Both the position numbers and the translations under genes were made by a program. From NCBI GenBank assembly GCA_902613545.1, contig CACMHW010000001.1, positions 26,001 through 90,000 of the forward strand: a stretch of 64,000 nt of DNA, written 5' to 3'. Below the pieces are notes generated by a model that was given only the letters and a program-made list of their open reading frames with translations, was not told the origin of the DNA and ran no database searches. The DNA is from an uncultured Pelagibacteraceae bacterium. Lineage in GTDB: Bacteria > Pseudomonadota > Alphaproteobacteria > Pelagibacterales > Pelagibacteraceae. Shown in pieces: positions 1 through 64,000 of this stretch; the first letter of the stretch is position 1, and every line of letters starts with the position of its first letter.

Positions 1-1
1 A

Positions 2-697
2 ACTAAAGGTCCTGGAGATTTCGTAACATCAGCAGATAAAAGAACTGAAAAAATTATAATAGACGAATTACAAAAGGCTCACCCAGATTACGGGATAGTA
101 ACTGAAGAAACGGGAATAATAAATAAATCTAATTTAGATAATAGATGGATAATTGATCCAATAGATGGAACAATGAACTTTTTAAATGGCATACCTCAAT
201 TTGCAATATCAATAGCTTATGAGGAAAATAGTGAAATTAAATGTGGTGTTATATTTAACCCAATTATGAATGAAATGTTTTGTGCTGAAAAAGGTAATGG
301 ATCTTACCTCAATAATTCAAGAATAAGAGTTTCCAATAAAAAGAAAATCAATGATGCTCTTATAGTAACTGGCGGCCCTAAAGGAGCTAGCAAAATTAAA
401 GATAAAATTTTTTCTGAATATATTAATGTCTCAAAAAATGTTTCTAATGTAAGAAAGTTTGGAAGCGCTGCCTTGGACATTGCTTATGTGGCTTGTGGTA
501 GATTTGATGGTTATTGGCAAAGAGAACTAAACTATTGGGATATTGCAGCTGGAATTATTATTTTAAAAGAAGCTGGAGGATTTATTGATTTTTTTGAGGA
601 AGATGCCAACGTACCTTTAAAAAAGAATATTTTAGCATCAAATTCCAATATTCATGAAGAATTGAGAGGTCTTATAATTAAAAAAGATATTGAGTAA
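2..697 (+). CDS. suhB: Inositol monophosphatase family protein (SuhB-like), 5'-truncated by window start
   Basis: Frame is open from base 2 (TKGPGDFVTSADKRTEKII...); motifs EETG, WIIDPIDGTMNFLNGIP and YWDIAAGIIILKEAGG are typical of the IMPase family. The ORF track starts at an internal Met. Confidence 0.9.
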   Translation, partial: TKGPGDFVTSADKRTEKIIIDELQKAHPDYGIVTEETGIINKSNLDNRWIIDPIDGTMNFLNGIPQFAISIAYEENSEIKCGVIFNPIMNEMFCAEKGNGSYLNNSRIRVSNKKKINDALIVTGGPKGASKIKDKIFSEYINVSKNVSNVRKFGSAALDIAYVACGRFDGYWQRELNYWDIAAGIIILKEAGGFIDFFEEDANVPLKKNILASNSNIHEELRGLIIKKDIE

Positions 698-725
698 AAA
701 CAATTATTAATATAGATATTTGCAA

Positions 726-950
726 ATGAAAAAAAACTTGCATCCAAAATATCACAAAATTAAAGTTGTCATGACTGATGGATCTGAATTTGAAACAAGG
801 TCTACTTGGGGAAAAGAAAATGATACTCTGAAGTTAGACATTGATCCAAAATCTCACTTCGCTTGGACTGGAGGTGCTCAAAAAATTTTGGATAAAGGAA
901 GAGTGAGTAAATATAATAAAAAATTTAGTAATCTTCGGAACAAAAAATAA
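726..950 (+). CDS. rpmE: Ribosomal protein L31
   Basis: [30 protein letters not shown]...[27 protein letters not shown] at 726 preferred over the TTG at 720. Confidence 0.93.
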
Positions 951-953
951 TTT

Positions 954-1538
954 ATGCCTGAAACACCATTTATGCCGAAAGCAACTGCTGTTTGGCTAGT
1001 TGAAAACACAACACTTACTTTTAAGCAAATCGCTGAATTCTGCAACTTACATGAGTTAGAAATAAAAGGTATAGCTGATGGAGATGTTGCGAAAGGCATT
1101 AAAGCTTACAATCCAATATTAGCAGGTCAACTTTCTAGAGAAGAAATAGAAATTTGCTCAAAAGATCCAAATAAAAAATTAAGTTTACTTAAAAAATTAG
1201 ATGAAGTCGAAGTTAAAGAGAGAAAAAAACCAAAATATACTCCATTATCAAAAAGACAAGATAGACCAGACGCAATATTATGGTTATGTAAAAATGCCTC
1301 GGAACTTACTGACGGTCAAATCTCAAAACTAGTTGGCAGTACTAAAGGTACGGTATCTTTGATCAGAAAAAGAAGTTATTGGAATTTTTCTAATTTAAAA
1401 CCTAGAGACCCCGTAATTCTTGCTTTATGCACGCAAGAGGCTTTTCAAAAAAGTTTGGATAAAGCGAAAAGAAGAGTTGAAAGAGAGCGAAAAGCTAAAA
1501 TTAGAGAGGAAAAAAAGGCTCAAGCAGCTTCAGCCTAG
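954..1538 (+). CDS. trcR: DUF1013 / TrcR-like cell-cycle transcriptional regulator
   Basis: MPETPFMPKATAVWLVENTTLTFKQIAEFCNLHELEIKGIADGDVA...DAILWLCKNASELTDGQISKLVGSTKGTV resembles the alphaproteobacterial DUF1013 family. Confidence 0.8.
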   Translation: MPETPFMPKATAVWLVENTTLTFKQIAEFCNLHELEIKGIADGDVAKGIKAYNPILAGQLSREEIEICSKDPNKKLSLLKKLDEVEVKERKKPKYTPLSKRQDRPDAILWLCKNASELTDGQISKLVGSTKGTVSLIRKRSYWNFSNLKPRDPVILALCTQEAFQKSLDKAKRRVERERKAKIREEKKAQAASA

Positions 1539-1589
1539 ACAAACTAGGCGTCTAATGATAACAACCATAAAAATTAACCGGAGGTTTTT

Positions 1590-1784
1590 ATTAAAATAGA
1601 CGTAAAAGATAATAACGTAGAACAAGCTATTAGAGTGCTAAAAAGAAAACTTCAAAAAGAGGGTTTCTTCAAAGTTATGAAAATGAAAAGCACTTATGAA
1701 AAGCCATCTGAACGAAAAAAAAGAGTTCAAACTGAAAATCTTAAAAGAATTAAAAAGCTCCAAAAACTAAGAAATAGATATTAA
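1590..1784 (+). CDS. rpsU: Ribosomal protein S21, apparent ATT start codon
   Basis: Not in the ORF track. Translation (M)KIDVKDNNVEQAIRVLKRKLQKEGFFKVMKMKSTYEKPSERKKRVQTENLKRIKKLQKLRNRY* (64 aa). Strong Shine-Dalgarno GGAGG at 1580-1584, 5 nt before ATT. Confidence 0.88.
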   Translation: MKIDVKDNNVEQAIRVLKRKLQKEGFFKVMKMKSTYEKPSERKKRVQTENLKRIKKLQKLRNRY

Positions 1785-1810
1785 CTTGAATTAAAATGAA
1801 GGGATTAGAA

Positions 1811-2014
1811 ATGCCATCAGGTAAAGTAAAGTGGTTTAACGCCAAAAAAGGCTATGGGTTTATAACAGATGATGAAACTAAAAAAGATATTTTTCTACAT
1901 GTATCAGCACTTGAAGAGTCAAAACTTAGAGTGCTTAAAGAAGAGCAAACAATTGTTTACGATATAAAAGAAGAAAAAGATAAACTCCAAGCAATTAATA
2001 TTAAAAAGAAATAA
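1811..2014 (+). CDS. Cold-shock domain protein
   Basis: MPSGKVKWFNAKKGYGFITDDETKKDIFLHVSALEES: RNP1-like KGYGFI and RNP2-like DIFLHVSA motifs; internal ATG at 1811 preferred. Confidence 0.92.
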   Translation: MPSGKVKWFNAKKGYGFITDDETKKDIFLHVSALEESKLRVLKEEQTIVYDIKEEKDKLQAINIKKK

Positions 2015-2019
2015 TTTAA

Positions 2020-2096
<77 letters not shown>

Positions 2097-2097
2097 A

Positions 2098-3924
2098 ATG
2101 ACAAACGAAATTAGAAATATCACAATCATTGCTCATGTCGATCACGGTAAAACAACATTAATTGACAGTTTAATGAAGCAAAGTGGATCGTTTAGAGAAA
2201 ATGAAAATGTTGAAGAACGAATAATGGATTCTGGAGAGTTAGAAAAGGAACGTGGTATAACAATTCTGGCTAAACCAACTTCGATAAATTGGAAAAATTC
2301 AAGAATTAATATTATCGATACACCAGGTCATAGAGATTTTGCTGCTGAAGTAGAGAGAGTATTGCATATGGCTGATGGGGCATTATTATTAATAGACTCT
2401 GCTGAGGGTGTTATGCCTCAAACAAAGTTTGTTCTCTCAAAAGCTTTAAAACAAGGTTTAAAGCCAATAGTAATTATAAATAAATTAGATAAAGCTGATC
2501 AAAGAGCTAATGAAGTCTTAGACGAAACATTTGATCTTTTTGTTAATTTAGATGCTAATGAAGAGCAGTTAGATTTTCCAGTTTTGTACGCAAGTGGTAG
2601 GTCTGGATGGGCAACAAAAGATATAGATGGGCCAAGAGAAAATTTAAAGCCTCTTTTAGATTTAATTCTAAAGCACGTAAAACCAACTGTTACAGAAAAA
2701 ACTAAACCTTTCGCAATGCTATCTACTTTATTATATGCAGACAGTTTTTTAGGAAGAAGTTTAGTAGGAAGAATAGCTCAAGGCACAGCAAAAGCTAATC
2801 AACAGATTAAGGCAATAAACTTAGAAGGTAAAAAAGTAGATGAGGGACGATTGACAAAAATTTTCAGATATGAAGGAACTAAGAAAGTTCCAATTGAAGT
2901 AGGAGAAGCAGGAGATATTGTCATTATAGCCGGACTAGAAAAAGCTAACGTCGCGGATACGATTTGTGATCTGAAATTGAATGAGCCAATAAGTGCTACT
3001 CCTATAGATCCTCCGACTATGTCAATTACAATTACAGTTAATAGTTCTCCATTAGCAGGCACTGAAGGGAACAAATTGACAAGCACGCAAATACGTGAAC
3101 GATTAATATTAGAAGCTGAAAATAATGTTGGTATCAATTTTGCAGAAAACGAAAATAAAGACTCTTTTTCAATCAGCGGACGTGGTGAATTAATGTTAGA
3201 AATTCTTTTAACTCAGATGAGACGTGAAGGATTTGAAATGACTGTGAGCCCTCCCAAAGTTTTAATAAAAGAAAATAATGGAAAAAAACAAGAGCCTATG
3301 GAAGAGATCACAATGGATCTAGATGAGGAATACTCCTCAAGAATCATTGACTCAATGAATAAAAGAAAAGGTAAATTAATTGAATTAAAAGATACTGGAA
3401 AAAATAAGAAAAGATTAATTTTTCATGCACCTACAAGAGGTTTAATGGGTTATACAAGTAGATTTTTAACTTTAACTAAAGGAACTGGAGTAATAAATAG
3501 AATCTTTCACTCTTACGGAGACTTCACTGGTGAGATGGAAGGTAGAAGGAATGGTGCTCTGATATCTATGGAAACTGGAAAAGCGGTAGCGTTTGCTATT
3601 TTTAATTTACAAGCAAGAGGTGAAATGCTTGTAACTCACAATGACCCAATTTACGAAGGTATGATTGTTGGTATTTCATCTAAAGCTGGTGATCTTGAGA
3701 TTAATGTTATGAAGGGAAAAAAGTTAACAAATATGAGAACACAAAATACAGATGAAAATATAGTTTTAACTCCGGTAAGAAAAATGGCTATTGCTGAACA
3801 ATTAAGTTTATTAAATACCGATGAAGCTTTAGAAATCACACCACAATCATGTAGACTTAGAAAATTAATTTTAGATCCAAATGAAAGAAAAAGACTATCA
3901 AGGGCAAAAGCCAAGGCTTCTTAA
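2098..3924 (+). CDS. typA: Translational GTPase TypA/BipA
   Basis: IAHVDHGKTTLIDSLMKQSG, ERGITILAK, DTPGHRDFAAEVERVL, NKLDKADQR; full length 608 aa. Confidence 0.96.
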   Translation: MTNEIRNITIIAHVDHGKTTLIDSLMKQSGSFRENENVEERIMDSGELEKERGITILAKPTSINWKNSRINIIDTPGHRDFAAEVERVLHMADGALLLIDSAEGVMPQTKFVLSKALKQGLKPIVIINKLDKADQRANEVLDETFDLFVNLDANEEQLDFPVLYASGRSGWATKDIDGPRENLKPLLDLILKHVKPTVTEKTKPFAMLSTLLYADSFLGRSLVGRIAQGTAKANQQIKAINLEGKKVDEGRLTKIFRYEGTKKVPIEVGEAGDIVIIAGLEKANVADTICDLKLNEPISATPIDPPTMSITITVNSSPLAGTEGNKLTSTQIRERLILEAENNVGINFAENENKDSFSISGRGELMLEILLTQMRREGFEMTVSPPKVLIKENNGKKQEPMEEITMDLDEEYSSRIIDSMNKRKGKLIELKDTGKNKKRLIFHAPTRGLMGYTSRFLTLTKGTGVINRIFHSYGDFTGEMEGRRNGALISMETGKAVAFAIFNLQARGEMLVTHNDPIYEGMIVGISSKAGDLEINVMKGKKLTNMRTQNTDENIVLTPVRKMAIAEQLSLLNTDEALEITPQSCRLRKLILDPNERKRLSRAKAKAS

Positions 3925-4619
3925 AATCTAAATCTTGATTTTTTACTATCATTTAAAAAACCTTTAACAGTATCAAGTGTCATAGAGTTAAAGCTTTTTC
4001 CAAATCCATTTATTTGATTTATGACTTTAGGTGGCATAGTAATTATATTGCAATTAATTTGTTTGGCTTGGGTGTAATTGTAAGCTTCCCTAGTGCTGGC
4101 CCAAAGAATTTCAATATTTTTGTTCCTTTTAGTTAAAGAAATACTTTTTTTGAATATCGGAAGTGGATCTTTGCCTTTATCTGCCATTCTTCCAGCAAAT
4201 ATGGAGATAATAGATTTAGTTTTTTTACATAATTTTTTATAAATTTTTTTAGTTTGCTCATACGTGTAGACAGCAGTTATATTTAGTTTGACTCCTTTAT
4301 AGCTTAATTCCTCAATTACAGAACCAGTAAACTTTCCTTTTGAGTTAACGACTGGGATTTTTACATAAACATTTTTACCCCAAGAGTTAATTTCATAAGC
4401 TTGTTCAAGCATATCATTTGAATTATCTGCGAATACTTCAAAAGAAATTGGTTTTTTTTTACAAACCTTTAAAATTTTTAAAGAATAGTCTTTATAATTT
4501 TTTGCACCAGCTGACCTCATTAAACTTGGATTAGTTGTAAAGCCATCAACCAAAGTTTTATTATTAAAAAATTTAATGGTTTCATAATCGGCGATATCAC
4601 AGAATATTTTTGTTCTCAT
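3921..4619 (-). CDS. tal: Transaldolase family protein
   Basis: MRTKIFCDIADYETIKFFNNKTLVDGFTTNPSLMRSAGAKNYKDYS...KLNITAVYT...ISIFAGRMADKGKDP: transaldolase/F6P-aldolase-type motifs. Confidence 0.85.
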   Translation of the reverse strand: MRTKIFCDIADYETIKFFNNKTLVDGFTTNPSLMRSAGAKNYKDYSLKILKVCKKKPISFEVFADNSNDMLEQAYEINSWGKNVYVKIPVVNSKGKFTGSVIEELSYKGVKLNITAVYTYEQTKKIYKKLCKKTKSIISIFAGRMADKGKDPLPIFKKSISLTKRNKNIEILWASTREAYNYTQAKQINCNIITMPPKVINQINGFGKSFNSMTLDTVKGFLNDSKKSRFRF

Positions 4620-6022
4620 TAATCTAAATTTTTAACAATATCCTCTGTCATTTTTTTTGCATCTGCAAACAACATTAATGTATTATCTTTATAAAATAAT
4701 TCATTATCTATTCCAGCATACCCAGGTGATAAACTTCGCTTAACAAATAAAACAGATTTACATTTTTCAACATCAAGCACTGGCATTCCAAATATTGGGC
4801 TTTTAGGGTCTGTTTTAGCTACGGGATTTGTTACATCGTTTGCTCCAATTACAAATGCGACATCGGAATTGGCAAAATCATTATTTATATCTTCTAACTC
4901 AAAGACTTCATCATATGGAACATTTGCCTCAGCTAAAAGAACGTTCATGTGTCCAGGCATCCTACCAGCAACAGGGTGTATGGCATACGTAACTTTAATA
5001 TCGTTTTTTTTTAATTTATCTACCATCTCTCTTAAAGCATGTTGAGCTTGCGCTACTGCCATTCCATAACCTGGAACTATGATTACTGATGAAGCATTTT
5101 TCATTAAAAAAGCTGCGTCTTCTGCATTACCACTCTTAACAGGTTTTTGGTCTTTCTTCTGCTTTGTATTATCGGAAGAACTATCTGCTCCAAAACCTCC
5201 AAGTATAACACTTACGAAGGATCTATTCATAGCTTTACACATTATATAAGATAGTATTGCTCCTGAAGATCCTACTAGCGCACCTGTGATAATTAAAGCG
5301 GTATTTTCTAAAGTAAAACCTATTCCTGCTGCAGCCCAACCTGAGTAAGAGTTTAACATTGAAATTACTACTGGCATATCGGCACCACCTATAGGTATAA
5401 TTAATAAAATACCCACTAGAAAAGAAATCATTATTACTGTCCAAAAAATATTTGCTGACTGCGATATGCATAAATAATAAATTAAGACAAAAATTCCGAT
5501 ACCTAGTATTAAATTTAAAAAATGTTGCCCACTAAAAGTTATTGGAGAACCAGACATTATCCCTCTTAATTTTAAGAAAGCTATTATAGATCCAGAAAAA
5601 GTTATTGCTCCTACTGCTGCACCAATAGACATTTCTATTAAACTCGCTAGTTTAATTTTCCCAACAACTCCTAAGTTAAAAGCTTCAGGATTTAGGAAAG
5701 CTGCTATAGCAACAAAAACTGCTGCTAATCCAACTAAACTATGAAAACCTGCAACTAATTCTGGCATTGCGGTCATTGGGATTCTAAAGGCAATAAAAGC
5801 TCCGATTAATCCACCAATTAAAAGAAACATTATTACATAGGTTAATGAAGTAGAAAAATTACCTACTGATAAAAATGTTACTACAATTGCAATTATCATA
5901 CCTGCAATTCCGAAATAATTTCCTTGTCTAGATGTATCCGGAGATGATAATCCTCTTAAGGCAAGAATAAATAGTATTCCAGAAATTAAATAAAAAATTG
6001 CTGATAAATTTGCGGATATCAT
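4619..6022 (-). CDS. pntB: NAD(P) transhydrogenase subunit beta
   Basis: Membrane N-terminus plus dIII domain VIIVPGYGMAVAQAQHALREMVDKL...YAIHPVAGRMPGHMNVLLAEANVPYDEV. Confidence 0.95.
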   Translation of the reverse strand: MISANLSAIFYLISGILFILALRGLSSPDTSRQGNYFGIAGMIIAIVVTFLSVGNFSTSLTYVIMFLLIGGLIGAFIAFRIPMTAMPELVAGFHSLVGLAAVFVAIAAFLNPEAFNLGVVGKIKLASLIEMSIGAAVGAITFSGSIIAFLKLRGIMSGSPITFSGQHFLNLILGIGIFVLIYYLCISQSANIFWTVIMISFLVGILLIIPIGGADMPVVISMLNSYSGWAAAGIGFTLENTALIITGALVGSSGAILSYIMCKAMNRSFVSVILGGFGADSSSDNTKQKKDQKPVKSGNAEDAAFLMKNASSVIIVPGYGMAVAQAQHALREMVDKLKKNDIKVTYAIHPVAGRMPGHMNVLLAEANVPYDEVFELEDINNDFANSDVAFVIGANDVTNPVAKTDPKSPIFGMPVLDVEKCKSVLFVKRSLSPGYAGIDNELFYKDNTLMLFADAKKMTEDIVKNLD

Positions 6023-6330
6023 TTCTTTTTATCTTTTTTTTTTTTATACATTTGAAGCATTCTTTGAGTTACCAGAAATCCCCCAAAAATATTTATTGCA
6101 GCCAGCACAATGGCTAAAAATCCAAAAATGCTTGATATACCAAATATGTTCTCAGACGACCCAGCTAGTGCTGCTATTATTGCACCAACAATTATGACAG
6201 ATGAAATAGCGTTTGTAACAGACATTAAAGGTGTATGTAGAGATGGTGTAACACTCCAAACAACATAATAGCCGATAAAAATTGATAAAATAAAAATACT
6301 TAATCTAAATATAAATGGATCTATTTCCAT
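6019..6330 (-). CDS. pntAb: NAD(P) transhydrogenase alpha subunit, membrane segment (alpha-2)
   Basis: YYVVWSVTPSLHTPLMSVTNAISSVIIVGA is the characteristic PntA C-terminal membrane domain as a separate ORF. Confidence 0.93.
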   Translation of the reverse strand: MEIDPFIFRLSIFILSIFIGYYVVWSVTPSLHTPLMSVTNAISSVIIVGAIIAALAGSSENIFGISSIFGFLAIVLAAINIFGGFLVTQRMLQMYKKKKDKKK

Positions 6331-6332
6331 AA

Positions 6333-7427
6333 TTAAACATCCTCTAGTAATGATTTTGTGATTATCTCGTCCTCTAAATTAATATTAAAATTTTTTTTTT
6401 CTCTACTATATAAGTTTCTTATAAAGCTAAATAAGTTTTTGGCATATAAACTTGAAGCAGTTAGTGGTAAACTATTCATTAGACTTTTTACACCAATCAC
6501 TTTTATTCCCTTAACTGTATTTATTTTCCCGGCCTCTGAGTATGCAGAGTTACCTCCTTGTTCTGCTGCCAAATCATAGACTATAGAGCCAGGTTTCATC
6601 AATTTTACTAAATCTTCGGTTAATATTCTTGGTGCAGGTTTACCAGGGATTAGTGCAGTACAAATAACTATATCATTTTTTTTAAGTGCTTCTTTCATCA
6701 TTTCAGCCTGTTTTTGTTTATAATCATCTGAGGCTTCTTTTGCATATCCACCTGCTGTTTCCATATCTTCTGCTTGATCAACAGTTAAAAATTTTCCACC
6801 TAAGCTTTCAACTTGCTCTTTTGATGCCGCTCTAACATCAGTCGCTGAAACTATTGCACCTAATCTTTTTGCAGTGGCAATCGCTTGTAAACCTGCCACA
6901 CCTGCTCCGATAACCAAAACTTTAGCGGCTGGTACAGTCCCAGCAGCTGTCATCATCATCGGTACAGCTTTTTCAAATTCAGCGACACAATCTACTACCG
7001 CTCTGTATCCAGCTAAATTTGATTGAGATGATAGTACATCCATTGATTGAGCGCGCGTAATACGAGGTAATAATTCAAGTGAAAAAGTTTTAATCTTTTT
7101 TTTTAAAATTTTATCTATTTGAATTTTATTAATTGACGGATTGAGCATTCCAATTAAAATTGTATTGTCTTTTAATAAACTTATTTCATTTTCAGAAGGA
7201 CAATTCACTTTAATTATTAAATCACTTGAGTTTAAAACTTCACTAGAAGAGTCTTTAATTTCTGCGCCAGTTTTTTCATATTCGTTATCCTCGATACCTA
7301 AGTGGGTTGCGTAATTTTTTTCAATTAATACTTTTAGACCTAGTCCTTTAATATTTTTTGCAGTTTCAGGAGTTATGGAAACTCTTTTTTCTAATGCTAA
7401 ATCTTCTTTAATTGAACCTACTATCAT
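6333..7427 (-). CDS. pntA: NAD(P) transhydrogenase alpha subunit, NAD-binding part (alpha-1)
   Basis: MIVGSIKEDLALEKRVSITPETAKNIKGLG...VLVIGAGVAGLQAIATAKRLGAIVSATDVRAASKEQVESLGGKF. Confidence 0.95.
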   Translation of the reverse strand: MIVGSIKEDLALEKRVSITPETAKNIKGLGLKVLIEKNYATHLGIEDNEYEKTGAEIKDSSSEVLNSSDLIIKVNCPSENEISLLKDNTILIGMLNPSINKIQIDKILKKKIKTFSLELLPRITRAQSMDVLSSQSNLAGYRAVVDCVAEFEKAVPMMMTAAGTVPAAKVLVIGAGVAGLQAIATAKRLGAIVSATDVRAASKEQVESLGGKFLTVDQAEDMETAGGYAKEASDDYKQKQAEMMKEALKKNDIVICTALIPGKPAPRILTEDLVKLMKPGSIVYDLAAEQGGNSAYSEAGKINTVKGIKVIGVKSLMNSLPLTASSLYAKNLFSFIRNLYSREKKNFNINLEDEIITKSLLEDV

Positions 7428-7445
7428 TTTTAAATTTCTTTGATT

Positions 7446-7556
7446 TTAAAGTAAAGTAACTGCTAAAATTACTAATACAGCAATTACTGCTAGTGTTCCC
7501 CATAACACAAACTTGGTGAAGCCACTATAGGTTTTTTTGAAGTCGTTTTCGCTCAT
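7446..7556 (-). CDS. Small single-TM protein, aa3-type cytochrome c oxidase subunit IV-like
   Basis: Not in the ORF track (36 aa): MSENDFKKTYSGFTKFVLWGTLAVIAVLVILAVTLL*. Short N-terminus plus one TM resembles the bacterial aa3-type COX IV family. Confidence 0.6.
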   Translation of the reverse strand: MSENDFKKTYSGFTKFVLWGTLAVIAVLVILAVTLL

Positions 7557-7558
7557 TT

Positions 7559-7684
7559 CTAGCCTTGACGAGCTTTAAATTTTGGATTTTTTTTATTTAT
7601 AACGTAAAGTTTTCCTCTACGCTTCACAAGTTTAGAGTTTAAATCTCTTTTTTTTAGTGATTTTAATGAGCTAGCTACTTTCAT
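7559..7684 (-). CDS. rpmJ: Ribosomal protein L36 (C-terminally extended form)
   Basis: Not in the ORF track (41 aa): [41 protein letters not shown]. Confidence 0.88.
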
Positions 7685-7693
7685 AAATTACAA

Positions 7694-7810
7694 GCCTGGC
7701 AACGTCCTACTCTCCCATATCTTAAGACAAAGTACCATCGGCGCTGAAGGGCTTAACTTCCGAGTTCGGAATGGGATCGGGTGTGACCCCTTCGCAATAA
7801 TTACCAGGCA
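7694..7810 (-). rRNA. rrf: 5S ribosomal RNA
   Basis: Minus strand TGCCTGGTAATTATTGCGAAGGGGTCACACCCGATCCCATTCCGAACTCGGAAGTTAAGCCCTTCAGCGCCGATGGTACT...GGGAGAGTAGGACGTTGCCAGGC: classic 5S with closing TGCCTGG/CCAGGC helix. Confidence 0.96.
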
Positions 7811-7871
7811 AAATCTTATAATATTTAAGTCTTATAAAGTAAAGGTTTATTATTTGCTGAAAATATAGGAT

Positions 7872-7946
7872 TGGTGGGCGTGATAAGAATTGAACTTATG
7901 ACCTCTACGATGTCAACGTAGCGTTCTACCACTGAACTACACGCCC
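7872..7946 (-). tRNA. tRNA-Val (GAC)
   Basis: Minus strand GGGCGTGTAGTTCAGTGGTAGAACGCTACGTTGACATCGTAGAGGTCATAAGTTCAATTCTTATCACGCCCACCA; anticodon GAC, encoded CCA. Confidence 0.93.
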
Positions 7947-8716
7947 ATTCTGAAACCATATTTCTTTATTGAATTTATTGATATTGAAAATATCGATAGC
8001 AAATTATCAATAAAAGAAAATTTGTTAAACACATTGTTATATTTCCATAAATAATAAATACTTTTTAATTTATTTCTTGATCTAGAATTTTTTAAAATCC
8101 TATAATAAGCGTGTGTTTTGTTAAATTTTTTTGCAAATAAATTCTTATTTTTTTTAAAAACTTCACACTTAAAAATATAATCCTCATGTTTTTGAATATT
8201 TCTAAATTTAATTTTTTTTATAATATTCCTTCTTAAAATCATTGTAGAGGTATTTATTGATGAATTTCTACTAAAAGATTTTAAATTCAATATACTAGGG
8301 ACATTTGTGCGTTTTAAGAAATTTTTATTATCTTTATGGAAAGATATATAATCAGTATAACTAAATTTGACATTATTGGCATTCATAAAATTTATTTGGG
8401 AAGATAATTTATTTTTTGGCCAGTAATCATCTGAGTCTAAAAAAGATAAGTAATAAGATTTTGATAATGACATACCTATATTTCTACAAATAGCAGGTCC
8501 TTTATTTTTTTTTAGAAAAATTATTTTAATCTTTTTCTTTTTTCTGAATTTTTTTAAAATTTTTTTAGATTTGTCTCTAGAATTATCGTCAATTATATAT
8601 AATTTCCAATACTTATAAGATTGTTTTAAAACTGATTTAATTGCTTCCTCAATAAATTCTTCTTTATTATAATTGGGCATAATAATATCAACAAAAATCT
8701 TTTTTCTTTTCATCAT
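7937..8716 (-). CDS. Glycosyltransferase family 2
   Basis: VDIIMPNYNKEEFIEEAIKSVLKQSYKYWKLYIIDDNSRDKS...LSFLDSDDYWPKNKL: GT-A GT2 signature. Confidence 0.88.
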   Translation of the reverse strand: MMKRKKIFVDIIMPNYNKEEFIEEAIKSVLKQSYKYWKLYIIDDNSRDKSKKILKKFRKKKKIKIIFLKKNKGPAICRNIGMSLSKSYYLSFLDSDDYWPKNKLSSQINFMNANNVKFSYTDYISFHKDNKNFLKRTNVPSILNLKSFSRNSSINTSTMILRRNIIKKIKFRNIQKHEDYIFKCEVFKKNKNLFAKKFNKTHAYYRILKNSRSRNKLKSIYYLWKYNNVFNKFSFIDNLLSIFSISINSIKKYGFRMGV

Positions 8717-8718
8717 TT

Positions 8719-9627
8719 TTATGTCTCGCCGACTATCCTCCTAGAAACAAAATCTGGAAAGAAAAATATAATTAGCAATTTTAATTTATTTAAATTATTT
8801 GGGTACATAAAAATTTTAAATAAAACTTTCCAATTTCTTTTTTCTTTTACCAATGTGAGGCTAGAGTGAAATCTTTCCCATTCAGTTAATAGCTTTAAAT
8901 CCTCAACGGGTCCAAATATTTCTTTTGATCTAATTTCATTATACCATTTACTAAACTGTATAGATTTTGTTTTAAAGTTTTTTTTTTGCATTTGATTATT
9001 ATGTTGTCTATAAATCCCAATACATTCTTGTACAGCAGCAAATTTATATTTTAATGAAAACCTAAGTACAAAGTCTAAATCTCCTAAATAATTATACTTA
9101 ACTTTAAATATTTCCTTTTCTTTTTGAATGAATTTTTTTCTAATCATAATTGTTAGTAAACCAACAGGATAACTTTTAAGTAAGTTTTTAGTTATGTATC
9201 CCTCAGGTAAGTTTTGCTTTGTAATAAATTGTTTTTTTCTGAATAAACTATCTTTATTATATTTTAAAAATTTTCCATAAACCAACCCAACTTTTTTGTC
9301 TTTAAATTTTTCTAACTGTAATTTTAATTTATTTGGTAACCAAGTGTCGTCAACGTCTAAAAAAGCAACAAAATTACCCTTTGTTTTTTTTATAGCAGCA
9401 TTTCTAGAAACATATAGACTCACCTTTTTTGAAGTATAAAAATATCTTAACCTTTTATCTTTAAAAGATTTGAATATTTTTTCACTTTGATCTGATGAGC
9501 TGTTATTCCAGAAGATTAACTCCCAGTTTTTGTAAGTTTGGTTTAATACGCTGTTTATTGCCTCAACTAAAAATTTTTCTCCATTATGACAATTCATAAT
9601 GATTGATATTTCTGGTTTTTTAACCAT
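8719..9627 (-). CDS. Glycosyltransferase family 2
   Basis: ISIIMNCHNGEKFLVEAINSVLNQTYKNWELIFWNNSSSDQS...VAFLDVDDTWLPNKL. Confidence 0.9.
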   Translation of the reverse strand: MVKKPEISIIMNCHNGEKFLVEAINSVLNQTYKNWELIFWNNSSSDQSEKIFKSFKDKRLRYFYTSKKVSLYVSRNAAIKKTKGNFVAFLDVDDTWLPNKLKLQLEKFKDKKVGLVYGKFLKYNKDSLFRKKQFITKQNLPEGYITKNLLKSYPVGLLTIMIRKKFIQKEKEIFKVKYNYLGDLDFVLRFSLKYKFAAVQECIGIYRQHNNQMQKKNFKTKSIQFSKWYNEIRSKEIFGPVEDLKLLTEWERFHSSLTLVKEKRNWKVLFKIFMYPNNLNKLKLLIIFFFPDFVSRRIVGET

Positions 9628-9640
9628 TATAAATTAATTT

Positions 9641-10210
9641 TCAATTAGGAGGGTACTCACTTTTTCCAATTATAAGATCTACTAAAGATAATAATAAAGC
9701 TTGGTGCGCGTTTTCAATTAAGTTATATGCCTTACTATCAATCCAAAAATTAATATCTCCCAGTTTTGCAAGTTTGTTTTCTTTATCATTACCTGTAAAG
9801 GTTATTATTTTACTGAATTTTTTCTCTTTAGCCTTTTTTGCACCATTTAACATATTTTGAGAATTCCCACCTGCTGAAATTAAGATGACTGCATCATCTT
9901 GGTCACCATAATATTCAATACATTTTTCAACCCATTTATCATATCCAAAGTCATTTGAAAAACATGTAAGCAAATCTGATTCATTATAGTTTACGCATCT
10001 TACTCTTGCATTTTTTGTTAAATCTACACTAAAATGACTTGCGATTGCTGCACTACCTCCATTGCCAAATATCATCGTTTTTTTTCCTAAGTTATTAGCT
10101 TTTAAAAGAATATCGCTTACAGCTATAAGGTTTTTAATTTTTTCACTATCAAAATTTATTATATTTCTTAAATCATTAAAATATTTTTCAAGATACTTTT
10201 GCTTATCCAT
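9641..10210 (-). CDS. SIS-domain phosphosugar isomerase (GmhA-like)
   Basis: MIFGNGGSAAIASHFSVDLTKN...DDAVILISAGGNSQNMLNGAKKAKEKKFSKIITFTG. Confidence 0.82.
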   Translation of the reverse strand: MDKQKYLEKYFNDLRNIINFDSEKIKNLIAVSDILLKANNLGKKTMIFGNGGSAAIASHFSVDLTKNARVRCVNYNESDLLTCFSNDFGYDKWVEKCIEYYGDQDDAVILISAGGNSQNMLNGAKKAKEKKFSKIITFTGNDKENKLAKLGDINFWIDSKAYNLIENAHQALLLSLVDLIIGKSEYPPN

Positions 10211-10232
10211 AACTTTAATAAAATTTGAATAG

Positions 10233-10718
10233 TTATTGTCTTACCATTTTAAATTGATAAATTTTATAAAAAATTTCAATTAAAAATGAGAATAATATTG
10301 TTGATATTGCGCTATAGGCAAAAAATGGAATAGCAGCGGTATAGCAGGAAATTATTCCATTTAATGAATATTCGTACATTCCAGAAATCCAAACACCAAA
10401 ATTTGTCACTATGAAAAAAATAATAGCTCCTACAAGTGCACCTGATAATCTTTTGATTAATGTCTTCCCAAAAAAATTAGAAATCAAACCAATTAAAAGT
10501 ACACTTCCCCATGTAAAAAAAGTGCCATAATGATATCCAATCACTAGATCAGTTATTGCGAAACTTAAAATAACAGCTGGTATATATTGCCTGCCAAAAA
10601 TAGCCGGTACGTAAAAACTCAATGCAATAAGACTAGTAAAATTTGGAGGATGAGGAACAAATCTACTAACCGCGAGCGCCAAGAAAATTCCTAAACAGAT
10701 GCTTATTTTTTCCATCAT
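10233..10718 (-). CDS. DUF6580-like small integral membrane protein, possibly cobalamin-linked
   Basis: FLALAVSRFVPHPPNFTSLIALSFYVPAIFGRQYIPAVILSFAITDLVIGYHYGTFFTWGSVLLIG; multi-TM; directly downstream of a btuB-like gene. Confidence 0.6.
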   Translation of the reverse strand: MMEKISICLGIFLALAVSRFVPHPPNFTSLIALSFYVPAIFGRQYIPAVILSFAITDLVIGYHYGTFFTWGSVLLIGLISNFFGKTLIKRLSGALVGAIIFFIVTNFGVWISGMYEYSLNGIISCYTAAIPFFAYSAISTILFSFLIEIFYKIYQFKMVRQ

Positions 10719-10724
10719 AAATGT

Positions 10725-12659
10725 TTAGTATACGCTTTTTAATCCTATATTAAAAGAACGATCTAACTGAGAATAGTCTCGAACCGTTTCATATTTTTCG
10801 TCAAATATATTGGTTATATTGAAAAATAAATTATAACTGTTCCACAATTTATAATTAATTGATAAATCATTTACAAAATAATCGTCGATTCTCTCATCTT
10901 GAAAAGTCCTATTCCCATTTCCGTAATCTCTCGCCATATCTGACCACTTGGAATTCAAAATATAGCTTAAATTTTCATTTTTTGCCGGCTTATAACTTGT
11001 TTGAAGATTAATTATATTTCTTGGAACTCTTACCATCTGAGCATTAGTATAATTCTGATTTTTGTTGGGATCATCTTGTTCTGCGCCATCATATGTCGAG
11101 GTATAAGTATAATTCAAATTAAAATTTAAATAATCAGAAGCCCGCCATCCTGACATAATTTCTAAACCTTGAGATTTTACTATACCATCAGCGTTTTGAG
11201 TTGTATAAGCTGCCCCAGAGCTATTATTATTTTTCCATCCCTCCAACACATTGTCATATTGTATGTCAAAATATGTTAAGTCTAATTTTATACCATATTC
11301 TAAGAAACTTTTTTCAAATCCAATATCAAAACTTTTACTATTTTCTGCTTTAACAAAAGGTAATGAATTTGAGTTTGCAGCATAAACATAATACATTTCA
11401 TACAATGAAGGAAATCTAAATCCTGTTCCGTATGAAGATTTTATTTTTGTAGATTTATCGTCAAATAAATATGCAAAAGTAGCTCTATGTGCTTCCTCAT
11501 CGCCTGCAACGGAATTATCATCAAACCTAGAACCAAATGTAGCAAAAATATTTTTTGTAAATCTTTTTTGATAGTCAAAATATTTAGAAGTGGTGTAAAA
11601 AGACTCAACTTTTTTGCCTGTTAAATTTTGATTGTAACCAATCTGATCATCTTCTCTTTCAATGCCAAATAGTAAACTATTATCTAAATCGAAATTATAA
11701 TTACCTTTGTAACCATAATTATATCTATCTCCATAATAATTATCTTTTACAGTATTTCCACTTCCGGGAGCAGCATTATATATTCTTTTTATATACGTCT
11801 TAGCTAAAGAAACTTCATTAATAAAATTTTTATTATATTTATACTCTAAAGATATGTTGGCAGAGGACTGTAAACTATCCTCCGACTCATTGTGTGCAGC
11901 TGTTGCAGTATCAACTTCTTTATCATATTGTTTATATGTATCTGAAAATCTTAAATTACTCTTTAGATTAAGGTAATCAGATAATTTTTGGTTATAATTT
12001 GCTACAATAGAATTATTTTTATAACCATCTTCTTCATCATTATGAGTCATTGCTGACATACCACTTGTTTGAAATCTCTCAAAGCCTATATAAAAATCCT
12101 TATCTTCATCTGCACCTGAATAATTAGCTGAATAATTATTAGTTCCATAAGAGCCTGTGTTAAACATATAATTTTTTTGTCTTCCTGGTTGACCTTTTTT
12201 TGTAGTAATATTTATTGTTCCTCCTATAGCTCCGCTACCATAAACTGAGCTTTGATTGCCTTTTAAAATTTCAACTCTTGAAATTTGACTTGTTAAAATA
12301 TGATTAAAATCAAAGTCTCCTGAAACACTTGACGGGTCAGACATTTTTACGCCATCAATATAAACAGTCGAATATCTTTTTGGCAAACCTCTCAATTGTA
12401 TAGCTGAAGTAGATCCGTGCCCACCATTTTGAAAGAAGTTTACGCTTGTTGTATTTCCTGATAATACGTCACCTAAAAAATACTCATTGGTATTTTTTAA
12501 GAATTCTTCATCTAGAACTACGACTGAGGTACCCACAGTAGACACTGACTGAGGTTTTTTGCTCGGTGCTATCACAATAACTGGAATGTCTTGTGAAAAT
12601 GAGACGCTATTGAATAAAAATGTTAAAAATAAAAAATTTACTAAAATTTTTTTTAGCAT
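10725..12659 (-). CDS. btuB: TonB-dependent outer-membrane receptor, BtuB-type
   Basis: Start at MLKKILVNFLFLTFLFNSVSFSQ (signal peptide); plug domain TSAIQLRGLPKRYSTVYIDGVKMSDPSSVSGDFDF...RVEILKGNQSSVYGSGAIGGTINITTKKG; C-terminal beta-barrel. The riboswitch-like leader supports a cobalamin role. Confidence 0.85.
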   Translation of the reverse strand: MLKKILVNFLFLTFLFNSVSFSQDIPVIVIAPSKKPQSVSTVGTSVVVLDEEFLKNTNEYFLGDVLSGNTTSVNFFQNGGHGSTSAIQLRGLPKRYSTVYIDGVKMSDPSSVSGDFDFNHILTSQISRVEILKGNQSSVYGSGAIGGTINITTKKGQPGRQKNYMFNTGSYGTNNYSANYSGADEDKDFYIGFERFQTSGMSAMTHNDEEDGYKNNSIVANYNQKLSDYLNLKSNLRFSDTYKQYDKEVDTATAAHNESEDSLQSSANISLEYKYNKNFINEVSLAKTYIKRIYNAAPGSGNTVKDNYYGDRYNYGYKGNYNFDLDNSLLFGIEREDDQIGYNQNLTGKKVESFYTTSKYFDYQKRFTKNIFATFGSRFDDNSVAGDEEAHRATFAYLFDDKSTKIKSSYGTGFRFPSLYEMYYVYAANSNSLPFVKAENSKSFDIGFEKSFLEYGIKLDLTYFDIQYDNVLEGWKNNNSSGAAYTTQNADGIVKSQGLEIMSGWRASDYLNFNLNYTYTSTYDGAEQDDPNKNQNYTNAQMVRVPRNIINLQTSYKPAKNENLSYILNSKWSDMARDYGNGNRTFQDERIDDYFVNDLSINYKLWNSYNLFFNITNIFDEKYETVRDYSQLDRSFNIGLKSVY

Positions 12660-12689
12660 TGGCTTTCCTTTGGTTCGTTGGAATGTTAG

Positions 12690-12845
12690 TTCCAATTTAT
12701 TTTTTAGCCACTGCTAAATTTAATTGTAGAACTAGACTTTTCCTGGCCATTGTTCAACAGCGGACTATACTGGGTGGCGCTCCGACTTTACGGTTGCAGG
12801 AACAGCAAATGAATTACACACTTATTTCCCACCATGCATTTCAGT
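12690..12845 (-). promoter_or_regulatory. Cobalamin riboswitch-like leader
   Basis: Minus strand GGTGGGAAATAAG...GCTGTTCCTGCAACCGTAAAGTCGGAGCGCCACCC...GGCCAGGAAAAGTCTAG matches the B12-riboswitch pattern (GCTG-CC-GCAAC-GTAA core, GTCGGAGCG segment, GCCAGG-A element) just upstream of btuB. Boundaries approximate. Confidence 0.8.
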
Positions 12846-12870
12846 AATATAATGAGAATACAAAAAAACT

Positions 12871-14214
12871 CTAATTAGTCAAGAGTTTTTTAAATTGAAA
12901 ATTCTTATTGATCATTTTATTAATCTTAATAATTTTATCTTTTTCTTTTAATCTATATTCAAAAATATTTTTATCTAGTTTCAAAATATTAAGCCTCTTC
13001 CAAAAATAATTATCAAATTTTTCTAAATCAGGATCGCTACAAATATGGAAAGCTCTGCTCCCTCGCTCTAAACACTCTATTACTGATGCAGTAGATCCAA
13101 AAAACAAAGAGAGATTCCTATTGCTATGTCTATTTTTAAATAATTTTTTGTTTTGAATTAAGTATTTTTCTATCTTATTTTTTAAATTCTTGTGTTTATA
13201 TGACCCTTCCATACTGGGATGATTTTTAACTTTTAATTTAGGGAAAAATAAATTTTTTTTAAGATTGATTAATTTTTTAAAAAAATAAAACATTTTATTT
13301 TCATCTTCTATAAAATAAGGAAGAAAAATATTTCCTTTAAAATTTATTTTATCAATTATATTATATCGTAAGGATACGATATTTCTGACCTCTTTTTCTT
13401 TCCATCCAAGTTTTTTACACAAAATATTTTTTTGATCAATTCCATTCACTAATAAGAGATCTGGATGTCCTTCCCTTTTTATATAATCCAAAGGAACTGG
13501 TGGTATCACTGTATGCATATATCCAATAATTTTTAATTTATTATTATTTCTTTTAAGTTCTTTAGTAATAAAATGTTGATGAGGTTGAGCTTCATAAGGA
13601 AACAAAAAATTTCTAATATTTTTTTCTTTTACTAATTTTACTAATATATTTGATAAATCTTTTGAAAAGTTTGTATTATTAAAATCAATCATTTCTAGAT
13701 TTCTAAAAAAAAAACTTCTAATAAAGTTTTTTAGGAAATAAAATAAAGATATAAGAATATTTTTATAAAAATTTTTAAAATCACGATTAATAATTAAAAT
13801 ATTTTGATCATTTTTAATATATGTTTTATTTTCACTTATAGGTATTAAGACCCATAAAGTGCTCTTAGTATCGAATTTAGTATTCAATGAAAAATACTTA
13901 TCAAAATAACTACCATCTTTTTTTAAATTTTTTGGAAAATAGTATGTTAGAATTAAATTTTCATAATTCCTATCATTACCATTATAATTTATTTTTAATT
14001 CATCTCTATTAATTGAAAAAAATTCTTTGAAAATAATTTTATATTTTTCAAAAATTGAAATATTTTTTTTATTAAACTTTTTAATGTTTAGATAGCCAAT
14101 AGTATTTGACCAACTAGTAAGAAAATAATTAGGATTAAAGGAGATTTCATTTCTTAATAATTGACCTTTTTTAATAAAAGTTTTACTTTTTTTTAAAGTT
14201 GAAGCTAAACTCAT
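12871..14214 (-). CDS. Putative surface-carbohydrate biosynthesis protein (GT-B-like)
   Basis: YMHTVIPPVPLDYIKREGHPDLLLVNGIDQKNILCKKLGW...LFFGSTASVIECLERGSRAFHI, a pattern seen in capsule/polysaccharide GT-B proteins. Confidence 0.5.
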   Translation of the reverse strand: MSLASTLKKSKTFIKKGQLLRNEISFNPNYFLTSWSNTIGYLNIKKFNKKNISIFEKYKIIFKEFFSINRDELKINYNGNDRNYENLILTYYFPKNLKKDGSYFDKYFSLNTKFDTKSTLWVLIPISENKTYIKNDQNILIINRDFKNFYKNILISLFYFLKNFIRSFFFRNLEMIDFNNTNFSKDLSNILVKLVKEKNIRNFLFPYEAQPHQHFITKELKRNNNKLKIIGYMHTVIPPVPLDYIKREGHPDLLLVNGIDQKNILCKKLGWKEKEVRNIVSLRYNIIDKINFKGNIFLPYFIEDENKMFYFFKKLINLKKNLFFPKLKVKNHPSMEGSYKHKNLKNKIEKYLIQNKKLFKNRHSNRNLSLFFGSTASVIECLERGSRAFHICSDPDLEKFDNYFWKRLNILKLDKNIFEYRLKEKDKIIKINKMINKNFQFKKLLTN

Positions 14215-14219
14215 AAAAT

Positions 14220-15140
14220 TTAGAATCTTTTATTCTTAATAATTTTTATCAGTTCTATTATGCCTTTTTTGAAGTTCAGCACGTCTGGTCTAAAATAATT
14301 TATAGTTTTAGATTTTTTAAAAGGTCTGGGTTTTCTATCGTAATGACCTTTTTGTGTTTTATTTAAAAAAACTGGAAAAGATTTTATTTTTGTGATTTGC
14401 CTTAAATCGTTAAGTAATTTTTTAATTTTTACCGACTTTCTCCCCTTAATTAAAACTACTTTTTTATTAAATTTTTTATTTAAAATATCTGAGCTTGCTT
14501 TTGCAGCATCTATTACATGTATGTACGATCTAACAGCTTTGCTGGTCCCCCTATAAATAATTTTTTTCTTTTTTATTGCGTCATATACTATTTTCAACAA
14601 ACCATTTTTCAAATTAGATCTAGGTCCGTATATTGAGCCGTACCTTAAAATTGTAAAATTTAGATCAAATACTTTGCCGTACTCCTCTGTCATTAACTCA
14701 CAAGATTGTTTACTTACTCTATAAAAACCTCCTTGGCTGCTGTCAGCATAAATAGAACTAGCCAAAACATATTTTTTAACTTTATTAACTACACATGATT
14801 TAAGAATATATGCTGAGCCTAAAATATTAATCTTAAAAGTTTTAATCGGATCATTGTACGACTCTTGAATATCTGCAATGGCAGCAAAATTATAGACTAC
14901 ATCTATATTTTTTGTAAGATTAAGAATTTTCTGCTCATTTTTTATGTCGACTTTTTTAAATTTTATACTCTTTGTTATATTTGCGGGTTTTTTTATATCT
15001 GCAATAATTACTTGATGTCCCTGAGCATGGAGCACCTCGGCAACATGTGAGCCAAGAAATCCAGAACCACCAAATATGATTACTTTTAATTTCTTTTTAG
15101 ATATTTTTTTAGCCACCATTTTGTTGCTTCTATTTGCCAT
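14220..15140 (-). CDS. NAD-dependent epimerase/dehydratase (extended SDR)
   Basis: VIIFGGSGFLGSHVAEVLHAQGHQVIIADI...YVLASSIYADSSQGGFYRVSKQSCELM (variant YxxxK). Possible alternative start at 15119. Confidence 0.85.
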   Translation of the reverse strand: MANRSNKMVAKKISKKKLKVIIFGGSGFLGSHVAEVLHAQGHQVIIADIKKPANITKSIKFKKVDIKNEQKILNLTKNIDVVYNFAAIADIQESYNDPIKTFKINILGSAYILKSCVVNKVKKYVLASSIYADSSQGGFYRVSKQSCELMTEEYGKVFDLNFTILRYGSIYGPRSNLKNGLLKIVYDAIKKKKIIYRGTSKAVRSYIHVIDAAKASSDILNKKFNKKVVLIKGRKSVKIKKLLNDLRQITKIKSFPVFLNKTQKGHYDRKPRPFKKSKTINYFRPDVLNFKKGIIELIKIIKNKRF

Positions 15141-15817
15141 GGAAAATCGATATCTCCAACACAGCTATCTTGAAATATGAAGGATGTATTTTTAGACATC
15201 CAATTGAATGGAAATGGATTTTTTTTCATGTTTTTTAAAGTTTTTGCTCTAGATATTGTAAATGATTGCGTACAATAATAAGAATGTACACTTTTATCCC
15301 TATCACACGATAACGGTGTAAATCTTTTTAACTCTTTATTTGGAATATAATTTAATAACTTTTTCCCTTTAATTTTTTTTGCTCTCACTGGAGAAAAGTT
15401 ATTAAACTTAGAGACAGTAGTTACTGTGTCAATTTTATTAGAACTATTTAAAATTTTAAATCCTTTTTCAATATCTTTTGTTCTTACACAAATTGAGTTG
15501 CATAAAAGTATTACAAAATTTTTTATTTTATTTTGATTCAAGTTTTGACAATAGTTAACTGCGTGTTGAATGGCTTCCTCAAGAAGAGCCTTATCATTAC
15601 ACAAATATTTTGGTCTTTTAATTGGTATACATCCTTTTTGCTTTGAATGATTTAGAATGTAATCTGAGTCTGAGGATACATATATTTTAGTAATATGTTT
15701 AACTTTTTTTACTGCATCGATAGGATACATAAACATTTCTTTTGAAAGTATTTTTATTATATTTTTATTTTTAATACTTTTGCTATTTTTTCTTCCAAAT
15801 AGTATGGCAACGTTCAT
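15086..15817 (-). CDS. Acylneuraminate cytidylyltransferase-like protein
   Basis: MNVAILFGRKNSKSIKNKNIIKILSKEMFMYPIDAVKKVKHITKIYVSSDSDYIL...IPIKRPKYL: NeuA-like fold pattern with divergent N-terminal loop. Confidence 0.7.
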   Translation of the reverse strand: MNVAILFGRKNSKSIKNKNIIKILSKEMFMYPIDAVKKVKHITKIYVSSDSDYILNHSKQKGCIPIKRPKYLCNDKALLEEAIQHAVNYCQNLNQNKIKNFVILLCNSICVRTKDIEKGFKILNSSNKIDTVTTVSKFNNFSPVRAKKIKGKKLLNYIPNKELKRFTPLSCDRDKSVHSYYCTQSFTISRAKTLKNMKKNPFPFNWMSKNTSFIFQDSCVGDIDFPWQIEATKWWLKKYLKRN

Positions 15818-16824
15818 GCAAAATTAATGTTAATGTTATGAAATTTTCTCTTTAGAGGAAGAGAAATAATTTCATTATTTTTACTTGATATATGTGTAGC
15901 AAATATACAGCTCATGACAATAACTGCATTATCTAAATTTTTATATGAAAATTTTTTTTTGAATATTTCTTTTATTGTAAAACATGTCATCTTATAAACA
16001 TTAAATTTGTGCTTTACTTTTAATTTTGTAATTTTTGGTTTGAAAAGGTAGAAGTATAAAGGTTTTTTTTCCATTTTTTTTGGTCTTTGTTTAAGAGTAA
16101 CGTTATTATTAATTTCATCAAATGTTACTTCAAGATTTTTGCTTCTTATTGTAATCGTATAAGGTAACCCTGTATTTTCACTTAAATCAAAAAAAAGTTT
16201 TCTTTTATTATTGAATATAATTGTACCGTACCCCCCCGGATCGTAAAACTCTTTTCCTCTTGGATTTATAGTCCCTGTTTTATCTATAATCCCAAAAATT
16301 TTTTTTGGTTTTTCGTTAAAAAAAAGTAACCCTAAATCAAAAAAAGTAGAGCCCATATTACCAAGTCCAGCCGAGGGAGAATTTATAAAAATTTTAGTTG
16401 GCTTTTCTTGATGTTTATTAAATATATTTTTTAAAAATAAAAAATTTGGCGAATAAGATCTGTGAGTATTTATCAATAGTCTTATTTTATGTCTTTTTGC
16501 TATTTTTTGAATTTTTAAGCAATTTTTGTAAGACGTAGAAAGAGGTTTTTCGGTAATTATTTTTTTAATTTTTCCATTTTTACAAAATAGATTTAAAATA
16601 TCTAATCTTGATTTAGTATTGGCAGCTACACACAACAAGTCAGCATCAAAATTGATTAATTTATGATAATTTTTTTCTAATAAAATATTTTTTGGTAATT
16701 CTCCTGATAACATATTAATATTTTTGTCACAGATAGCTTTTACTTTAAATTTTAGATTTTTTAAGGCTTGGAAGTATCTCTTACCCATACCTCCGTAGCC
16801 TATTAATATTGCAGTTTTAGACAT
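15814..16824 (-). CDS. Gfo/Idh/MocA family oxidoreductase
   Basis: AILIGYGGMGKRYFQALKNLKFKVKAICDKN...KIITEKPLSTSYKNCLKIQKIAKR. Confidence 0.82.
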   Translation of the reverse strand: MSKTAILIGYGGMGKRYFQALKNLKFKVKAICDKNINMLSGELPKNILLEKNYHKLINFDADLLCVAANTKSRLDILNLFCKNGKIKKIITEKPLSTSYKNCLKIQKIAKRHKIRLLINTHRSYSPNFLFLKNIFNKHQEKPTKIFINSPSAGLGNMGSTFFDLGLLFFNEKPKKIFGIIDKTGTINPRGKEFYDPGGYGTIIFNNKRKLFFDLSENTGLPYTITIRSKNLEVTFDEINNNVTLKQRPKKMEKKPLYFYLFKPKITKLKVKHKFNVYKMTCFTIKEIFKKKFSYKNLDNAVIVMSCIFATHISSKNNEIISLPLKRKFHNININFA

Positions 16825-17577
16825 TTAAAAATATTTATAGAATAGTCTTTTAACATCATTGTCTTTAGTCAAAATTTTAAAATTAGAATTTTGTTTATTT
16901 ACTTTCTTCTCACACATAAAAGTTAAAAAAGAGATTTTTTTATTGATCTTAAGATATTTTTTTTTATAGGGGAGATTATCGTGAAAAAAAACAGCTTTAT
17001 TAATATTGTTCTTTTTAAAAAGTTTTTTTAAAAATAAAAAATAATCTAGAATATTAATAGTATAATTATTAACAATATTATTTACCTTTACATCTGAAGG
17101 AAATCTATTTGACAGGTTAAGTTTTCCAATAAAACTTTTACCAGTATGTACTCTTGGAGAGTCAATGAAAATATATTTGGAAGAAACTCTGATTAATTCA
17201 CTAATTATAATTTTGTAATCACTACTATGGTTTAAAACGCCGGTGCTAAAACTTAGAGAATATTTATCTTTTTTTTCTTTTAATTTCCCCGATTTTATAT
17301 GAGAAAATTTTACTCGCTTATTTTTAAAAAATTTTTTTCTAGCTTCAAATATAGCGTTCTTCTCTATATCTAAACCGTGATAATTAATTTTATAATCAAA
17401 ATAAATTCTAAATATCTTGTAAAAACCACCAACTGCACATCCGTAATCTAAAATAGATTTAATTTGTTTTTTTTTTATAAAAGATAGAGGTTTTTTTTCA
17501 GAGTCGTATAGATCGCTTATTTTATCTCTATTATTTGCATAAAAGTTGATAACATTCTTTTTTCCCCACTGTGTCAT
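16825..17577 (-). CDS. Class I SAM-dependent methyltransferase
   Basis: IKSILDYGCAVGGFYKIFRIYFDYKINYHGLDIEKNAI...LSFSTGVLNHSSDYKIIISELIRV. Confidence 0.78.
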   Translation of the reverse strand: MTQWGKKNVINFYANNRDKISDLYDSEKKPLSFIKKKQIKSILDYGCAVGGFYKIFRIYFDYKINYHGLDIEKNAIFEARKKFFKNKRVKFSHIKSGKLKEKKDKYSLSFSTGVLNHSSDYKIIISELIRVSSKYIFIDSPRVHTGKSFIGKLNLSNRFPSDVKVNNIVNNYTINILDYFLFLKKLFKKNNINKAVFFHDNLPYKKKYLKINKKISFLTFMCEKKVNKQNSNFKILTKDNDVKRLFYKYF

Positions 17578-17578
17578 T

Positions 17579-18652
17579 TTAGTTTAGATTTAGTGCAAGT
17601 TTCAATTTATTTATAAATTTTTTCATAATTTTTGTACCGCCAATAGTAGCTCTTATATATCTATCGTCATTTTCGATCACCATTGGGCGTACAATAAACT
17701 TATTTTTAAAAAGATATTTTATTACTTTGTCCACCTTTTTTTTATTATTGAGCTTAAATAAAACTGTATTTGAATACTTTCCTATCATTTCAATTTTTTT
17801 TGTTGCTAAAAATTTCTTAAGTAATAACCTTCCTTTCGAAACTTCTTTTACATAGTTATTCATTACGTTTATATTTTTAATCAATATTCTTACCAGCTTC
17901 ATATTAAATGCATTTATTTCATAGATCGGTTTAATTGAAAGCATATAACCGATAATTTTTTTATTTGAAATAGTATAGCCAACCCTCATGCCTGCCACTC
18001 CAAAAGCTTTTGAAAATGTCCTCACAACTATTAAATTTTTACATTGTTTTATTAAAGGTTGAGCCGTGATGTTATTAAAATGATAATAAGCTTCATCTAT
18101 AATAACTAAAGAACCAAATTTTTCTGCTAATTTACAGATGTGTTTAATTTGTTTTATATTAAGCATCACCTCTATTGGTTGATTGGGATTTGCAATTGCT
18201 ACCAACTTTGGTTTAATTTTTTTTATTTTATCAGTGAGATGTTTGAAATAATCATAGTTTTTTACTTTTAAATTTAAAGGGAAATGCTTGGCACCAAACA
18301 TTTGGCAGTAAACCGGATACATTGCGAAGCTAGGATTGCAAGTAATCACTTTATCACCACCACTTATAAAAACATCAAAAACTCTTAACAGTCCTCCATC
18401 CGCACCCTCATGTATAACAATTTGATCGCTTTTTACTTTTAACCATTTTGCTACTTCCTCATATATCAGATGTGTGTCTGGATAAGTTCTTAGATCAAAT
18501 GATTGAATTTCTTTTTTGATTTTATTCATGAAAAATTTCGGAAAGTCGTCGACTCTCTCGTTTCTTTCCATGGTGAAATAACCTTGACGATTACTCAACC
18601 AATGAGGCTTTCTTTCTACGTAATACACAAATTTTTTTGGTTTTATTTGCAT
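17579..18652 (-). CDS. Histidinol-phosphate aminotransferase-like class I/II aminotransferase
   Basis: DLRTYPDTHLIYEEVAKWL...ANPNQPIEVML...VIIDEAYYHF...IVVRTFSKAFGVAGMRVGYTI (PLP lysine motif). Confidence 0.85.
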   Translation of the reverse strand: MQIKPKKFVYYVERKPHWLSNRQGYFTMERNERVDDFPKFFMNKIKKEIQSFDLRTYPDTHLIYEEVAKWLKVKSDQIVIHEGADGGLLRVFDVFISGGDKVITCNPSFAMYPVYCQMFGAKHFPLNLKVKNYDYFKHLTDKIKKIKPKLVAIANPNQPIEVMLNIKQIKHICKLAEKFGSLVIIDEAYYHFNNITAQPLIKQCKNLIVVRTFSKAFGVAGMRVGYTISNKKIIGYMLSIKPIYEINAFNMKLVRILIKNINVMNNYVKEVSKGRLLLKKFLATKKIEMIGKYSNTVLFKLNNKKKVDKVIKYLFKNKFIVRPMVIENDDRYIRATIGGTKIMKKFINKLKLALNLN

Positions 18653-18716
18653 TTTAATATTGAGATAAATTGAAATCTTTCATTTTAAATATAAGGCTAT
18701 ATTTGCTTAGTTATAA

Positions 18717-19694
18717 TTATTTTAATATTGAGCTAATTTTCTTAGAAACGATCTTATATCCTAAATCTGTTAAATGTAAAGCATCAGCAAATAACCATTT
18801 ATTATCCTCGCTAAAACTTTTAAGTGTTTTATTAAGATCTAAGTAAGAAATATTATTTTTTTTGCAAATATCTGAAAAAAAAAAGTCTATTTTTTTATAG
18901 TCGTCTTGATTAAAGTTTTTTAAAACCTCGTACGTTTTAATTTTTTTATTCTCAATTTCATGAAATATTTCTTTTTCTTCACTTGAAAAAATCTGTTTTG
19001 ACCATTTGTAATATGGTTGTAATGCAAATATAATATTGAAGTTAAATTCTTTTGAGAGTGATTTCCATATTTTTAAATTTTTTTCAAAATTTTTCTTCCA
19101 ATTAAATGATTTATCTTCAAACGTTTTTGATTTTTTTTTGAGGAAATTTTTTAGAAATAATTTATGCCAAAATGAATTTGTAAAATCTATAGCGAAATTA
19201 TCGATCTTGTTTTGATAAAAAAGAGGAGGTGAAACTATAGATTTTTGAGTGACATATCTATCTATCAATATATCGTTAAATCCAGATACGATAATAACAG
19301 TTTTCAAATTTTTAAATTTATCTAATACCTGTAAAAATAAAATTAATTCTTGGAAGCTATTACAAGTTCTTAAAGAAAGATTATAAACCTTTCTTCTAAG
19401 AAGATTAGATAAATTAGATGAAATAGTTTTTTTATCAGAAGAGGAACCAATTCCAAAAGCAGTTGAGTTACCAGTAATTACTAATTGTTCATCATTTTCA
19501 TAAGAAGGTGTGTCATCAACTATTGTATATTTCCCATTGCTATCGGTATATCTAAAACCGAATTTATCCGTGTTTAAAGTCTCGTTATTAATATTTGGTT
19601 GTTGTTTTAAAACTATATATGGAGACCAAACATTCTCAACTTCATCATAATATTTCATGTAAGGTAAATATTTGTTTATTGCATTGAATGACAT
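18717..19694 (-). CDS. SGNH/GDSL-hydrolase-like protein
   Basis: QLVITGNSTAFGIGSSSDKKTISSNLSNLL...VIIVSGFNDILIDR...LFADALHLTDLGYKIVSKKI: GNS block plus D-x-x-H near C-terminus. Confidence 0.72.
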   Translation of the reverse strand: MSFNAINKYLPYMKYYDEVENVWSPYIVLKQQPNINNETLNTDKFGFRYTDSNGKYTIVDDTPSYENDEQLVITGNSTAFGIGSSSDKKTISSNLSNLLRRKVYNLSLRTCNSFQELILFLQVLDKFKNLKTVIIVSGFNDILIDRYVTQKSIVSPPLFYQNKIDNFAIDFTNSFWHKLFLKNFLKKKSKTFEDKSFNWKKNFEKNLKIWKSLSKEFNFNIIFALQPYYKWSKQIFSSEEKEIFHEIENKKIKTYEVLKNFNQDDYKKIDFFFSDICKKNNISYLDLNKTLKSFSEDNKWLFADALHLTDLGYKIVSKKISSILK

Positions 19695-21368
19695 TTATGC
19701 CTCTAGTTTTTTAAACAAATTCTTAATATTAAAGGAAATATTATTTCCATTTAATAATTTTTCAAAATCTAATTTTGAATAATTGCTTCTAATAAAATCA
19801 ATTTTATTAGATAGGTTGGTCAAATCATTTACATAAAAAATAGGAAAAAAATTTTCTCCGCTATTTACTTCGCAATGCTTATATCTTTTCCATTTATCAA
19901 GTAATATTACAGGAACTTTTGAGTTAATGGAGTCTTCAATTACTGATGATGAGTGACTTATGGTGATCATTGAATTGTTTAAGATCTTATCAATTTTTTT
20001 GCATTCAAAAGTAATTTTAGGAAACATTTTTTTTAAATTATAAATACAATCTTTATGAGAACCATGAATATTAGTTACTACTTTAACATTCTTATTGATT
20101 GCAAGTTTATGAAGATCTTTTAAATTTTCAAGAAATTCATAATACATTTCTACGCCTAAAAGTTGTGTGCCATGAAGAGGTTTAAGAGTGGTAGCAAATA
20201 AAATTGAATTATTTAATCTTCCCTTTGCGTTAGAAAAAATCAAATTTCCGGTTTCAAGAGAATTTTTTTTAATTTCCTTGTTTGTATTTTTTAATGAATT
20301 TTTACAAATATTTGATTGTATAGCAAAATAATTGCTTGGACCTGAAAAGACTGCTTCAGAAATTGTTTTTTTATAAATACTGTCAAATTTATCAAAAGAC
20401 TCGGCTATAGTTCCATGACTAATACATACAGTTTTAGTTCCAGTTGAGTTTAGTATTTCTGTCACAGCGCCATCGAAACCTCTAACAACATTTGTAAAAT
20501 AATAATTAAAATTGTTTTCCTCTAGGAATTTTTTAAATGCATTGGATTTGTTTAAGATATCTGTTAATTCATACTCCAATTCAGAAATTCTAAAATTTAC
20601 TATTTCAGTGATATCATAAAATTTATAATTAATACTTTTTTTTGTAATATTTACCTTTTTTAACTCACTTTTAATTTTTGAGACTTTAATAATTTTTAAA
20701 CCTAAAATTTTATAAATTAATCTTTTAATGAAATTTAATTCAAATCTTTGATATTCAACAGTAAATGTTTTGATACCTAAAACTCTACATTGTAATATAA
20801 TTCTAAAAAAATTGTAATAAACACTATTAACTAATAATTTTTTTTTATTTGAATTTATATTAAATTTTTCCAACTTATATTCATATAAATTGTTTTTTTT
20901 GTTATCAAAGTTTTTTTCCAAAATTGTGACATTTTTTTTTAAATTCAAACTTTTTATAACTCTAGAAATAACAAATACGTTATTTGACTTGTATTTTGAA
21001 AAATTTACTGAGTCCCAACCTGAAACAATTATTTCATCGATATTATTTTTTTTTAATATTGTCTCTAAAAAATCTATTATAAAGATAGTATAGTTTAAAA
21101 CAAATCTTATATGACCTTTATATTCAATATTCATGCCATGGTAATCAAAATTTTGATCTGGTAATTTTTTCAATTCGTTGTCTACATACGCTATTGCTTT
21201 CTGTTGAAAGTCAGGCGGTATAAATTCTTTAGGATTTATGAAACTTAAACCATTTAATATTAAATATGTTTGTGACTCTAAATTAAAAGGTACAAATTTG
21301 ATTTCTCCAGATAATTTTCTCTTAATAAATTTTGTTTCTTCTTCCGATTGTACTAAAGCAATTTTCAT
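19695..21368 (-). CDS. Putative surface-carbohydrate biosynthesis protein (GT-B-like)
   Basis: Likely start MKIALVQSEEETKF. TKTVCISHGTIAESFDKFDSIYK...SNYFAIQSNICKNSLK...ISHSSSVIEDSINSKVPVILLDKWKRY. Confidence 0.5.
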   Translation of the reverse strand: MKIALVQSEEETKFIKRKLSGEIKFVPFNLESQTYLILNGLSFINPKEFIPPDFQQKAIAYVDNELKKLPDQNFDYHGMNIEYKGHIRFVLNYTIFIIDFLETILKKNNIDEIIVSGWDSVNFSKYKSNNVFVISRVIKSLNLKKNVTILEKNFDNKKNNLYEYKLEKFNINSNKKKLLVNSVYYNFFRIILQCRVLGIKTFTVEYQRFELNFIKRLIYKILGLKIIKVSKIKSELKKVNITKKSINYKFYDITEIVNFRISELEYELTDILNKSNAFKKFLEENNFNYYFTNVVRGFDGAVTEILNSTGTKTVCISHGTIAESFDKFDSIYKKTISEAVFSGPSNYFAIQSNICKNSLKNTNKEIKKNSLETGNLIFSNAKGRLNNSILFATTLKPLHGTQLLGVEMYYEFLENLKDLHKLAINKNVKVVTNIHGSHKDCIYNLKKMFPKITFECKKIDKILNNSMITISHSSSVIEDSINSKVPVILLDKWKRYKHCEVNSGENFFPIFYVNDLTNLSNKIDFIRSNYSKLDFEKLLNGNNISFNIKNLFKKLEA

Positions 21369-21370
21369 TT

Positions 21371-22465
21371 TTATATTGTTGATTGATAAAATTTTTTTAT
21401 TTGTGAACAAATTCTTTTAAGTTCTTTACTAGTTAAGTCTAAGCTTGAGGGTAACCATAAAACTTTATTGCTTATGAAATAGCTTTTTCGCATTTTATAA
21501 TTATTTTGAACATGTTTAAAAGACGATAGAGGCCGCCAAATTTTTCTGCACTTTATGTTTTTTTTTAATAAAAAATTAAATAGATGATCTCTTCTTTTGC
21601 ATATTATTTCTGTCCAAATACAAACTTCGTTCTCAAATTTTTTGTAAAATTTGATTTCTTTAATATTTTTTAAATTTTCTCTATAAAAATTATTATTTTT
21701 TTTTGCTTTTAAAATTAATTTCTCTAATGAATAAATTTGAGGTAAGAGTATTGATGCAAGAATGTCATTGTACTTGAAATTTCCTCCAAATAAATCATGT
21801 GTATCATCTCCTCCAATTTTTTTTTTTGTTCTTCCTTGATCTTTTATACTTCTGATAATTTTGGCTATAGCTCTACTTCTTGTTACAACTGCGCCTCCTT
21901 GAGCAGAAGTAATAATCTTAGTTGGAGTAAATGAAAAGCAACCTATGTCACCCAAAGTTCCAAGTTTTCTTTTACTATCAAATTTTGATCCTAAAGCCTC
22001 TGCTGCATCCTCAATGACTTTAATTTTTTTTTGTTTTGCAAAAGAAAGTACATTTTTAAAGTTTCCTGAACGACCACTTATATGAACAAAAATTATTGCT
22101 TTAGTTTTTTTATTAATCTTTTTTTTTAAATCATCCAATTCAACGGTAGATGTTAGTGTGTTTACTTCCACAATTTTAGGTTTAGCGCCTGTAAGTTTGA
22201 CCGCATTTAACGTTGCTACATAGGTAATATTTGGGACAATTACCTCATCATTTGCCTTAATACCTAAAGATCTTAGTGCTAAATAGATCGCTGATGTGCC
22301 ACTTGAGGTCATAATTACATTTTTAGCGCCTAAAAATTTACTCAATGCTTTCTCACATCTTGAGGTCATTTTTCCTTCACTGATAAAATTTGTTTTTATA
22401 AGCTCATTTAAATAATTGTTATTATAATTATTTATTTTTGGAACATACCAATTGATTTTTTTCAT
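21371..22465 (-). CDS. DegT/DnrJ/EryC1/StrS-family sugar aminotransferase
   Basis: ISEGKMTSRCEKALSKFLGAKNVIMTSSGTSAIYLALRSLGIKANDEVIVPNITYVATLNAV...VIEDAAEALGSKF...GCFSFTPTKIITSAQGGAVVT. Confidence 0.92.
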   Translation of the reverse strand: MKKINWYVPKINNYNNNYLNELIKTNFISEGKMTSRCEKALSKFLGAKNVIMTSSGTSAIYLALRSLGIKANDEVIVPNITYVATLNAVKLTGAKPKIVEVNTLTSTVELDDLKKKINKKTKAIIFVHISGRSGNFKNVLSFAKQKKIKVIEDAAEALGSKFDSKRKLGTLGDIGCFSFTPTKIITSAQGGAVVTRSRAIAKIIRSIKDQGRTKKKIGGDDTHDLFGGNFKYNDILASILLPQIYSLEKLILKAKKNNNFYRENLKNIKEIKFYKKFENEVCIWTEIICKRRDHLFNFLLKKNIKCRKIWRPLSSFKHVQNNYKMRKSYFISNKVLWLPSSLDLTSKELKRICSQIKKFYQSTI

Positions 22466-22466
22466 T

Positions 22467-23375
22467 TTAAGACTCTTGAATTTTTTGAATTAACTTTTGA
22501 GTTAAAAGAGCTGAATTATAATTTGTAAGATTTTGATTTTTATTCATTAATAAATCCTTAAGTTCTTTAAAATAGCTTTCTTGAATATCCTTTTTATTAA
22601 ATTTTTTTATAATTTTTTTATTCTTTTTTAAAATTGTAATTCTTGAATTTAATAAATCTGCTTTTAAGTTAAAATTATAACCATTAATAAAAATTACTCT
22701 TTTTTTAAAAAAGGAATAATAATTTAAGTCTATAATGATACTTGATCTCTTATTTTTTGCAAAAATTTTACAATTGTCTTCTGTATCTATATTCAAATTT
22801 GATTTTTTTGACTTTAAAACGTTTATTATTTTTACGTCACCTATCATCCATCTAACTAAATCTATTTCATGGCTACAGTCTAAAATTACTCCTCCTCCAA
22901 ATTTTTTTTTTGCACTAGAGGACTTCTGATAATCTATATTTTTTCTCCAATTTGGAAGGTAAGAGTGATTTAAAAAATAAACATCATATATCTTATTTTT
23001 ATTTTTTCTAATAAAAGATTTTACAAATTTTATAATCTTAAGAGTTCTTAAGTTGAAACCAACAAATACCTTGTTATTAATTTTATTAATTTTTTTAAAT
23101 TTATCAAATAAAGGTTTTTCAATTAAAATTCTTCTATTTCTAAATAACGAATTAATTTTTTTTAATTGATCAAAATGTAATTTTGTAGGCGAGCAAATAA
23201 TAATAAAATTGGGGTTAACACTTTTAATATCTGAAATTTTCTTAATGGTATTAAATCTAATTTTTTTTTGTTGACTTAAAATAAAAATTTCTATTCCGCT
23301 AAATTTTTTTTTTGCTATATTTGCAAATCTTCTACCTGAAGAACCATATCCTATAATAAGCAATTTTTTTTTCAT
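22467..23375 (-). CDS. Gfo/Idh/MocA family oxidoreductase
   Basis: LLIIGYGSSGRRFANIAKKKF...RRILIEKPLFDKFKKI...GGGVILDCSHEIDLVRWMIG. Confidence 0.88.
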   Translation of the reverse strand: MKKKLLIIGYGSSGRRFANIAKKKFSGIEIFILSQQKKIRFNTIKKISDIKSVNPNFIIICSPTKLHFDQLKKINSLFRNRRILIEKPLFDKFKKINKINNKVFVGFNLRTLKIIKFVKSFIRKNKNKIYDVYFLNHSYLPNWRKNIDYQKSSSAKKKFGGGVILDCSHEIDLVRWMIGDVKIINVLKSKKSNLNIDTEDNCKIFAKNKRSSIIIDLNYYSFFKKRVIFINGYNFNLKADLLNSRITILKKNKKIIKKFNKKDIQESYFKELKDLLMNKNQNLTNYNSALLTQKLIQKIQES

Positions 23376-23383
23376 CTAGTAAT

Positions 23384-24187
23384 TTAAATAATAGTGACGC
23401 CACCATCAATTACTAAAGTTTGTCCTGTCATATGTCGTGAGGATTCTGACGAAAGAAATAAAACTGCACTAGCTACATCTGATGCTTCAGCCATAGTTCC
23501 TAACGGACTTTTATTTTTGTATCGTTGCAAAAATTTTTTTGATTTTAAATTTTTATCTTTTTTATTTAAAACTCCACCTGGACAAATATTATTAATTCTA
23601 ATTTTATTTTTTCCATAGTATGATGCCATTTGTCTTGTAAAGTTTATAATACCTCCTTTTATAATTGAATAACTAACATTTTCTCTTAAACTAGTTCCCT
23701 TATACAAACTCATATCTTGACCCAACAATCCATAAATAGATCCTATTTGAATTATTGATCCAATTTTTTTTTTCTTTCTCATCTGATCTGCTATTAGCTT
23801 AGCAAACCAACAAAAGAAAATTAGATGTAGATTAATATTTTCTTTTAACTCTTTAAAAGTAATTTTATCAAAATTGTTGTTTTTCCAATTTTTAGTTTTC
23901 GGATATGCGCAATTTATAAATATATCTGGTATAGAATATTTTTTTATAATTTTATAAAAATCTTTCTTGAAAAATTTATCATCGTTTTTATAAATTATTC
24001 TTTCAAAATTAATTTTTTTTTGTTTAAGTAAATTTTTTGTATTTATATTTGGCTTTTGAATATCAATTATTACTACTTTAGCACCAGAATCAGAAAGAGC
24101 TTTTGCTGCCTCCAGCCCTATTATTCCCAAGCCTCCTATAACAAAGGCTGTTTTATTAATATTATAACTCTTTTCTATGTAATTCAT
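23384..24187 (-). CDS. SDR family oxidoreductase
   Basis: AFVIGGLGIIGLEAAKALSDSGAKVVIIDI...GSIYGLLGQDMSLYKG...YSIIKGGIINFTRQMASYYGKNKIRINNICPGGV...HMTGQTLVIDGG. Confidence 0.9.
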   Translation of the reverse strand: MNYIEKSYNINKTAFVIGGLGIIGLEAAKALSDSGAKVVIIDIQKPNINTKNLLKQKKINFERIIYKNDDKFFKKDFYKIIKKYSIPDIFINCAYPKTKNWKNNNFDKITFKELKENINLHLIFFCWFAKLIADQMRKKKKIGSIIQIGSIYGLLGQDMSLYKGTSLRENVSYSIIKGGIINFTRQMASYYGKNKIRINNICPGGVLNKKDKNLKSKKFLQRYKNKSPLGTMAEASDVASAVLFLSSESSRHMTGQTLVIDGGVTII

Positions 24188-24861
24188 TTAAGTAAAAATT
24201 TTACCAATTTAAAGTCAAGGTTATTATCTATATCAATAGATCTCTCTGGTGGCATTACGTAAACAGATGTTTTTTTATTAAACAGATTATACGATTTAAA
24301 TAAATAATCTTTTTTCCAAATGTATATAGATGCATTCAAATCATATGTTTTTGGAGCTTTTTGACGATTAAATATTTTGTTTGAATTTTTAACTAATTTA
24401 ACTCTCTTATTTTTAATTTCAATTAAGTTGAAGTACGGATTTTTTTTTGATTTTGTGACAGAAATAAGGTTTAAAGACTTTTCTCTTTTAAATTTTTTAA
24501 AGGACTCGTGTATGTCTCGCAGTTTCCTCAAAGGAGATGTTACATCTAAGTCAAAAATGTATTTATATTTAATTTTATTCTTTTTTTCACAAGTTTTTAC
24601 AGCATGTCTAATTACATCTAATTTTTTTGCATCATCACTTGCTAGATTTTTTGGTCTTTTTATAAAAATAATTTTTTTTTTATTTTTACCTAAATCAATT
24701 TTATTTTTATCAACTGTTACAGCAATTTGATTAAAAATTTTTGTCTTAATAGCCAAATCTAATGTATGCCTTAACAAACTTTTTCCTTTAATCTTTAAAA
24801 AATTTTTATTTTTTAATCCTTTAGAATTCGCTCTAGCACAAATAGTGCATAAAATAGTCAT
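24184..24861 (-). CDS. CMP-nonulosonate cytidylyltransferase (NeuA/LegF-like)
   Basis: MTILCTICARANSKGLKNKNFLKIKGKSLLRHTLDLAIKTKIFNQIAVTVD...IKRPKNLASDDAKKLDVIRHAV...LDVTSPLRKLRDI. Confidence 0.88.
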   Translation of the reverse strand: MTILCTICARANSKGLKNKNFLKIKGKSLLRHTLDLAIKTKIFNQIAVTVDKNKIDLGKNKKKIIFIKRPKNLASDDAKKLDVIRHAVKTCEKKNKIKYKYIFDLDVTSPLRKLRDIHESFKKFKREKSLNLISVTKSKKNPYFNLIEIKNKRVKLVKNSNKIFNRQKAPKTYDLNASIYIWKKDYLFKSYNLFNKKTSVYVMPPERSIDIDNNLDFKLVKFLLK

Positions 24862-24862
24862 A

Positions 24863-25846
24863 TTAAATTATGTATTGATTGTTATTTGAACTTTTATTTT
24901 TCTTAAACCATTCTATTGTTTTTTTTAGTCCATCTGATAATTCTGTCTTAGGTTTCCAATTAATTAATCTTTTGATTTTTCTATTGTCGCATTGAAGTCT
25001 GCTTACTTCACTTAATTTTGGTCTTTTTCTCAAACTGTTAACTTTTATTGATTTTTTATATTTTGATAATTTTAAAATTTCATTACAAAGAGTTTTTATT
25101 GATATCTTTTTATTTGTTCCTACATTTACTACATCTCCAAAAATTTTTTTACTTTTCATTATTTTAATAAACGCATCAACCGTATCCTCTACATAATTAA
25201 AATCTCTACAAGGATCTAAATTACCTAGAGAAATTATTTTATTTTTATTAATTACTTGATTTATGATAGTAGGAATTATCGCTCTCTCAGATTGCCTTGG
25301 ACCATAAACATTAAAAGGTCTAATTATTTTTACAGGAGTGTTAAAGCTTTTAAAATAACTAAAAGCTAATTGATCTGCAGCAGCTTTAGACGCTGCATAC
25401 GGAGATTGACTATTAATTGGATGTTCTTCATCAATAGGTAAATATTGTGCAGATCCATAAACTTCACTCGTGGAAGTTATAATAATATTTTTACATTTTG
25501 TTTGCCTAGAGGCTTCTAAAATATTATATGTGCCCTCTAAATTTGTTTTAATATAAGCCTGTGGAGAGTAATATGAATAAGGTATTCCTATTAAAGCAGC
25601 TAAGTGAAAAACGGTACTACAACCTCTCATTGCAAACAAAACAGAGTCAAAATCTCTTATGTCACCTAACAAAAATCTACAATTATTTTTTTTAGTTTTT
25701 CTCAATTCATTTAACCAAAAAAAATCATTATTAGAATTGTATCTATCGAAAGCAACTACATGATATCCTTGATTTAATAATTTTTCTGTTAAATGAGAGC
25801 CAATAAATCCAGCAGCGCCTGTAACTAAAATCTTATTTTTTGTCAT
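24863..25846 (-). CDS. NAD-dependent 4,6-dehydratase (LegB-like)
   Basis: ILVTGAAGFIGSHLTEKLLNQGYHVVAFDRYNSNNDFFWLNELRK...TSTSEVYGSAQYLPIDEEHPINSQSPYAASKAAADQLAFSY. Confidence 0.83.
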   Translation of the reverse strand: MTKNKILVTGAAGFIGSHLTEKLLNQGYHVVAFDRYNSNNDFFWLNELRKTKKNNCRFLLGDIRDFDSVLFAMRGCSTVFHLAALIGIPYSYYSPQAYIKTNLEGTYNILEASRQTKCKNIIITSTSEVYGSAQYLPIDEEHPINSQSPYAASKAAADQLAFSYFKSFNTPVKIIRPFNVYGPRQSERAIIPTIINQVINKNKIISLGNLDPCRDFNYVEDTVDAFIKIMKSKKIFGDVVNVGTNKKISIKTLCNEILKLSKYKKSIKVNSLRKRPKLSEVSRLQCDNRKIKRLINWKPKTELSDGLKKTIEWFKKNKSSNNNQYII

Positions 25847-27623
25847 AAATTTTATCTTTGTTATAATTATAAATATAATTATTAATAGTCTTTTCTATTA
25901 CAACATTTGTGCTAAATCCTTCATCATAAAAACTAATTAGGTTACTTACAAAATTTCCTACTCTTTTGCCGCCCTCTCCATCCATGAATGGATCATGTTT
26001 TTCAGGTTCGTTCCATTTACCTAATTCTGGTTCATTTTTATAATTAGTTTTAAAATTTCTAATTTTTTTTATCATCAGACCAAGATCTCTAAAAACAAGC
26101 TTATTTTCACCTACATAGTATAAATCTTTTTCTATATGTTTTAGATTACTATCGTCATATATTACACCTCTGAAGTTTTTATTATTAATCAAACAATGAA
26201 ATAAAGCACCTTGTATATGAGGTGAAATAGAGACAGTAATATTTGCAAAAGATGAATAATGTGATGGCAGCTCATTTCTTTCATTTAGAAAAATACATTG
26301 ATTATTTTTTTCAAGATTTTTTATTTTTTCATACACTTCAGATAAGGGTTTTAAATTATCCTTTTTTTTTGATTTAAATATAAACCCTATTTCGGGATCT
26401 ATTTTGTTTAAACTTAATAACTCTTTAAAAAATTTGTCCATTTTTTCTTTATATATTAATTGCCAAGTATAATTTTTGTTTTCACTAAAAGAGCTATCTA
26501 AAACTAGAATTAAAAATTTAATATTATTTCTTTTTAATTTTGAAATTTTTTCTTTAATTTTTTTTTCTTTCTCTAAATCTATTTTAGGATAGTGGTCGCC
26601 TGTTATAACTATTTTTTTAATCAAGTTTTCTGTTTTAGAAATTCGTCTTGCAGACTCCTCTCCCCATGCAAAAAAAATATCATTAGGATGAAAACCTAAA
26701 AAATCTCCTTCTATTTGAGTAGGATAAGATCTTGTTCCTCCAAAGGAGCAACCATCATTAAGTTGAATAGCTATTTGTCTTAAAATATTTGAGTCTCCAG
26801 ACTCTTCAAAATTAAGATGGACTTTAATATTATTTATTTTAAAAAAATTGTACATGTATTGAATTTTAGACAAAAAAATTAGTGCGTTTTTTTTAAAATA
26901 TTTTTCCTCTCTATTGACTGGTAAATCAGTTAGTTTTTTTCTTATTTCGTCAAATTTTTTATTTTTTTTAAAATTTTTTAAATTATATAAGTTTAAAAAG
27001 TTTATCCCCATATCTTCCAATTTATTGAAGAATTTTTTTTTATTTTTAATTCTTTTTTTTAACCTATAAGAATTTTCTGAGTATATAATTATTTTTTCTG
27101 AAAATTTTTTTTTGTCGTACCAAAAAAAATTACTTCTCTTTTTAAGATCGATATCCTCCAAAAAATTCACTGCAATTTTGTTACCATTTTTTTTGATTTT
27201 ATCTTTGTCTAAACAAAATATATTAGAAAGCAAAGTCAAAAAGTTGTAATTTTTCCATAAAAAATTTGATAAATATTTTCTCAAAATTTTGTAATTTAAC
27301 TTCTCTTTTTTAATGAATGTAAAATTACTAAAATTCTTATTATTTTTTAAAATATTTATTAATTCAAAATTAGTCTCTATAATTTTAATTTTAGATTTTT
27401 CATGTTTTCTTATAAGTAATTTACTTGAAGTTGTAAAAACTTCTTCAAATATCAATTTTTTAAATAGCAATAAAGTGAGTTCTTTAGGAAGTAATTCAGT
27501 TAAAATATGAAATACTTTTGACTTTGAAAAAATTCTAACACCATCCTCAGCAATCTCTAAACTTGTTGGGAATGCTAAAAAACTTAAAAACTGTCCGTTA
27601 TTATCTCTTTTGTCTAAGTACAT
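25833..27623 (-). CDS. Large putative surface-carbohydrate biosynthesis protein
   Basis: 596 aa; C-terminal half ...SFGGTRSYPTQIEGDFLGFHPNDIFFAWGEESARRISKTENLIKKIVITGDHYPKID resembles GT-B-type polysaccharide proteins; N-terminal half unrecognised. Confidence 0.45.
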   Translation of the reverse strand: MYLDKRDNNGQFLSFLAFPTSLEIAEDGVRIFSKSKVFHILTELLPKELTLLLFKKLIFEEVFTTSSKLLIRKHEKSKIKIIETNFELINILKNNKNFSNFTFIKKEKLNYKILRKYLSNFLWKNYNFLTLLSNIFCLDKDKIKKNGNKIAVNFLEDIDLKKRSNFFWYDKKKFSEKIIIYSENSYRLKKRIKNKKKFFNKLEDMGINFLNLYNLKNFKKNKKFDEIRKKLTDLPVNREEKYFKKNALIFLSKIQYMYNFFKINNIKVHLNFEESGDSNILRQIAIQLNDGCSFGGTRSYPTQIEGDFLGFHPNDIFFAWGEESARRISKTENLIKKIVITGDHYPKIDLEKEKKIKEKISKLKRNNIKFLILVLDSSFSENKNYTWQLIYKEKMDKFFKELLSLNKIDPEIGFIFKSKKKDNLKPLSEVYEKIKNLEKNNQCIFLNERNELPSHYSSFANITVSISPHIQGALFHCLINNKNFRGVIYDDSNLKHIEKDLYYVGENKLVFRDLGLMIKKIRNFKTNYKNEPELGKWNEPEKHDPFMDGEGGKRVGNFVSNLISFYDEGFSTNVVIEKTINNYIYNYNKDKIYDKK

Positions 27624-28271
27624 TTAGTAAATTTTAAAAAAATTTTTTAAAATTTTTAATCCAGTTTCACCACTTTTTTCTGGATGAAATTGGCACGCAG
27701 ATACATTTTCATCTTGAACAACTGCTGTAACTTTATGACCAAAATAATTGATAAATGCTGTTTCAATTTTTAAGTTAACCAGTTCAGCACGATAAGAGTG
27801 AATAAAATAAACATTCGAAAAATTTTCTATATCTTTTAAAAGATTAAGACTTGAGTTTTCTTGCTTTATATTCAATGAGTGCCAACCAATATTTGGTATA
27901 TCGATTTTTTTATTACTCTCAGCTTTATCAAAATTAGGGATAGGCTTTATCTCTCCTTTAAAAACTGACAAACCCTGGGTCTCATCATGCTCAAAGCTTT
28001 TTTCAAAAAGTAGTTGCATTCCAACACAAACTCCTAAAAAATTTTTATTTGTTTTTTTTATATTTTTTAAGAATTCAAAAAGTTTTTTTTCTTTTATCTT
28101 TTTCATAGAGTAAGGAAAAGATCCGTCACCTGGTAAAATTATATTTTGCGCATTTTCAATTTCATTAATATCTGATGATATAGTTGTATCTATTCCACAA
28201 AATTTTAGGGCACTTCTTAAACTAAAAATGTTACCTATCTCTAAATCTATTATCGTAGCTTTTTTATTCAT
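27624..28271 (-). CDS. hisH: HisH-type glutamine amidotransferase subunit (polysaccharide-locus paralog)
   Basis: ATIIDLEIGNIFSLRSALKFCGI...ILPGDGSFPYSM...FLGVCVGMQLLFEKS...VSACQFHPEKSG: class I GATase triad. Confidence 0.9.
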   Translation of the reverse strand: MNKKATIIDLEIGNIFSLRSALKFCGIDTTISSDINEIENAQNIILPGDGSFPYSMKKIKEKKLFEFLKNIKKTNKNFLGVCVGMQLLFEKSFEHDETQGLSVFKGEIKPIPNFDKAESNKKIDIPNIGWHSLNIKQENSSLNLLKDIENFSNVYFIHSYRAELVNLKIETAFINYFGHKVTAVVQDENVSACQFHPEKSGETGLKILKNFFKIY

Positions 28272-29062
28272 GGTCTATTAATTTGAAATTTATTTTTTTT
28301 TAAAAAATTTTTAATCTCTTTAATTTTCAAATAATTTTTATGTAAGGCTGCGCCTATTGCAAAGCTATAATTATTTGTGTGGAAAAATAATTCATCAATA
28401 TGTTGTATTTTACTTATCCCTCCGCTTACTATTAAAGGAACATTAATTACTTTTTTAATATTTTTAACTAAGTCTATATCTGCTCCTTTTAGAGTTCCAT
28501 CCTTATCTATCGAGGTAAGTAAGATTTCACCAATTCCATGTTTACATGCCTCTCTAGCCCATTCTATAGCGTCCTTTCCAGTTTTTTCTCTTCCATTTTC
28601 TGTGAATACTTCCCATTTTTTTTTTCCAACTTTTTTTGCATCAATAATTAAAACCAAACATTGATTACCAAATCTTAATGAGATTTCTTTTAATATTTTT
28701 GGGTTATTTACAGCCGCGGTATTAATCCCTACTTTATCAGCGCCAGCATTTAAAAAATTTCTTGCATCCTCTACAGTTCTTATTCCTCCGCCAACTGTTA
28801 TTGGTATAAAAACTTTTTCTCCAACTTTTTTAACTAAATCTAATAAATTGTTTCTTCCGTATAATGTTGCTACAGTATCAATGTAAATTAATTCATCTAT
28901 ACCTTCAAAATAATATTTTTCAGCAAACTCAATCGGAGAACCAAGAACTCTTAATCCTTCAAAACTAATACCCTTTATTAAATTAGGGCCTTTAATATCA
29001 AGTCTTGCTATAGTTCTATTTCTTTTAAGATTTTTTATTTTAACTGTTTTCGGAGGTACCAT
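28268..29062 (-). CDS. hisF: HisF/WbuZ-type cyclase subunit
   Basis: RTIARLDIKGPNLIKGISFEGLRVLGSPIEFAEKYYFEGIDELIYIDTVATLYGR...FIPITVGGGIRTVEDARNFLNAGADKVGINTAA. Confidence 0.9.
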   Translation of the reverse strand: MVPPKTVKIKNLKRNRTIARLDIKGPNLIKGISFEGLRVLGSPIEFAEKYYFEGIDELIYIDTVATLYGRNNLLDLVKKVGEKVFIPITVGGGIRTVEDARNFLNAGADKVGINTAAVNNPKILKEISLRFGNQCLVLIIDAKKVGKKKWEVFTENGREKTGKDAIEWAREACKHGIGEILLTSIDKDGTLKGADIDLVKNIKKVINVPLIVSGGISKIQHIDELFFHTNNYSFAIGAALHKNYLKIKEIKNFLKKNKFQINRP

Positions 29063-30345
29063 TTGTTATTTTCAAAAAACCATAGATGAGGTGATCTAAA
29101 AGTGTTACAAAGATTATTAAAATAGGTTTCATCTAAAATAGGCTCTTCAAACATTTTACTTGCTTGGGGAAATTCTTTTTTATTGATACTTAAATATTCT
29201 AATAATTCATTTAAAAATCTTTTTGGATATTCTCCATCAAATTTTTTAACAAGCGCTACTCCCTCTTCTCTATTTATATCTCCTGATCTAATTTCTTGTG
29301 AGGCATCATATGTTGCTCTTCCAACTCCAAACTTCATAAATGTTGTGTAATAATGCAGATCATCGACTTTATCATCGATACTATTATACTTCGAGTAAGT
29401 CCCAGAAGTTCTTTCAGGAGATGCCTCAAAATCTGCATGTTCAACAGAATAATAATAACAGCTTTGAGGATGCCATTTTAGATAGTATCCAAGATAGTGA
29501 AAATCGACTTTAAAATTTTTTAATATATTTTTGTTTTCAGGTACATAAGATCTTAAATCGCTTTTATTGACGCCAAAAAAATCAATTAAATCTTTTATCT
29601 TCACTCCGCCAAGCACCAGATTTAAATATTCCTCGTCAGTAGAAAATAAACTTTCATTAACTTTTGATGTCGACGCTTCAGCAATTGGATTTCCATATTC
29701 AACCTCGGACTCACCATAAAAAATAAGTGGTATTTGATACATTTTTGCTATTTTCACTGCTAACGTTTTTTGTCCCAAAATAAATGGTTGAAATGGATGC
29801 AATAAATTTTCTAGTGCTAATCTAGTCAATAATCTATGTGTTTTTCCATTTGGGGTAAATAAAATGTTATCAGATCCAGTCTTAATCCAATTTTGAAAAT
29901 TTTTATATCCCCAATTTGTATATAAACTAGGTGACCAAGTAATTGTAAGTGGATTCATATTATACTTGTTTTTTAAAATATGAGATGCGTAAATACTATC
30001 TTTACCTCCAGACCCTGGGACGACACAATCATATGAACCATCATTTTTTCTAAATCTATCGCATAACTCTTTTAATTTTTTTTCTCGTTCAATCCATTTG
30101 ATTTCTTTTTTTTTATCAGCAAATAAACATGCATCACATATCCCATCTTTGTTAAAGTGAAGTGTTTTTTTTTGTTCATGAATTGAGTTTTTGAATTCTA
30201 CTGTAGAAGTTGGACGCTGATTACTCTGAACGCATTTTTTGCAATAAATAACCTCTTTTGGTAAGCCGTATTTTACCATGGGATTATTAATTCCATTTTT
30301 GAAAATTGAATAGTCAATTTTTTTTGGTTTTTTAATAATTTCCAT
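29035..30345 (-). CDS. N-acetyl sugar amidotransferase (PseA/WbpG-like)
   Basis: YCKKCVQSNQRPTST...GICDACLFADKKKEIKWIEREKKLKELCDRFRKNDGSYDCVVPGSGGKDSIYASHILKNKYNMNPLTITWSP: PP-loop SGGKDS plus zinc-ribbon Cys pairs. Confidence 0.92.
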   Translation of the reverse strand: MEIIKKPKKIDYSIFKNGINNPMVKYGLPKEVIYCKKCVQSNQRPTSTVEFKNSIHEQKKTLHFNKDGICDACLFADKKKEIKWIEREKKLKELCDRFRKNDGSYDCVVPGSGGKDSIYASHILKNKYNMNPLTITWSPSLYTNWGYKNFQNWIKTGSDNILFTPNGKTHRLLTRLALENLLHPFQPFILGQKTLAVKIAKMYQIPLIFYGESEVEYGNPIAEASTSKVNESLFSTDEEYLNLVLGGVKIKDLIDFFGVNKSDLRSYVPENKNILKNFKVDFHYLGYYLKWHPQSCYYYSVEHADFEASPERTSGTYSKYNSIDDKVDDLHYYTTFMKFGVGRATYDASQEIRSGDINREEGVALVKKFDGEYPKRFLNELLEYLSINKKEFPQASKMFEEPILDETYFNNLCNTFRSPHLWFFENNKWYLRKQLK

Positions 30346-30378
30346 TAATGTCTAGATCTTTGAAATGAGGTTTTTCTA

Positions 30379-32118
30379 CTAGTGTATTTGATCAGTCGAT
30401 TGTAGATTTTTATCTAAACTTTTCTTTGCCTCGGCTTTTTTTAGTTTAGCTAAATTTTTCTCTAATTTTCGTTTTTCTTTTTTCTTTAAATACTCATCAA
30501 AACAAGCTAAACCCTTTAACTCTGAATTATTTACTTTACTAGTTTTAGAGTTAAATCTGTCTCCATCAGAACTTGTAGCTTCCCAGTTAACCATGCCGTC
30601 CATTATTTCGTTGCCTTGATGAATATTTTGTTTTTGTTTTTTTATATCGCTTGCTGATAACCCTGCCTTACCAAGTGCTCCGTCACCGTGCCTGAATCCT
30701 CTAAAGTTTACGTCTTTATCTTCGTACAATTGAGAGATTTGTTTTAAGGTTCTGTCTCTCTGTTTATTATAATAATTTTTCATAAGTTCTGTATTTGCCC
30801 ATTTTAAGCAATCGTAAAACTCGTCATCCGTTAACTCTGTAAAATTAGTACATATTAAATCTGAGTTTAAATGTTTTCTTTCGTAAAAGTCCTCAGCAGG
30901 GTTATCTTTATCTAAACTACCCATTTCTATTGCATCGTAGTATAAAGGTGAACCTGGGTAAGGAGTTACTGGTCTTATTGTTCTTTTTTGGGCAAAGTCA
31001 TCGTATTCAATTAAAAAATTTACAGCTTTCTTTATTGTCTCTTTATTATCTCCTTTATTGCCAAATATAAAATTCAATCCAGGGCTAATTCCAACTTTTA
31101 AAGTATCTTTAATACCTTGTTCGATTATATCTGGTCTTAGTCCTTTTTTCATATTATTTAGAACTTTTTGGTCCATACTTTCTATTCCGTAATTTATAAA
31201 TACGCACCCTGCATCTTTCATAAGTTGTAAAAGCTCCTCGCTGCAATAGTTAAGTCTACCATTACAAGCCCATTTAACAGGTACGCCTCTTTTAAGAAAT
31301 TCTTTACAAACATTTTCAGTATGTTCAACAGATGACATTAATAAATCATCTTGAAATGCAACATATGTAATACCCCATTTTTTATTTAACATTTCAACTT
31401 CATCCAAAAGATTTTCTGGTGACCGAACCCTGTACCCAGGATCCATTCTGTAACAAAATGTGCATTTAAAAGAGCACCCTCTTGCTGACATCAAAGGAAA
31501 AACAAAATCAGTTGGATTTGAATTCGGCATCCTTTGCATTCTGTAATACTCCATTGGAAAAAGTTCGTACGGTATCGGTGGTAAAGAGTCCAAATCATGA
31601 ATTAGAGGAGCTCTTAGGGTCTTTTTTAATTTACCGTCATTATCAAGCCATGCAGTTCCGGGAACCTCCTCAAGCCAATCGCCAGGCTTGTAACTTCCTG
31701 TTTTTTTCTTTTGAACTTCTAATTCTTCCATCAATTTGCAAACTGTTATTTCACCTTCACCCATACAAACTACATCTGCCCCTGTTTTTTTTATAAAAAA
31801 CTCAGGTTCTGGTGTAGGTCCATAGCCGCCCATCATGAAAAAAGGTCTCTGCTTAGACTGATTAATTGCATTTGATAAAGATAAAACTTTTTTGTATTGA
31901 TAATAACCTGCGATAACACTTAAAACTACTACATCAAATTTGTTTTCGTCTAGATAAGTCCTTAAATGATCATCTGGCCAGTGATGCTTATCCTGACTCC
32001 ATACAGTGATTTCATGACCATCTCTTTTTAAAACAGCTGCGAGAGCGCCAAACCCCATAGGGAAGATATGGTCATATGAACCGTTATCGTAAACTACGAA
32101 TAAAATTTTTTGTGACAT
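30379..32118 (-). CDS. B12-binding-domain radical SAM protein
   Basis: N-terminal B12-binding-like domain (PMGFGALAAVLKRDGHEITVWSQD...MMGGYGPTPEPEFFIKKTGADVVCMGEGE) plus radical SAM CSFKCTFCY (CxxxCxxC). Confidence 0.9.
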   Translation of the reverse strand: MSQKILFVVYDNGSYDHIFPMGFGALAAVLKRDGHEITVWSQDKHHWPDDHLRTYLDENKFDVVVLSVIAGYYQYKKVLSLSNAINQSKQRPFFMMGGYGPTPEPEFFIKKTGADVVCMGEGEITVCKLMEELEVQKKKTGSYKPGDWLEEVPGTAWLDNDGKLKKTLRAPLIHDLDSLPPIPYELFPMEYYRMQRMPNSNPTDFVFPLMSARGCSFKCTFCYRMDPGYRVRSPENLLDEVEMLNKKWGITYVAFQDDLLMSSVEHTENVCKEFLKRGVPVKWACNGRLNYCSEELLQLMKDAGCVFINYGIESMDQKVLNNMKKGLRPDIIEQGIKDTLKVGISPGLNFIFGNKGDNKETIKKAVNFLIEYDDFAQKRTIRPVTPYPGSPLYYDAIEMGSLDKDNPAEDFYERKHLNSDLICTNFTELTDDEFYDCLKWANTELMKNYYNKQRDRTLKQISQLYEDKDVNFRGFRHGDGALGKAGLSASDIKKQKQNIHQGNEIMDGMVNWEATSSDGDRFNSKTSKVNNSELKGLACFDEYLKKKEKRKLEKNLAKLKKAEAKKSLDKNLQSTDQIH

Positions 32119-32120
32119 CT

Positions 32121-33164
32121 TTATTTATTCATTAATCTATAGGTAGATGGCTCCCCAATGTCAACCCAATCTTTGTCTCTTATAGGGTAAACTGAGACTG
32201 AATATTTTTTCTTAATTGCCAGCTCTATTAGTTGATTCATATGAAAAAGTCGGTTTTTAGGAATTAAATTTAAAATTTTAGGTTTCATTATGTAAAGACC
32301 TGTATTAACAAAATATTTAGATTTTGGCTTTTCTACAATCTTTTTCAATTTCCCATTTTTAGTAATATTACAAATGCCGTAGGGAATTTCATAATTTTTT
32401 GTTGAAACTATTACAGTTAAATCGCTTTTGTTTTTTTGATGAAAATTATACATTTCTGCGAAATTTGCATTTATTAAAATGTCACAATTGCTCAAAAAAA
32501 TATCATTTTTCATTAATTTTTTTTTATGTAAATGTAGTCCACCGACTGTTCCTAATGGTTCTGTTTCTTTTAAAAGTTTTAATTTATAAGTTGGACTCAA
32601 TTCATTAAAAAAAGATTTTAAAAGTAAACTTTTATAATTTACTGAAATAAAAAATTGTTTTGCGCCATAATTTAAAAATCTTTCAATAATATGTTGAATT
32701 ACTGGTTTATCATTAATAGGTAATAACGGTTTAGGAAGAACTTTAGTAAAGGGAGCAAGTCTAGTGCCTTTACCACCTGCCATTATTACAAAATTGAGGT
32801 TTTTAAGAGAATTATTTTGTTTTTCATCTCCAAAAATATTATTCCAAGTTAAATAATTTATTACTAATTTTTTACTATTAAGAACTGGTATTATAGGTAA
32901 AAGACTTTTTCTCATTAAACTCTTTGCTAAATTTAAAGAGAAATTCTTCTCAAACATTACAACTGGTTTTCTTTGATATAAGTTTTTAATTGGGGATTTG
33001 CTAGACATTCCTTTTAAAATTCCACGTCTTATGTCTCCATCATTTAAAGTTCCAAGAAAATATCTTTTCTTGCCAACCACAATTAAACATCTTGAACTTG
33101 TAATTGCTAAAAGTTTCATTGCATCAATTATTTTAGCAGATGAATTTATAAAAATATTTTTCAT
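32121..33164 (-). CDS. CBS-domain sugar-1-phosphate nucleotidyltransferase (PtmE-like)
   Basis: N-terminal CBS-like region (TLNDGDIRRGILKGMSSKSPIKNLYQRKPV) then FVIMAGGKGTRLAPFTKVLPKPLLPINDKPVIQHIIERF. Confidence 0.87.
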   Translation of the reverse strand: MKNIFINSSAKIIDAMKLLAITSSRCLIVVGKKRYFLGTLNDGDIRRGILKGMSSKSPIKNLYQRKPVVMFEKNFSLNLAKSLMRKSLLPIIPVLNSKKLVINYLTWNNIFGDEKQNNSLKNLNFVIMAGGKGTRLAPFTKVLPKPLLPINDKPVIQHIIERFLNYGAKQFFISVNYKSLLLKSFFNELSPTYKLKLLKETEPLGTVGGLHLHKKKLMKNDIFLSNCDILINANFAEMYNFHQKNKSDLTVIVSTKNYEIPYGICNITKNGKLKKIVEKPKSKYFVNTGLYIMKPKILNLIPKNRLFHMNQLIELAIKKKYSVSVYPIRDKDWVDIGEPSTYRLMNK

Positions 33165-34321
33165 GTTTTAATAATATCGTAAAAACTTTTTTTTATTAAA
33201 TTTTTAAAATTTAATTTTTCTAAACACCTTATTATTAACTTAGAAGTATTTTTTTTAAAATACGGATTAAAAAATAATTTCTTGTCATTTATTTGTAAAT
33301 TTAATAATTTTTTAATAGCTTTTTTCATTTGGAAGACTTCTATTTTACAATTAAATACTGATTTGGATTGAATTCTTCCTTTTTGTCTATTTCCAAGATT
33401 AATCGTTAATGTTTTTAAACTTGGTGCCTCAATGATGCCACTTGATGAGTTTCCAATAACAATCTTACATAATCTTAAACAGGATAAATAATCTTCTTTA
33501 CCAAAGGATTTTATATAATAAGCGTTTTTATTTTTTTTAACAAAACTTTTGATTGCTTTAATTATATTTTTGTAACCATGGTCAGCATTTGGTGAAGTGA
33601 AAACTAAATTAACATTACTTAAAAATTCAAGAGATTTTAATATTGATTGTATATATTTTTTTTCAGTTCTAGGTTCCAAAGTTACTGGGTGAAAACATAT
33701 CATAATAGTATCTTTTCTTAAGTTAATATTATATTTATCTTTAAAATATTTTTCTTTTTTAAATCTCAAGTTATGAATTTTTTCAATACCAATGGACCCT
33801 ACGTAAAATACGTTTTTTGGATCTTCTCCCATTTGAATAATTCTATTTCGATATTTTTTAGTTGCTGCAAAATGAATATGAGATAATTTTGTTATACTGT
33901 GCCTTATTGCATCATCTATAGCGCCCTCTGTAATCTCACCTCCGTGAATATGAGCGATAGGAAGTCTGTTCAAAGTTGCTGCTATCACAGAAGAAAGAAT
34001 TTCAAACTTATCACCTAAAACTAAAATTAATTCTGGCTTAATTTTTTTGAAAAGACGAGAAAATTTTAAAACTCCATTTGAAAACGTTTTAGCTATATCA
34101 TCTTCAGTGTCCCCTTTTTCTAATATTTTAATTTTTGAATTTACTTTTACTCTATCTGCTATAATCTCTTTAATTGTTTCACCGTGTAAATTACTTAAAT
34201 GAGTTCCAGTCACAGATAAATGACAAGAGAATTTTTTTGATTTACCAATTATCTTGATTAGATTTTTAATAAGACCGTATTCAGAGCGATTGCTAGTTAT
34301 TATGCAAATTTTCTTTTTCAT
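33161..34321 (-). CDS. Hydrolysing UDP-N-acetylglucosamine 2-epimerase (NeuC/LegG-like)
   Basis: ICIITSNRSEYGLIKNLIKII...TGTHLSNLHGETIKEI...ILVLGDKFEILSSVIAATLNRLPIAHIHGGEITEGAIDDAIRHSITKLSHIHFAAT. Confidence 0.93.
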   Translation of the reverse strand: MKKKICIITSNRSEYGLIKNLIKIIGKSKKFSCHLSVTGTHLSNLHGETIKEIIADRVKVNSKIKILEKGDTEDDIAKTFSNGVLKFSRLFKKIKPELILVLGDKFEILSSVIAATLNRLPIAHIHGGEITEGAIDDAIRHSITKLSHIHFAATKKYRNRIIQMGEDPKNVFYVGSIGIEKIHNLRFKKEKYFKDKYNINLRKDTIMICFHPVTLEPRTEKKYIQSILKSLEFLSNVNLVFTSPNADHGYKNIIKAIKSFVKKNKNAYYIKSFGKEDYLSCLRLCKIVIGNSSSGIIEAPSLKTLTINLGNRQKGRIQSKSVFNCKIEVFQMKKAIKKLLNLQINDKKLFFNPYFKKNTSKLIIRCLEKLNFKNLIKKSFYDIIKT

Positions 34322-34330
34322 TTTTAATTG

Positions 34331-36109
34331 TTATATTAAAAGACTCTCAAGACTTTTGTTGATAAGATTTTTATTTATGGTTTTTACATTTTTGTCTTTC
34401 ACAAAGTATATATTGTCGAACTCCTCAATTGTTTTAAGACGATGAGTAATTACTATTAAAGAAAGTTCTTTTTTAAGTTTTAATAAATCATTAAGAAGTT
34501 CTTTTTCTGTTTCTATATCAAGTGAACTTGTGGCTTCATCAAAAATTATTACTCCTCTCTTCCTGTAAAGAGCTCTGGCAATTGCAACTCTTTGTTTTTG
34601 GCCCCCAGAAAGTTTTACGCCTTGGTTTCCAACTATAGTATTTTCTTTTTCAGGAAGATTATTAATCAGCTTATCTATTTTTGATTTTTTAATAACTTTT
34701 TCCAAGTGATGTTTGTCAATTATTTTATCATTAACGCCGAAGGTAATGTTATTCAAAATAGTGTCATCTAAAAGATAAATATCTTGAGGAACTATACTAA
34801 TATTTTCATGCCAATTTTTTAGAGAATTTTTAAGAGGCTTCTCATCAATAAAAATCTCTCCCTCAGAAGGGCTTAAAAGTCCAAGAATTAAATTAATTAG
34901 CGTAGTTTTACCTGACCCAGTTTTACCTACAATGGCGTTTGTTTTTTTTAAATCTATATCTAAATTTAAATCTTTAAAAATTAAGTCCTTATTTCCTTCA
35001 TAATTAAAATTTATATTTTTAAAAATTATGGAATTACAACGACTAAATTTTTGAAAATTATTTTGGTTTTTCAAGTTATTTTTCTCTAAAATATCATCTT
35101 GTCTTATTGTTGAGTAGATTTTTAAATCATTAACTACTAAATTAAACGATACAAGAGTTTTCCTTAAAGCATTAAGAAGAATAATTATTGTACTAAAAGA
35201 TGGTATCATTCTGATAAGAGCCACACCTAAAAAAGTAAGAGTCGGAACTAAACTATCTATATTATTATTAGAAGAGATATAAAAAAATATAGTTATTAGT
35301 ACTATAAAGATAAATATTACCTCTATAAGTAATCGTGGAATTTTGTTAATTACTTGTACAAAAAAATTTATCTTTTCTACCCCATCTGTTGAAAATTTGA
35401 ACAATTCTTTTAATTTCTTTTCTTTGGAGTAAATCTTTATTTCTTTGATAGACCCAAAAATTTGATTTACAAGTTTGATTTGCTGTGCCCTTAATTTTTG
35501 ACTTAAAACTGATAAATTTGTTATTTTGTTTCTAAAAAGAAAATAAAAAATTAAAGAGAAAGTTATTAAAGAAGTAAAAATTAATGATGATGAAAAAAAA
35601 TCTACTACAACCAATAAAATTAGCATCACAATAATAATTAAAATTTCCCTTATAAAATTGATAAGTGAAACTACATATTGATTAGCATTTATTACATCTA
35701 CAGAAATATTTCTTGTAATGATACTTGGATTTTTTTCTAAAAATTTTGAAAAGGGTAAGTCAAGATATAAATTAAATAATTTAGTAGAATTTTCTACATT
35801 TAAATCTTTAGCTAATCTTGACTGGTAAAAATTTACAAAAAATATAAAAAGATTTTTAAAAATAAAAAATAAAATTAAAATTATCCCAGAATAAAATAAT
35901 ATAATATCTTTTTCAAAGTTATCAAAAAACTTGTAATTTGTTAGAAAATCAAAAATTTTATCTGAGTCTAATAAAAAACCTAAAAATACTGGAATTGAAC
36001 CAACACCTATCATTTCTAATACTGAAGCGAAAAAAATTAGCGCTAATAAAATATAAAGTTTGTTTTTTTGTTTTTTACTTATAAGTGTATTCAATTTATC
36101 TAACATCAT
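34331..36109 (-). CDS. ABC exporter, lipid-linked oligosaccharide flippase-like (PglK/MsbA type)
   Basis: TM domain then NAIVGKTGSGKTTLINLILGLLSPSEG (Walker A), VKLSGGQKQRVAIARALYRKRGVIIFDEATSSLD. Confidence 0.92.
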   Translation of the reverse strand: MMLDKLNTLISKKQKNKLYILLALIFFASVLEMIGVGSIPVFLGFLLDSDKIFDFLTNYKFFDNFEKDIILFYSGIILILFFIFKNLFIFFVNFYQSRLAKDLNVENSTKLFNLYLDLPFSKFLEKNPSIITRNISVDVINANQYVVSLINFIREILIIIVMLILLVVVDFFSSSLIFTSLITFSLIFYFLFRNKITNLSVLSQKLRAQQIKLVNQIFGSIKEIKIYSKEKKLKELFKFSTDGVEKINFFVQVINKIPRLLIEVIFIFIVLITIFFYISSNNNIDSLVPTLTFLGVALIRMIPSFSTIIILLNALRKTLVSFNLVVNDLKIYSTIRQDDILEKNNLKNQNNFQKFSRCNSIIFKNINFNYEGNKDLIFKDLNLDIDLKKTNAIVGKTGSGKTTLINLILGLLSPSEGEIFIDEKPLKNSLKNWHENISIVPQDIYLLDDTILNNITFGVNDKIIDKHHLEKVIKKSKIDKLINNLPEKENTIVGNQGVKLSGGQKQRVAIARALYRKRGVIIFDEATSSLDIETEKELLNDLLKLKKELSLIVITHRLKTIEEFDNIYFVKDKNVKTINKNLINKSLESLLI

Positions 36110-37448
36110 AATTTAGCCAGTATTGATTTTTCCTTAAAAAGGATGGTGAGAAATAAGATTTAATTTCTTTATGCATTTCATCGCTTTTATTCTTTGATGT
36201 TCTTAAATGTTTAAATTTTGAGTGATTTTTTAAAAAAGTTTCTTTAAATTTTTTTTGGAGGTGCTGTTCTTCTTCTGAAAGTTTATAATTATTTTGAAAT
36301 ATGTTTACTGCCTCCAATGCAAAATCTCTGATATCCTCGTTTTTTAATTCAATAATTTCAATTTCATTTTTCTTAAATTGAATACTTGAATAACAATAAG
36401 CCATACCACTTGAAAAAATTTCATTTAAACTTAATTTTTTTTTACTTTTTTTGTCCAAATGCTCCCTAGTAGTAACAATTATTTTTTCCGAATATAATCT
36501 CAAGTCTCCTACTGGCATATTTATCAAAGCTAAAGGAACTCCAAACACATAAGGAACCTGATCAAATCCAAGGCCAGTAGAAATACAAAGTGAACATTTG
36601 GCACCTAAATAAACGTCTAAAAAATTATTTCTTATATTCGAATTAGCGTAATCAATTATTTTTGGATTGTTTGATATAAAAGGTTTTGATGCTTTTACCC
36701 CCATTCTGATCACGTAATATCCCATTTTTGTAAGCTCCTCAGCTGTTAAAATAAATTTGTCAATGTTGTAATTTCTGTAACTATGATAACTCCAATCATG
36801 ATTTTTGTTTTTGCTTTTTAATTTTTGATACTCTTCATCTCGAACTGCTAAGCAAATAAATTTATCAGACTTATTTATACCAATCTTTTTTAAGAGATTT
36901 TGGCCAAGTTGCTCCTCTTCATTAGTAAATTTTAATATTTCTGAGCCATTTTTTCTAAAACGCCCAACTAAATCTGAAATATCTCTGTAAAAATTTTCTT
37001 CTAAACTGATTATCTTAAATTTTAATTTATCCGGAAAAATATTATTAATCTCATAGATTGGGTGTAGGAAAAATTTTGGAAGTACATTTAACTCTCTTTT
37101 CCACATTTTGATTAATTGAGTATTTGGAGTAAAATCTCCCTCGAAGAAATAAAATAAATCTATTTTTTTTTTATCTATTGCTTCTAAATTTAACTTTTTT
37201 TTACATAAATATCTCGCTGGATCCTCGGCTAAGTTTCCAAAGTTTACAGCAGATATTCTTCCTACTCTTATAATTAAAAAAACACTTAAAATTCTCATCA
37301 ATAAACAGAAAATAAAAGCTGTTATATAAAATGGAAAAATCACAATTAGATAAAGAAAAGTTTTTACTTTTAATAAAACAAAAGTCCTAAATTCCATGAG
37401 TTGAAAATCTCGCGCTTGTCTCTTTAAAAAGGACTTGTATCGATACAT
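36096..37448 (-). CDS. TIGR04372-like putative glycosyltransferase
   Basis: RVGRISAVNFGNLAEDPARYLCKKKL...TPNTQLIKMWKRELNVLP...FICLAVRDEEYQKLK...YRNYNIDKFILTAEELTKMGYYVIRMG. Confidence 0.75.
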   Translation of the reverse strand: MYRYKSFLKRQARDFQLMEFRTFVLLKVKTFLYLIVIFPFYITAFIFCLLMRILSVFLIIRVGRISAVNFGNLAEDPARYLCKKKLNLEAIDKKKIDLFYFFEGDFTPNTQLIKMWKRELNVLPKFFLHPIYEINNIFPDKLKFKIISLEENFYRDISDLVGRFRKNGSEILKFTNEEEQLGQNLLKKIGINKSDKFICLAVRDEEYQKLKSKNKNHDWSYHSYRNYNIDKFILTAEELTKMGYYVIRMGVKASKPFISNNPKIIDYANSNIRNNFLDVYLGAKCSLCISTGLGFDQVPYVFGVPLALINMPVGDLRLYSEKIIVTTREHLDKKSKKKLSLNEIFSSGMAYCYSSIQFKKNEIEIIELKNEDIRDFALEAVNIFQNNYKLSEEEQHLQKKFKETFLKNHSKFKHLRTSKNKSDEMHKEIKSYFSPSFLRKNQYWLNYDVR

Positions 37449-37481
37449 ATTTCTAAATTTTATTTATTAATTTTAGTGAAT

Positions 37482-38453
37482 TTAATTATTAAATATTGCT
37501 TTTTCTATTTTTTTGAGGATGAATTTATGTTTTTGAATTCCTACTAATTTTCCAGATATTTTAAAACGAGGATTTTTAGATAAAACACTTGCATAATAAA
37601 GTTGAAATAGACCGGTCTCAAAATGATTTTTGCTCCTTTTATCCAATTCATAATTGTACATATTTTTTAGAAAATTAAAAAAACCCATATTTTTTACAGA
37701 GCTTCTAAAATAATAATCCCAGCCATAAATATTAATTTTTTTTGCAATAAAAGATAAAGCTCCTATTGTAGTCAAAAAAGAACCAAATTGTACGCCTTTG
37801 TAGTAGTTGTCAGGATGTTTATCTTTTAAATAATTTTGCCCAACGCAGATAGTAGAAAAATTTTTTTTTTTTAAAATTTTTTGAAAATTCTTTTTTTTTA
37901 AGAAATTACTTTCAGATTTATAAAGATTTTTTGAAATTTTTATGTAAGGATCAATAAATAAAACATTATGCCCCTTATTAGAAAATTTTATCAAAGTTTT
38001 TTCATAACTCTGTACATAAATAATATTTTGATTTTTATATTCTTTTAATCTTTTTTTTTTTATTACCTTCTCAAAATTATTATAAGTGTAGGATAAATGT
38101 CCTTTTCCTGAGTAAAATAAATTTCCTTCACTAGATATTTTTATAGTTTGCCAAAAATAATTTAAAAAGGTAGGTATTTTTACATTTTTTAACATTTGCA
38201 GATTTATATCCTTATTTGCGGCTATTAAATTAATTTCATCATATTTTTTTATTTTTTTTTTATTTTTAATAAGTTTAAAAGGTAATTTAGGTTTTTCATT
38301 TACTGAGTAACAGTAAGAATTAGGATAAAGAAATTTCCTAGTAGAAAATTTATGTACTAATTTTGGAAATATTAATAACATTAAGAACATAAAAAAAACG
38401 TCTTTAAGTCTTATAAAAACACTAAATGCTTTTCTCAAAATGGTAATTTTCAT
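37482..38453 (-). CDS. Hypothetical protein in polysaccharide cluster
   Basis: 323 aa; N-terminal hydrophobic anchor; segments KISSEGNLFYSGKGHLSYTYNNF and ISFIAKKINIYGWDYYF-like; no confident family. Confidence 0.4.
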   Translation of the reverse strand: MKITILRKAFSVFIRLKDVFFMFLMLLIFPKLVHKFSTRKFLYPNSYCYSVNEKPKLPFKLIKNKKKIKKYDEINLIAANKDINLQMLKNVKIPTFLNYFWQTIKISSEGNLFYSGKGHLSYTYNNFEKVIKKKRLKEYKNQNIIYVQSYEKTLIKFSNKGHNVLFIDPYIKISKNLYKSESNFLKKKNFQKILKKKNFSTICVGQNYLKDKHPDNYYKGVQFGSFLTTIGALSFIAKKINIYGWDYYFRSSVKNMGFFNFLKNMYNYELDKRSKNHFETGLFQLYYASVLSKNPRFKISGKLVGIQKHKFILKKIEKAIFNN

Positions 38454-38456
38454 AAA

Positions 38457-39242
38457 TTACCAAGATTTTTTTTCAATTTGGTAAAATTTTTCAAATTTAA
38501 GGTTAACTTTATTTTTTATTGATTCATGAATATAGAATCCATCTACTTTAAAATTTTTTACAAAAGTATAATTATTTTTTTTTAAAAGTTGATTTATTAA
38601 AGGAGATGGTCTCTCTATAGTTAACGCTAGAAACTTATATTTTTCAAAAGGAAAATTTTTGAGAACTATTTCCTCTGCTCCTTCTATATCCAGACTAAAA
38701 TAGTCTATAATTTTAGGTGCATTAATTTCATCTAAGATTGAAACTAAAGACCTAGAATTTCTTTTTTCAATTTTATTTTCAGTAATTGCTTTTTTTATTC
38801 TTTTTTCCCTTTTTAAAAAATTGTTATCGTATTCATCGCCAATAATTCCTCCTGTGCCACCTAACGATAAAAAATCAATTTCCTCAGATTCATGTCCTAC
38901 AACTTCACATAAACATTTTACTTTTCTTCTTTTACGAAGTTTTTTAAAGAATTTTTTGTTAGGCTCTATACATATTCCATTCCAATTTAATCTTTTTTCA
39001 AGATAGAATGTATTGTTTTCAGAAATTCCATTTGTAGCAGCCAGATCTAAAAAATAACCATTTTTTTTATAATTGAAAATCTCCTTAACAATCCATTTAT
39101 CTTGGGATTTACTGCTAAAAAAAATATCAAAATTAAGGTAAAATAATAATAATTTTAAAGGTAAATAAATAGTTTCCAAAAATTCATTTACTTTTCCATA
39201 ATGCTCTGGAAAATTTGTGTAAAAAAATTTATTCAGATTCAT
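38457..39242 (-). CDS. FkbM-family methyltransferase
   Basis: SQDKWIVKEIFNYKKNGYFLDLAATNGISENNTFYLEKRLNWNGICIEPNKKFFKKLRKRRKVKCLCEVVG...IDYFSLDIEGAEEIVLKNFPF. Confidence 0.9.
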   Translation of the reverse strand: MNLNKFFYTNFPEHYGKVNEFLETIYLPLKLLLFYLNFDIFFSSKSQDKWIVKEIFNYKKNGYFLDLAATNGISENNTFYLEKRLNWNGICIEPNKKFFKKLRKRRKVKCLCEVVGHESEEIDFLSLGGTGGIIGDEYDNNFLKREKRIKKAITENKIEKRNSRSLVSILDEINAPKIIDYFSLDIEGAEEIVLKNFPFEKYKFLALTIERPSPLINQLLKKNNYTFVKNFKVDGFYIHESIKNKVNLKFEKFYQIEKKSW

Positions 39243-39269
39243 GACTTCTTTAAATAGAAAAATAATTGA

Positions 39270-39671
39270 TTAATATTTAAATTTGTTAATTATATTAAGA
39301 TTATTTATTTTAAAAAGTTTTAGTTTTTTTTCTAAATTTTTGAAATCTTTATTATTTTTTATAATTATATTTTCCCTAAAAAAAATAATTTCGTAATTTT
39401 TCGATAACGTATTTAAAAATTTTAGATTAATATTTTTTGAATTATCATAACAGAATTGTATAAGGCTAAAAAATATTACACCATCTATATTTTTTGAATT
39501 TGATAAAATATTTTTTAGACTTAAAAAATCATCTCTAGTCTCTATATTTTCAATACTATGATTAACAATATTTTCATTTTTTTTTAATATTGTTTTAAGA
39601 ATATCCAATTGAGCTTTTTGAGGCACTATCTCGATAATTGAAATATCAATTTGAGCAATAAAGTTTTTCAT
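39270..39671 (-). CDS. Small sporadic-carbohydrate-cluster-like protein
   Basis: 133 aa starting KNFIAQIDISIIEIVPQKAQLDIL; size and position next to a 2OG oxygenase resemble the LIC12192-type family (recognised from memory). Confidence 0.5.
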   Translation of the reverse strand: MKNFIAQIDISIIEIVPQKAQLDILKTILKKNENIVNHSIENIETRDDFLSLKNILSNSKNIDGVIFFSLIQFCYDNSKNINLKFLNTLSKNYEIIFFRENIIIKNNKDFKNLEKKLKLFKINNLNIINKFKY

Positions 39672-40444
39672 TAATAATCTATATTTAGTTTTGTTAAGTT
39701 TGAATAATTAATTGGCTCAAAATAATCCAAGTAAGCTTTTGCTCCATAAGGTGTAAAAAGATTTTTATACCTTAAATTTAAAGACCATCTTGTACTATTT
39801 TCACAATTCATTCCTGAGTAATGATAGACACCAGTCCAAAAAATTATGAATTCTCCGAAGTTAGTATTTACTGAGAAAGATTTTTTTTTTGCAAATTGTT
39901 TAATTTTTTTCTCGTTGACTTTATTTTTAAACATTTTCTCAATTTTTTTTGAACTTTCTATGTTTAAAAATTTGAATGCATTCGTTTTTTTACAATCCAT
40001 CAACGGCATCCATACAACTAGTTCGTGGAGAGAATTAGGAGGAGAGTCTTTATGAAGTGTTACAAAATTTTTATCAAAGGGTCTTTGTATAACTAAATTG
40101 ACTTTTTTTTGTACTGCAATATCTGGTCCAAATATCTTAATTAAATTTTCTTTAAGTATTGAAAAAAGAATTTTATTTATCTCTAGTTTGTTCATTTTTG
40201 AAATAATCTTTAGTTTAACCTCATTAAAATTATCTCCATCTTTTATAATTTTATGAATTTCTTCGGCTCTTTTAATTTTCTTTTTAATTGCTTTCTCAGA
40301 TACTTTTAGAATCAATTTTTTTAATTTTTTAAGTTGGTTAAATTTTTTTTTTTCAACTTTAAATTTTTGAAAACCGTCGGTATAAATTAAATGGCTCATA
40401 ATTATTTTTGCATACCATCCATATTCCAAATTGCTCCAGAGCAA
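39671..40444 (-). CDS. 2OG-Fe(II) oxygenase-like protein of sporadic carbohydrate cluster type
   Basis: LVIQRPFDKNFVTLHKDSPPNSLHELVVWMPLMDCKKTNAFKFLN...FGEFIIFWTGVYHYSGMNCENSTRWSLNLRYKNLF: HxD plus distal H and R. Confidence 0.65.
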   Translation of the reverse strand: MLWSNLEYGWYAKIIMSHLIYTDGFQKFKVEKKKFNQLKKLKKLILKVSEKAIKKKIKRAEEIHKIIKDGDNFNEVKLKIISKMNKLEINKILFSILKENLIKIFGPDIAVQKKVNLVIQRPFDKNFVTLHKDSPPNSLHELVVWMPLMDCKKTNAFKFLNIESSKKIEKMFKNKVNEKKIKQFAKKKSFSVNTNFGEFIIFWTGVYHYSGMNCENSTRWSLNLRYKNLFTPYGAKAYLDYFEPINYSNLTKLNIDY

Positions 40445-41112
40445 AATGATGCATTTTCTGAGGCTAAAAGATCAATAACTGGTAATACCTCTTCGATTTT
40501 TGCAAGCCTACCCATTGGTAGATGATTTGAAGAAAAGTTTTTCCAAAATTTTGTTTTTTTTGATTCTTGCTTAGTAAGAAATTTTTTATTTACTCTTACG
40601 GGCCCTGGACAAATTGCAGAAATAATTACATTATATTTTCCATACTCTTCAGCTAATGCTTTTACGTATACATTTAGTGCAGATTTTGCGGAGCTATAAG
40701 GACCTCCACCAGTCAAATTAAAGGATGTCGCAGATGAAATGTGAACAATTCTGCCCCATTTATTTTTTTTCATCTTGTCTAAAAACAGATTATTTATTTC
40801 AATAGCGTAACCTAAGTTATATTGCCATGATTTAAGATAATTGTTCATTGATGAATTTGAATTTTTTATTCCCAATGACCCTCCGATACAATTTACGATA
40901 ATATCAAATTTTTTCTTTTTAATTTTTTTTAAAGTATGATTAAAACTTTTTTTATTCAAAATATCAGTTTTGTAAAAATTAGTAATATTTTTGAATTTTG
41001 GATTAATTTTTCTCCCTAAAATTGATAAATTATATTTTTTATTAATAAAAAGCTCAGAAATTTTTTCGCCTATTCCTGATGTGCCTCCAACAACTAATAT
41101 TTTTTTTTTCAT
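40402..41112 (-). CDS. SDR family oxidoreductase
   Basis: ILVVGGTSGIGEKISELFINKKYNLSILGR...VHISSATSFNLTGGGPYSSAKSALNVYVKALAEEYGKYNVIISAICPGPV. Confidence 0.9.
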   Translation of the reverse strand: MKKKILVVGGTSGIGEKISELFINKKYNLSILGRKINPKFKNITNFYKTDILNKKSFNHTLKKIKKKKFDIIVNCIGGSLGIKNSNSSMNNYLKSWQYNLGYAIEINNLFLDKMKKNKWGRIVHISSATSFNLTGGGPYSSAKSALNVYVKALAEEYGKYNVIISAICPGPVRVNKKFLTKQESKKTKFWKNFSSNHLPMGRLAKIEEVLPVIDLLASENASFCSGAIWNMDGMQK

Positions 41113-42150
41113 TTAAAATTTAATTAAATTTCTCCCGTAATTTAATTTTCCTTTACTCATCGATAAAATTATATTTGGGGCTTTATTAATACTTATCTCG
41201 TTTATTATGAAACTTTTTAAAATTTTACTTTTAGATTTTAATTTTTCTATATAAATTGGAATATGTTTATTAGGTATTATGTCTCCTCCAGAGGAAGGAT
41301 GCAACTTTTTCCCATTATGAATTTCAAATGGCTTAATGCTTATTTTATCATTAGGACTCGGTACTCCGACAAAATAAATGTCAGATTTATCTGCCGCACA
41401 AAATATTGCATTTTCTATAGCAATTTTAGAACCTGTGGTTATGAAAACTTTGTTAAATTTACTTTTAAATCTTTTAAGTTTGTTTTTTTTTAATTTTAAA
41501 GTGGTATTTGCACCCAAATTTTTGGCTTTTTTCAAATTAATGTTTTTAATATCAGCTGCTGAGATATTTTTTAAGTTTTTTAATTTGAGACCTATAATTA
41601 CAGATAAACCAACTCCTCCACACCCTACAACTAGTGGACTATCGTATTTCGATATTTTTGCCTGATTAAAAACTGTGCCAATGCCTGTGCTTAAGCAGCA
41701 ACCCATAAGTGCAGCTAATTTCATGTCTATTTTTTTATTAATCTTAGTAATTCTGTTAGATGATATGACCGAGTACTCACTAAAAGTTGTTACCCATCCA
41801 GCATTGATTTTTTTATTTGAATTTCTGTAATTAAAAATAGGTGTTTTTGAGTCACTAATGTTAGAATTCCTCATCCAGTGTATTACAACATGGTCTCCTA
41901 TTCTAAAATTTTTAACATTTGGACCAATTTTGACGATTTTACCGCTTCCCTCGTGACCCAGTAAATGAGGTATAAATTTATCAACTCCTTTTTGATGTGT
42001 GTATTCTTCAATTTGTTTTCCACATATGCCTGAAAAATTTATTTTAACTATTACTTGATTGCTTTTGAGTTTTTCCTTAAATGTTACATATTTTAGTGAA
42101 ATTTTTCTTTTACCTTCTAAAACCAAAGCTTTAAAATTAATATACCTCAT
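41113..42150 (-). CDS. Zinc-type medium-chain alcohol dehydrogenase
   Basis: VIVKINFSGICGKQIEEYTHQKG...IPHLLGHEGSGKIVKIGPNVKNFRIGDHVVIHW...SPLVVGCGGVGLSVIIGLKLKNLKNISAADI. Confidence 0.88.
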   Translation of the reverse strand: MRYINFKALVLEGKRKISLKYVTFKEKLKSNQVIVKINFSGICGKQIEEYTHQKGVDKFIPHLLGHEGSGKIVKIGPNVKNFRIGDHVVIHWMRNSNISDSKTPIFNYRNSNKKINAGWVTTFSEYSVISSNRITKINKKIDMKLAALMGCCLSTGIGTVFNQAKISKYDSPLVVGCGGVGLSVIIGLKLKNLKNISAADIKNINLKKAKNLGANTTLKLKKNKLKRFKSKFNKVFITTGSKIAIENAIFCAADKSDIYFVGVPSPNDKISIKPFEIHNGKKLHPSSGGDIIPNKHIPIYIEKLKSKSKILKSFIINEISINKAPNIILSMSKGKLNYGRNLIKF

Positions 42151-42905
42151 TACATTGTGCCTCCATCAATATTAATAATAGATCCAGTAGAAAACTTAGT
42201 AGAATATTTTGAACATAAAAATAATACCCATGGTGAAATCTCATTTGCTAATCCTAATCTTCCTATTGCATGATGGTGCCTTAAGAAGTCTTTCATTTTT
42301 TTTGGATTAGTCTTTTTTACTAAATCCCAATGACCGCCTTTTGCGTACAATGCTCCTGGCATTATGCCAGATACAACAATTTCATGTTTACCTAATTCTC
42401 TTGCTAAAGTTGTGATATAAGAATTCAATAAAGTTTTAGATGCCGCATAAGGCGCTGAACCTCTAAGAGCGATTGCAGATATTGAAGATATATGAACTAT
42501 CTTTCCACTTTTTCTTTTAATCATTTTGGGTATGAAAAAATTATTGATTTTTATAGCAATACCAACGTTAAAGTTAATTACTTTAATCCAATCATCAAAA
42601 CTAGACATCGCAGATTTTTTTTCTAAGGTTCCTCCGATATTGTGAACTAAAAAATCAGGTGTTTTATCTCTTAAAGAATTAAACATTTTTCTAATGTCAG
42701 TATCTTTCGTCAAATCGCAGTCGATGACGATATTTCCACCAACGTGTTTATCTAACTTCTTTTTCAAGTTAAGTAATTTTTTTCTATTTCTTGAAACTAA
42801 AATACATTTAGTACCCTCTTTAGCGAAATCTAATGCAACTTGCTCGCCAATTCCCTGTGAACAGGCAGTAATTAAAACATATTTATTTTTTAAATTTAAA
42901 TTCAT
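42150..42905 (-). CDS. SDR family oxidoreductase
   Basis: YVLITACSQGIGEQVALDFAKEGTKCILVSRN...VHISSISAIALRGSAPYAASKTLLNSYITTLARELGKHEIVVSGIMPGAL...GSIINIDGG. Confidence 0.92.
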   Translation of the reverse strand: MNLNLKNKYVLITACSQGIGEQVALDFAKEGTKCILVSRNRKKLLNLKKKLDKHVGGNIVIDCDLTKDTDIRKMFNSLRDKTPDFLVHNIGGTLEKKSAMSSFDDWIKVINFNVGIAIKINNFFIPKMIKRKSGKIVHISSISAIALRGSAPYAASKTLLNSYITTLARELGKHEIVVSGIMPGALYAKGGHWDLVKKTNPKKMKDFLRHHHAIGRLGLANEISPWVLFLCSKYSTKFSTGSIINIDGGTM

Positions 42906-42909
42906 TTAA

Positions 42910-43398
42910 TTACCATTTATTTATTCTTTTATCAGTTTTTAAACTCATAAATGTTGGGCCGTTGTGCTTATAACAATACTTTGATATTTTTTCAGTTTCT
43001 TTGCTATCTTTGGGAAAGAAAGATTTAATATTTTTCATCAAACTCATCAATTTTTTACCATTAAGTTCAGAATGAGTGGGACCTAAATTAGGGTAATCAG
43101 CATACCCCACTAATTTAACATTAGCTTTTTGCTGATCAATATCTAGTTTTATCTGTTCAAAAGGGCGCTCAATTAAAAAAGGTGTTATTGTATACACCCA
43201 AGGCTTCAATCCTTCGATTGCCATGCCCGATGCTGCTCCTATTAAACTTTGTTCACAAATTCCCATATTAAAAAATCTATTTGGAAAATCCTTTCTGAAA
43301 TCATCAAATATTCCGTATCCAATATCACCTACTAATAAAACAATTCTTTTATCTTTTTTTGCAAGTTCATGAATTATCTTGCCAAATTTTCTTCTCAT
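42910..43398 (-). CDS. Transketolase-like Pyr-domain subunit (minimal, no C-terminal domain)
   Basis: 162 aa: KRIVLLVGDIGYGIFDDFRKDFPNRFFNMGICEQSLIGAASGMAIEGLKPWVYTITPFLIERPFEQIKLDI. Confidence 0.87.
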   Translation of the reverse strand: MRRKFGKIIHELAKKDKRIVLLVGDIGYGIFDDFRKDFPNRFFNMGICEQSLIGAASGMAIEGLKPWVYTITPFLIERPFEQIKLDIDQQKANVKLVGYADYPNLGPTHSELNGKKLMSLMKNIKSFFPKDSKETEKISKYCYKHNGPTFMSLKTDKRINKW

Positions 43399-44144
43399 AT
43401 TCCTAACCTTTTTTTTCCAATTGAAATTTCATCACCTTTTAATTGACGAGCATGCCATACTGGATCATTTTCAAATTCTTTTATTCCTTTACCTTTAATA
43501 GTATGAAAAATAATTACCGTTGGTTTATTGTTTTTTTTTATTTTTCTCAATTTTTTAATTATTGAGTTAAATGAATGACCATTTTTAATTTCTATTGTGT
43601 TACAATTAAAAGCTTCTATTTTTTTTCTTAAATTATAAAGAGGTAATCCTTCATCTAAAGTTGTAAGCGCTTGAATTTTGTTGTAATCTATTAAAATTAT
43701 AAGATTATCTAGTTTGTTTTTTGAGGCTATAAGTAGTGTTTCCCAAGTAGTGCCCTCTTGACATTCCCCATCGCTGACTAAAACAAAAATTTTTCCTCTT
43801 TTCCTCAATTTTTTTCTTGCAAAAGCCATACCAGCAGAGATTGGAAGCCCATGTCCTAAACTTCCAGTAGTACAATAAATACCATTTTTTTTGTCCAATT
43901 CTAAATGAGTTTTTAATTTTGGATTAAATCCCTTCATCTTTAAATAAATGACAAGCGGAAATGAGGCGTGAGATTTACTTAAAATAAACTTATCATCTTT
44001 TTTTAATATTTTTTCAAATAATGATATTAATATTTCAATTATTGAAAAGCTTCCGCCTAAATGAGCCTCTTTCTTTTTTATAAAAGCTTGAAAAACATCT
44101 TGCCTCAACTTAAGAGCTAATTTTTTCAAATTTTTAAAAGCCAT
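43395..44144 (-). CDS. Transketolase-like TPP-binding (PP) N-terminal subunit
   Basis: EAHLGGSFSIIEILISLF...FILSKSHASFPLVIYLKMKGF...GSLGHGLPISAGMAFARKK...VLVSDGECQEGTTWETLLIASKNKLDNLIILIDYNKIQ (GDGx(n)N-type TPP motif). Confidence 0.92.
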   Translation of the reverse strand: MAFKNLKKLALKLRQDVFQAFIKKKEAHLGGSFSIIEILISLFEKILKKDDKFILSKSHASFPLVIYLKMKGFNPKLKTHLELDKKNGIYCTTGSLGHGLPISAGMAFARKKLRKRGKIFVLVSDGECQEGTTWETLLIASKNKLDNLIILIDYNKIQALTTLDEGLPLYNLRKKIEAFNCNTIEIKNGHSFNSIIKKLRKIKKNNKPTVIIFHTIKGKGIKEFENDPVWHARQLKGDEISIGKKRLGI

Positions 44145-45125
44145 TTATTTTAAATTAATTTTTTGCATTCTTTTAATGTTAAAATACAAATCGTTTTTTA
44201 GAGGATTATCAAATAATTTTTTATCAAAAGCATTGATCAAATCTTGTATAGCATCATCAATGGTAAACTTTGTTGTAAATCCTAGTGAATTTTTTATTCT
44301 TTCTGATGAAATATGGTAAGATCTGGTATCGTTTGACGGTGTATTGATAATTTTTACATCTTGTCCAACATTTTTTTTTACACTTGAAGCGATATCATTT
44401 ACAGACATATTTTCCCAGCCCGCATTAAATACCCTCCCATTAATTTTTTTGGTATCAGCTTTTAATAAAGCTAAATATGACCTTAACATATCTTTTATAT
44501 GTATATTTGGTCTTAATTGCTTTCCGCCAAAAGTTGAAATTTCACGCTTGTGATAAGCTAAGTTGCTCAAAATATTTACAATTACATCCAACCTTTGTCT
44601 TTTAGAGTAACCGCAGACTGTAGCAGGTCTAATTGTAACAGTTTCAAAGTTTTCACCTTTAAATTTTTTTAAAATTTCTTCACAACTTGCCTTGTATTTA
44701 GAATAATCAGTGATTGGCTCTAATTTCATTTCCTCAACAATATTTTTCTCCTTTTTTAAACCGTATACACTAGAAGACGATGCATAGATAAACCTTTTAA
44801 CTCCGCTTCTTTGACAGGATTTAACAAGTGGTTCAAAAGCATCCAAATTTATTGACTTTCCAAGTTTAGGATTTAGTTCAAAACTTGGATCATTAGAAAT
44901 GCATGCTAAATGAATTACTGCATCTTGTCCTTTAACTGCAGAGTTGAAAGAGATTATATCTCTAATATCGCCTTTTATTTTTTTTAAATTTTTTTTACTT
45001 TCAAAAACATTTTCTCCATACAAGAAAAGATCGTATGCAGTCACATAATATCCACATTCTACTAAGTAGTCTGCTAACGCAGAGCCTACATATCCTCCTC
45101 CGCCAGTTATTAAAACTTTTTTCAT
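44145..45125 (-). CDS. NAD-dependent epimerase/dehydratase (extended SDR)
   Basis: VLITGGGGYVGSALADYLVECGYYVTAYDLFLYGENVF...YASSSSVYGLKKEKNIVEEMKLEPITDYSKYKASCEEIL. Confidence 0.9.
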   Translation of the reverse strand: MKKVLITGGGGYVGSALADYLVECGYYVTAYDLFLYGENVFESKKNLKKIKGDIRDIISFNSAVKGQDAVIHLACISNDPSFELNPKLGKSINLDAFEPLVKSCQRSGVKRFIYASSSSVYGLKKEKNIVEEMKLEPITDYSKYKASCEEILKKFKGENFETVTIRPATVCGYSKRQRLDVIVNILSNLAYHKREISTFGGKQLRPNIHIKDMLRSYLALLKADTKKINGRVFNAGWENMSVNDIASSVKKNVGQDVKIINTPSNDTRSYHISSERIKNSLGFTTKFTIDDAIQDLINAFDKKLFDNPLKNDLYFNIKRMQKINLK

Positions 45126-45130
45126 AATTC

Positions 45131-46651
45131 CTATTTTAAAATGTGTTGTATGCTTTTTAATATTTTTGTTTTAGATATAAATACTTTATTACCGATAGTT
45201 TCAGTTGAGATTGCCCCAGCCATAGAGCCAACAAGTAGAGATAATTCATGACTAAATTTATATTTTAAACATAATGCTATAATACCAAGCATTGCATCAC
45301 CAGAACCTATTTTATCTACTACTTTTTTTGCGAAAGCATCTGAAAATTTAAAAATATTTTTTTTATTATTAAATAAAATAGCACCTAATTTACCTCTAGT
45401 TACAATTAAATTTTTAATTTTTTGATCTGAGGACAATTTCTTTATGAGGATCTTTAGATCGCTAGATCTGTCTCTCATTTCGTGTCTTATCTCTTTTTCA
45501 TTTATAACTAGGCATTCAAAATTTTTATACTTCTTCATACTGTGATATCCTATATTTGATGAATTTACTTGTGCGTTTAAAGCTAAAAATTTTGAATGTT
45601 TAGATATAATTTTCGCAGTTGTGTCTGAGATGAATCCATGTCCATAATCAGAAACAATAACTAGATCATATTTAGATAAATTTTTTTTAAGTGTTTTATT
45701 TATTTTTTTTTCATCAATTTTATTTATTGGGTCATCATTAATGTTATATACGCCCAAAATTTTATTATTACTTACATAATCTAAAAATCTTTTTTTTAAA
45801 ATTGTAGGTGAATTTTTTTTTCTTATATAATTTAACTTTATATTTTTTTCTAATCTTAATTTTATTTCATTTAAATATTCTTTTTTTTGGCCAATCATAG
45901 AAAATAAATCAACTTTTTTTGAAAATTTAGATAAATGGTTGGCTATTGCTAAGGCTCCGCCTAAATATTTTTCTGAATTCATCTCTTTCAAAACTAAAAC
46001 TGGCTCTTTTCCTGATTTTCCTAAAGCATCACAAAAAATGTACTGGTCTATAATTGCCTCTCCAATAACTAAAATTTTGCAATCATGAAAATTATTAATC
46101 ATTTCACTTATTTTTGTAAAATTATAATTAGCTTTTATATTTTTAATAGATTTTTTTTGTTTTTCAGAAATATTTTCATTAAACTGATTAATTATGGAGC
46201 TTGAACTAAATGTTTTTCCGGTAGTTGTGTAAACTCTACCACCATACTTTTTTACAGCTCTTGTTTCGTTGATGATTTCTCCAGTAATATCATCTTTAGA
46301 CGATTTATAATCTGGACCCTTACAGTAAAAATTTGGCTTAATTTTTGAAATTAAATTAGTAGCTGTTTTTTCATTATTTATAAATACATAATCTATGTTA
46401 ATTAGTTGTGAAATGGATTGAGCCCTTAACATTTCATTAAAAACTGGTCTACCAGGACCCTTGTTTACAAATCTGTCTGATGTTATCGATACTATAAGTA
46501 CATCTCCTAAATTTTTAGCCTCAATAAAATGATTTATATGACCTGGGTGCAACAGGTCAAAAACTCCGTGACAAAGAACAATTTTGCTTCTTTTGTTCTT
46601 TAAATCTTTTACTTTTGATAAAAGGTTTTTAATATTTAAAATTTTGTTCAT
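45131..46651 (-). CDS. Bifunctional nucleotidyltransferase (N-term) - PfkB sugar kinase (C-term), HldE-like with inverted domain order
   Basis: N-term IVLCHGVFDLLHPGHINHFIEAKNLGDVLIVSITSD (HxGH nucleotidyltransferase); C-term ILVIGEAIIDQYIF...EKYLGGALAIANHLSKF...KVVDKIGSGDAMLGIIALC (PfkB). Confidence 0.9.
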   Translation of the reverse strand: MNKILNIKNLLSKVKDLKNKRSKIVLCHGVFDLLHPGHINHFIEAKNLGDVLIVSITSDRFVNKGPGRPVFNEMLRAQSISQLINIDYVFINNEKTATNLISKIKPNFYCKGPDYKSSKDDITGEIINETRAVKKYGGRVYTTTGKTFSSSSIINQFNENISEKQKKSIKNIKANYNFTKISEMINNFHDCKILVIGEAIIDQYIFCDALGKSGKEPVLVLKEMNSEKYLGGALAIANHLSKFSKKVDLFSMIGQKKEYLNEIKLRLEKNIKLNYIRKKNSPTILKKRFLDYVSNNKILGVYNINDDPINKIDEKKINKTLKKNLSKYDLVIVSDYGHGFISDTTAKIISKHSKFLALNAQVNSSNIGYHSMKKYKNFECLVINEKEIRHEMRDRSSDLKILIKKLSSDQKIKNLIVTRGKLGAILFNNKKNIFKFSDAFAKKVVDKIGSGDAMLGIIALCLKYKFSHELSLLVGSMAGAISTETIGNKVFISKTKILKSIQHILK

Positions 46652-46654
46652 TTA

Positions 46655-47632
46655 TTACTTTAAAAATTTAAACCAATCTTTAGTAGCAACTTTTATCTTT
46701 TCAGGTGTCCAGAGAGGTGCTTTAGACCAATAATTAATATTTTTTAACATTATTTCTATACCTTTTTCAATTTTTACTTTTGGCCTCCAGTTTAATTCTT
46801 TTTTAATTTTATTTATATTGGCAAATGTTTGATCTGGTTCTCCAGGTCTTTTAGGAATATATTTTTTCTTACCTTTTAAAAAGTGGCAAATCTCATTAAT
46901 AGATACAGGTTTCCCGCTACCAAGATTAAAAATTGAACAATTTTTTTTGTAATTAGCTGTCTTTATTAATGCATCAATAACATCAGACACATAGATAAAA
47001 TCTCTTTTTTGAGTGCCATTTCCGACAACAGTAAAAGGCTCATTTGATAATTTCTGTCGAAGAAAAGTTCCAAACATAGCGCCGTAAGTTCCCGAAGTTC
47101 TTGATCTAGTGCCGTAGACGTTAAATAGTCTTAATGAACTTACATTTAATTTATAAACTTTACCCCAATGCATAACAAAATCTTCTGCAGTTTTTTTTGT
47201 AAGCGCATAAGGATATTTAGGGTCAATTTCATCTTTCTCAGAAGTAGGAAATGTTTTAGGAATACCGTAACAAGATGAAGATGCAGTATAAACGAACTTC
47301 TTTACATTATTTTTATAAGAAGCTTGTAAGACATTTATAGTTCCTTGAACGTTAGATAAAAAATATTTTAAAGGAAAGTTAATACTGGGAACAATATCGG
47401 CTAAAGCAGCTAAATGATAAACAACATCTACTTTTCTAAAATATTTTTCTAATTTTAAAGATTTTGAGATATCTACTTTTATAAATTCTATTGATCTTCT
47501 GAAATTTTTTATATTATCCAATCTACCAGTGCTTAAGTTATCTAAAACAATAATTTTATTTTTGTTTCTTATTAGCCGTTCTACAAGATGACTTCCTATA
47601 AATCCTGCTCCACCTGTTATAAGAACTTTCAT
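46655..47632 (-). CDS. NAD-dependent epimerase/dehydratase (UDP-glucose 4-epimerase-like)
   Basis: VLITGGAGFIGSHLVERLIRNKNKIIVLDNLSTGRLDNI...YTASSSCYGIPKTFPTSEKDEIDPKYPYALTKKTAEDFV. Confidence 0.92.
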   Translation of the reverse strand: MKVLITGGAGFIGSHLVERLIRNKNKIIVLDNLSTGRLDNIKNFRRSIEFIKVDISKSLKLEKYFRKVDVVYHLAALADIVPSINFPLKYFLSNVQGTINVLQASYKNNVKKFVYTASSSCYGIPKTFPTSEKDEIDPKYPYALTKKTAEDFVMHWGKVYKLNVSSLRLFNVYGTRSRTSGTYGAMFGTFLRQKLSNEPFTVVGNGTQKRDFIYVSDVIDALIKTANYKKNCSIFNLGSGKPVSINEICHFLKGKKKYIPKRPGEPDQTFANINKIKKELNWRPKVKIEKGIEIMLKNINYWSKAPLWTPEKIKVATKDWFKFLK

Positions 47633-47666
47633 TTAATTTAATTTTTAATTGAAAAAATAGATAAAT

Positions 47667-49058
47667 TTAAATACTTTGTGAAGCTGGCATATCTTCTAGA
47701 TTCGCACTCACACCTTTATCAAATGCTACAGGATCAGATTTTATTTTATCGCTTAAAATTACTCCTTTATCGAAAAGTTTCTTCATCCAAGAAATATCTT
47801 TGTCTATAAATTCACTGTAAGAAAAAGTTTGTTTTGCTTTAAGAGTTTTTTCAAGGAAAACACCAATCTCGTGTGGAACAGTTATAGTGTTACCCCATTG
47901 AATATTTATTAGGTAAAAATTTTTTTCATCTCTAAACCTTAGACTCCTATTTGGATAAAATATATTATCTTTAAAAATTTCCATATTTAAATTTTCATTT
48001 GTTGTAATTTTAAAATGTTTTTTCACGTTATTTGGACCAACGTATAAAGGATCTTTAGAAGCCATTTCTCCATTAAAGCCCATTGACACCATCTGACATC
48101 CTGAGGCACACATCTTTATGTATTCACAACCTTCACAACCTTTAAAAACTTTTGACCCATCATGCCAACCTCTCATTTGATTTTGATAAACTTCTTGAAT
48201 TGAGGTATCTAAAATATTTCCATATTTTTCCTCCTCATGAACGCAAACATGTAAATCCCCGTTTGCATTAATACTCATTCTATGACCTGATTGAGATGGA
48301 CAGCCTCGCCCAACAAAATCTCTATATTTTTCTAAATCTTCTAAAAAACATAGAGGATAGCTTACAAGTGAGCCTATTTTTATACCAAATTCATCTCTAG
48401 CTTTTATAGCGTCATCTAAAGTTTTTTTCGTCTCTTCTAAAGTTAAATAATATGGATTGGAATTATCATACTTTATATTTTGTGAATACGTTGGCGGAAC
48501 TGATCTAGTAAGAAAGAATTTTTTTACTCCTATGTTATGGGCAAATTTAGCTGTCGCATAAACATTGTTTCTATTCTGTCTGGTTATCACCATATTCACA
48601 CTTACTCTGATGTCATTTTTAACACATGCTTTTATCCCATTAACAATTTTTTGTAATGAACCCTTTGACTGCATTATTAAATCATTTTGAACAGGATCTA
48701 GTGATGGCAAGCTTGTTAAAATGTGATCAAGACCAGCATCTCTTAAAAGCTTAGTATTAACATTGTTTGCTAAAATTAAATTACTATTACAACTCACACT
48801 TATGTTATTTTTTCGCAATAATTTAATTGCTTTAAGTAAAATGTTAAAATTTGACATAGGTTCTCCTCCAGTCAAAATTACATGAAAAACTTTTGCGTCG
48901 ACAAATTTTTGAATTATTTTATTTAATTTAATATCATCAATAGAATTTTCACCCATCGACTCATCGCGCCACGGGTTATAACAGTGTTTACATTTCACGT
49001 TACAAATTTCTGTTAATTCAAAATTAACGGTTGTTGGAGCTGAAAAAAGTCTATTCAT
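47667..49058 (-). CDS. Radical SAM/SPASM-domain protein
   Basis: TVNFELTEICNVKCKHCYNPW (CxxxCxxC), VILTGGEPMSNF, SPASM-like Cys cluster GCPSQSGHRMSINANGDLHVCVHEEEKYGNI...FKGCEGCEYIKMCASGCQ. Confidence 0.9.
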   Translation of the reverse strand: MNRLFSAPTTVNFELTEICNVKCKHCYNPWRDESMGENSIDDIKLNKIIQKFVDAKVFHVILTGGEPMSNFNILLKAIKLLRKNNISVSCNSNLILANNVNTKLLRDAGLDHILTSLPSLDPVQNDLIMQSKGSLQKIVNGIKACVKNDIRVSVNMVITRQNRNNVYATAKFAHNIGVKKFFLTRSVPPTYSQNIKYDNSNPYYLTLEETKKTLDDAIKARDEFGIKIGSLVSYPLCFLEDLEKYRDFVGRGCPSQSGHRMSINANGDLHVCVHEEEKYGNILDTSIQEVYQNQMRGWHDGSKVFKGCEGCEYIKMCASGCQMVSMGFNGEMASKDPLYVGPNNVKKHFKITTNENLNMEIFKDNIFYPNRSLRFRDEKNFYLINIQWGNTITVPHEIGVFLEKTLKAKQTFSYSEFIDKDISWMKKLFDKGVILSDKIKSDPVAFDKGVSANLEDMPASQSI

Positions 49059-49291
49059 TTCTTTTTTAAAACACTTTCATAATGATTATCAGAGGGTGGC
49101 ACAAATACAAGGCCCTCATTTTCGAAGATATTCTGTATTTTGTTTACCTTTTCTTCGTGTGAAACTTCAAATTTATCAATTTTTTCAAGGTGTTGAATTC
49201 TAGCCCAACTAATATTAGTTTTTTTAGAAAGATCATCGACTGTCCATTTTAAAATAGATCTTGCTATCCTTATTTGTACAGGTGTTATCAT
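49055..49291 (-). CDS. Small XRE-like helix-turn-helix protein
   Basis: MITPVQIRIARSILKWTVDDLSKKTNISWARIQHLEKIDKFEVSHEEKVNKIQNIFENEGLVFVPPS. Confidence 0.75.
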   Translation of the reverse strand: MITPVQIRIARSILKWTVDDLSKKTNISWARIQHLEKIDKFEVSHEEKVNKIQNIFENEGLVFVPPSDNHYESVLKKK

Positions 49292-49954
49292 TTAATTTTT
49301 AATTATATAGGAAGGTTGTTTGTAATAACTGAGTTTTCTCAATTGAGTATCTTTTTTATTTGCTTTTAAAAATTCGTCGATTGCTTTAGTAACACCCTCT
49401 GATACATTATAATCATCAATTAAAATTATACCTTTTTTTACAACATTATCATAAAATTTATTTAATATTTTTTTTGTTACAAAATATGTATCTAAATCTA
49501 AATGTAAAAGTGCAATTTTAAGAGAATTGTTTTTTTTTAAGAAATTCAATGCAGTAAAATTAATGTCTCCTTTTATTAATTCAAAATTTTTAAAGCCTTT
49601 TTTTAATAAAATTTTTTCAAGTTTTTTAATTTGCAATCCGTCACCAGCATCTTTTTCAAATTTACTTATAAATTCTTTATCAAATTTTTTTGTTTTTGAT
49701 CTTGGAAATTTACCAAATGCGTCAAATGCATAAAATTTTCTACTAGAGCTATTCTCTAAAATTTCTCTAAAGGTCATCAATTTTATTAAGCTTGATCCTT
49801 TAAAAACGCCAAACTCTACAATATCACCTGGAATATTTTTTATCATTTTATAAATTTCATATTGATAAATAAGTTTTGCAATTCTTGTTACATCACTTAA
49901 ATGATAAAATGAGTTTTCAGCGTTCCAGGGACTAAATGAATTTTTTTTCACCAA
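49292..49954 (-). CDS. TylF/MycF-like or class I SAM methyltransferase
   Basis: PGDIVEFGVFKGSSLIKLMTFREILE...FYAFDAFGKFPRS...IALLHLDLDTYFVTKKILNKFYDNVVKKGIILIDDYNV. Confidence 0.82.
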   Translation of the reverse strand: MVKKNSFSPWNAENSFYHLSDVTRIAKLIYQYEIYKMIKNIPGDIVEFGVFKGSSLIKLMTFREILENSSSRKFYAFDAFGKFPRSKTKKFDKEFISKFEKDAGDGLQIKKLEKILLKKGFKNFELIKGDINFTALNFLKKNNSLKIALLHLDLDTYFVTKKILNKFYDNVVKKGIILIDDYNVSEGVTKAIDEFLKANKKDTQLRKLSYYKQPSYIIKN

Positions 49955-50781
49955 TATTTATTCTCTTTTAATTTTTTTCTCTCTAATTCAAGAAAATTTT
50001 TCTTTCCACTGCCCATACAATCTTTAAATTTCTTAAGCATAGCCACTAAAGATCGCATACCATTTTCTTCAAGTGAAGAAGCTTGATCTGTGCCCCACAT
50101 TGTTCTGTCTAAAGTTATATGTCTCTCAATAACAGTTGCGCCTAAACAGGCTGCCATTAAGCTCGGTGAAACTGATTTTTCGTGGCCTGAGTAGCCAACA
50201 TCAACTTTAAATTTTTTTTTTAACGTTTTAATCATATTCAAATTTAAATCTTTATCATCGCATGGATAAGCTGAAACACAGTGCATAAGGGTGAAATTAC
50301 ATTTATTCTTTTTAAATATTTTGACCGCTTTACTCACATCAGACATTTTGGACATTCCAGTGGAAATAAATGTATGTTTTCTTTGTTTGGCTATTTCATT
50401 GAGTAACTTTTGATTTGTTAAAACTGGTGATGCAACTTTATTATATTTACATTTATACTTTTTTAAAAATTTACAACTATCTATATCCCAAGCACTTGCA
50501 AACCAATCAATTTTAATTTTTTTACAATATAGATTAATTTTATCAAATTCTCTTTTTCCAAACTCAATTTTTTTTTTATAATTTAAATAGGTAATTTTTC
50601 CCCAAGGTGTATCTCTAATTACTTCCTTTTTATTCTTTGGTGTTGAAATATCTGGTGTTCTTTTTTGAAATTTTACCGCATCAAAACCTACTTTTTTTGC
50701 TTGGTCAATTAATTTTTTTGCCAATAAAAGACTTCCGTTATGGTTTATACCTATCTCTGCAATCAAATATATATGCTTCAT
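49948..50781 (-). CDS. N-acetylneuraminate synthase family protein, short form (no C-terminal SAF domain)
   Basis: IYLIAEIGINHNGSLLLAKKLIDQAKKVGFDAVKFQKRTPD...LMHCVSAYPCDDKDLNLNMIKTL...VGYSGHEKSVSPSLMAACLGATVIERHITLDRTMWGTDQASSLE; ends at 277 aa. Confidence 0.92.
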   Translation of the reverse strand: MKHIYLIAEIGINHNGSLLLAKKLIDQAKKVGFDAVKFQKRTPDISTPKNKKEVIRDTPWGKITYLNYKKKIEFGKREFDKINLYCKKIKIDWFASAWDIDSCKFLKKYKCKYNKVASPVLTNQKLLNEIAKQRKHTFISTGMSKMSDVSKAVKIFKKNKCNFTLMHCVSAYPCDDKDLNLNMIKTLKKKFKVDVGYSGHEKSVSPSLMAACLGATVIERHITLDRTMWGTDQASSLEENGMRSLVAMLKKFKDCMGSGKKNFLELERKKLKENKYW

Positions 50782-50784
50782 AAG

Positions 50785-51468
50785 TTAATCTTTTAAAAAT
50801 ACTTTTAAAGATTTAACAATTTTTAAATCTTCAAAGTCATCGATCTCCAGACTCTCAATTTTGTTCATGGCAAAATATCCAATTTTTCCAAATAATCTAC
50901 ATTTTTCTTTTAAAAATTTTTCAGATTTAAAAATATAAAAGGATCCGTTTTCTAAAAATTTTTCTTTTATATTTTGTCTCATAGGTCTATTTCTATAATC
51001 ATAATTTGGTTTTAATGATTTTTTACTCTTTTTCCAAACGAAAAAATTACTAATTTTCATAGCAGAGAATAAACTATCGAGTTTTTTTTTTTCAAATTTG
51101 ATAATTGCTTTATTTAAAACTTTTGAAGATCTTATTGGTGATGTTGGTTGTATACCAACTATATTTTTTGGATTAACCCTTTTAACTTTTAAAAATTTGA
51201 TAGCGTGTAACCAGGCCTGTTCAGATGAGGAGTTATCTAAAGCAAATTTTTTAGGTCTTTTAATTATTTTAGCCCCAAACTTTTTTGAAATTTTGAGTAT
51301 CTCATCAGAGTCAGAACTTACCCAAACTGATGAAATTTTTTTTGTTTTTAAACAGGCTTTGATTGACCAGTAGATTAAGGGTTTATTTTTAAGTCTTATT
51401 AAATTTTTTTTTTTAATACCTTTTGAACCTCCTCTTGCTAAGATTATTGCAATTGTTCTATTAGTCAT
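50785..51468 (-). CDS. Acylneuraminate cytidylyltransferase
   Basis: MTNRTIAIILARGGSKGIKKKNLIRLKNKPLIYWSIKACLKTKKISSVWVSSDSDEILKISKKFGAKIIKRPKKFALDNSSSEQAWLHAI...GIQPTSPIRSSKVL. Start at 51468 preferred over 51525. Confidence 0.93.
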   Translation of the reverse strand: MTNRTIAIILARGGSKGIKKKNLIRLKNKPLIYWSIKACLKTKKISSVWVSSDSDEILKISKKFGAKIIKRPKKFALDNSSSEQAWLHAIKFLKVKRVNPKNIVGIQPTSPIRSSKVLNKAIIKFEKKKLDSLFSAMKISNFFVWKKSKKSLKPNYDYRNRPMRQNIKEKFLENGSFYIFKSEKFLKEKCRLFGKIGYFAMNKIESLEIDDFEDLKIVKSLKVFLKD

Positions 51469-51549
51469 TGTTGAAGACTGACAAAAATTTTGCATAGCTC
51501 CGCACTTTGCAAAAACTTCTTGCATTAAAAGCTATATTAATCATTTATA

Positions 51550-52047
51550 CTAGATTGGTTGAGCTAAAAAATTTTTTTTCTTTACATTTACTCTTAGTTC
51601 ACCAATCATTAACTCTATCTTATTTTTTTGAAATTTCATTATTTCAAAAATTTTATTTGTAAAAATACCGGACTTAAATCTATAGTTGCAATTTAAATCA
51701 ACATTAAAAAAATTATTTTGTATATATCCATCTTTATTTTCGAATTTTTTACAATTCGATATAAATTCTTTAATTTCCTTTTGAGTTTCTATATATCCAG
51801 GAAGATATGATTTAAATCCTTTAAAATACTTTATTCGATTTAGAAAATTTATATTTTTAAGATTATCGTTAAAACAAAAAATATAATTTCCCAATAATTT
51901 TGTATCTTTCGATCTAAGTTTATTTTTTTTAAAGTTTTGAATTTGATATTTGGGGGAATATATTTCTAGATCGGAACCTACAATCCTTTTAAATTCTTTT
52001 TTAAAAAGATTAGTTTTTTTTTGATCAATTTTTAAGATTGCCCACAT
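51550..52047 (-). CDS. NusG/RfaH-like transcription antitermination protein
   Basis: MWAILKIDQKKTNLFKKEFKRIVGSDLEIYSPKYQIQ...LLGNYIFCFNDNLKNINFLNRIKYFKGFKSYLPG (NGN-like), C-terminal KOW-like FKSGIFTNKIFEIMKFQKNKIELMIGELRVNVKKK. Confidence 0.72.
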   Translation of the reverse strand: MWAILKIDQKKTNLFKKEFKRIVGSDLEIYSPKYQIQNFKKNKLRSKDTKLLGNYIFCFNDNLKNINFLNRIKYFKGFKSYLPGYIETQKEIKEFISNCKKFENKDGYIQNNFFNVDLNCNYRFKSGIFTNKIFEIMKFQKNKIELMIGELRVNVKKKNFLAQPI

Positions 52048-52048
52048 T

Positions 52049-52354
52049 TTATTTTTTTTGATTTAGTTCTTTCTTTAATTGATCGTATTCAGCCATTTTT
52101 CTTTTCATAAAATTTAATGTCATTCTTGTTTTTGCTGATATGCCTTTAGGCGTTAAAACATAAACGTAATTTAATTTTTTTGGATTATTTTTAAAATTTT
52201 GAATTTTAACTAAACCTTTTTGTTTAAGTGCTTTTAAGCAATAATTAAATTTGCCCAAACTAAAACCCAATTCTTCAGCCATTTCTCTTTGAGAGGATTT
52301 TTTGCTGTTGCCTATTTTTCTTAATACTTCAAAATGGTCGGTTTTGTTATCCAT
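52049..52354 (-). CDS. MarR-family EPS-associated transcriptional regulator
   Basis: FEVLRKIGNSKKSSQREMAEELGFSLGKFNYCLKALKQKGLVKIQNFKNNPKKLNYVYVLTPKGISAKTRMTLNFMKRKMAEYDQLKKEL: winged-helix pattern of the EPS-associated MarR family. Confidence 0.87.
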   Translation of the reverse strand: MDNKTDHFEVLRKIGNSKKSSQREMAEELGFSLGKFNYCLKALKQKGLVKIQNFKNNPKKLNYVYVLTPKGISAKTRMTLNFMKRKMAEYDQLKKELNQKK

Positions 52355-52356
52355 AT

Positions 52357-52371
52357 GTTCAAATTTTGAAC
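52357..52371. promoter_or_regulatory. Palindromic putative operator 1 (GTTCAAATTTTGAAC)
   Basis: Perfect 7-1-7 palindrome starting 3 nt upstream of the MarR-like start codon. Confidence 0.6.
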
Positions 52372-52379
52372 ATTATATC

Positions 52380-52394
52380 GTTCAAAAATTGAAC
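52380..52394. promoter_or_regulatory. Palindromic putative operator 2 (GTTCAAAAATTGAAC)
   Basis: Same half-sites GTTCAA/TTGAAC, centre 23 bp from operator 1. Confidence 0.6.
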
Positions 52395-52465
52395 AAACAA
52401 CTAAATTAATTAATATTTAGTTATAGAAAGGCATCAAGCCACAATATCTTGTTATTACAAAAAAA

Positions 52466-53245
52466 TTAATTTTTTTTGAATAACAATATCTGTAAATGAG
52501 AGAAATTTTCTTTAACTCCTATAATTGCTTTATCAAGATCAAGAGTAAATTTAGAGTTGAAAGTAAAATTCTTTTTATTTTTTGATTTCAAATATATAGC
52601 ATCCAAAAACCGCGAGTTAAAAAAATGTTTCGATAAATTTTGATTATTCTCTTGTAATTTTTTTAACCCTTTTATTTTAAACATTTTTTCACTAAGATAT
52701 TTATTATGAAACTTAGGATGAATAATATTCAAACCATATTTTGATCTTAAATTATTTAATCTTTTTAAACCACTTTCAAAACATTCAATAACAATTAATT
52801 TTCCATTTTTTTTTAAATAACTAAGTACGTTTAATAGAGATTTTTTTTGATGAGATTTATTTAAAATGTTTATTAAAACTCTCTGTAATATAATTAGATC
52901 AAATTTTTTTAAATAGTTTTTTTTTAATACTCTAATATCCCCATGAGAAATATTGGCGTTTTTTTTTAATCTATTGTTGGAAATATTATAAAGTAAAATA
53001 TTATTTTCCATACCAAATAAACGATGCTTATTCAAATTTGATATTTGTGATAACGTATATCCATTTCCACAACCGATATCTAAAATTTTTAATTTTTTTT
53101 TTGAATTTTTTACTACGTTTATGATAAATTTTGTTTCTTCGTTTCTTACAAAAATATCATTCATTGTGGATAGTTTTGATTTTTTAAAATTAGTAGCAAC
53201 TTTATTGTAATGATTGTTAATAATTTTATCATAAGACTTTTTCAT
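52466..53245 (-). CDS. Class I SAM-dependent methyltransferase
   Basis: LKILDIGCGNGYTLSQISNLNKHRLFGMENNILLYNISNNRL...FDLIILQRVLINI...LLNVLSYLKKNGKLIVIECFESGL. Confidence 0.85.
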   Translation of the reverse strand: MKKSYDKIINNHYNKVATNFKKSKLSTMNDIFVRNEETKFIINVVKNSKKKLKILDIGCGNGYTLSQISNLNKHRLFGMENNILLYNISNNRLKKNANISHGDIRVLKKNYLKKFDLIILQRVLINILNKSHQKKSLLNVLSYLKKNGKLIVIECFESGLKRLNNLRSKYGLNIIHPKFHNKYLSEKMFKIKGLKKLQENNQNLSKHFFNSRFLDAIYLKSKNKKNFTFNSKFTLDLDKAIIGVKENFSHLQILLFKKN

Positions 53246-53247
53246 AT

Positions 53248-54270
53248 TTATTTTTTTAAATGATTAAATTTTATAAGAGAATTTTTTTTTACGTTTTTGA
53301 ATAACTTTTTTCCTATTATTTTGATTACTTGGTTCGGACTTATGCCGTTTAATTTTGGTCTAAAAGCATTTAAGTCAGAACTTTTTAATATATTACCTTT
53401 TTTAAAATTAGAAGAATAATATAAACTTTTTTTAGCTATTTTCTTTACTAAATTTTCTTTTGAATGGATTATTCTATTTCTAGTTTGAATGCTGGTAAAA
53501 ATGTCATGAATATCTTCGGTAAATTTTTTTAAATTTTTTACGTTCATAGATGCTTTATGATCTGGGCCATTCATATTATTATCCAACGTAATATGCTTTT
53601 CGATCACAGTAGCTCCTAATGCTACGGCAGCTGATGAAGCAATATTACCTCTTGTATGATCTGACCAACCAATCGGGTATCTAAATTTCTTTAACTTTTC
53701 AAAATATCCAAATTGTGTTTCTTTTACTTTAGTTGGATAGTTACTTATACAATGCATGAGACAAAGCATATTTTTTTTACTTTTTAGGAAATTCAATGTT
53801 TTAATTAAATTTTTTTCGTCAATCATTCCAAGAGAAAGAAGAATAGGTTTTTTAAATTTCTTGATTATTTTCAATAATAAAAAATTATCGTTGTCTGTTG
53901 AGGATATTTTAAATATTGGAATCTTTAATTTATTTAAGAATAATGCACTTTCTACATCAAATGGCGTTGATAAAAATTCAATTTTTAATTTATTAGAATA
54001 ATTTTTCAATTCTTTAAATTGATTGAAACTAAATTGATATTTTTTTAAAAGCTCATACATGTTTTTTATATTTTTATTTCCTTTTTGATAATTTACTAGT
54101 GGTGTATTTTTTAAAAGCAGTTTGTCAGGCAAATAAGTTTGAAATTTTACTGCATTAAAATTACTTAATTTAGCATGTCTTATTAATTTTTTTGCTAAAT
54201 CTATAGAGCCATTATGATTAACTCCTATTTCGGCGATTAAATAAGGTTTTTTCTTATCAAATTTTTTCAT
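53248..54270 (-). CDS. N-acetylneuraminate synthase family protein with C-terminal SAF-like domain
   Basis: PYLIAEIGVNHNGSIDLAKKLIRHAKLSNFNAVKFQTYLPDKLL...LMHCISNYPTKVKETQFGYFEKLKKF...IGWSDHTRGNIASSAAVALGATVIEKHITLDNNMNGPDHKAS...KSLYYSSNFKKGNILKSSDLNAFRP. Confidence 0.93.
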   Translation of the reverse strand: MKKFDKKKPYLIAEIGVNHNGSIDLAKKLIRHAKLSNFNAVKFQTYLPDKLLLKNTPLVNYQKGNKNIKNMYELLKKYQFSFNQFKELKNYSNKLKIEFLSTPFDVESALFLNKLKIPIFKISSTDNDNFLLLKIIKKFKKPILLSLGMIDEKNLIKTLNFLKSKKNMLCLMHCISNYPTKVKETQFGYFEKLKKFRYPIGWSDHTRGNIASSAAVALGATVIEKHITLDNNMNGPDHKASMNVKNLKKFTEDIHDIFTSIQTRNRIIHSKENLVKKIAKKSLYYSSNFKKGNILKSSDLNAFRPKLNGISPNQVIKIIGKKLFKNVKKNSLIKFNHLKK

Positions 54271-55118
54271 TTTTTTTCCATGATAAAAAATAGTCGGTTA
54301 TTATTTATAAAATCCTCAAATATTTTAAAACAAGAAAAAAATAAACTTATATTTATCTTTTGATTTTTCATCTTAAAACAACCAATCAAAATATTTTTAA
54401 TTGAAATAAAATTTGAAAAGGGATCAAATATTTTAACAAAAGACTTAATTTCTAAATTGCAGATTTTACTAATTTTATAGAATGAGTTTTTTGAAAAAAT
54501 GAAGCTATGTCTTGGAGAATGATATCCGCTCCAAAAAAGGTTAAAAATATTCCTCGCGCTAGATTCTCCATCAGGTGTAATAATAACTATTTTTGCTCTT
54601 TTTTTTAATTTTTTGAATAAATTTTTAATCAAACTAAAATCTTTAAGATGTTCAATAATGTTGTTTAAAATAATTATATCTGGTTTAAATTTTTTTATAT
54701 TTTCTATATTTTCAATTTTTTGTCTTAAAAATCTTATATTTTTTTTATTATTCGATTTAATACCAAAGTCTATACCAAGACACTTTGTATTTGAATTTTC
54801 GGCTATTCTCTTTAATAAATAACCATTACCACATCCAATCTCTAAAATTCTTGATTTGTCGATATCTAATTTATTTATTATTTTTTTATACTCATAAATT
54901 GAGTACATGTTTTTTAGAAAATTAAAAAAAAGATTAGATCCTGTCGGAATATAATTTTTTGGATAAAGTTTTTTTTTATTAATAAATATTTTGTTTCTAA
55001 AGATTGTTTTGCATTTTAAACATTTGAGGTATCTAGCTTTCTCATCTAAATTGTATTCATAATCGTAGATTTCACCAATAATATCAATTTTTTTCGAGGA
55101 GCAAATTTTACAATTCAT
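54267..55118 (-). CDS. SAM-dependent methyltransferase with N-terminal Cys-rich (zinc-ribbon-like) motif
   Basis: MNCKICSSKKIDIIGEIYDYEYNLDEKARYLKCLKCKTIFRN (CxxC...CxxC); ILEIGCGNGYLLKRIAENSNTKCLGIDFG. Confidence 0.85.
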   Translation of the reverse strand: MNCKICSSKKIDIIGEIYDYEYNLDEKARYLKCLKCKTIFRNKIFINKKKLYPKNYIPTGSNLFFNFLKNMYSIYEYKKIINKLDIDKSRILEIGCGNGYLLKRIAENSNTKCLGIDFGIKSNNKKNIRFLRQKIENIENIKKFKPDIIILNNIIEHLKDFSLIKNLFKKLKKRAKIVIITPDGESSARNIFNLFWSGYHSPRHSFIFSKNSFYKISKICNLEIKSFVKIFDPFSNFISIKNILIGCFKMKNQKINISLFFSCFKIFEDFINNNRLFFIMEKK

Positions 55119-55152
55119 AATTATTAGTTTTTTATAGAACTAAAATACAAAA

Positions 55153-55806
55153 TTACTTACTATAACCAAGATGTTTACTTTTTTTAAATAGCCTAAAACT
55201 TCCTTCTTTTTTTATATTTGTTATTTTAGGTACTGGTAATTCTAACTTATAATCTCTTTCAGGATGTCTTTGATAAGAATTTGAATTTACTTTTTCATCA
55301 TTTACGTAGTCTATTCCTTTAAAATCTTTAAATCCTAATTTCCAAACTTTATATCTCCTCTCTCTCATTGGCATATCTTCTGCCCATACAGCCACAAACC
55401 ACTTTTTCATAATTATATCGAATAACTTTTGTAAAAATTTTAAAAAATAAGGGATTTCTAAAAAATCGCTACGAGTAACTCTACAGTTATTTTTGTCAAT
55501 CTCCTCGAAATCAAATACTTGTTTAACCTTTACTAAATTAAAAAGTGTAGAATGATAAACTAACATTTTATTCGGGCTCTCAAGTTTAGCGAGAGTTTGT
55601 TCAGTGATATAAAATGGTACTAGCGGTAATTTTGCTGTTCGCTCAGACAGACATTCTTTTTCATTTTCTCTAATGATTTTGACTTTTTTATAGTGCTCAA
55701 AATGTGTTCCAACTACATGCTCATGGTCCCAATAGTTCCATAACAGTAAATCTTTCGGAAAGGGTGCAACAGCTTCAGAAGTTGATTTTAAATAAGTTTT
55801 CTTCAT
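55153..55806 (-). CDS. Catalytic (SRPBCC-type) domain of a Rieske non-heme iron oxygenase, stand-alone
   Basis: NYWDHEHVVGTH fits N-x2-D-x2-H-x4-H of Rieske-oxygenase catalytic iron sites; later VWAEDMPMRERRY resembles the third-ligand ED region. Confidence 0.68.
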   Translation of the reverse strand: MKKTYLKSTSEAVAPFPKDLLLWNYWDHEHVVGTHFEHYKKVKIIRENEKECLSERTAKLPLVPFYITEQTLAKLESPNKMLVYHSTLFNLVKVKQVFDFEEIDKNNCRVTRSDFLEIPYFLKFLQKLFDIIMKKWFVAVWAEDMPMRERRYKVWKLGFKDFKGIDYVNDEKVNSNSYQRHPERDYKLELPVPKITNIKKEGSFRLFKKSKHLGYSK

Positions 55807-55811
55807 TTAAT

Positions 55812-56132
55812 TTAATTTATATAAACAAAAATATCATCATTTTCTAATTCTAATTTATATTCTCTTAATTTTAAGTTTTTTGTTGTTGTACATACTCCAG
55901 ATTTTACTTCAAATTGTAAATTGTGCCACAAACAAGTAAATACTTCTCTCCCTTCTTTATCATTTTTAATCTCGTGGTATCCGATGGGACCCCCAAAATG
56001 AGGACAAATATTTGAAAAAGCTCTTATTTTTTTGTGGCGTCTAAATACCAAGATATCGTGGTTATCGATCCACTTAGTAAATTGGTCAAACTTATCCAAG
56101 TCTTTTAAACTACCAACTTTTATTTTTTTCAT
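55812..56132 (-). CDS. Rieske [2Fe-2S] domain protein, stand-alone
   Basis: FSNICPHFGGPIGYHEIKNDKEGREVFTCLWHNLQFEVKSG: CxH...CxxH Rieske motif. Start MKKIKVGSLKDLDKF at 56132 preferred over the longer ORF. Confidence 0.88.
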   Translation of the reverse strand: MKKIKVGSLKDLDKFDQFTKWIDNHDILVFRRHKKIRAFSNICPHFGGPIGYHEIKNDKEGREVFTCLWHNLQFEVKSGVCTTTKNLKLREYKLELENDDIFVYIN

Positions 56133-56177
56133 ATAAGTAATTAAATAAAATAGTATATTTAGAAAATCTATATAAAA

Positions 56178-56906
56178 ATGAAAGATAATTTCACATTGTC
56201 GAGTATAGAGGGAACTTGGAGATTTAATGACAATGTTGCAAAAAATTTTGACAAACATGTTAACCAATCAATTCCTCATTACAAAGACTTACAATTATAT
56301 ATTAGCGCACTAGCAGAATGGTTTATAAAAGATGGGTCGGTTATTTACGACTTAGGTTGTTCAACTGGAGAGTCGATTAAAAACATTTGTAAACTAAATA
56401 CGAAAACTAAGTTTGAAATTATTGGTTTGGACTCTAGTAAAAAAATGATTGATTTAGCTAAAAAAAAATTGAATTTAAAAAAACTAAAAAAAGAAGGGGT
56501 AAATATATCTTTAAAAACTTTGGATATACTTAAGATAAAAAAATTTAAGAAATCTGACCTATTTTTATCTGTTTTACTTTTTCCTTTCATAAATATTCAT
56601 AATAGGGAAAAGATAATGCAAAAAATTTATAAAAGTTTAAATCCTGGTGGAGGTTTTATATTAGTAGAAAAAATAAGGTCTTCAGATCCACAATTCGAAG
56701 ATATTTTAAATCAGCTATATTTCGACTTTAAATTAAGACAGAATTTAAGTGAAAGTGAAATATTAAAAAAAGCAAAAAGTTTGAGATCTTCAATGTTTCT
56801 TTTTAATGAGAAAAAAACTACTCAACTGATAAAAAAAATAGGATTTAATAACTACGAAATCTTTTTTAAATGTTTTAATTTTATTGGATATATTATTATA
56901 AAATGA
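56178..56906 (+). CDS. CmoA-like SAM-dependent methyltransferase
   Basis: WRFNDNVAKNFDKHVNQSIPHYKDLQLYISALAEWFIKDGSVIYDLGCSTGESIKNICKLN...IIGLDSSKKMIDLAKKKL. Confidence 0.82.
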   Translation: MKDNFTLSSIEGTWRFNDNVAKNFDKHVNQSIPHYKDLQLYISALAEWFIKDGSVIYDLGCSTGESIKNICKLNTKTKFEIIGLDSSKKMIDLAKKKLNLKKLKKEGVNISLKTLDILKIKKFKKSDLFLSVLLFPFINIHNREKIMQKIYKSLNPGGGFILVEKIRSSDPQFEDILNQLYFDFKLRQNLSESEILKKAKSLRSSMFLFNEKKTTQLIKKIGFNNYEIFFKCFNFIGYIIIK

Positions 56907-57964
56907 ATAAAGATGAAAAAATTCTTATCACAAAATGTATATCTGAACTAAATCTTCAAATAGAATTTTTCAAAAAAAACAAAAAATTATTTATTTCTCC
57001 TGGAGAAACTTGGTCGGATAGAGCAATTAAAATGTTAAATGCATTAAAAAAAGATAATAACATTTTAAAAAATTTTAAAAGATCAAATCTTTTCAATAGC
57101 GATATTCCAGCCGGTAACATGAACTTTTTTAAAAAAATTATTTACAAAGTTTTTTCTTTTTTACCGAAATTCTTGGGATATCACCCTTATGTAAATTTAT
57201 TAGAGGATTCATACAAAATTATAAAGGAAGAAGGGGCACTAAATATTTTAAAAAATAATCCTATTACATCTACTGGAAACCCAATAGTTTACAAAAAAAA
57301 TAAATTTTATTTTACTTACAGATGGTTACGACATATTTTGATTTTTTATTACTATGAAAAAATTTTTTCAAAGACAAATGATGTTAATATAATAACTGAT
57401 ATAGGAACTGGTTATGGTACCTTTCCAATATTAATTAAAAAAAATTTTGATAAAAAAAAATTTATTTTAATCGATCTGCCTGAACAATTATGTGCAGCTC
57501 ATTATTATATAAAATCAGAGTTTCCGAATTCAAAAATTCCAACATTCGAACAAATTACCAACGCTAAATATCTCGACCGAAATTTTTTTGATAAATTTGA
57601 TTTCTCATTAATACCTTGTTACTTAATTGATAAAATCAATAAAGACTCCTCAGATCTAGTGGCTAATTTTGCATCTTTTAATGAAATGCCAAAAATATGG
57701 TTTGATAAATATATGAATTCACAGCTTTTGAAAAATTCAAAATATCTTTACACAATGAACAGAATAAGTAGACCTCCTATGAATAACAATGAAGCTTACG
57801 CAATATCTATTTTAGATATGAATTTAAACGAATACGAAAAAATTTTTTTTGATGTGTTTAGGTTATATAAATGGAAGTATTTAAGTGTTAAAATTTTTAA
57901 TTTACCAATTTATGCAAAAAAAGATTGGCATGATCCAAGTTTTATTTTTGCGGGAAAAAAATAA
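56903..57964 (+). CDS. Putative sugar O-methyltransferase
   Basis: DSYKIIKEEGALNILKNNPITSTGNPIVYKKNKFYFTYRWLRHILIFYYYEKIF...ITDIGTGYGTFPILIKKNF...ILIDLPEQLCAAHYYI. Confidence 0.75.
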   Translation: MNKDEKILITKCISELNLQIEFFKKNKKLFISPGETWSDRAIKMLNALKKDNNILKNFKRSNLFNSDIPAGNMNFFKKIIYKVFSFLPKFLGYHPYVNLLEDSYKIIKEEGALNILKNNPITSTGNPIVYKKNKFYFTYRWLRHILIFYYYEKIFSKTNDVNIITDIGTGYGTFPILIKKNFDKKKFILIDLPEQLCAAHYYIKSEFPNSKIPTFEQITNAKYLDRNFFDKFDFSLIPCYLIDKINKDSSDLVANFASFNEMPKIWFDKYMNSQLLKNSKYLYTMNRISRPPMNNNEAYAISILDMNLNEYEKIFFDVFRLYKWKYLSVKIFNLPIYAKKDWHDPSFIFAGKK

Positions 57965-57968
57965 ATAA

Positions 57969-58928
57969 TTAATTTCTGTCGTCTACTATTTTTTCTATTA
58001 TTTCAGATTCATTTTGCTTATTATTTTTATTTGTAGAATTAATAAAAACCTGAACAACAACGCCAATTAAGATAAAGTTAAGTCCTGCCATAAGCAAAAA
58101 GACGACAAGTGTTGGTAATGGTGTAAGTATAAATGATTGATTGTCTATAAATTTGAAATATAACATTACAGCAAAAGTTAAAAAAGACAGAATAAAACTA
58201 CCAAAACCTAAAATTCCAAAGTAGTATAATGATTTGCTCTTATTCTTCAGGAAACCTAAATAAATTATATCCATCAAAACTTTTATAACTCTAGAAAATC
58301 CGTAGTTTGATTTGCCATAAACTCTTTTCCTGTGACTTACCTCAACTTCAGTAATTTTATAACCTAAATCAGCTGCGCGAGCAGCGAATAATCTATGAAA
58401 ATCAGCTCCAAACTCAGTTACACTAACAAAGACTTTTTTTTTTAAAACTTTTAAGGCACATCCGTGATCATGAATTTTTGAATTTGTGAATATTCTTACA
58501 ACAAAGTTTGCAATTAAACTTGGCAATGTTTTTGAAAAAAAGGGATCGTGTCTGTTCTTTCTCCATCCTATAGTCAAATCTGAGCCTTCTTCGAAAATTT
58601 TTATAAGTTTGATAATATCTTTTGGATCGTTTTGTAAATCACCATCCATAAAAATTAGATTTTCGTATCTGGACAAATTTGAGCCAGTTTGAATAGCAAC
58701 AGACTGTGCAACATTTTTTCTATGTCTAACTTTTACTACAGGAATCCTTGATTGAGTGATACTGCTAATTTTTTCAAAAGTTTTATCTTTAGATCCATCA
58801 TCGACGTATATAATTTCAAATTTTTTATTTTTTAAATAATCATCGTCTAAAGCTTGAGATAATTCTTCGTGCAGCTTTATGATATTTAACTCTTCATTAA
58901 ATAGAGGAATAATTATTGTATAATTCAT
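57969..58928 (-). CDS. Membrane-anchored GT2 glycosyltransferase (dolichol-P-mannose/undecaprenyl-P-sugar synthase-like)
   Basis: YTIIIPLFNEELNIIKLHEELSQAL...FEIIYVDDGSKDKTFEKI...LIFMDGDLQNDPKDI...C-terminal paired TM helices. Confidence 0.92.
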   Translation of the reverse strand: MNYTIIIPLFNEELNIIKLHEELSQALDDDYLKNKKFEIIYVDDGSKDKTFEKISSITQSRIPVVKVRHRKNVAQSVAIQTGSNLSRYENLIFMDGDLQNDPKDIIKLIKIFEEGSDLTIGWRKNRHDPFFSKTLPSLIANFVVRIFTNSKIHDHGCALKVLKKKVFVSVTEFGADFHRLFAARAADLGYKITEVEVSHRKRVYGKSNYGFSRVIKVLMDIIYLGFLKNKSKSLYYFGILGFGSFILSFLTFAVMLYFKFIDNQSFILTPLPTLVVFLLMAGLNFILIGVVVQVFINSTNKNNKQNESEIIEKIVDDRN

Positions 58929-58953
58929 TTTCTAAATATATAAATTAAATTAT

Positions 58954-61095
58954 ATGTTTTGGTTTCTTAAATCAACGATACCCACATTGATATCTTTTAT
59001 CGTTATCCTCTTTTTCTACAAAAATTACAACAAAATGGAGTCATCCAAAAAGTTTCTTTTCATTTTTTCTTTTTTTTGGATCTTTTTATTTATTTTTCAT
59101 TACCTGTTGGGGATTTATTCACCAGTCACTTATAATGATAATGCAACAATATCTATTTCAAGAATTATTCATGAAAATAACTATTTTGTTGGTGGAAACT
59201 TTTTACATGATTTACTAGGTGGTTTAGATTTCTTTGGATCTCAAAGTAGTAGTGGTCAATATTTTTCTTTAGAAAAACTTATTTTTAAAATTTTTCCTCT
59301 TTGGGTGGCAATTTTGTTTCATAAACTAATCTTGATCTTTTTGAGTTTTGGTGGTTTTTATTTACTTTCCAATAAAGTTTTTAATAATTCAAAGTTATCA
59401 TCAATATTAGTTGCAAGTTTTTTTAGCGTGATAAACCCTTACGCCACTTATGTTACATTTTTGCACGGAATAACTTTTGCAGCGATACCTTATGTTTTAT
59501 ATGTTCTTTATTACCTAAACACTAATAAGTTACATTTGTTTTATTTAACTTTAACTGCGCTAATTATTTCAATATCAACTTCCCCTCTGCACAGTTTTCC
59601 ATCTTTATTGGCTGCTATATTATTTACACCGATACTTAAAAAACCTGAAAATTATAAGAGATATATATATTTTTCAATTTTACTCATCTCATTAACTTTA
59701 TTAAATTGGAGTGAAAATTTGTATGGAGTGTATGAGTATGGGAAACTTTCTGCAAGATTTCAAAGCTCGCCTTACGAAATATATTGGCTAGGTACTTTTA
59801 AATATTTACTTTCAAAAGGTAATACCTGTTTGGTCAAGTGTGAGTATCTTAAATATTCTCCTTTTTTCATAATTACAATTATTACAATTTTATTTTCATT
59901 TTTATTTTTTAAGAAACATTATTTAAAATATTATCTAGTTATTTTATTAGTAAATTTTTTACATCACATCTTTCATTTTTTTGTAAATATATTTAGTTTT
60001 GAAACTATAAAAACATTAAATGTTTATAATACAGGATTTTACTTATATATTCCTGTATTATTACTTGCTCTTAATATAATTAAAAACCTTGATTTTAAAA
60101 TTGCTAAAAAATTTATACTAATTTTTCCTTTTTTTTCAATTATATTACTATTAGAAGATAAATTTGATTTAACAAAAAAGATTTTTTTCGAACCTCAATC
60201 AAAACTTTATAAAATTAAAAATTTAAGATCGTTAAATCTCCCAGAAAATATTTTTTACAGAGCGGTATCCACAAATCCCCACTATTTTTTTCATCCTAAT
60301 TTTGCTAATGCGTATGGGCTATCTACTTCAGACGGTTATACGAATATAATCCAAAAAAATTACGTAGAGTTTTGGAATTATGGTGTATTGAAAAAAAAAT
60401 TTTCAAAAAAGAATATAAATCAATTCGGCGGAGATCTGTACTTAAATAGAGAAAATTTGAAAACTACCCAAGAATTAAGTTACTATTTATTAAATAACGT
60501 GAATTTAAATAATTTAAAACTTATAAATACTAAATTTATTCTCTCTTATGTTCCATTAAAAATTCAAAATTTAAAACTAGTTTCAGGATCAAAAATTCTT
60601 CCTTACAATAGTTTTAATAAATCAAAAAGTGATTATTATAAAAATATATTAAAAGAAAAAATTAAATATTTAGGAAATCCTCCTAACATTTACATATATG
60701 AACTATCGGATGCTTCGGATAGAGCATTTTTTCCTGAAAAAATTCATAATATTGAGGATACAAAAAATTTAAATCTAAATTTTCAGTCTATGAGTGATCT
60801 TTATAATAAAAATCATAGTTATTCTTTTGAAAAAAATCTAGTTCCAGGTCAAGGAAAAATTTATGATTTCAAAAAAATTAAAGATGGATACGAAGTAAAC
60901 TTAAATTGTGAAAAAGAGGGGGTTTTTGTTTTAAATACTTTTTTTAATCCTTATTGGAGAGTTAAAATAAATAACCAAGATCAAGAAATAATCAATCTTT
61001 CAGATGTACAAATTGGAGTAAAAGTTAAAAAAGGGAAAAATAGAGTTAGATTTTTGTATTCAAGAAAACTTTTAAGACAAAAGATTTTTGATTAA
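58954..61095 (+). CDS. Large multi-TM membrane protein, possible lipid-linked-sugar transferase/YfhO-like
   Basis: 713 aa, about ten hydrophobic segments then soluble C-terminal domain ...GVFVLNTFFNPYWRVKINNQDQEIINLSDVQIGVKVKKGKNRVRFLYSRK (YfhO-like tail). Confidence 0.6.
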   Translation: MFWFLKSTIPTLISFIVILFFYKNYNKMESSKKFLFIFSFFWIFLFIFHYLLGIYSPVTYNDNATISISRIIHENNYFVGGNFLHDLLGGLDFFGSQSSSGQYFSLEKLIFKIFPLWVAILFHKLILIFLSFGGFYLLSNKVFNNSKLSSILVASFFSVINPYATYVTFLHGITFAAIPYVLYVLYYLNTNKLHLFYLTLTALIISISTSPLHSFPSLLAAILFTPILKKPENYKRYIYFSILLISLTLLNWSENLYGVYEYGKLSARFQSSPYEIYWLGTFKYLLSKGNTCLVKCEYLKYSPFFIITIITILFSFLFFKKHYLKYYLVILLVNFLHHIFHFFVNIFSFETIKTLNVYNTGFYLYIPVLLLALNIIKNLDFKIAKKFILIFPFFSIILLLEDKFDLTKKIFFEPQSKLYKIKNLRSLNLPENIFYRAVSTNPHYFFHPNFANAYGLSTSDGYTNIIQKNYVEFWNYGVLKKKFSKKNINQFGGDLYLNRENLKTTQELSYYLLNNVNLNNLKLINTKFILSYVPLKIQNLKLVSGSKILPYNSFNKSKSDYYKNILKEKIKYLGNPPNIYIYELSDASDRAFFPEKIHNIEDTKNLNLNFQSMSDLYNKNHSYSFEKNLVPGQGKIYDFKKIKDGYEVNLNCEKEGVFVLNTFFNPYWRVKINNQDQEIINLSDVQIGVKVKKGKNRVRFLYSRKLLRQKIFD

Positions 61096-61106
61096 TTATT
61101 TTAATT

Positions 61107-62945
61107 TTAAAATTTATTTTTTTTGTAAAAATTGTTTAAAATAATTTCATGCCAAATATAATTTGAATAATTTCCAGAATTATTTAGAAATTTATTATAT
61201 TTTTTATAAAAAAACTCTTTATTAATTAGATTTTTTTCGTCAATTAAATTTTTAATTAATTTTTCATCTTTTAAAATACTTTCTTTTTTAAAAGCAAATC
61301 CATGTTTTTTAGATTTTCGAATAGACTCTGGAATGATTTGAGAAAAAGTCTCTAGAATAAATTTCTTTTTTTTAAAAATTGAGTAAATATTTTCTATCTT
61401 TTCCGATAATGCAAAATTAATTATATGTTTACTTAAAAACGGAGATCTTGCTTCGACAGAGTTTAACATTGAAGCCTGATCGATTTTATTGAGTATAACA
61501 GGCAAGTAATACTTGAAAATATAAATTTGAGCAAATTTCATATTATCATTATTTAAATCATATATCTTTTTTACATTTTGAAAAAATGACTCTTCGTTAA
61601 TTTTAATCTTTAAATTTTTCTCTATATCTTTGAGGCTTAAAGTGCTTATCCAATTTATAAGAACCTTTTCATTTCTGTCGTTCAATCCTAGAAAAAAAGT
61701 TTTTAATCTTTTATTAAAACTCATATATTCATCTGAAATTCTTAAAGGTCTCAAAAAAAAATTTATCAGTTTGAATATAAATTTAGGTATAATTTTTTTT
61801 AATATCAATGCTAATTTAAAGCCGTCAAAAATGATATAACCAAAAAAATTTTCATCCCCTCCATCACCTGTGATGGCAACATTAGAAAAGTTTTTGATTT
61901 TATCAAAAATCAAATAAGTTGGTATTAAAGAGCTATCCCCGACAGGATCAATATTGTAGCTTAAAATTGATAAAAATGTTTTTTTTAATTCGTCATTTTT
62001 CACTTTGTATAACTTTTTTTCTAATTTTAAGTCCAAATTTTTAATAATTTTACTTTCATCATAGGACGCGTCTTCAAAACCAAGAGAGAAAGATGAAGTT
62101 TTTCCAATTTTCTCTGTTAAAAAATAGGATGTCAGAAATGAATCTGTTCCACCGCTTAAACTTAAAGCCATTTTTTTGTCAGATATTGAGTAATTATTAA
62201 TTATTTCTTTAAATTTAATTTGAAAATTTTCTTTATCTATTTTTTTTTCAAAAAAAATATTATAATCCGGTCCAGAGGCAAGATCCCAATAAAAGTTTTT
62301 TTTTAAACTTAAAGTGGATAAATCCAAATCTAAAAAACTCCCTGGTTCTAATTGTTTAATTTCGTTGTAAGGAGAGTGGGGAGATGGAAAAAACCCATGT
62401 ATGAAATATTTTGCGACTCCTATTTTATCCTTTGAAAATTTTAAATCTTTATCACAAAGAATTCCATTTATCTGGCTGGAAAAAATAAATTGGTTATTGA
62501 TAGTAGAGTAGTAAAGCGGTTTTTGACCAAGATAATCTCTGGATAATGTGAGATAATTTTTTTTTTTATCATAAATCGCGCATGCCCACATACCATCAAA
62601 ATAATTAAAACATTTATGGCCAAAGTAAGCAAATGCTTCAATTAATACCTCTGTGTCAGAATTAGTTTTAAAATTAATTTTTTTTTTCTCTAAAAATTTT
62701 CTTATCTCATTAAAATTAAAAATACACCCGTTGTAAGTAATTACGTAATTTCCATCATCAGAAAGCATTGGTTGTTGACCTCCAGCTTTATCTACAACTG
62801 CTAATCTATTACTTCCAAGATATATTGACTTATCTTTATCTACATAGAAATTTTGTTCATCAGGACCTCTATAAATCTGTGACTCTGAAATTTTTTTCAA
62901 TAAGGAGTCGTTTTTTTTACCAATTATACCAAATATTGCACACAT
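61107..62945 (-). CDS. asnB: Asparagine synthase (glutamine-hydrolysing)-like protein
   Basis: MCAIFGIIGKKNDSL...IYRGPDEQNFYVD...GSNRLAVVDKAGGQQPMLSDDGNYVITYNGCIFNFNEIR (Ntn GATase), SLSGGTDSFLTSYFL (PP-loop). Confidence 0.92.
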   Translation of the reverse strand: MCAIFGIIGKKNDSLLKKISESQIYRGPDEQNFYVDKDKSIYLGSNRLAVVDKAGGQQPMLSDDGNYVITYNGCIFNFNEIRKFLEKKKINFKTNSDTEVLIEAFAYFGHKCFNYFDGMWACAIYDKKKNYLTLSRDYLGQKPLYYSTINNQFIFSSQINGILCDKDLKFSKDKIGVAKYFIHGFFPSPHSPYNEIKQLEPGSFLDLDLSTLSLKKNFYWDLASGPDYNIFFEKKIDKENFQIKFKEIINNYSISDKKMALSLSGGTDSFLTSYFLTEKIGKTSSFSLGFEDASYDESKIIKNLDLKLEKKLYKVKNDELKKTFLSILSYNIDPVGDSSLIPTYLIFDKIKNFSNVAITGDGGDENFFGYIIFDGFKLALILKKIIPKFIFKLINFFLRPLRISDEYMSFNKRLKTFFLGLNDRNEKVLINWISTLSLKDIEKNLKIKINEESFFQNVKKIYDLNNDNMKFAQIYIFKYYLPVILNKIDQASMLNSVEARSPFLSKHIINFALSEKIENIYSIFKKKKFILETFSQIIPESIRKSKKHGFAFKKESILKDEKLIKNLIDEKNLINKEFFYKKYNKFLNNSGNYSNYIWHEIILNNFYKKNKF

Positions 62946-62953
62946 ACCTAAAA

Positions 62954-63928
62954 TTAAACCTTGTGATATTTTTTAAACCAATTGATAAATTCTTTGATAC
63001 CCAAATTTAATTTAATTTTTGCTTTAAATTTAAGAATTTTTTTTGTTTTATTTATTGATGCTTTTGTATTCACCATATCACCCATTTGTAATTTATTTAG
63101 TCTTAGTCTCGCTTTTTTGTTTAATTCTTTGGATAGTAAATTTATAAGATAAGTAATTTTTTCTGGCTTTCCATTGGCTACATTAAAAATTTGGTACATT
63201 TTTTCTTTTTTATTTTTGTATTTATTTACACATTTAAGGATACATCCCACAACATCTGAAATGTACGTGAAATCTCTGCTATGGTTTCCTCTATTGAACA
63301 ATTCGATGTTCTTGTTTTGAACTATTTTTTTTGAAAATTTATACACAGCCATATCTGGTCTTCCAAGGGGGCCGTAAACAGTAAAAAATCTAAGACCGAT
63401 CACACATAAATTATATAAATTGTGATAAGCATAGGCCATTAATTCATTGCTGGACTTGGTCGCAGCATAAAGTTGAAGAGGTTGTGAATTTTTTTGACTT
63501 TCGCTGAATGAGTTTTGTTTTGTTTTGCCATAAACACTACTTGAACTTGCAAAAATTAGCTTAGTCTTTGTATATCTTATAATTTCTAATAAATTGAAAA
63601 AACCAATTACATTTGATTTTATATATTCCTCAGGACGATTAATAGAAAATCTTACTCCAGCTTGTGCTGCTAGGTGAATTACAAAATCAAAATTATTTTG
63701 TTTGAAAATGTGTTTTAATTTTTTTTTATTTTGTAGATCTAGTTTTATAAAAGAAAAATTTTTTTTGTTTTTATCTTTTTTTAAAAGTTTTATTCTATGT
63801 TTTTTTAATTTAATGTCATAATAACTATTAATATTATCTATAGCTAAAATTTTGTGTTTTTGACTTAATAAATTTGAAGATAAATGGTATCCTATGAAAC
63901 CTGCGGCGCCAGTGATTAAAAATTTCAT
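62954..63928 (-). CDS. NAD-dependent epimerase (UDP-glucuronate 4-epimerase-like)
   Basis: FLITGAAGFIGYHLSSNLLSQKHKILAIDNINSYYDIKLKKHRIKLLKK...FASSSSVYGKTKQNSFSESQKNSQPLQLYAATKSSNELMAYAYHNLY. Confidence 0.92.
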   Translation of the reverse strand: MKFLITGAAGFIGYHLSSNLLSQKHKILAIDNINSYYDIKLKKHRIKLLKKDKNKKNFSFIKLDLQNKKKLKHIFKQNNFDFVIHLAAQAGVRFSINRPEEYIKSNVIGFFNLLEIIRYTKTKLIFASSSSVYGKTKQNSFSESQKNSQPLQLYAATKSSNELMAYAYHNLYNLCVIGLRFFTVYGPLGRPDMAVYKFSKKIVQNKNIELFNRGNHSRDFTYISDVVGCILKCVNKYKNKKEKMYQIFNVANGKPEKITYLINLLSKELNKKARLRLNKLQMGDMVNTKASINKTKKILKFKAKIKLNLGIKEFINWFKKYHKV

Positions 63929-64000
63929 TTAAATTAAATATTATTTTATCATTTTTACCATTTTTGAGGTTTTAAATACTATACTTATAAAAATTATTTT

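Follow-up and report, generated by a model that had tools for sequence, protein, structure and literature searches.

Tandem MarR_EPS operators and an ops-like element as a probable two-stage switch for a SAR11 cell-surface island

NusG paralogues and their loading sites

In E. coli, RfaH is loaded onto RNA polymerase at a DNA site called ops. At this site a small hairpin was shown for the non-template strand, in which a GGTA loop is closed by C3:G8 and T6 is flipped into RfaH, and the pause occurs at TG (PMC5995543). The Bacteroides paralogue UpxY is encoded within the capsule operon, and its described target is the leader that precedes upxY (PMC7819879), and Bacillus LoaP, for which the target leader carries a small inverted repeat, the dfn hairpin, binds a UNCG RNA hairpin (PMC12691694). 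No paper that mentions SAR11 together with RfaH turned up in the literature searched.

The window analyzed here, a stretch of 64,000 nucleotides from an uncultured Pelagibacteraceae bacterium, encodes on its minus strand a divergent NGN/KOW protein of 165 aa, an RfaH/UpxY-like NusG paralogue (51550-52047). The sequence-only reading had named a NusG/RfaH-like protein at this position and suggested a profile search for NGN/KOW; the open reading frame is present and the assignment holds at the level of the family, the window protein alone giving a weak profile score (E=0.015). The UpxY model NF033644 is matched at E<=1 by 13/21 family members, the best with 2.4e-9 over residues 2-144, and the best matches to RfaH and LoaP reach 3.4e-5 and 2.1e-5, respectively. 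These NCBIfam matches are weak, but collinear, and alignment of the family profile by hhalign gives a modest E=2.2e-4 over residues 2-148 against RfaH plus NusG and 0.0048 against RfaH alone. Membership in the NusG/Spt5 superfamily (NGN+KOW) is found by profile homology along the length of the protein. The 20 members first aligned share 32-44% identity with the window protein. A PDB profile search revealed no convincing relative, and a single-sequence AlphaFold model was uninformative (pLDDT 34).

The protein resembles E. coli RfaH as a NusG paralogue that would serve surface-polysaccharide genes. It differs in being encoded within its own presumed target operon, in that nearly all genomes carry one site only and in that the best member, at 23.9 bits, stays below the TIGR01955 (RfaH) cut-off of 144.5 bits. 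With UpxY it shares the position within the operon and the best NCBIfam match, NF033644; however, the best member is far below the cut-off of this model (37.4 versus 100 bits), a MarR partner adjoins the SAR11 gene, and the candidate recruitment element described below is located downstream of the gene and not in a leader upstream of it. LoaP (NF033641) is likewise a NusG paralogue whose target leader contains a small inverted repeat, whereas the conserved part in SAR11 is a linear core beside an AT-rich stem; a UNCG hairpin was not found in the leader, the stems being AT-rich with variable loops.

The MarR_EPS promoter and its island setting

One base upstream of the NusG-like reading frame and on the same strand lies the gene of a MarR_EPS regulator of 101 aa (52049-52354), as had been read from the sequence. 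It belongs to the family TIGR04176, scoring 127.4 bits (E=2e-37) against a curated cut-off of 88 bits. MarR_EPS proteins are present in 98/201 related genomes, 89 of them above the cut-off. No paper using this family name was found in the literature searched; an operator and promoter arrangement for the family is described here.

Upstream of the MarR start codon two exact 15-bp palindromes, O1 GTTCAAAAATTGAAC (52380-52394) and O2 GTTCAAATTTTGAAC (52357-52371), are placed with their centers 23 bp apart, O2 being the nearer one at two bases from the ATG. The exact motif GTTCAAN3TTGAAC occurs nowhere else in the genome of 991,549 bases, and the reversed control gave no site. The -10 hexamer TATAAT (52372-52377, minus strand) is located between both operators, and the -35 position (52395-52400, minus strand), which abuts O1 at a 17-bp spacer, is occupied in the window by a poor hexamer, TTGTTT.

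This arrangement is conserved. At least one GTTCA..TGAAC operator, allowing up to two mismatches, is found just upstream of MarR in 86/87 loci examined, the single exception being cut by a contig end. Among 152 operators compared, 10/15 positions are identical in 148-152 of them and the modal center spacing is 23 bp. The tandem pattern was detected in 48/201 genomes, none of them outside the genus, and never in the reversed control. In the 54 standard tandem loci the -35 abuts O1, the -10 follows about two bases past O1 and then comes O2, so that O1 takes up the 17-bp spacer and the expected transcription start lies under O2. A match of at least 4/6 to TTGACA (in most relatives TTTACT, TTTACA, TTGACT or TTGACA) is seen in 45/54 of these loci, and a match of at least 4/6 to TATAAT at 16-18 bp spacing likewise in 45/54. 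Because of this geometry of operators and promoter, the MarR protein probably represses its own promoter; the autoregulation suggested by the sequence-only reading, which would have been refuted by palindromes that are not conserved upstream of orthologues, gains support from this comparison. In one locus (L019, 889-1032, minus strand) a row of four operators precedes marR. Tandem MarR operators with -35 and -10 elements were also seen before other island sugar genes or operons in three genomes (L119, ~172-209; L120, ~6497-6534; L121, ~10369-10406).

An RfaH-like gene is present at 56/87 MarR loci, directly after MarR in 55 of them and about 1 kb further in one. It is absent from the remaining 31, nearly all of which retain the operators; in the ten of these that were scanned, mostly polysaccharide or related biosynthetic genes follow MarR.

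In the window the pair is embedded in a surface-sugar cluster with genes for NeuB, a cytidylyltransferase, epimerases, aminotransferases, a transporter and glycosyltransferases. Two NeuB-type sugar synthase genes flank the regulatory pair (49948-50781 and 53248-54270), and a gene for a B12-binding radical SAM protein is located at 30379-32118. The first biosynthetic gene behind the pair encodes a CMP-sugar (PseF-type) cytidylyltransferase (50785-51468, minus strand; the listed reading frame extends to 51525, the likely start being 51468 or 51495). For SAR11/Pelagibacter a hypervariable surface island of 48 kb, HVR2, was described between the 23S and 5S rRNA genes (PMC2217521). The surface-sugar content and the boundary on one side by 5S rRNA (7694-7808) and tRNA-Val (7872-7946), both named by the earlier reading as the end of the run, fit HVR2; together with genome size and AT content they point to a SAR11 organism. 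The 23S rRNA gene is absent from the assembly of this genome.

The pair was originally taken as the first two genes of an unbroken minus-strand series forming a single cluster of about 44 kb. This does not hold: four minus-strand genes lie upstream of it (52466-53245, 53248-54270 for NeuB, 54267-55118 and 55153-55806) and the run continues beyond 5S to 3921. One functional unit of 44 kb is unlikely, because an AdoCbl-II riboswitch inside the island (12767-12847, minus strand) precedes a TonB-dependent receptor gene (10725-12695, minus strand), signalling a separate unit from 12.8 kb onwards. Since the minus-strand run is not one unit, the claimed length was too strong; the MarR and RfaH-like genes are the first two behind their own operator-bearing promoter. 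Scans for terminators of 33.0-52.9 and 7.6-27.5 kb showed no excess over shuffled sequences.

An ops-like element behind the RfaH-like gene

Directly after the RfaH-like stop codon an ops-like core was observed, a finding that is new here. In the window it is AAGTGCGGAGCTATG (51493-51507, minus strand), the sole copy in the genome. A AAGTGCGGAGC-type core, usually with NNTG next, follows the RfaH-like stop codon in 69/70 distinct loci, the GTGCGGAGC-type core lying 36-69 nt past the stop while the downstream genes vary by locus. At the pause positions that follow, 65 of these 69 loci have T and 63 have G. A divergent RfaH-like locus (L190 in genome G203) is without the element.

An ops site of the GGCGGTAG type was not found in the target leader; its place is taken by GTGCGGAGC, a core that is related to it but not the same and that NNTG usually follows. 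If the E. coli ops GGCGGTAGCGTG (12 nt) and the SAR11 element are aligned on the pause TG, both share G-10, C-9, G-8 and G-7 as well as T-1 and G+1. Unlike ops, the SAR11 element has GGA in place of the GGTA loop, which makes the loop one base shorter, and has no flipped T. The likeness may in part extend to the small non-template hairpin shown for ops. Standard DNA folding of the element's 13-mer did not predict a mini-hairpin; to our knowledge, standard folding parameters do not capture the stability of GNA loops. The heptamer d(GCGGAGC) fits the class of GNA-loop mini-hairpins with two G-C pairs, reported to be unusually stable (PMC4686876), suggesting as a hypothesis that such a hairpin might form here. 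One locus (L075) has ACGGAGT, a change of a paired G-C to A-T that represents a single event.

The element is found almost only where the RfaH-like gene occurs. The 15-base form AAGTGCGGAGCNNTG is present in 46/57 genus genomes with the protein versus 0/64 without it and absent from the reversed control (Fisher p=3e-23, a value that overstates independence because the genus sample shares ancestry); two further strict matches lie in large genomes of the same class. The shorter 13-mer is present in 61/70 genus genomes with and 2/99 without the protein (169 in total), the absences being approximate since most compared genomes are incomplete. Moreover, GTGCGGAGC was not found in the 31 MarR loci lacking the protein, and the association extends over proteins that have diverged and over loci that differ in the genes downstream. 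It would be left unexplained if only MarR autoregulation were real and the NusG-like protein acted in cis on any elongation complex without a loading site, a possibility that we consider very improbable even though MarR loci devoid of the RfaH-like gene nearly always keep their operators.

The core contains GGAG, and its ATG could start the next gene at some loci, as would be expected for a Shine-Dalgarno signal of the first biosynthetic gene that has no role in recruitment. A ribosome-binding-site reading was rejected, as GGAG is just 2 nt away from an ATG that is often missing. At many loci the element carries ATTG, TTTG or GTTG, with the start of the gene lying farther downstream, the conserved stretch AAGTGCGGAGC extends beyond GGAG alone, and MarR loci without the RfaH-like gene lack the core, making a translation signal unlikely.

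An inverted repeat usually abuts the core on its 5' side, in the window TGCAAGAAGTTTTTGCA (51508-51524, minus strand). Its stem has at least 7 bp in 57/69 loci versus about 5 loci expected from shuffles, the mean folding energy is -4.5 versus -1.4 for shuffles, and the arms vary yet still pair (TGTAAAA/TTTTACA, TGTCTTT/AAAGGCA, TATCGAAA/TTTTGATA). Together with the LoaP precedent (PMC12691694), this would speak for the repeat itself as the signal. However, the stem is AT-rich, variable in sequence and in 11/69 loci short (3-5 bp), whereas the core is nearly invariant, rendering a reading centered on the repeat rather unlikely. The window's repeat, folded alone, does no better than shuffles.

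A second operator-plus-element site was found in one genome (G088), 11 kb upstream of the first (L192, 4216-4332), after the 23S end and before a second run of genes. The order is 16S, two tRNAs, the 23S end (recognized by eye, as 23S is mostly masked), TTTACT-operator-TAAAGT, a leader with the element and the gene run. No marR or rfaH-like gene lies beside this site, which argues for a module, made up of operator and element, that does not depend on the regulator genes and suggests that the regulators, including the RfaH-like factor, may act on it in trans.

A probable two-stage switch for the surface island

The control unit is documented in its anatomy, its conservation and its co-occurrence with the RfaH-like gene. 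For its action we infer repression, pausing, recruitment and antitermination, and a two-stage switch for the HVR2-type island, with a MarR-repressed promoter and subsequent loading of the RfaH-like protein at an ops-like pause, appears probable. In a first stage, MarR_EPS would bind to O1 in the -35/-10 spacer and to O2 over the transcription start, repressing its own promoter until a signal releases it. In a second stage, the transcript would first encode MarR and the RfaH-like protein, and RNA polymerase, soon after passing the stop codon of the rfaH-like gene, would pause at T|G of the element. GCGGAGC would then be exposed in the non-template strand and bound by the RfaH-like protein, which would stay on the polymerase and counteract pausing and termination along the polysaccharide genes. 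The processive antiterminator of RfaH/UpxY type that had been envisaged for a long cluster may thereby be supplied with a mechanism, while the length of that cluster had been overstated.

More tentatively, a NusG paralogue encoded in the operon might be recruited by a distinct code: a non-template d(GCGGAGC) GNA-loop mini-hairpin at a consensus-like pause behind the paralogue's own gene, usable in trans and travelling with the protein as an optional HVR2 module. We regard this extension as possible, with the balance somewhat against it.

SAR11 ranks among the most abundant groups of bacteria in the ocean. The element is a base-resolved candidate loading site for an operon-encoded NusG paralogue, tied to its gene by presence and absence, and together with the operators it offers a testable switch that may govern the HVR2 surface island of these bacteria (PMC2217521).
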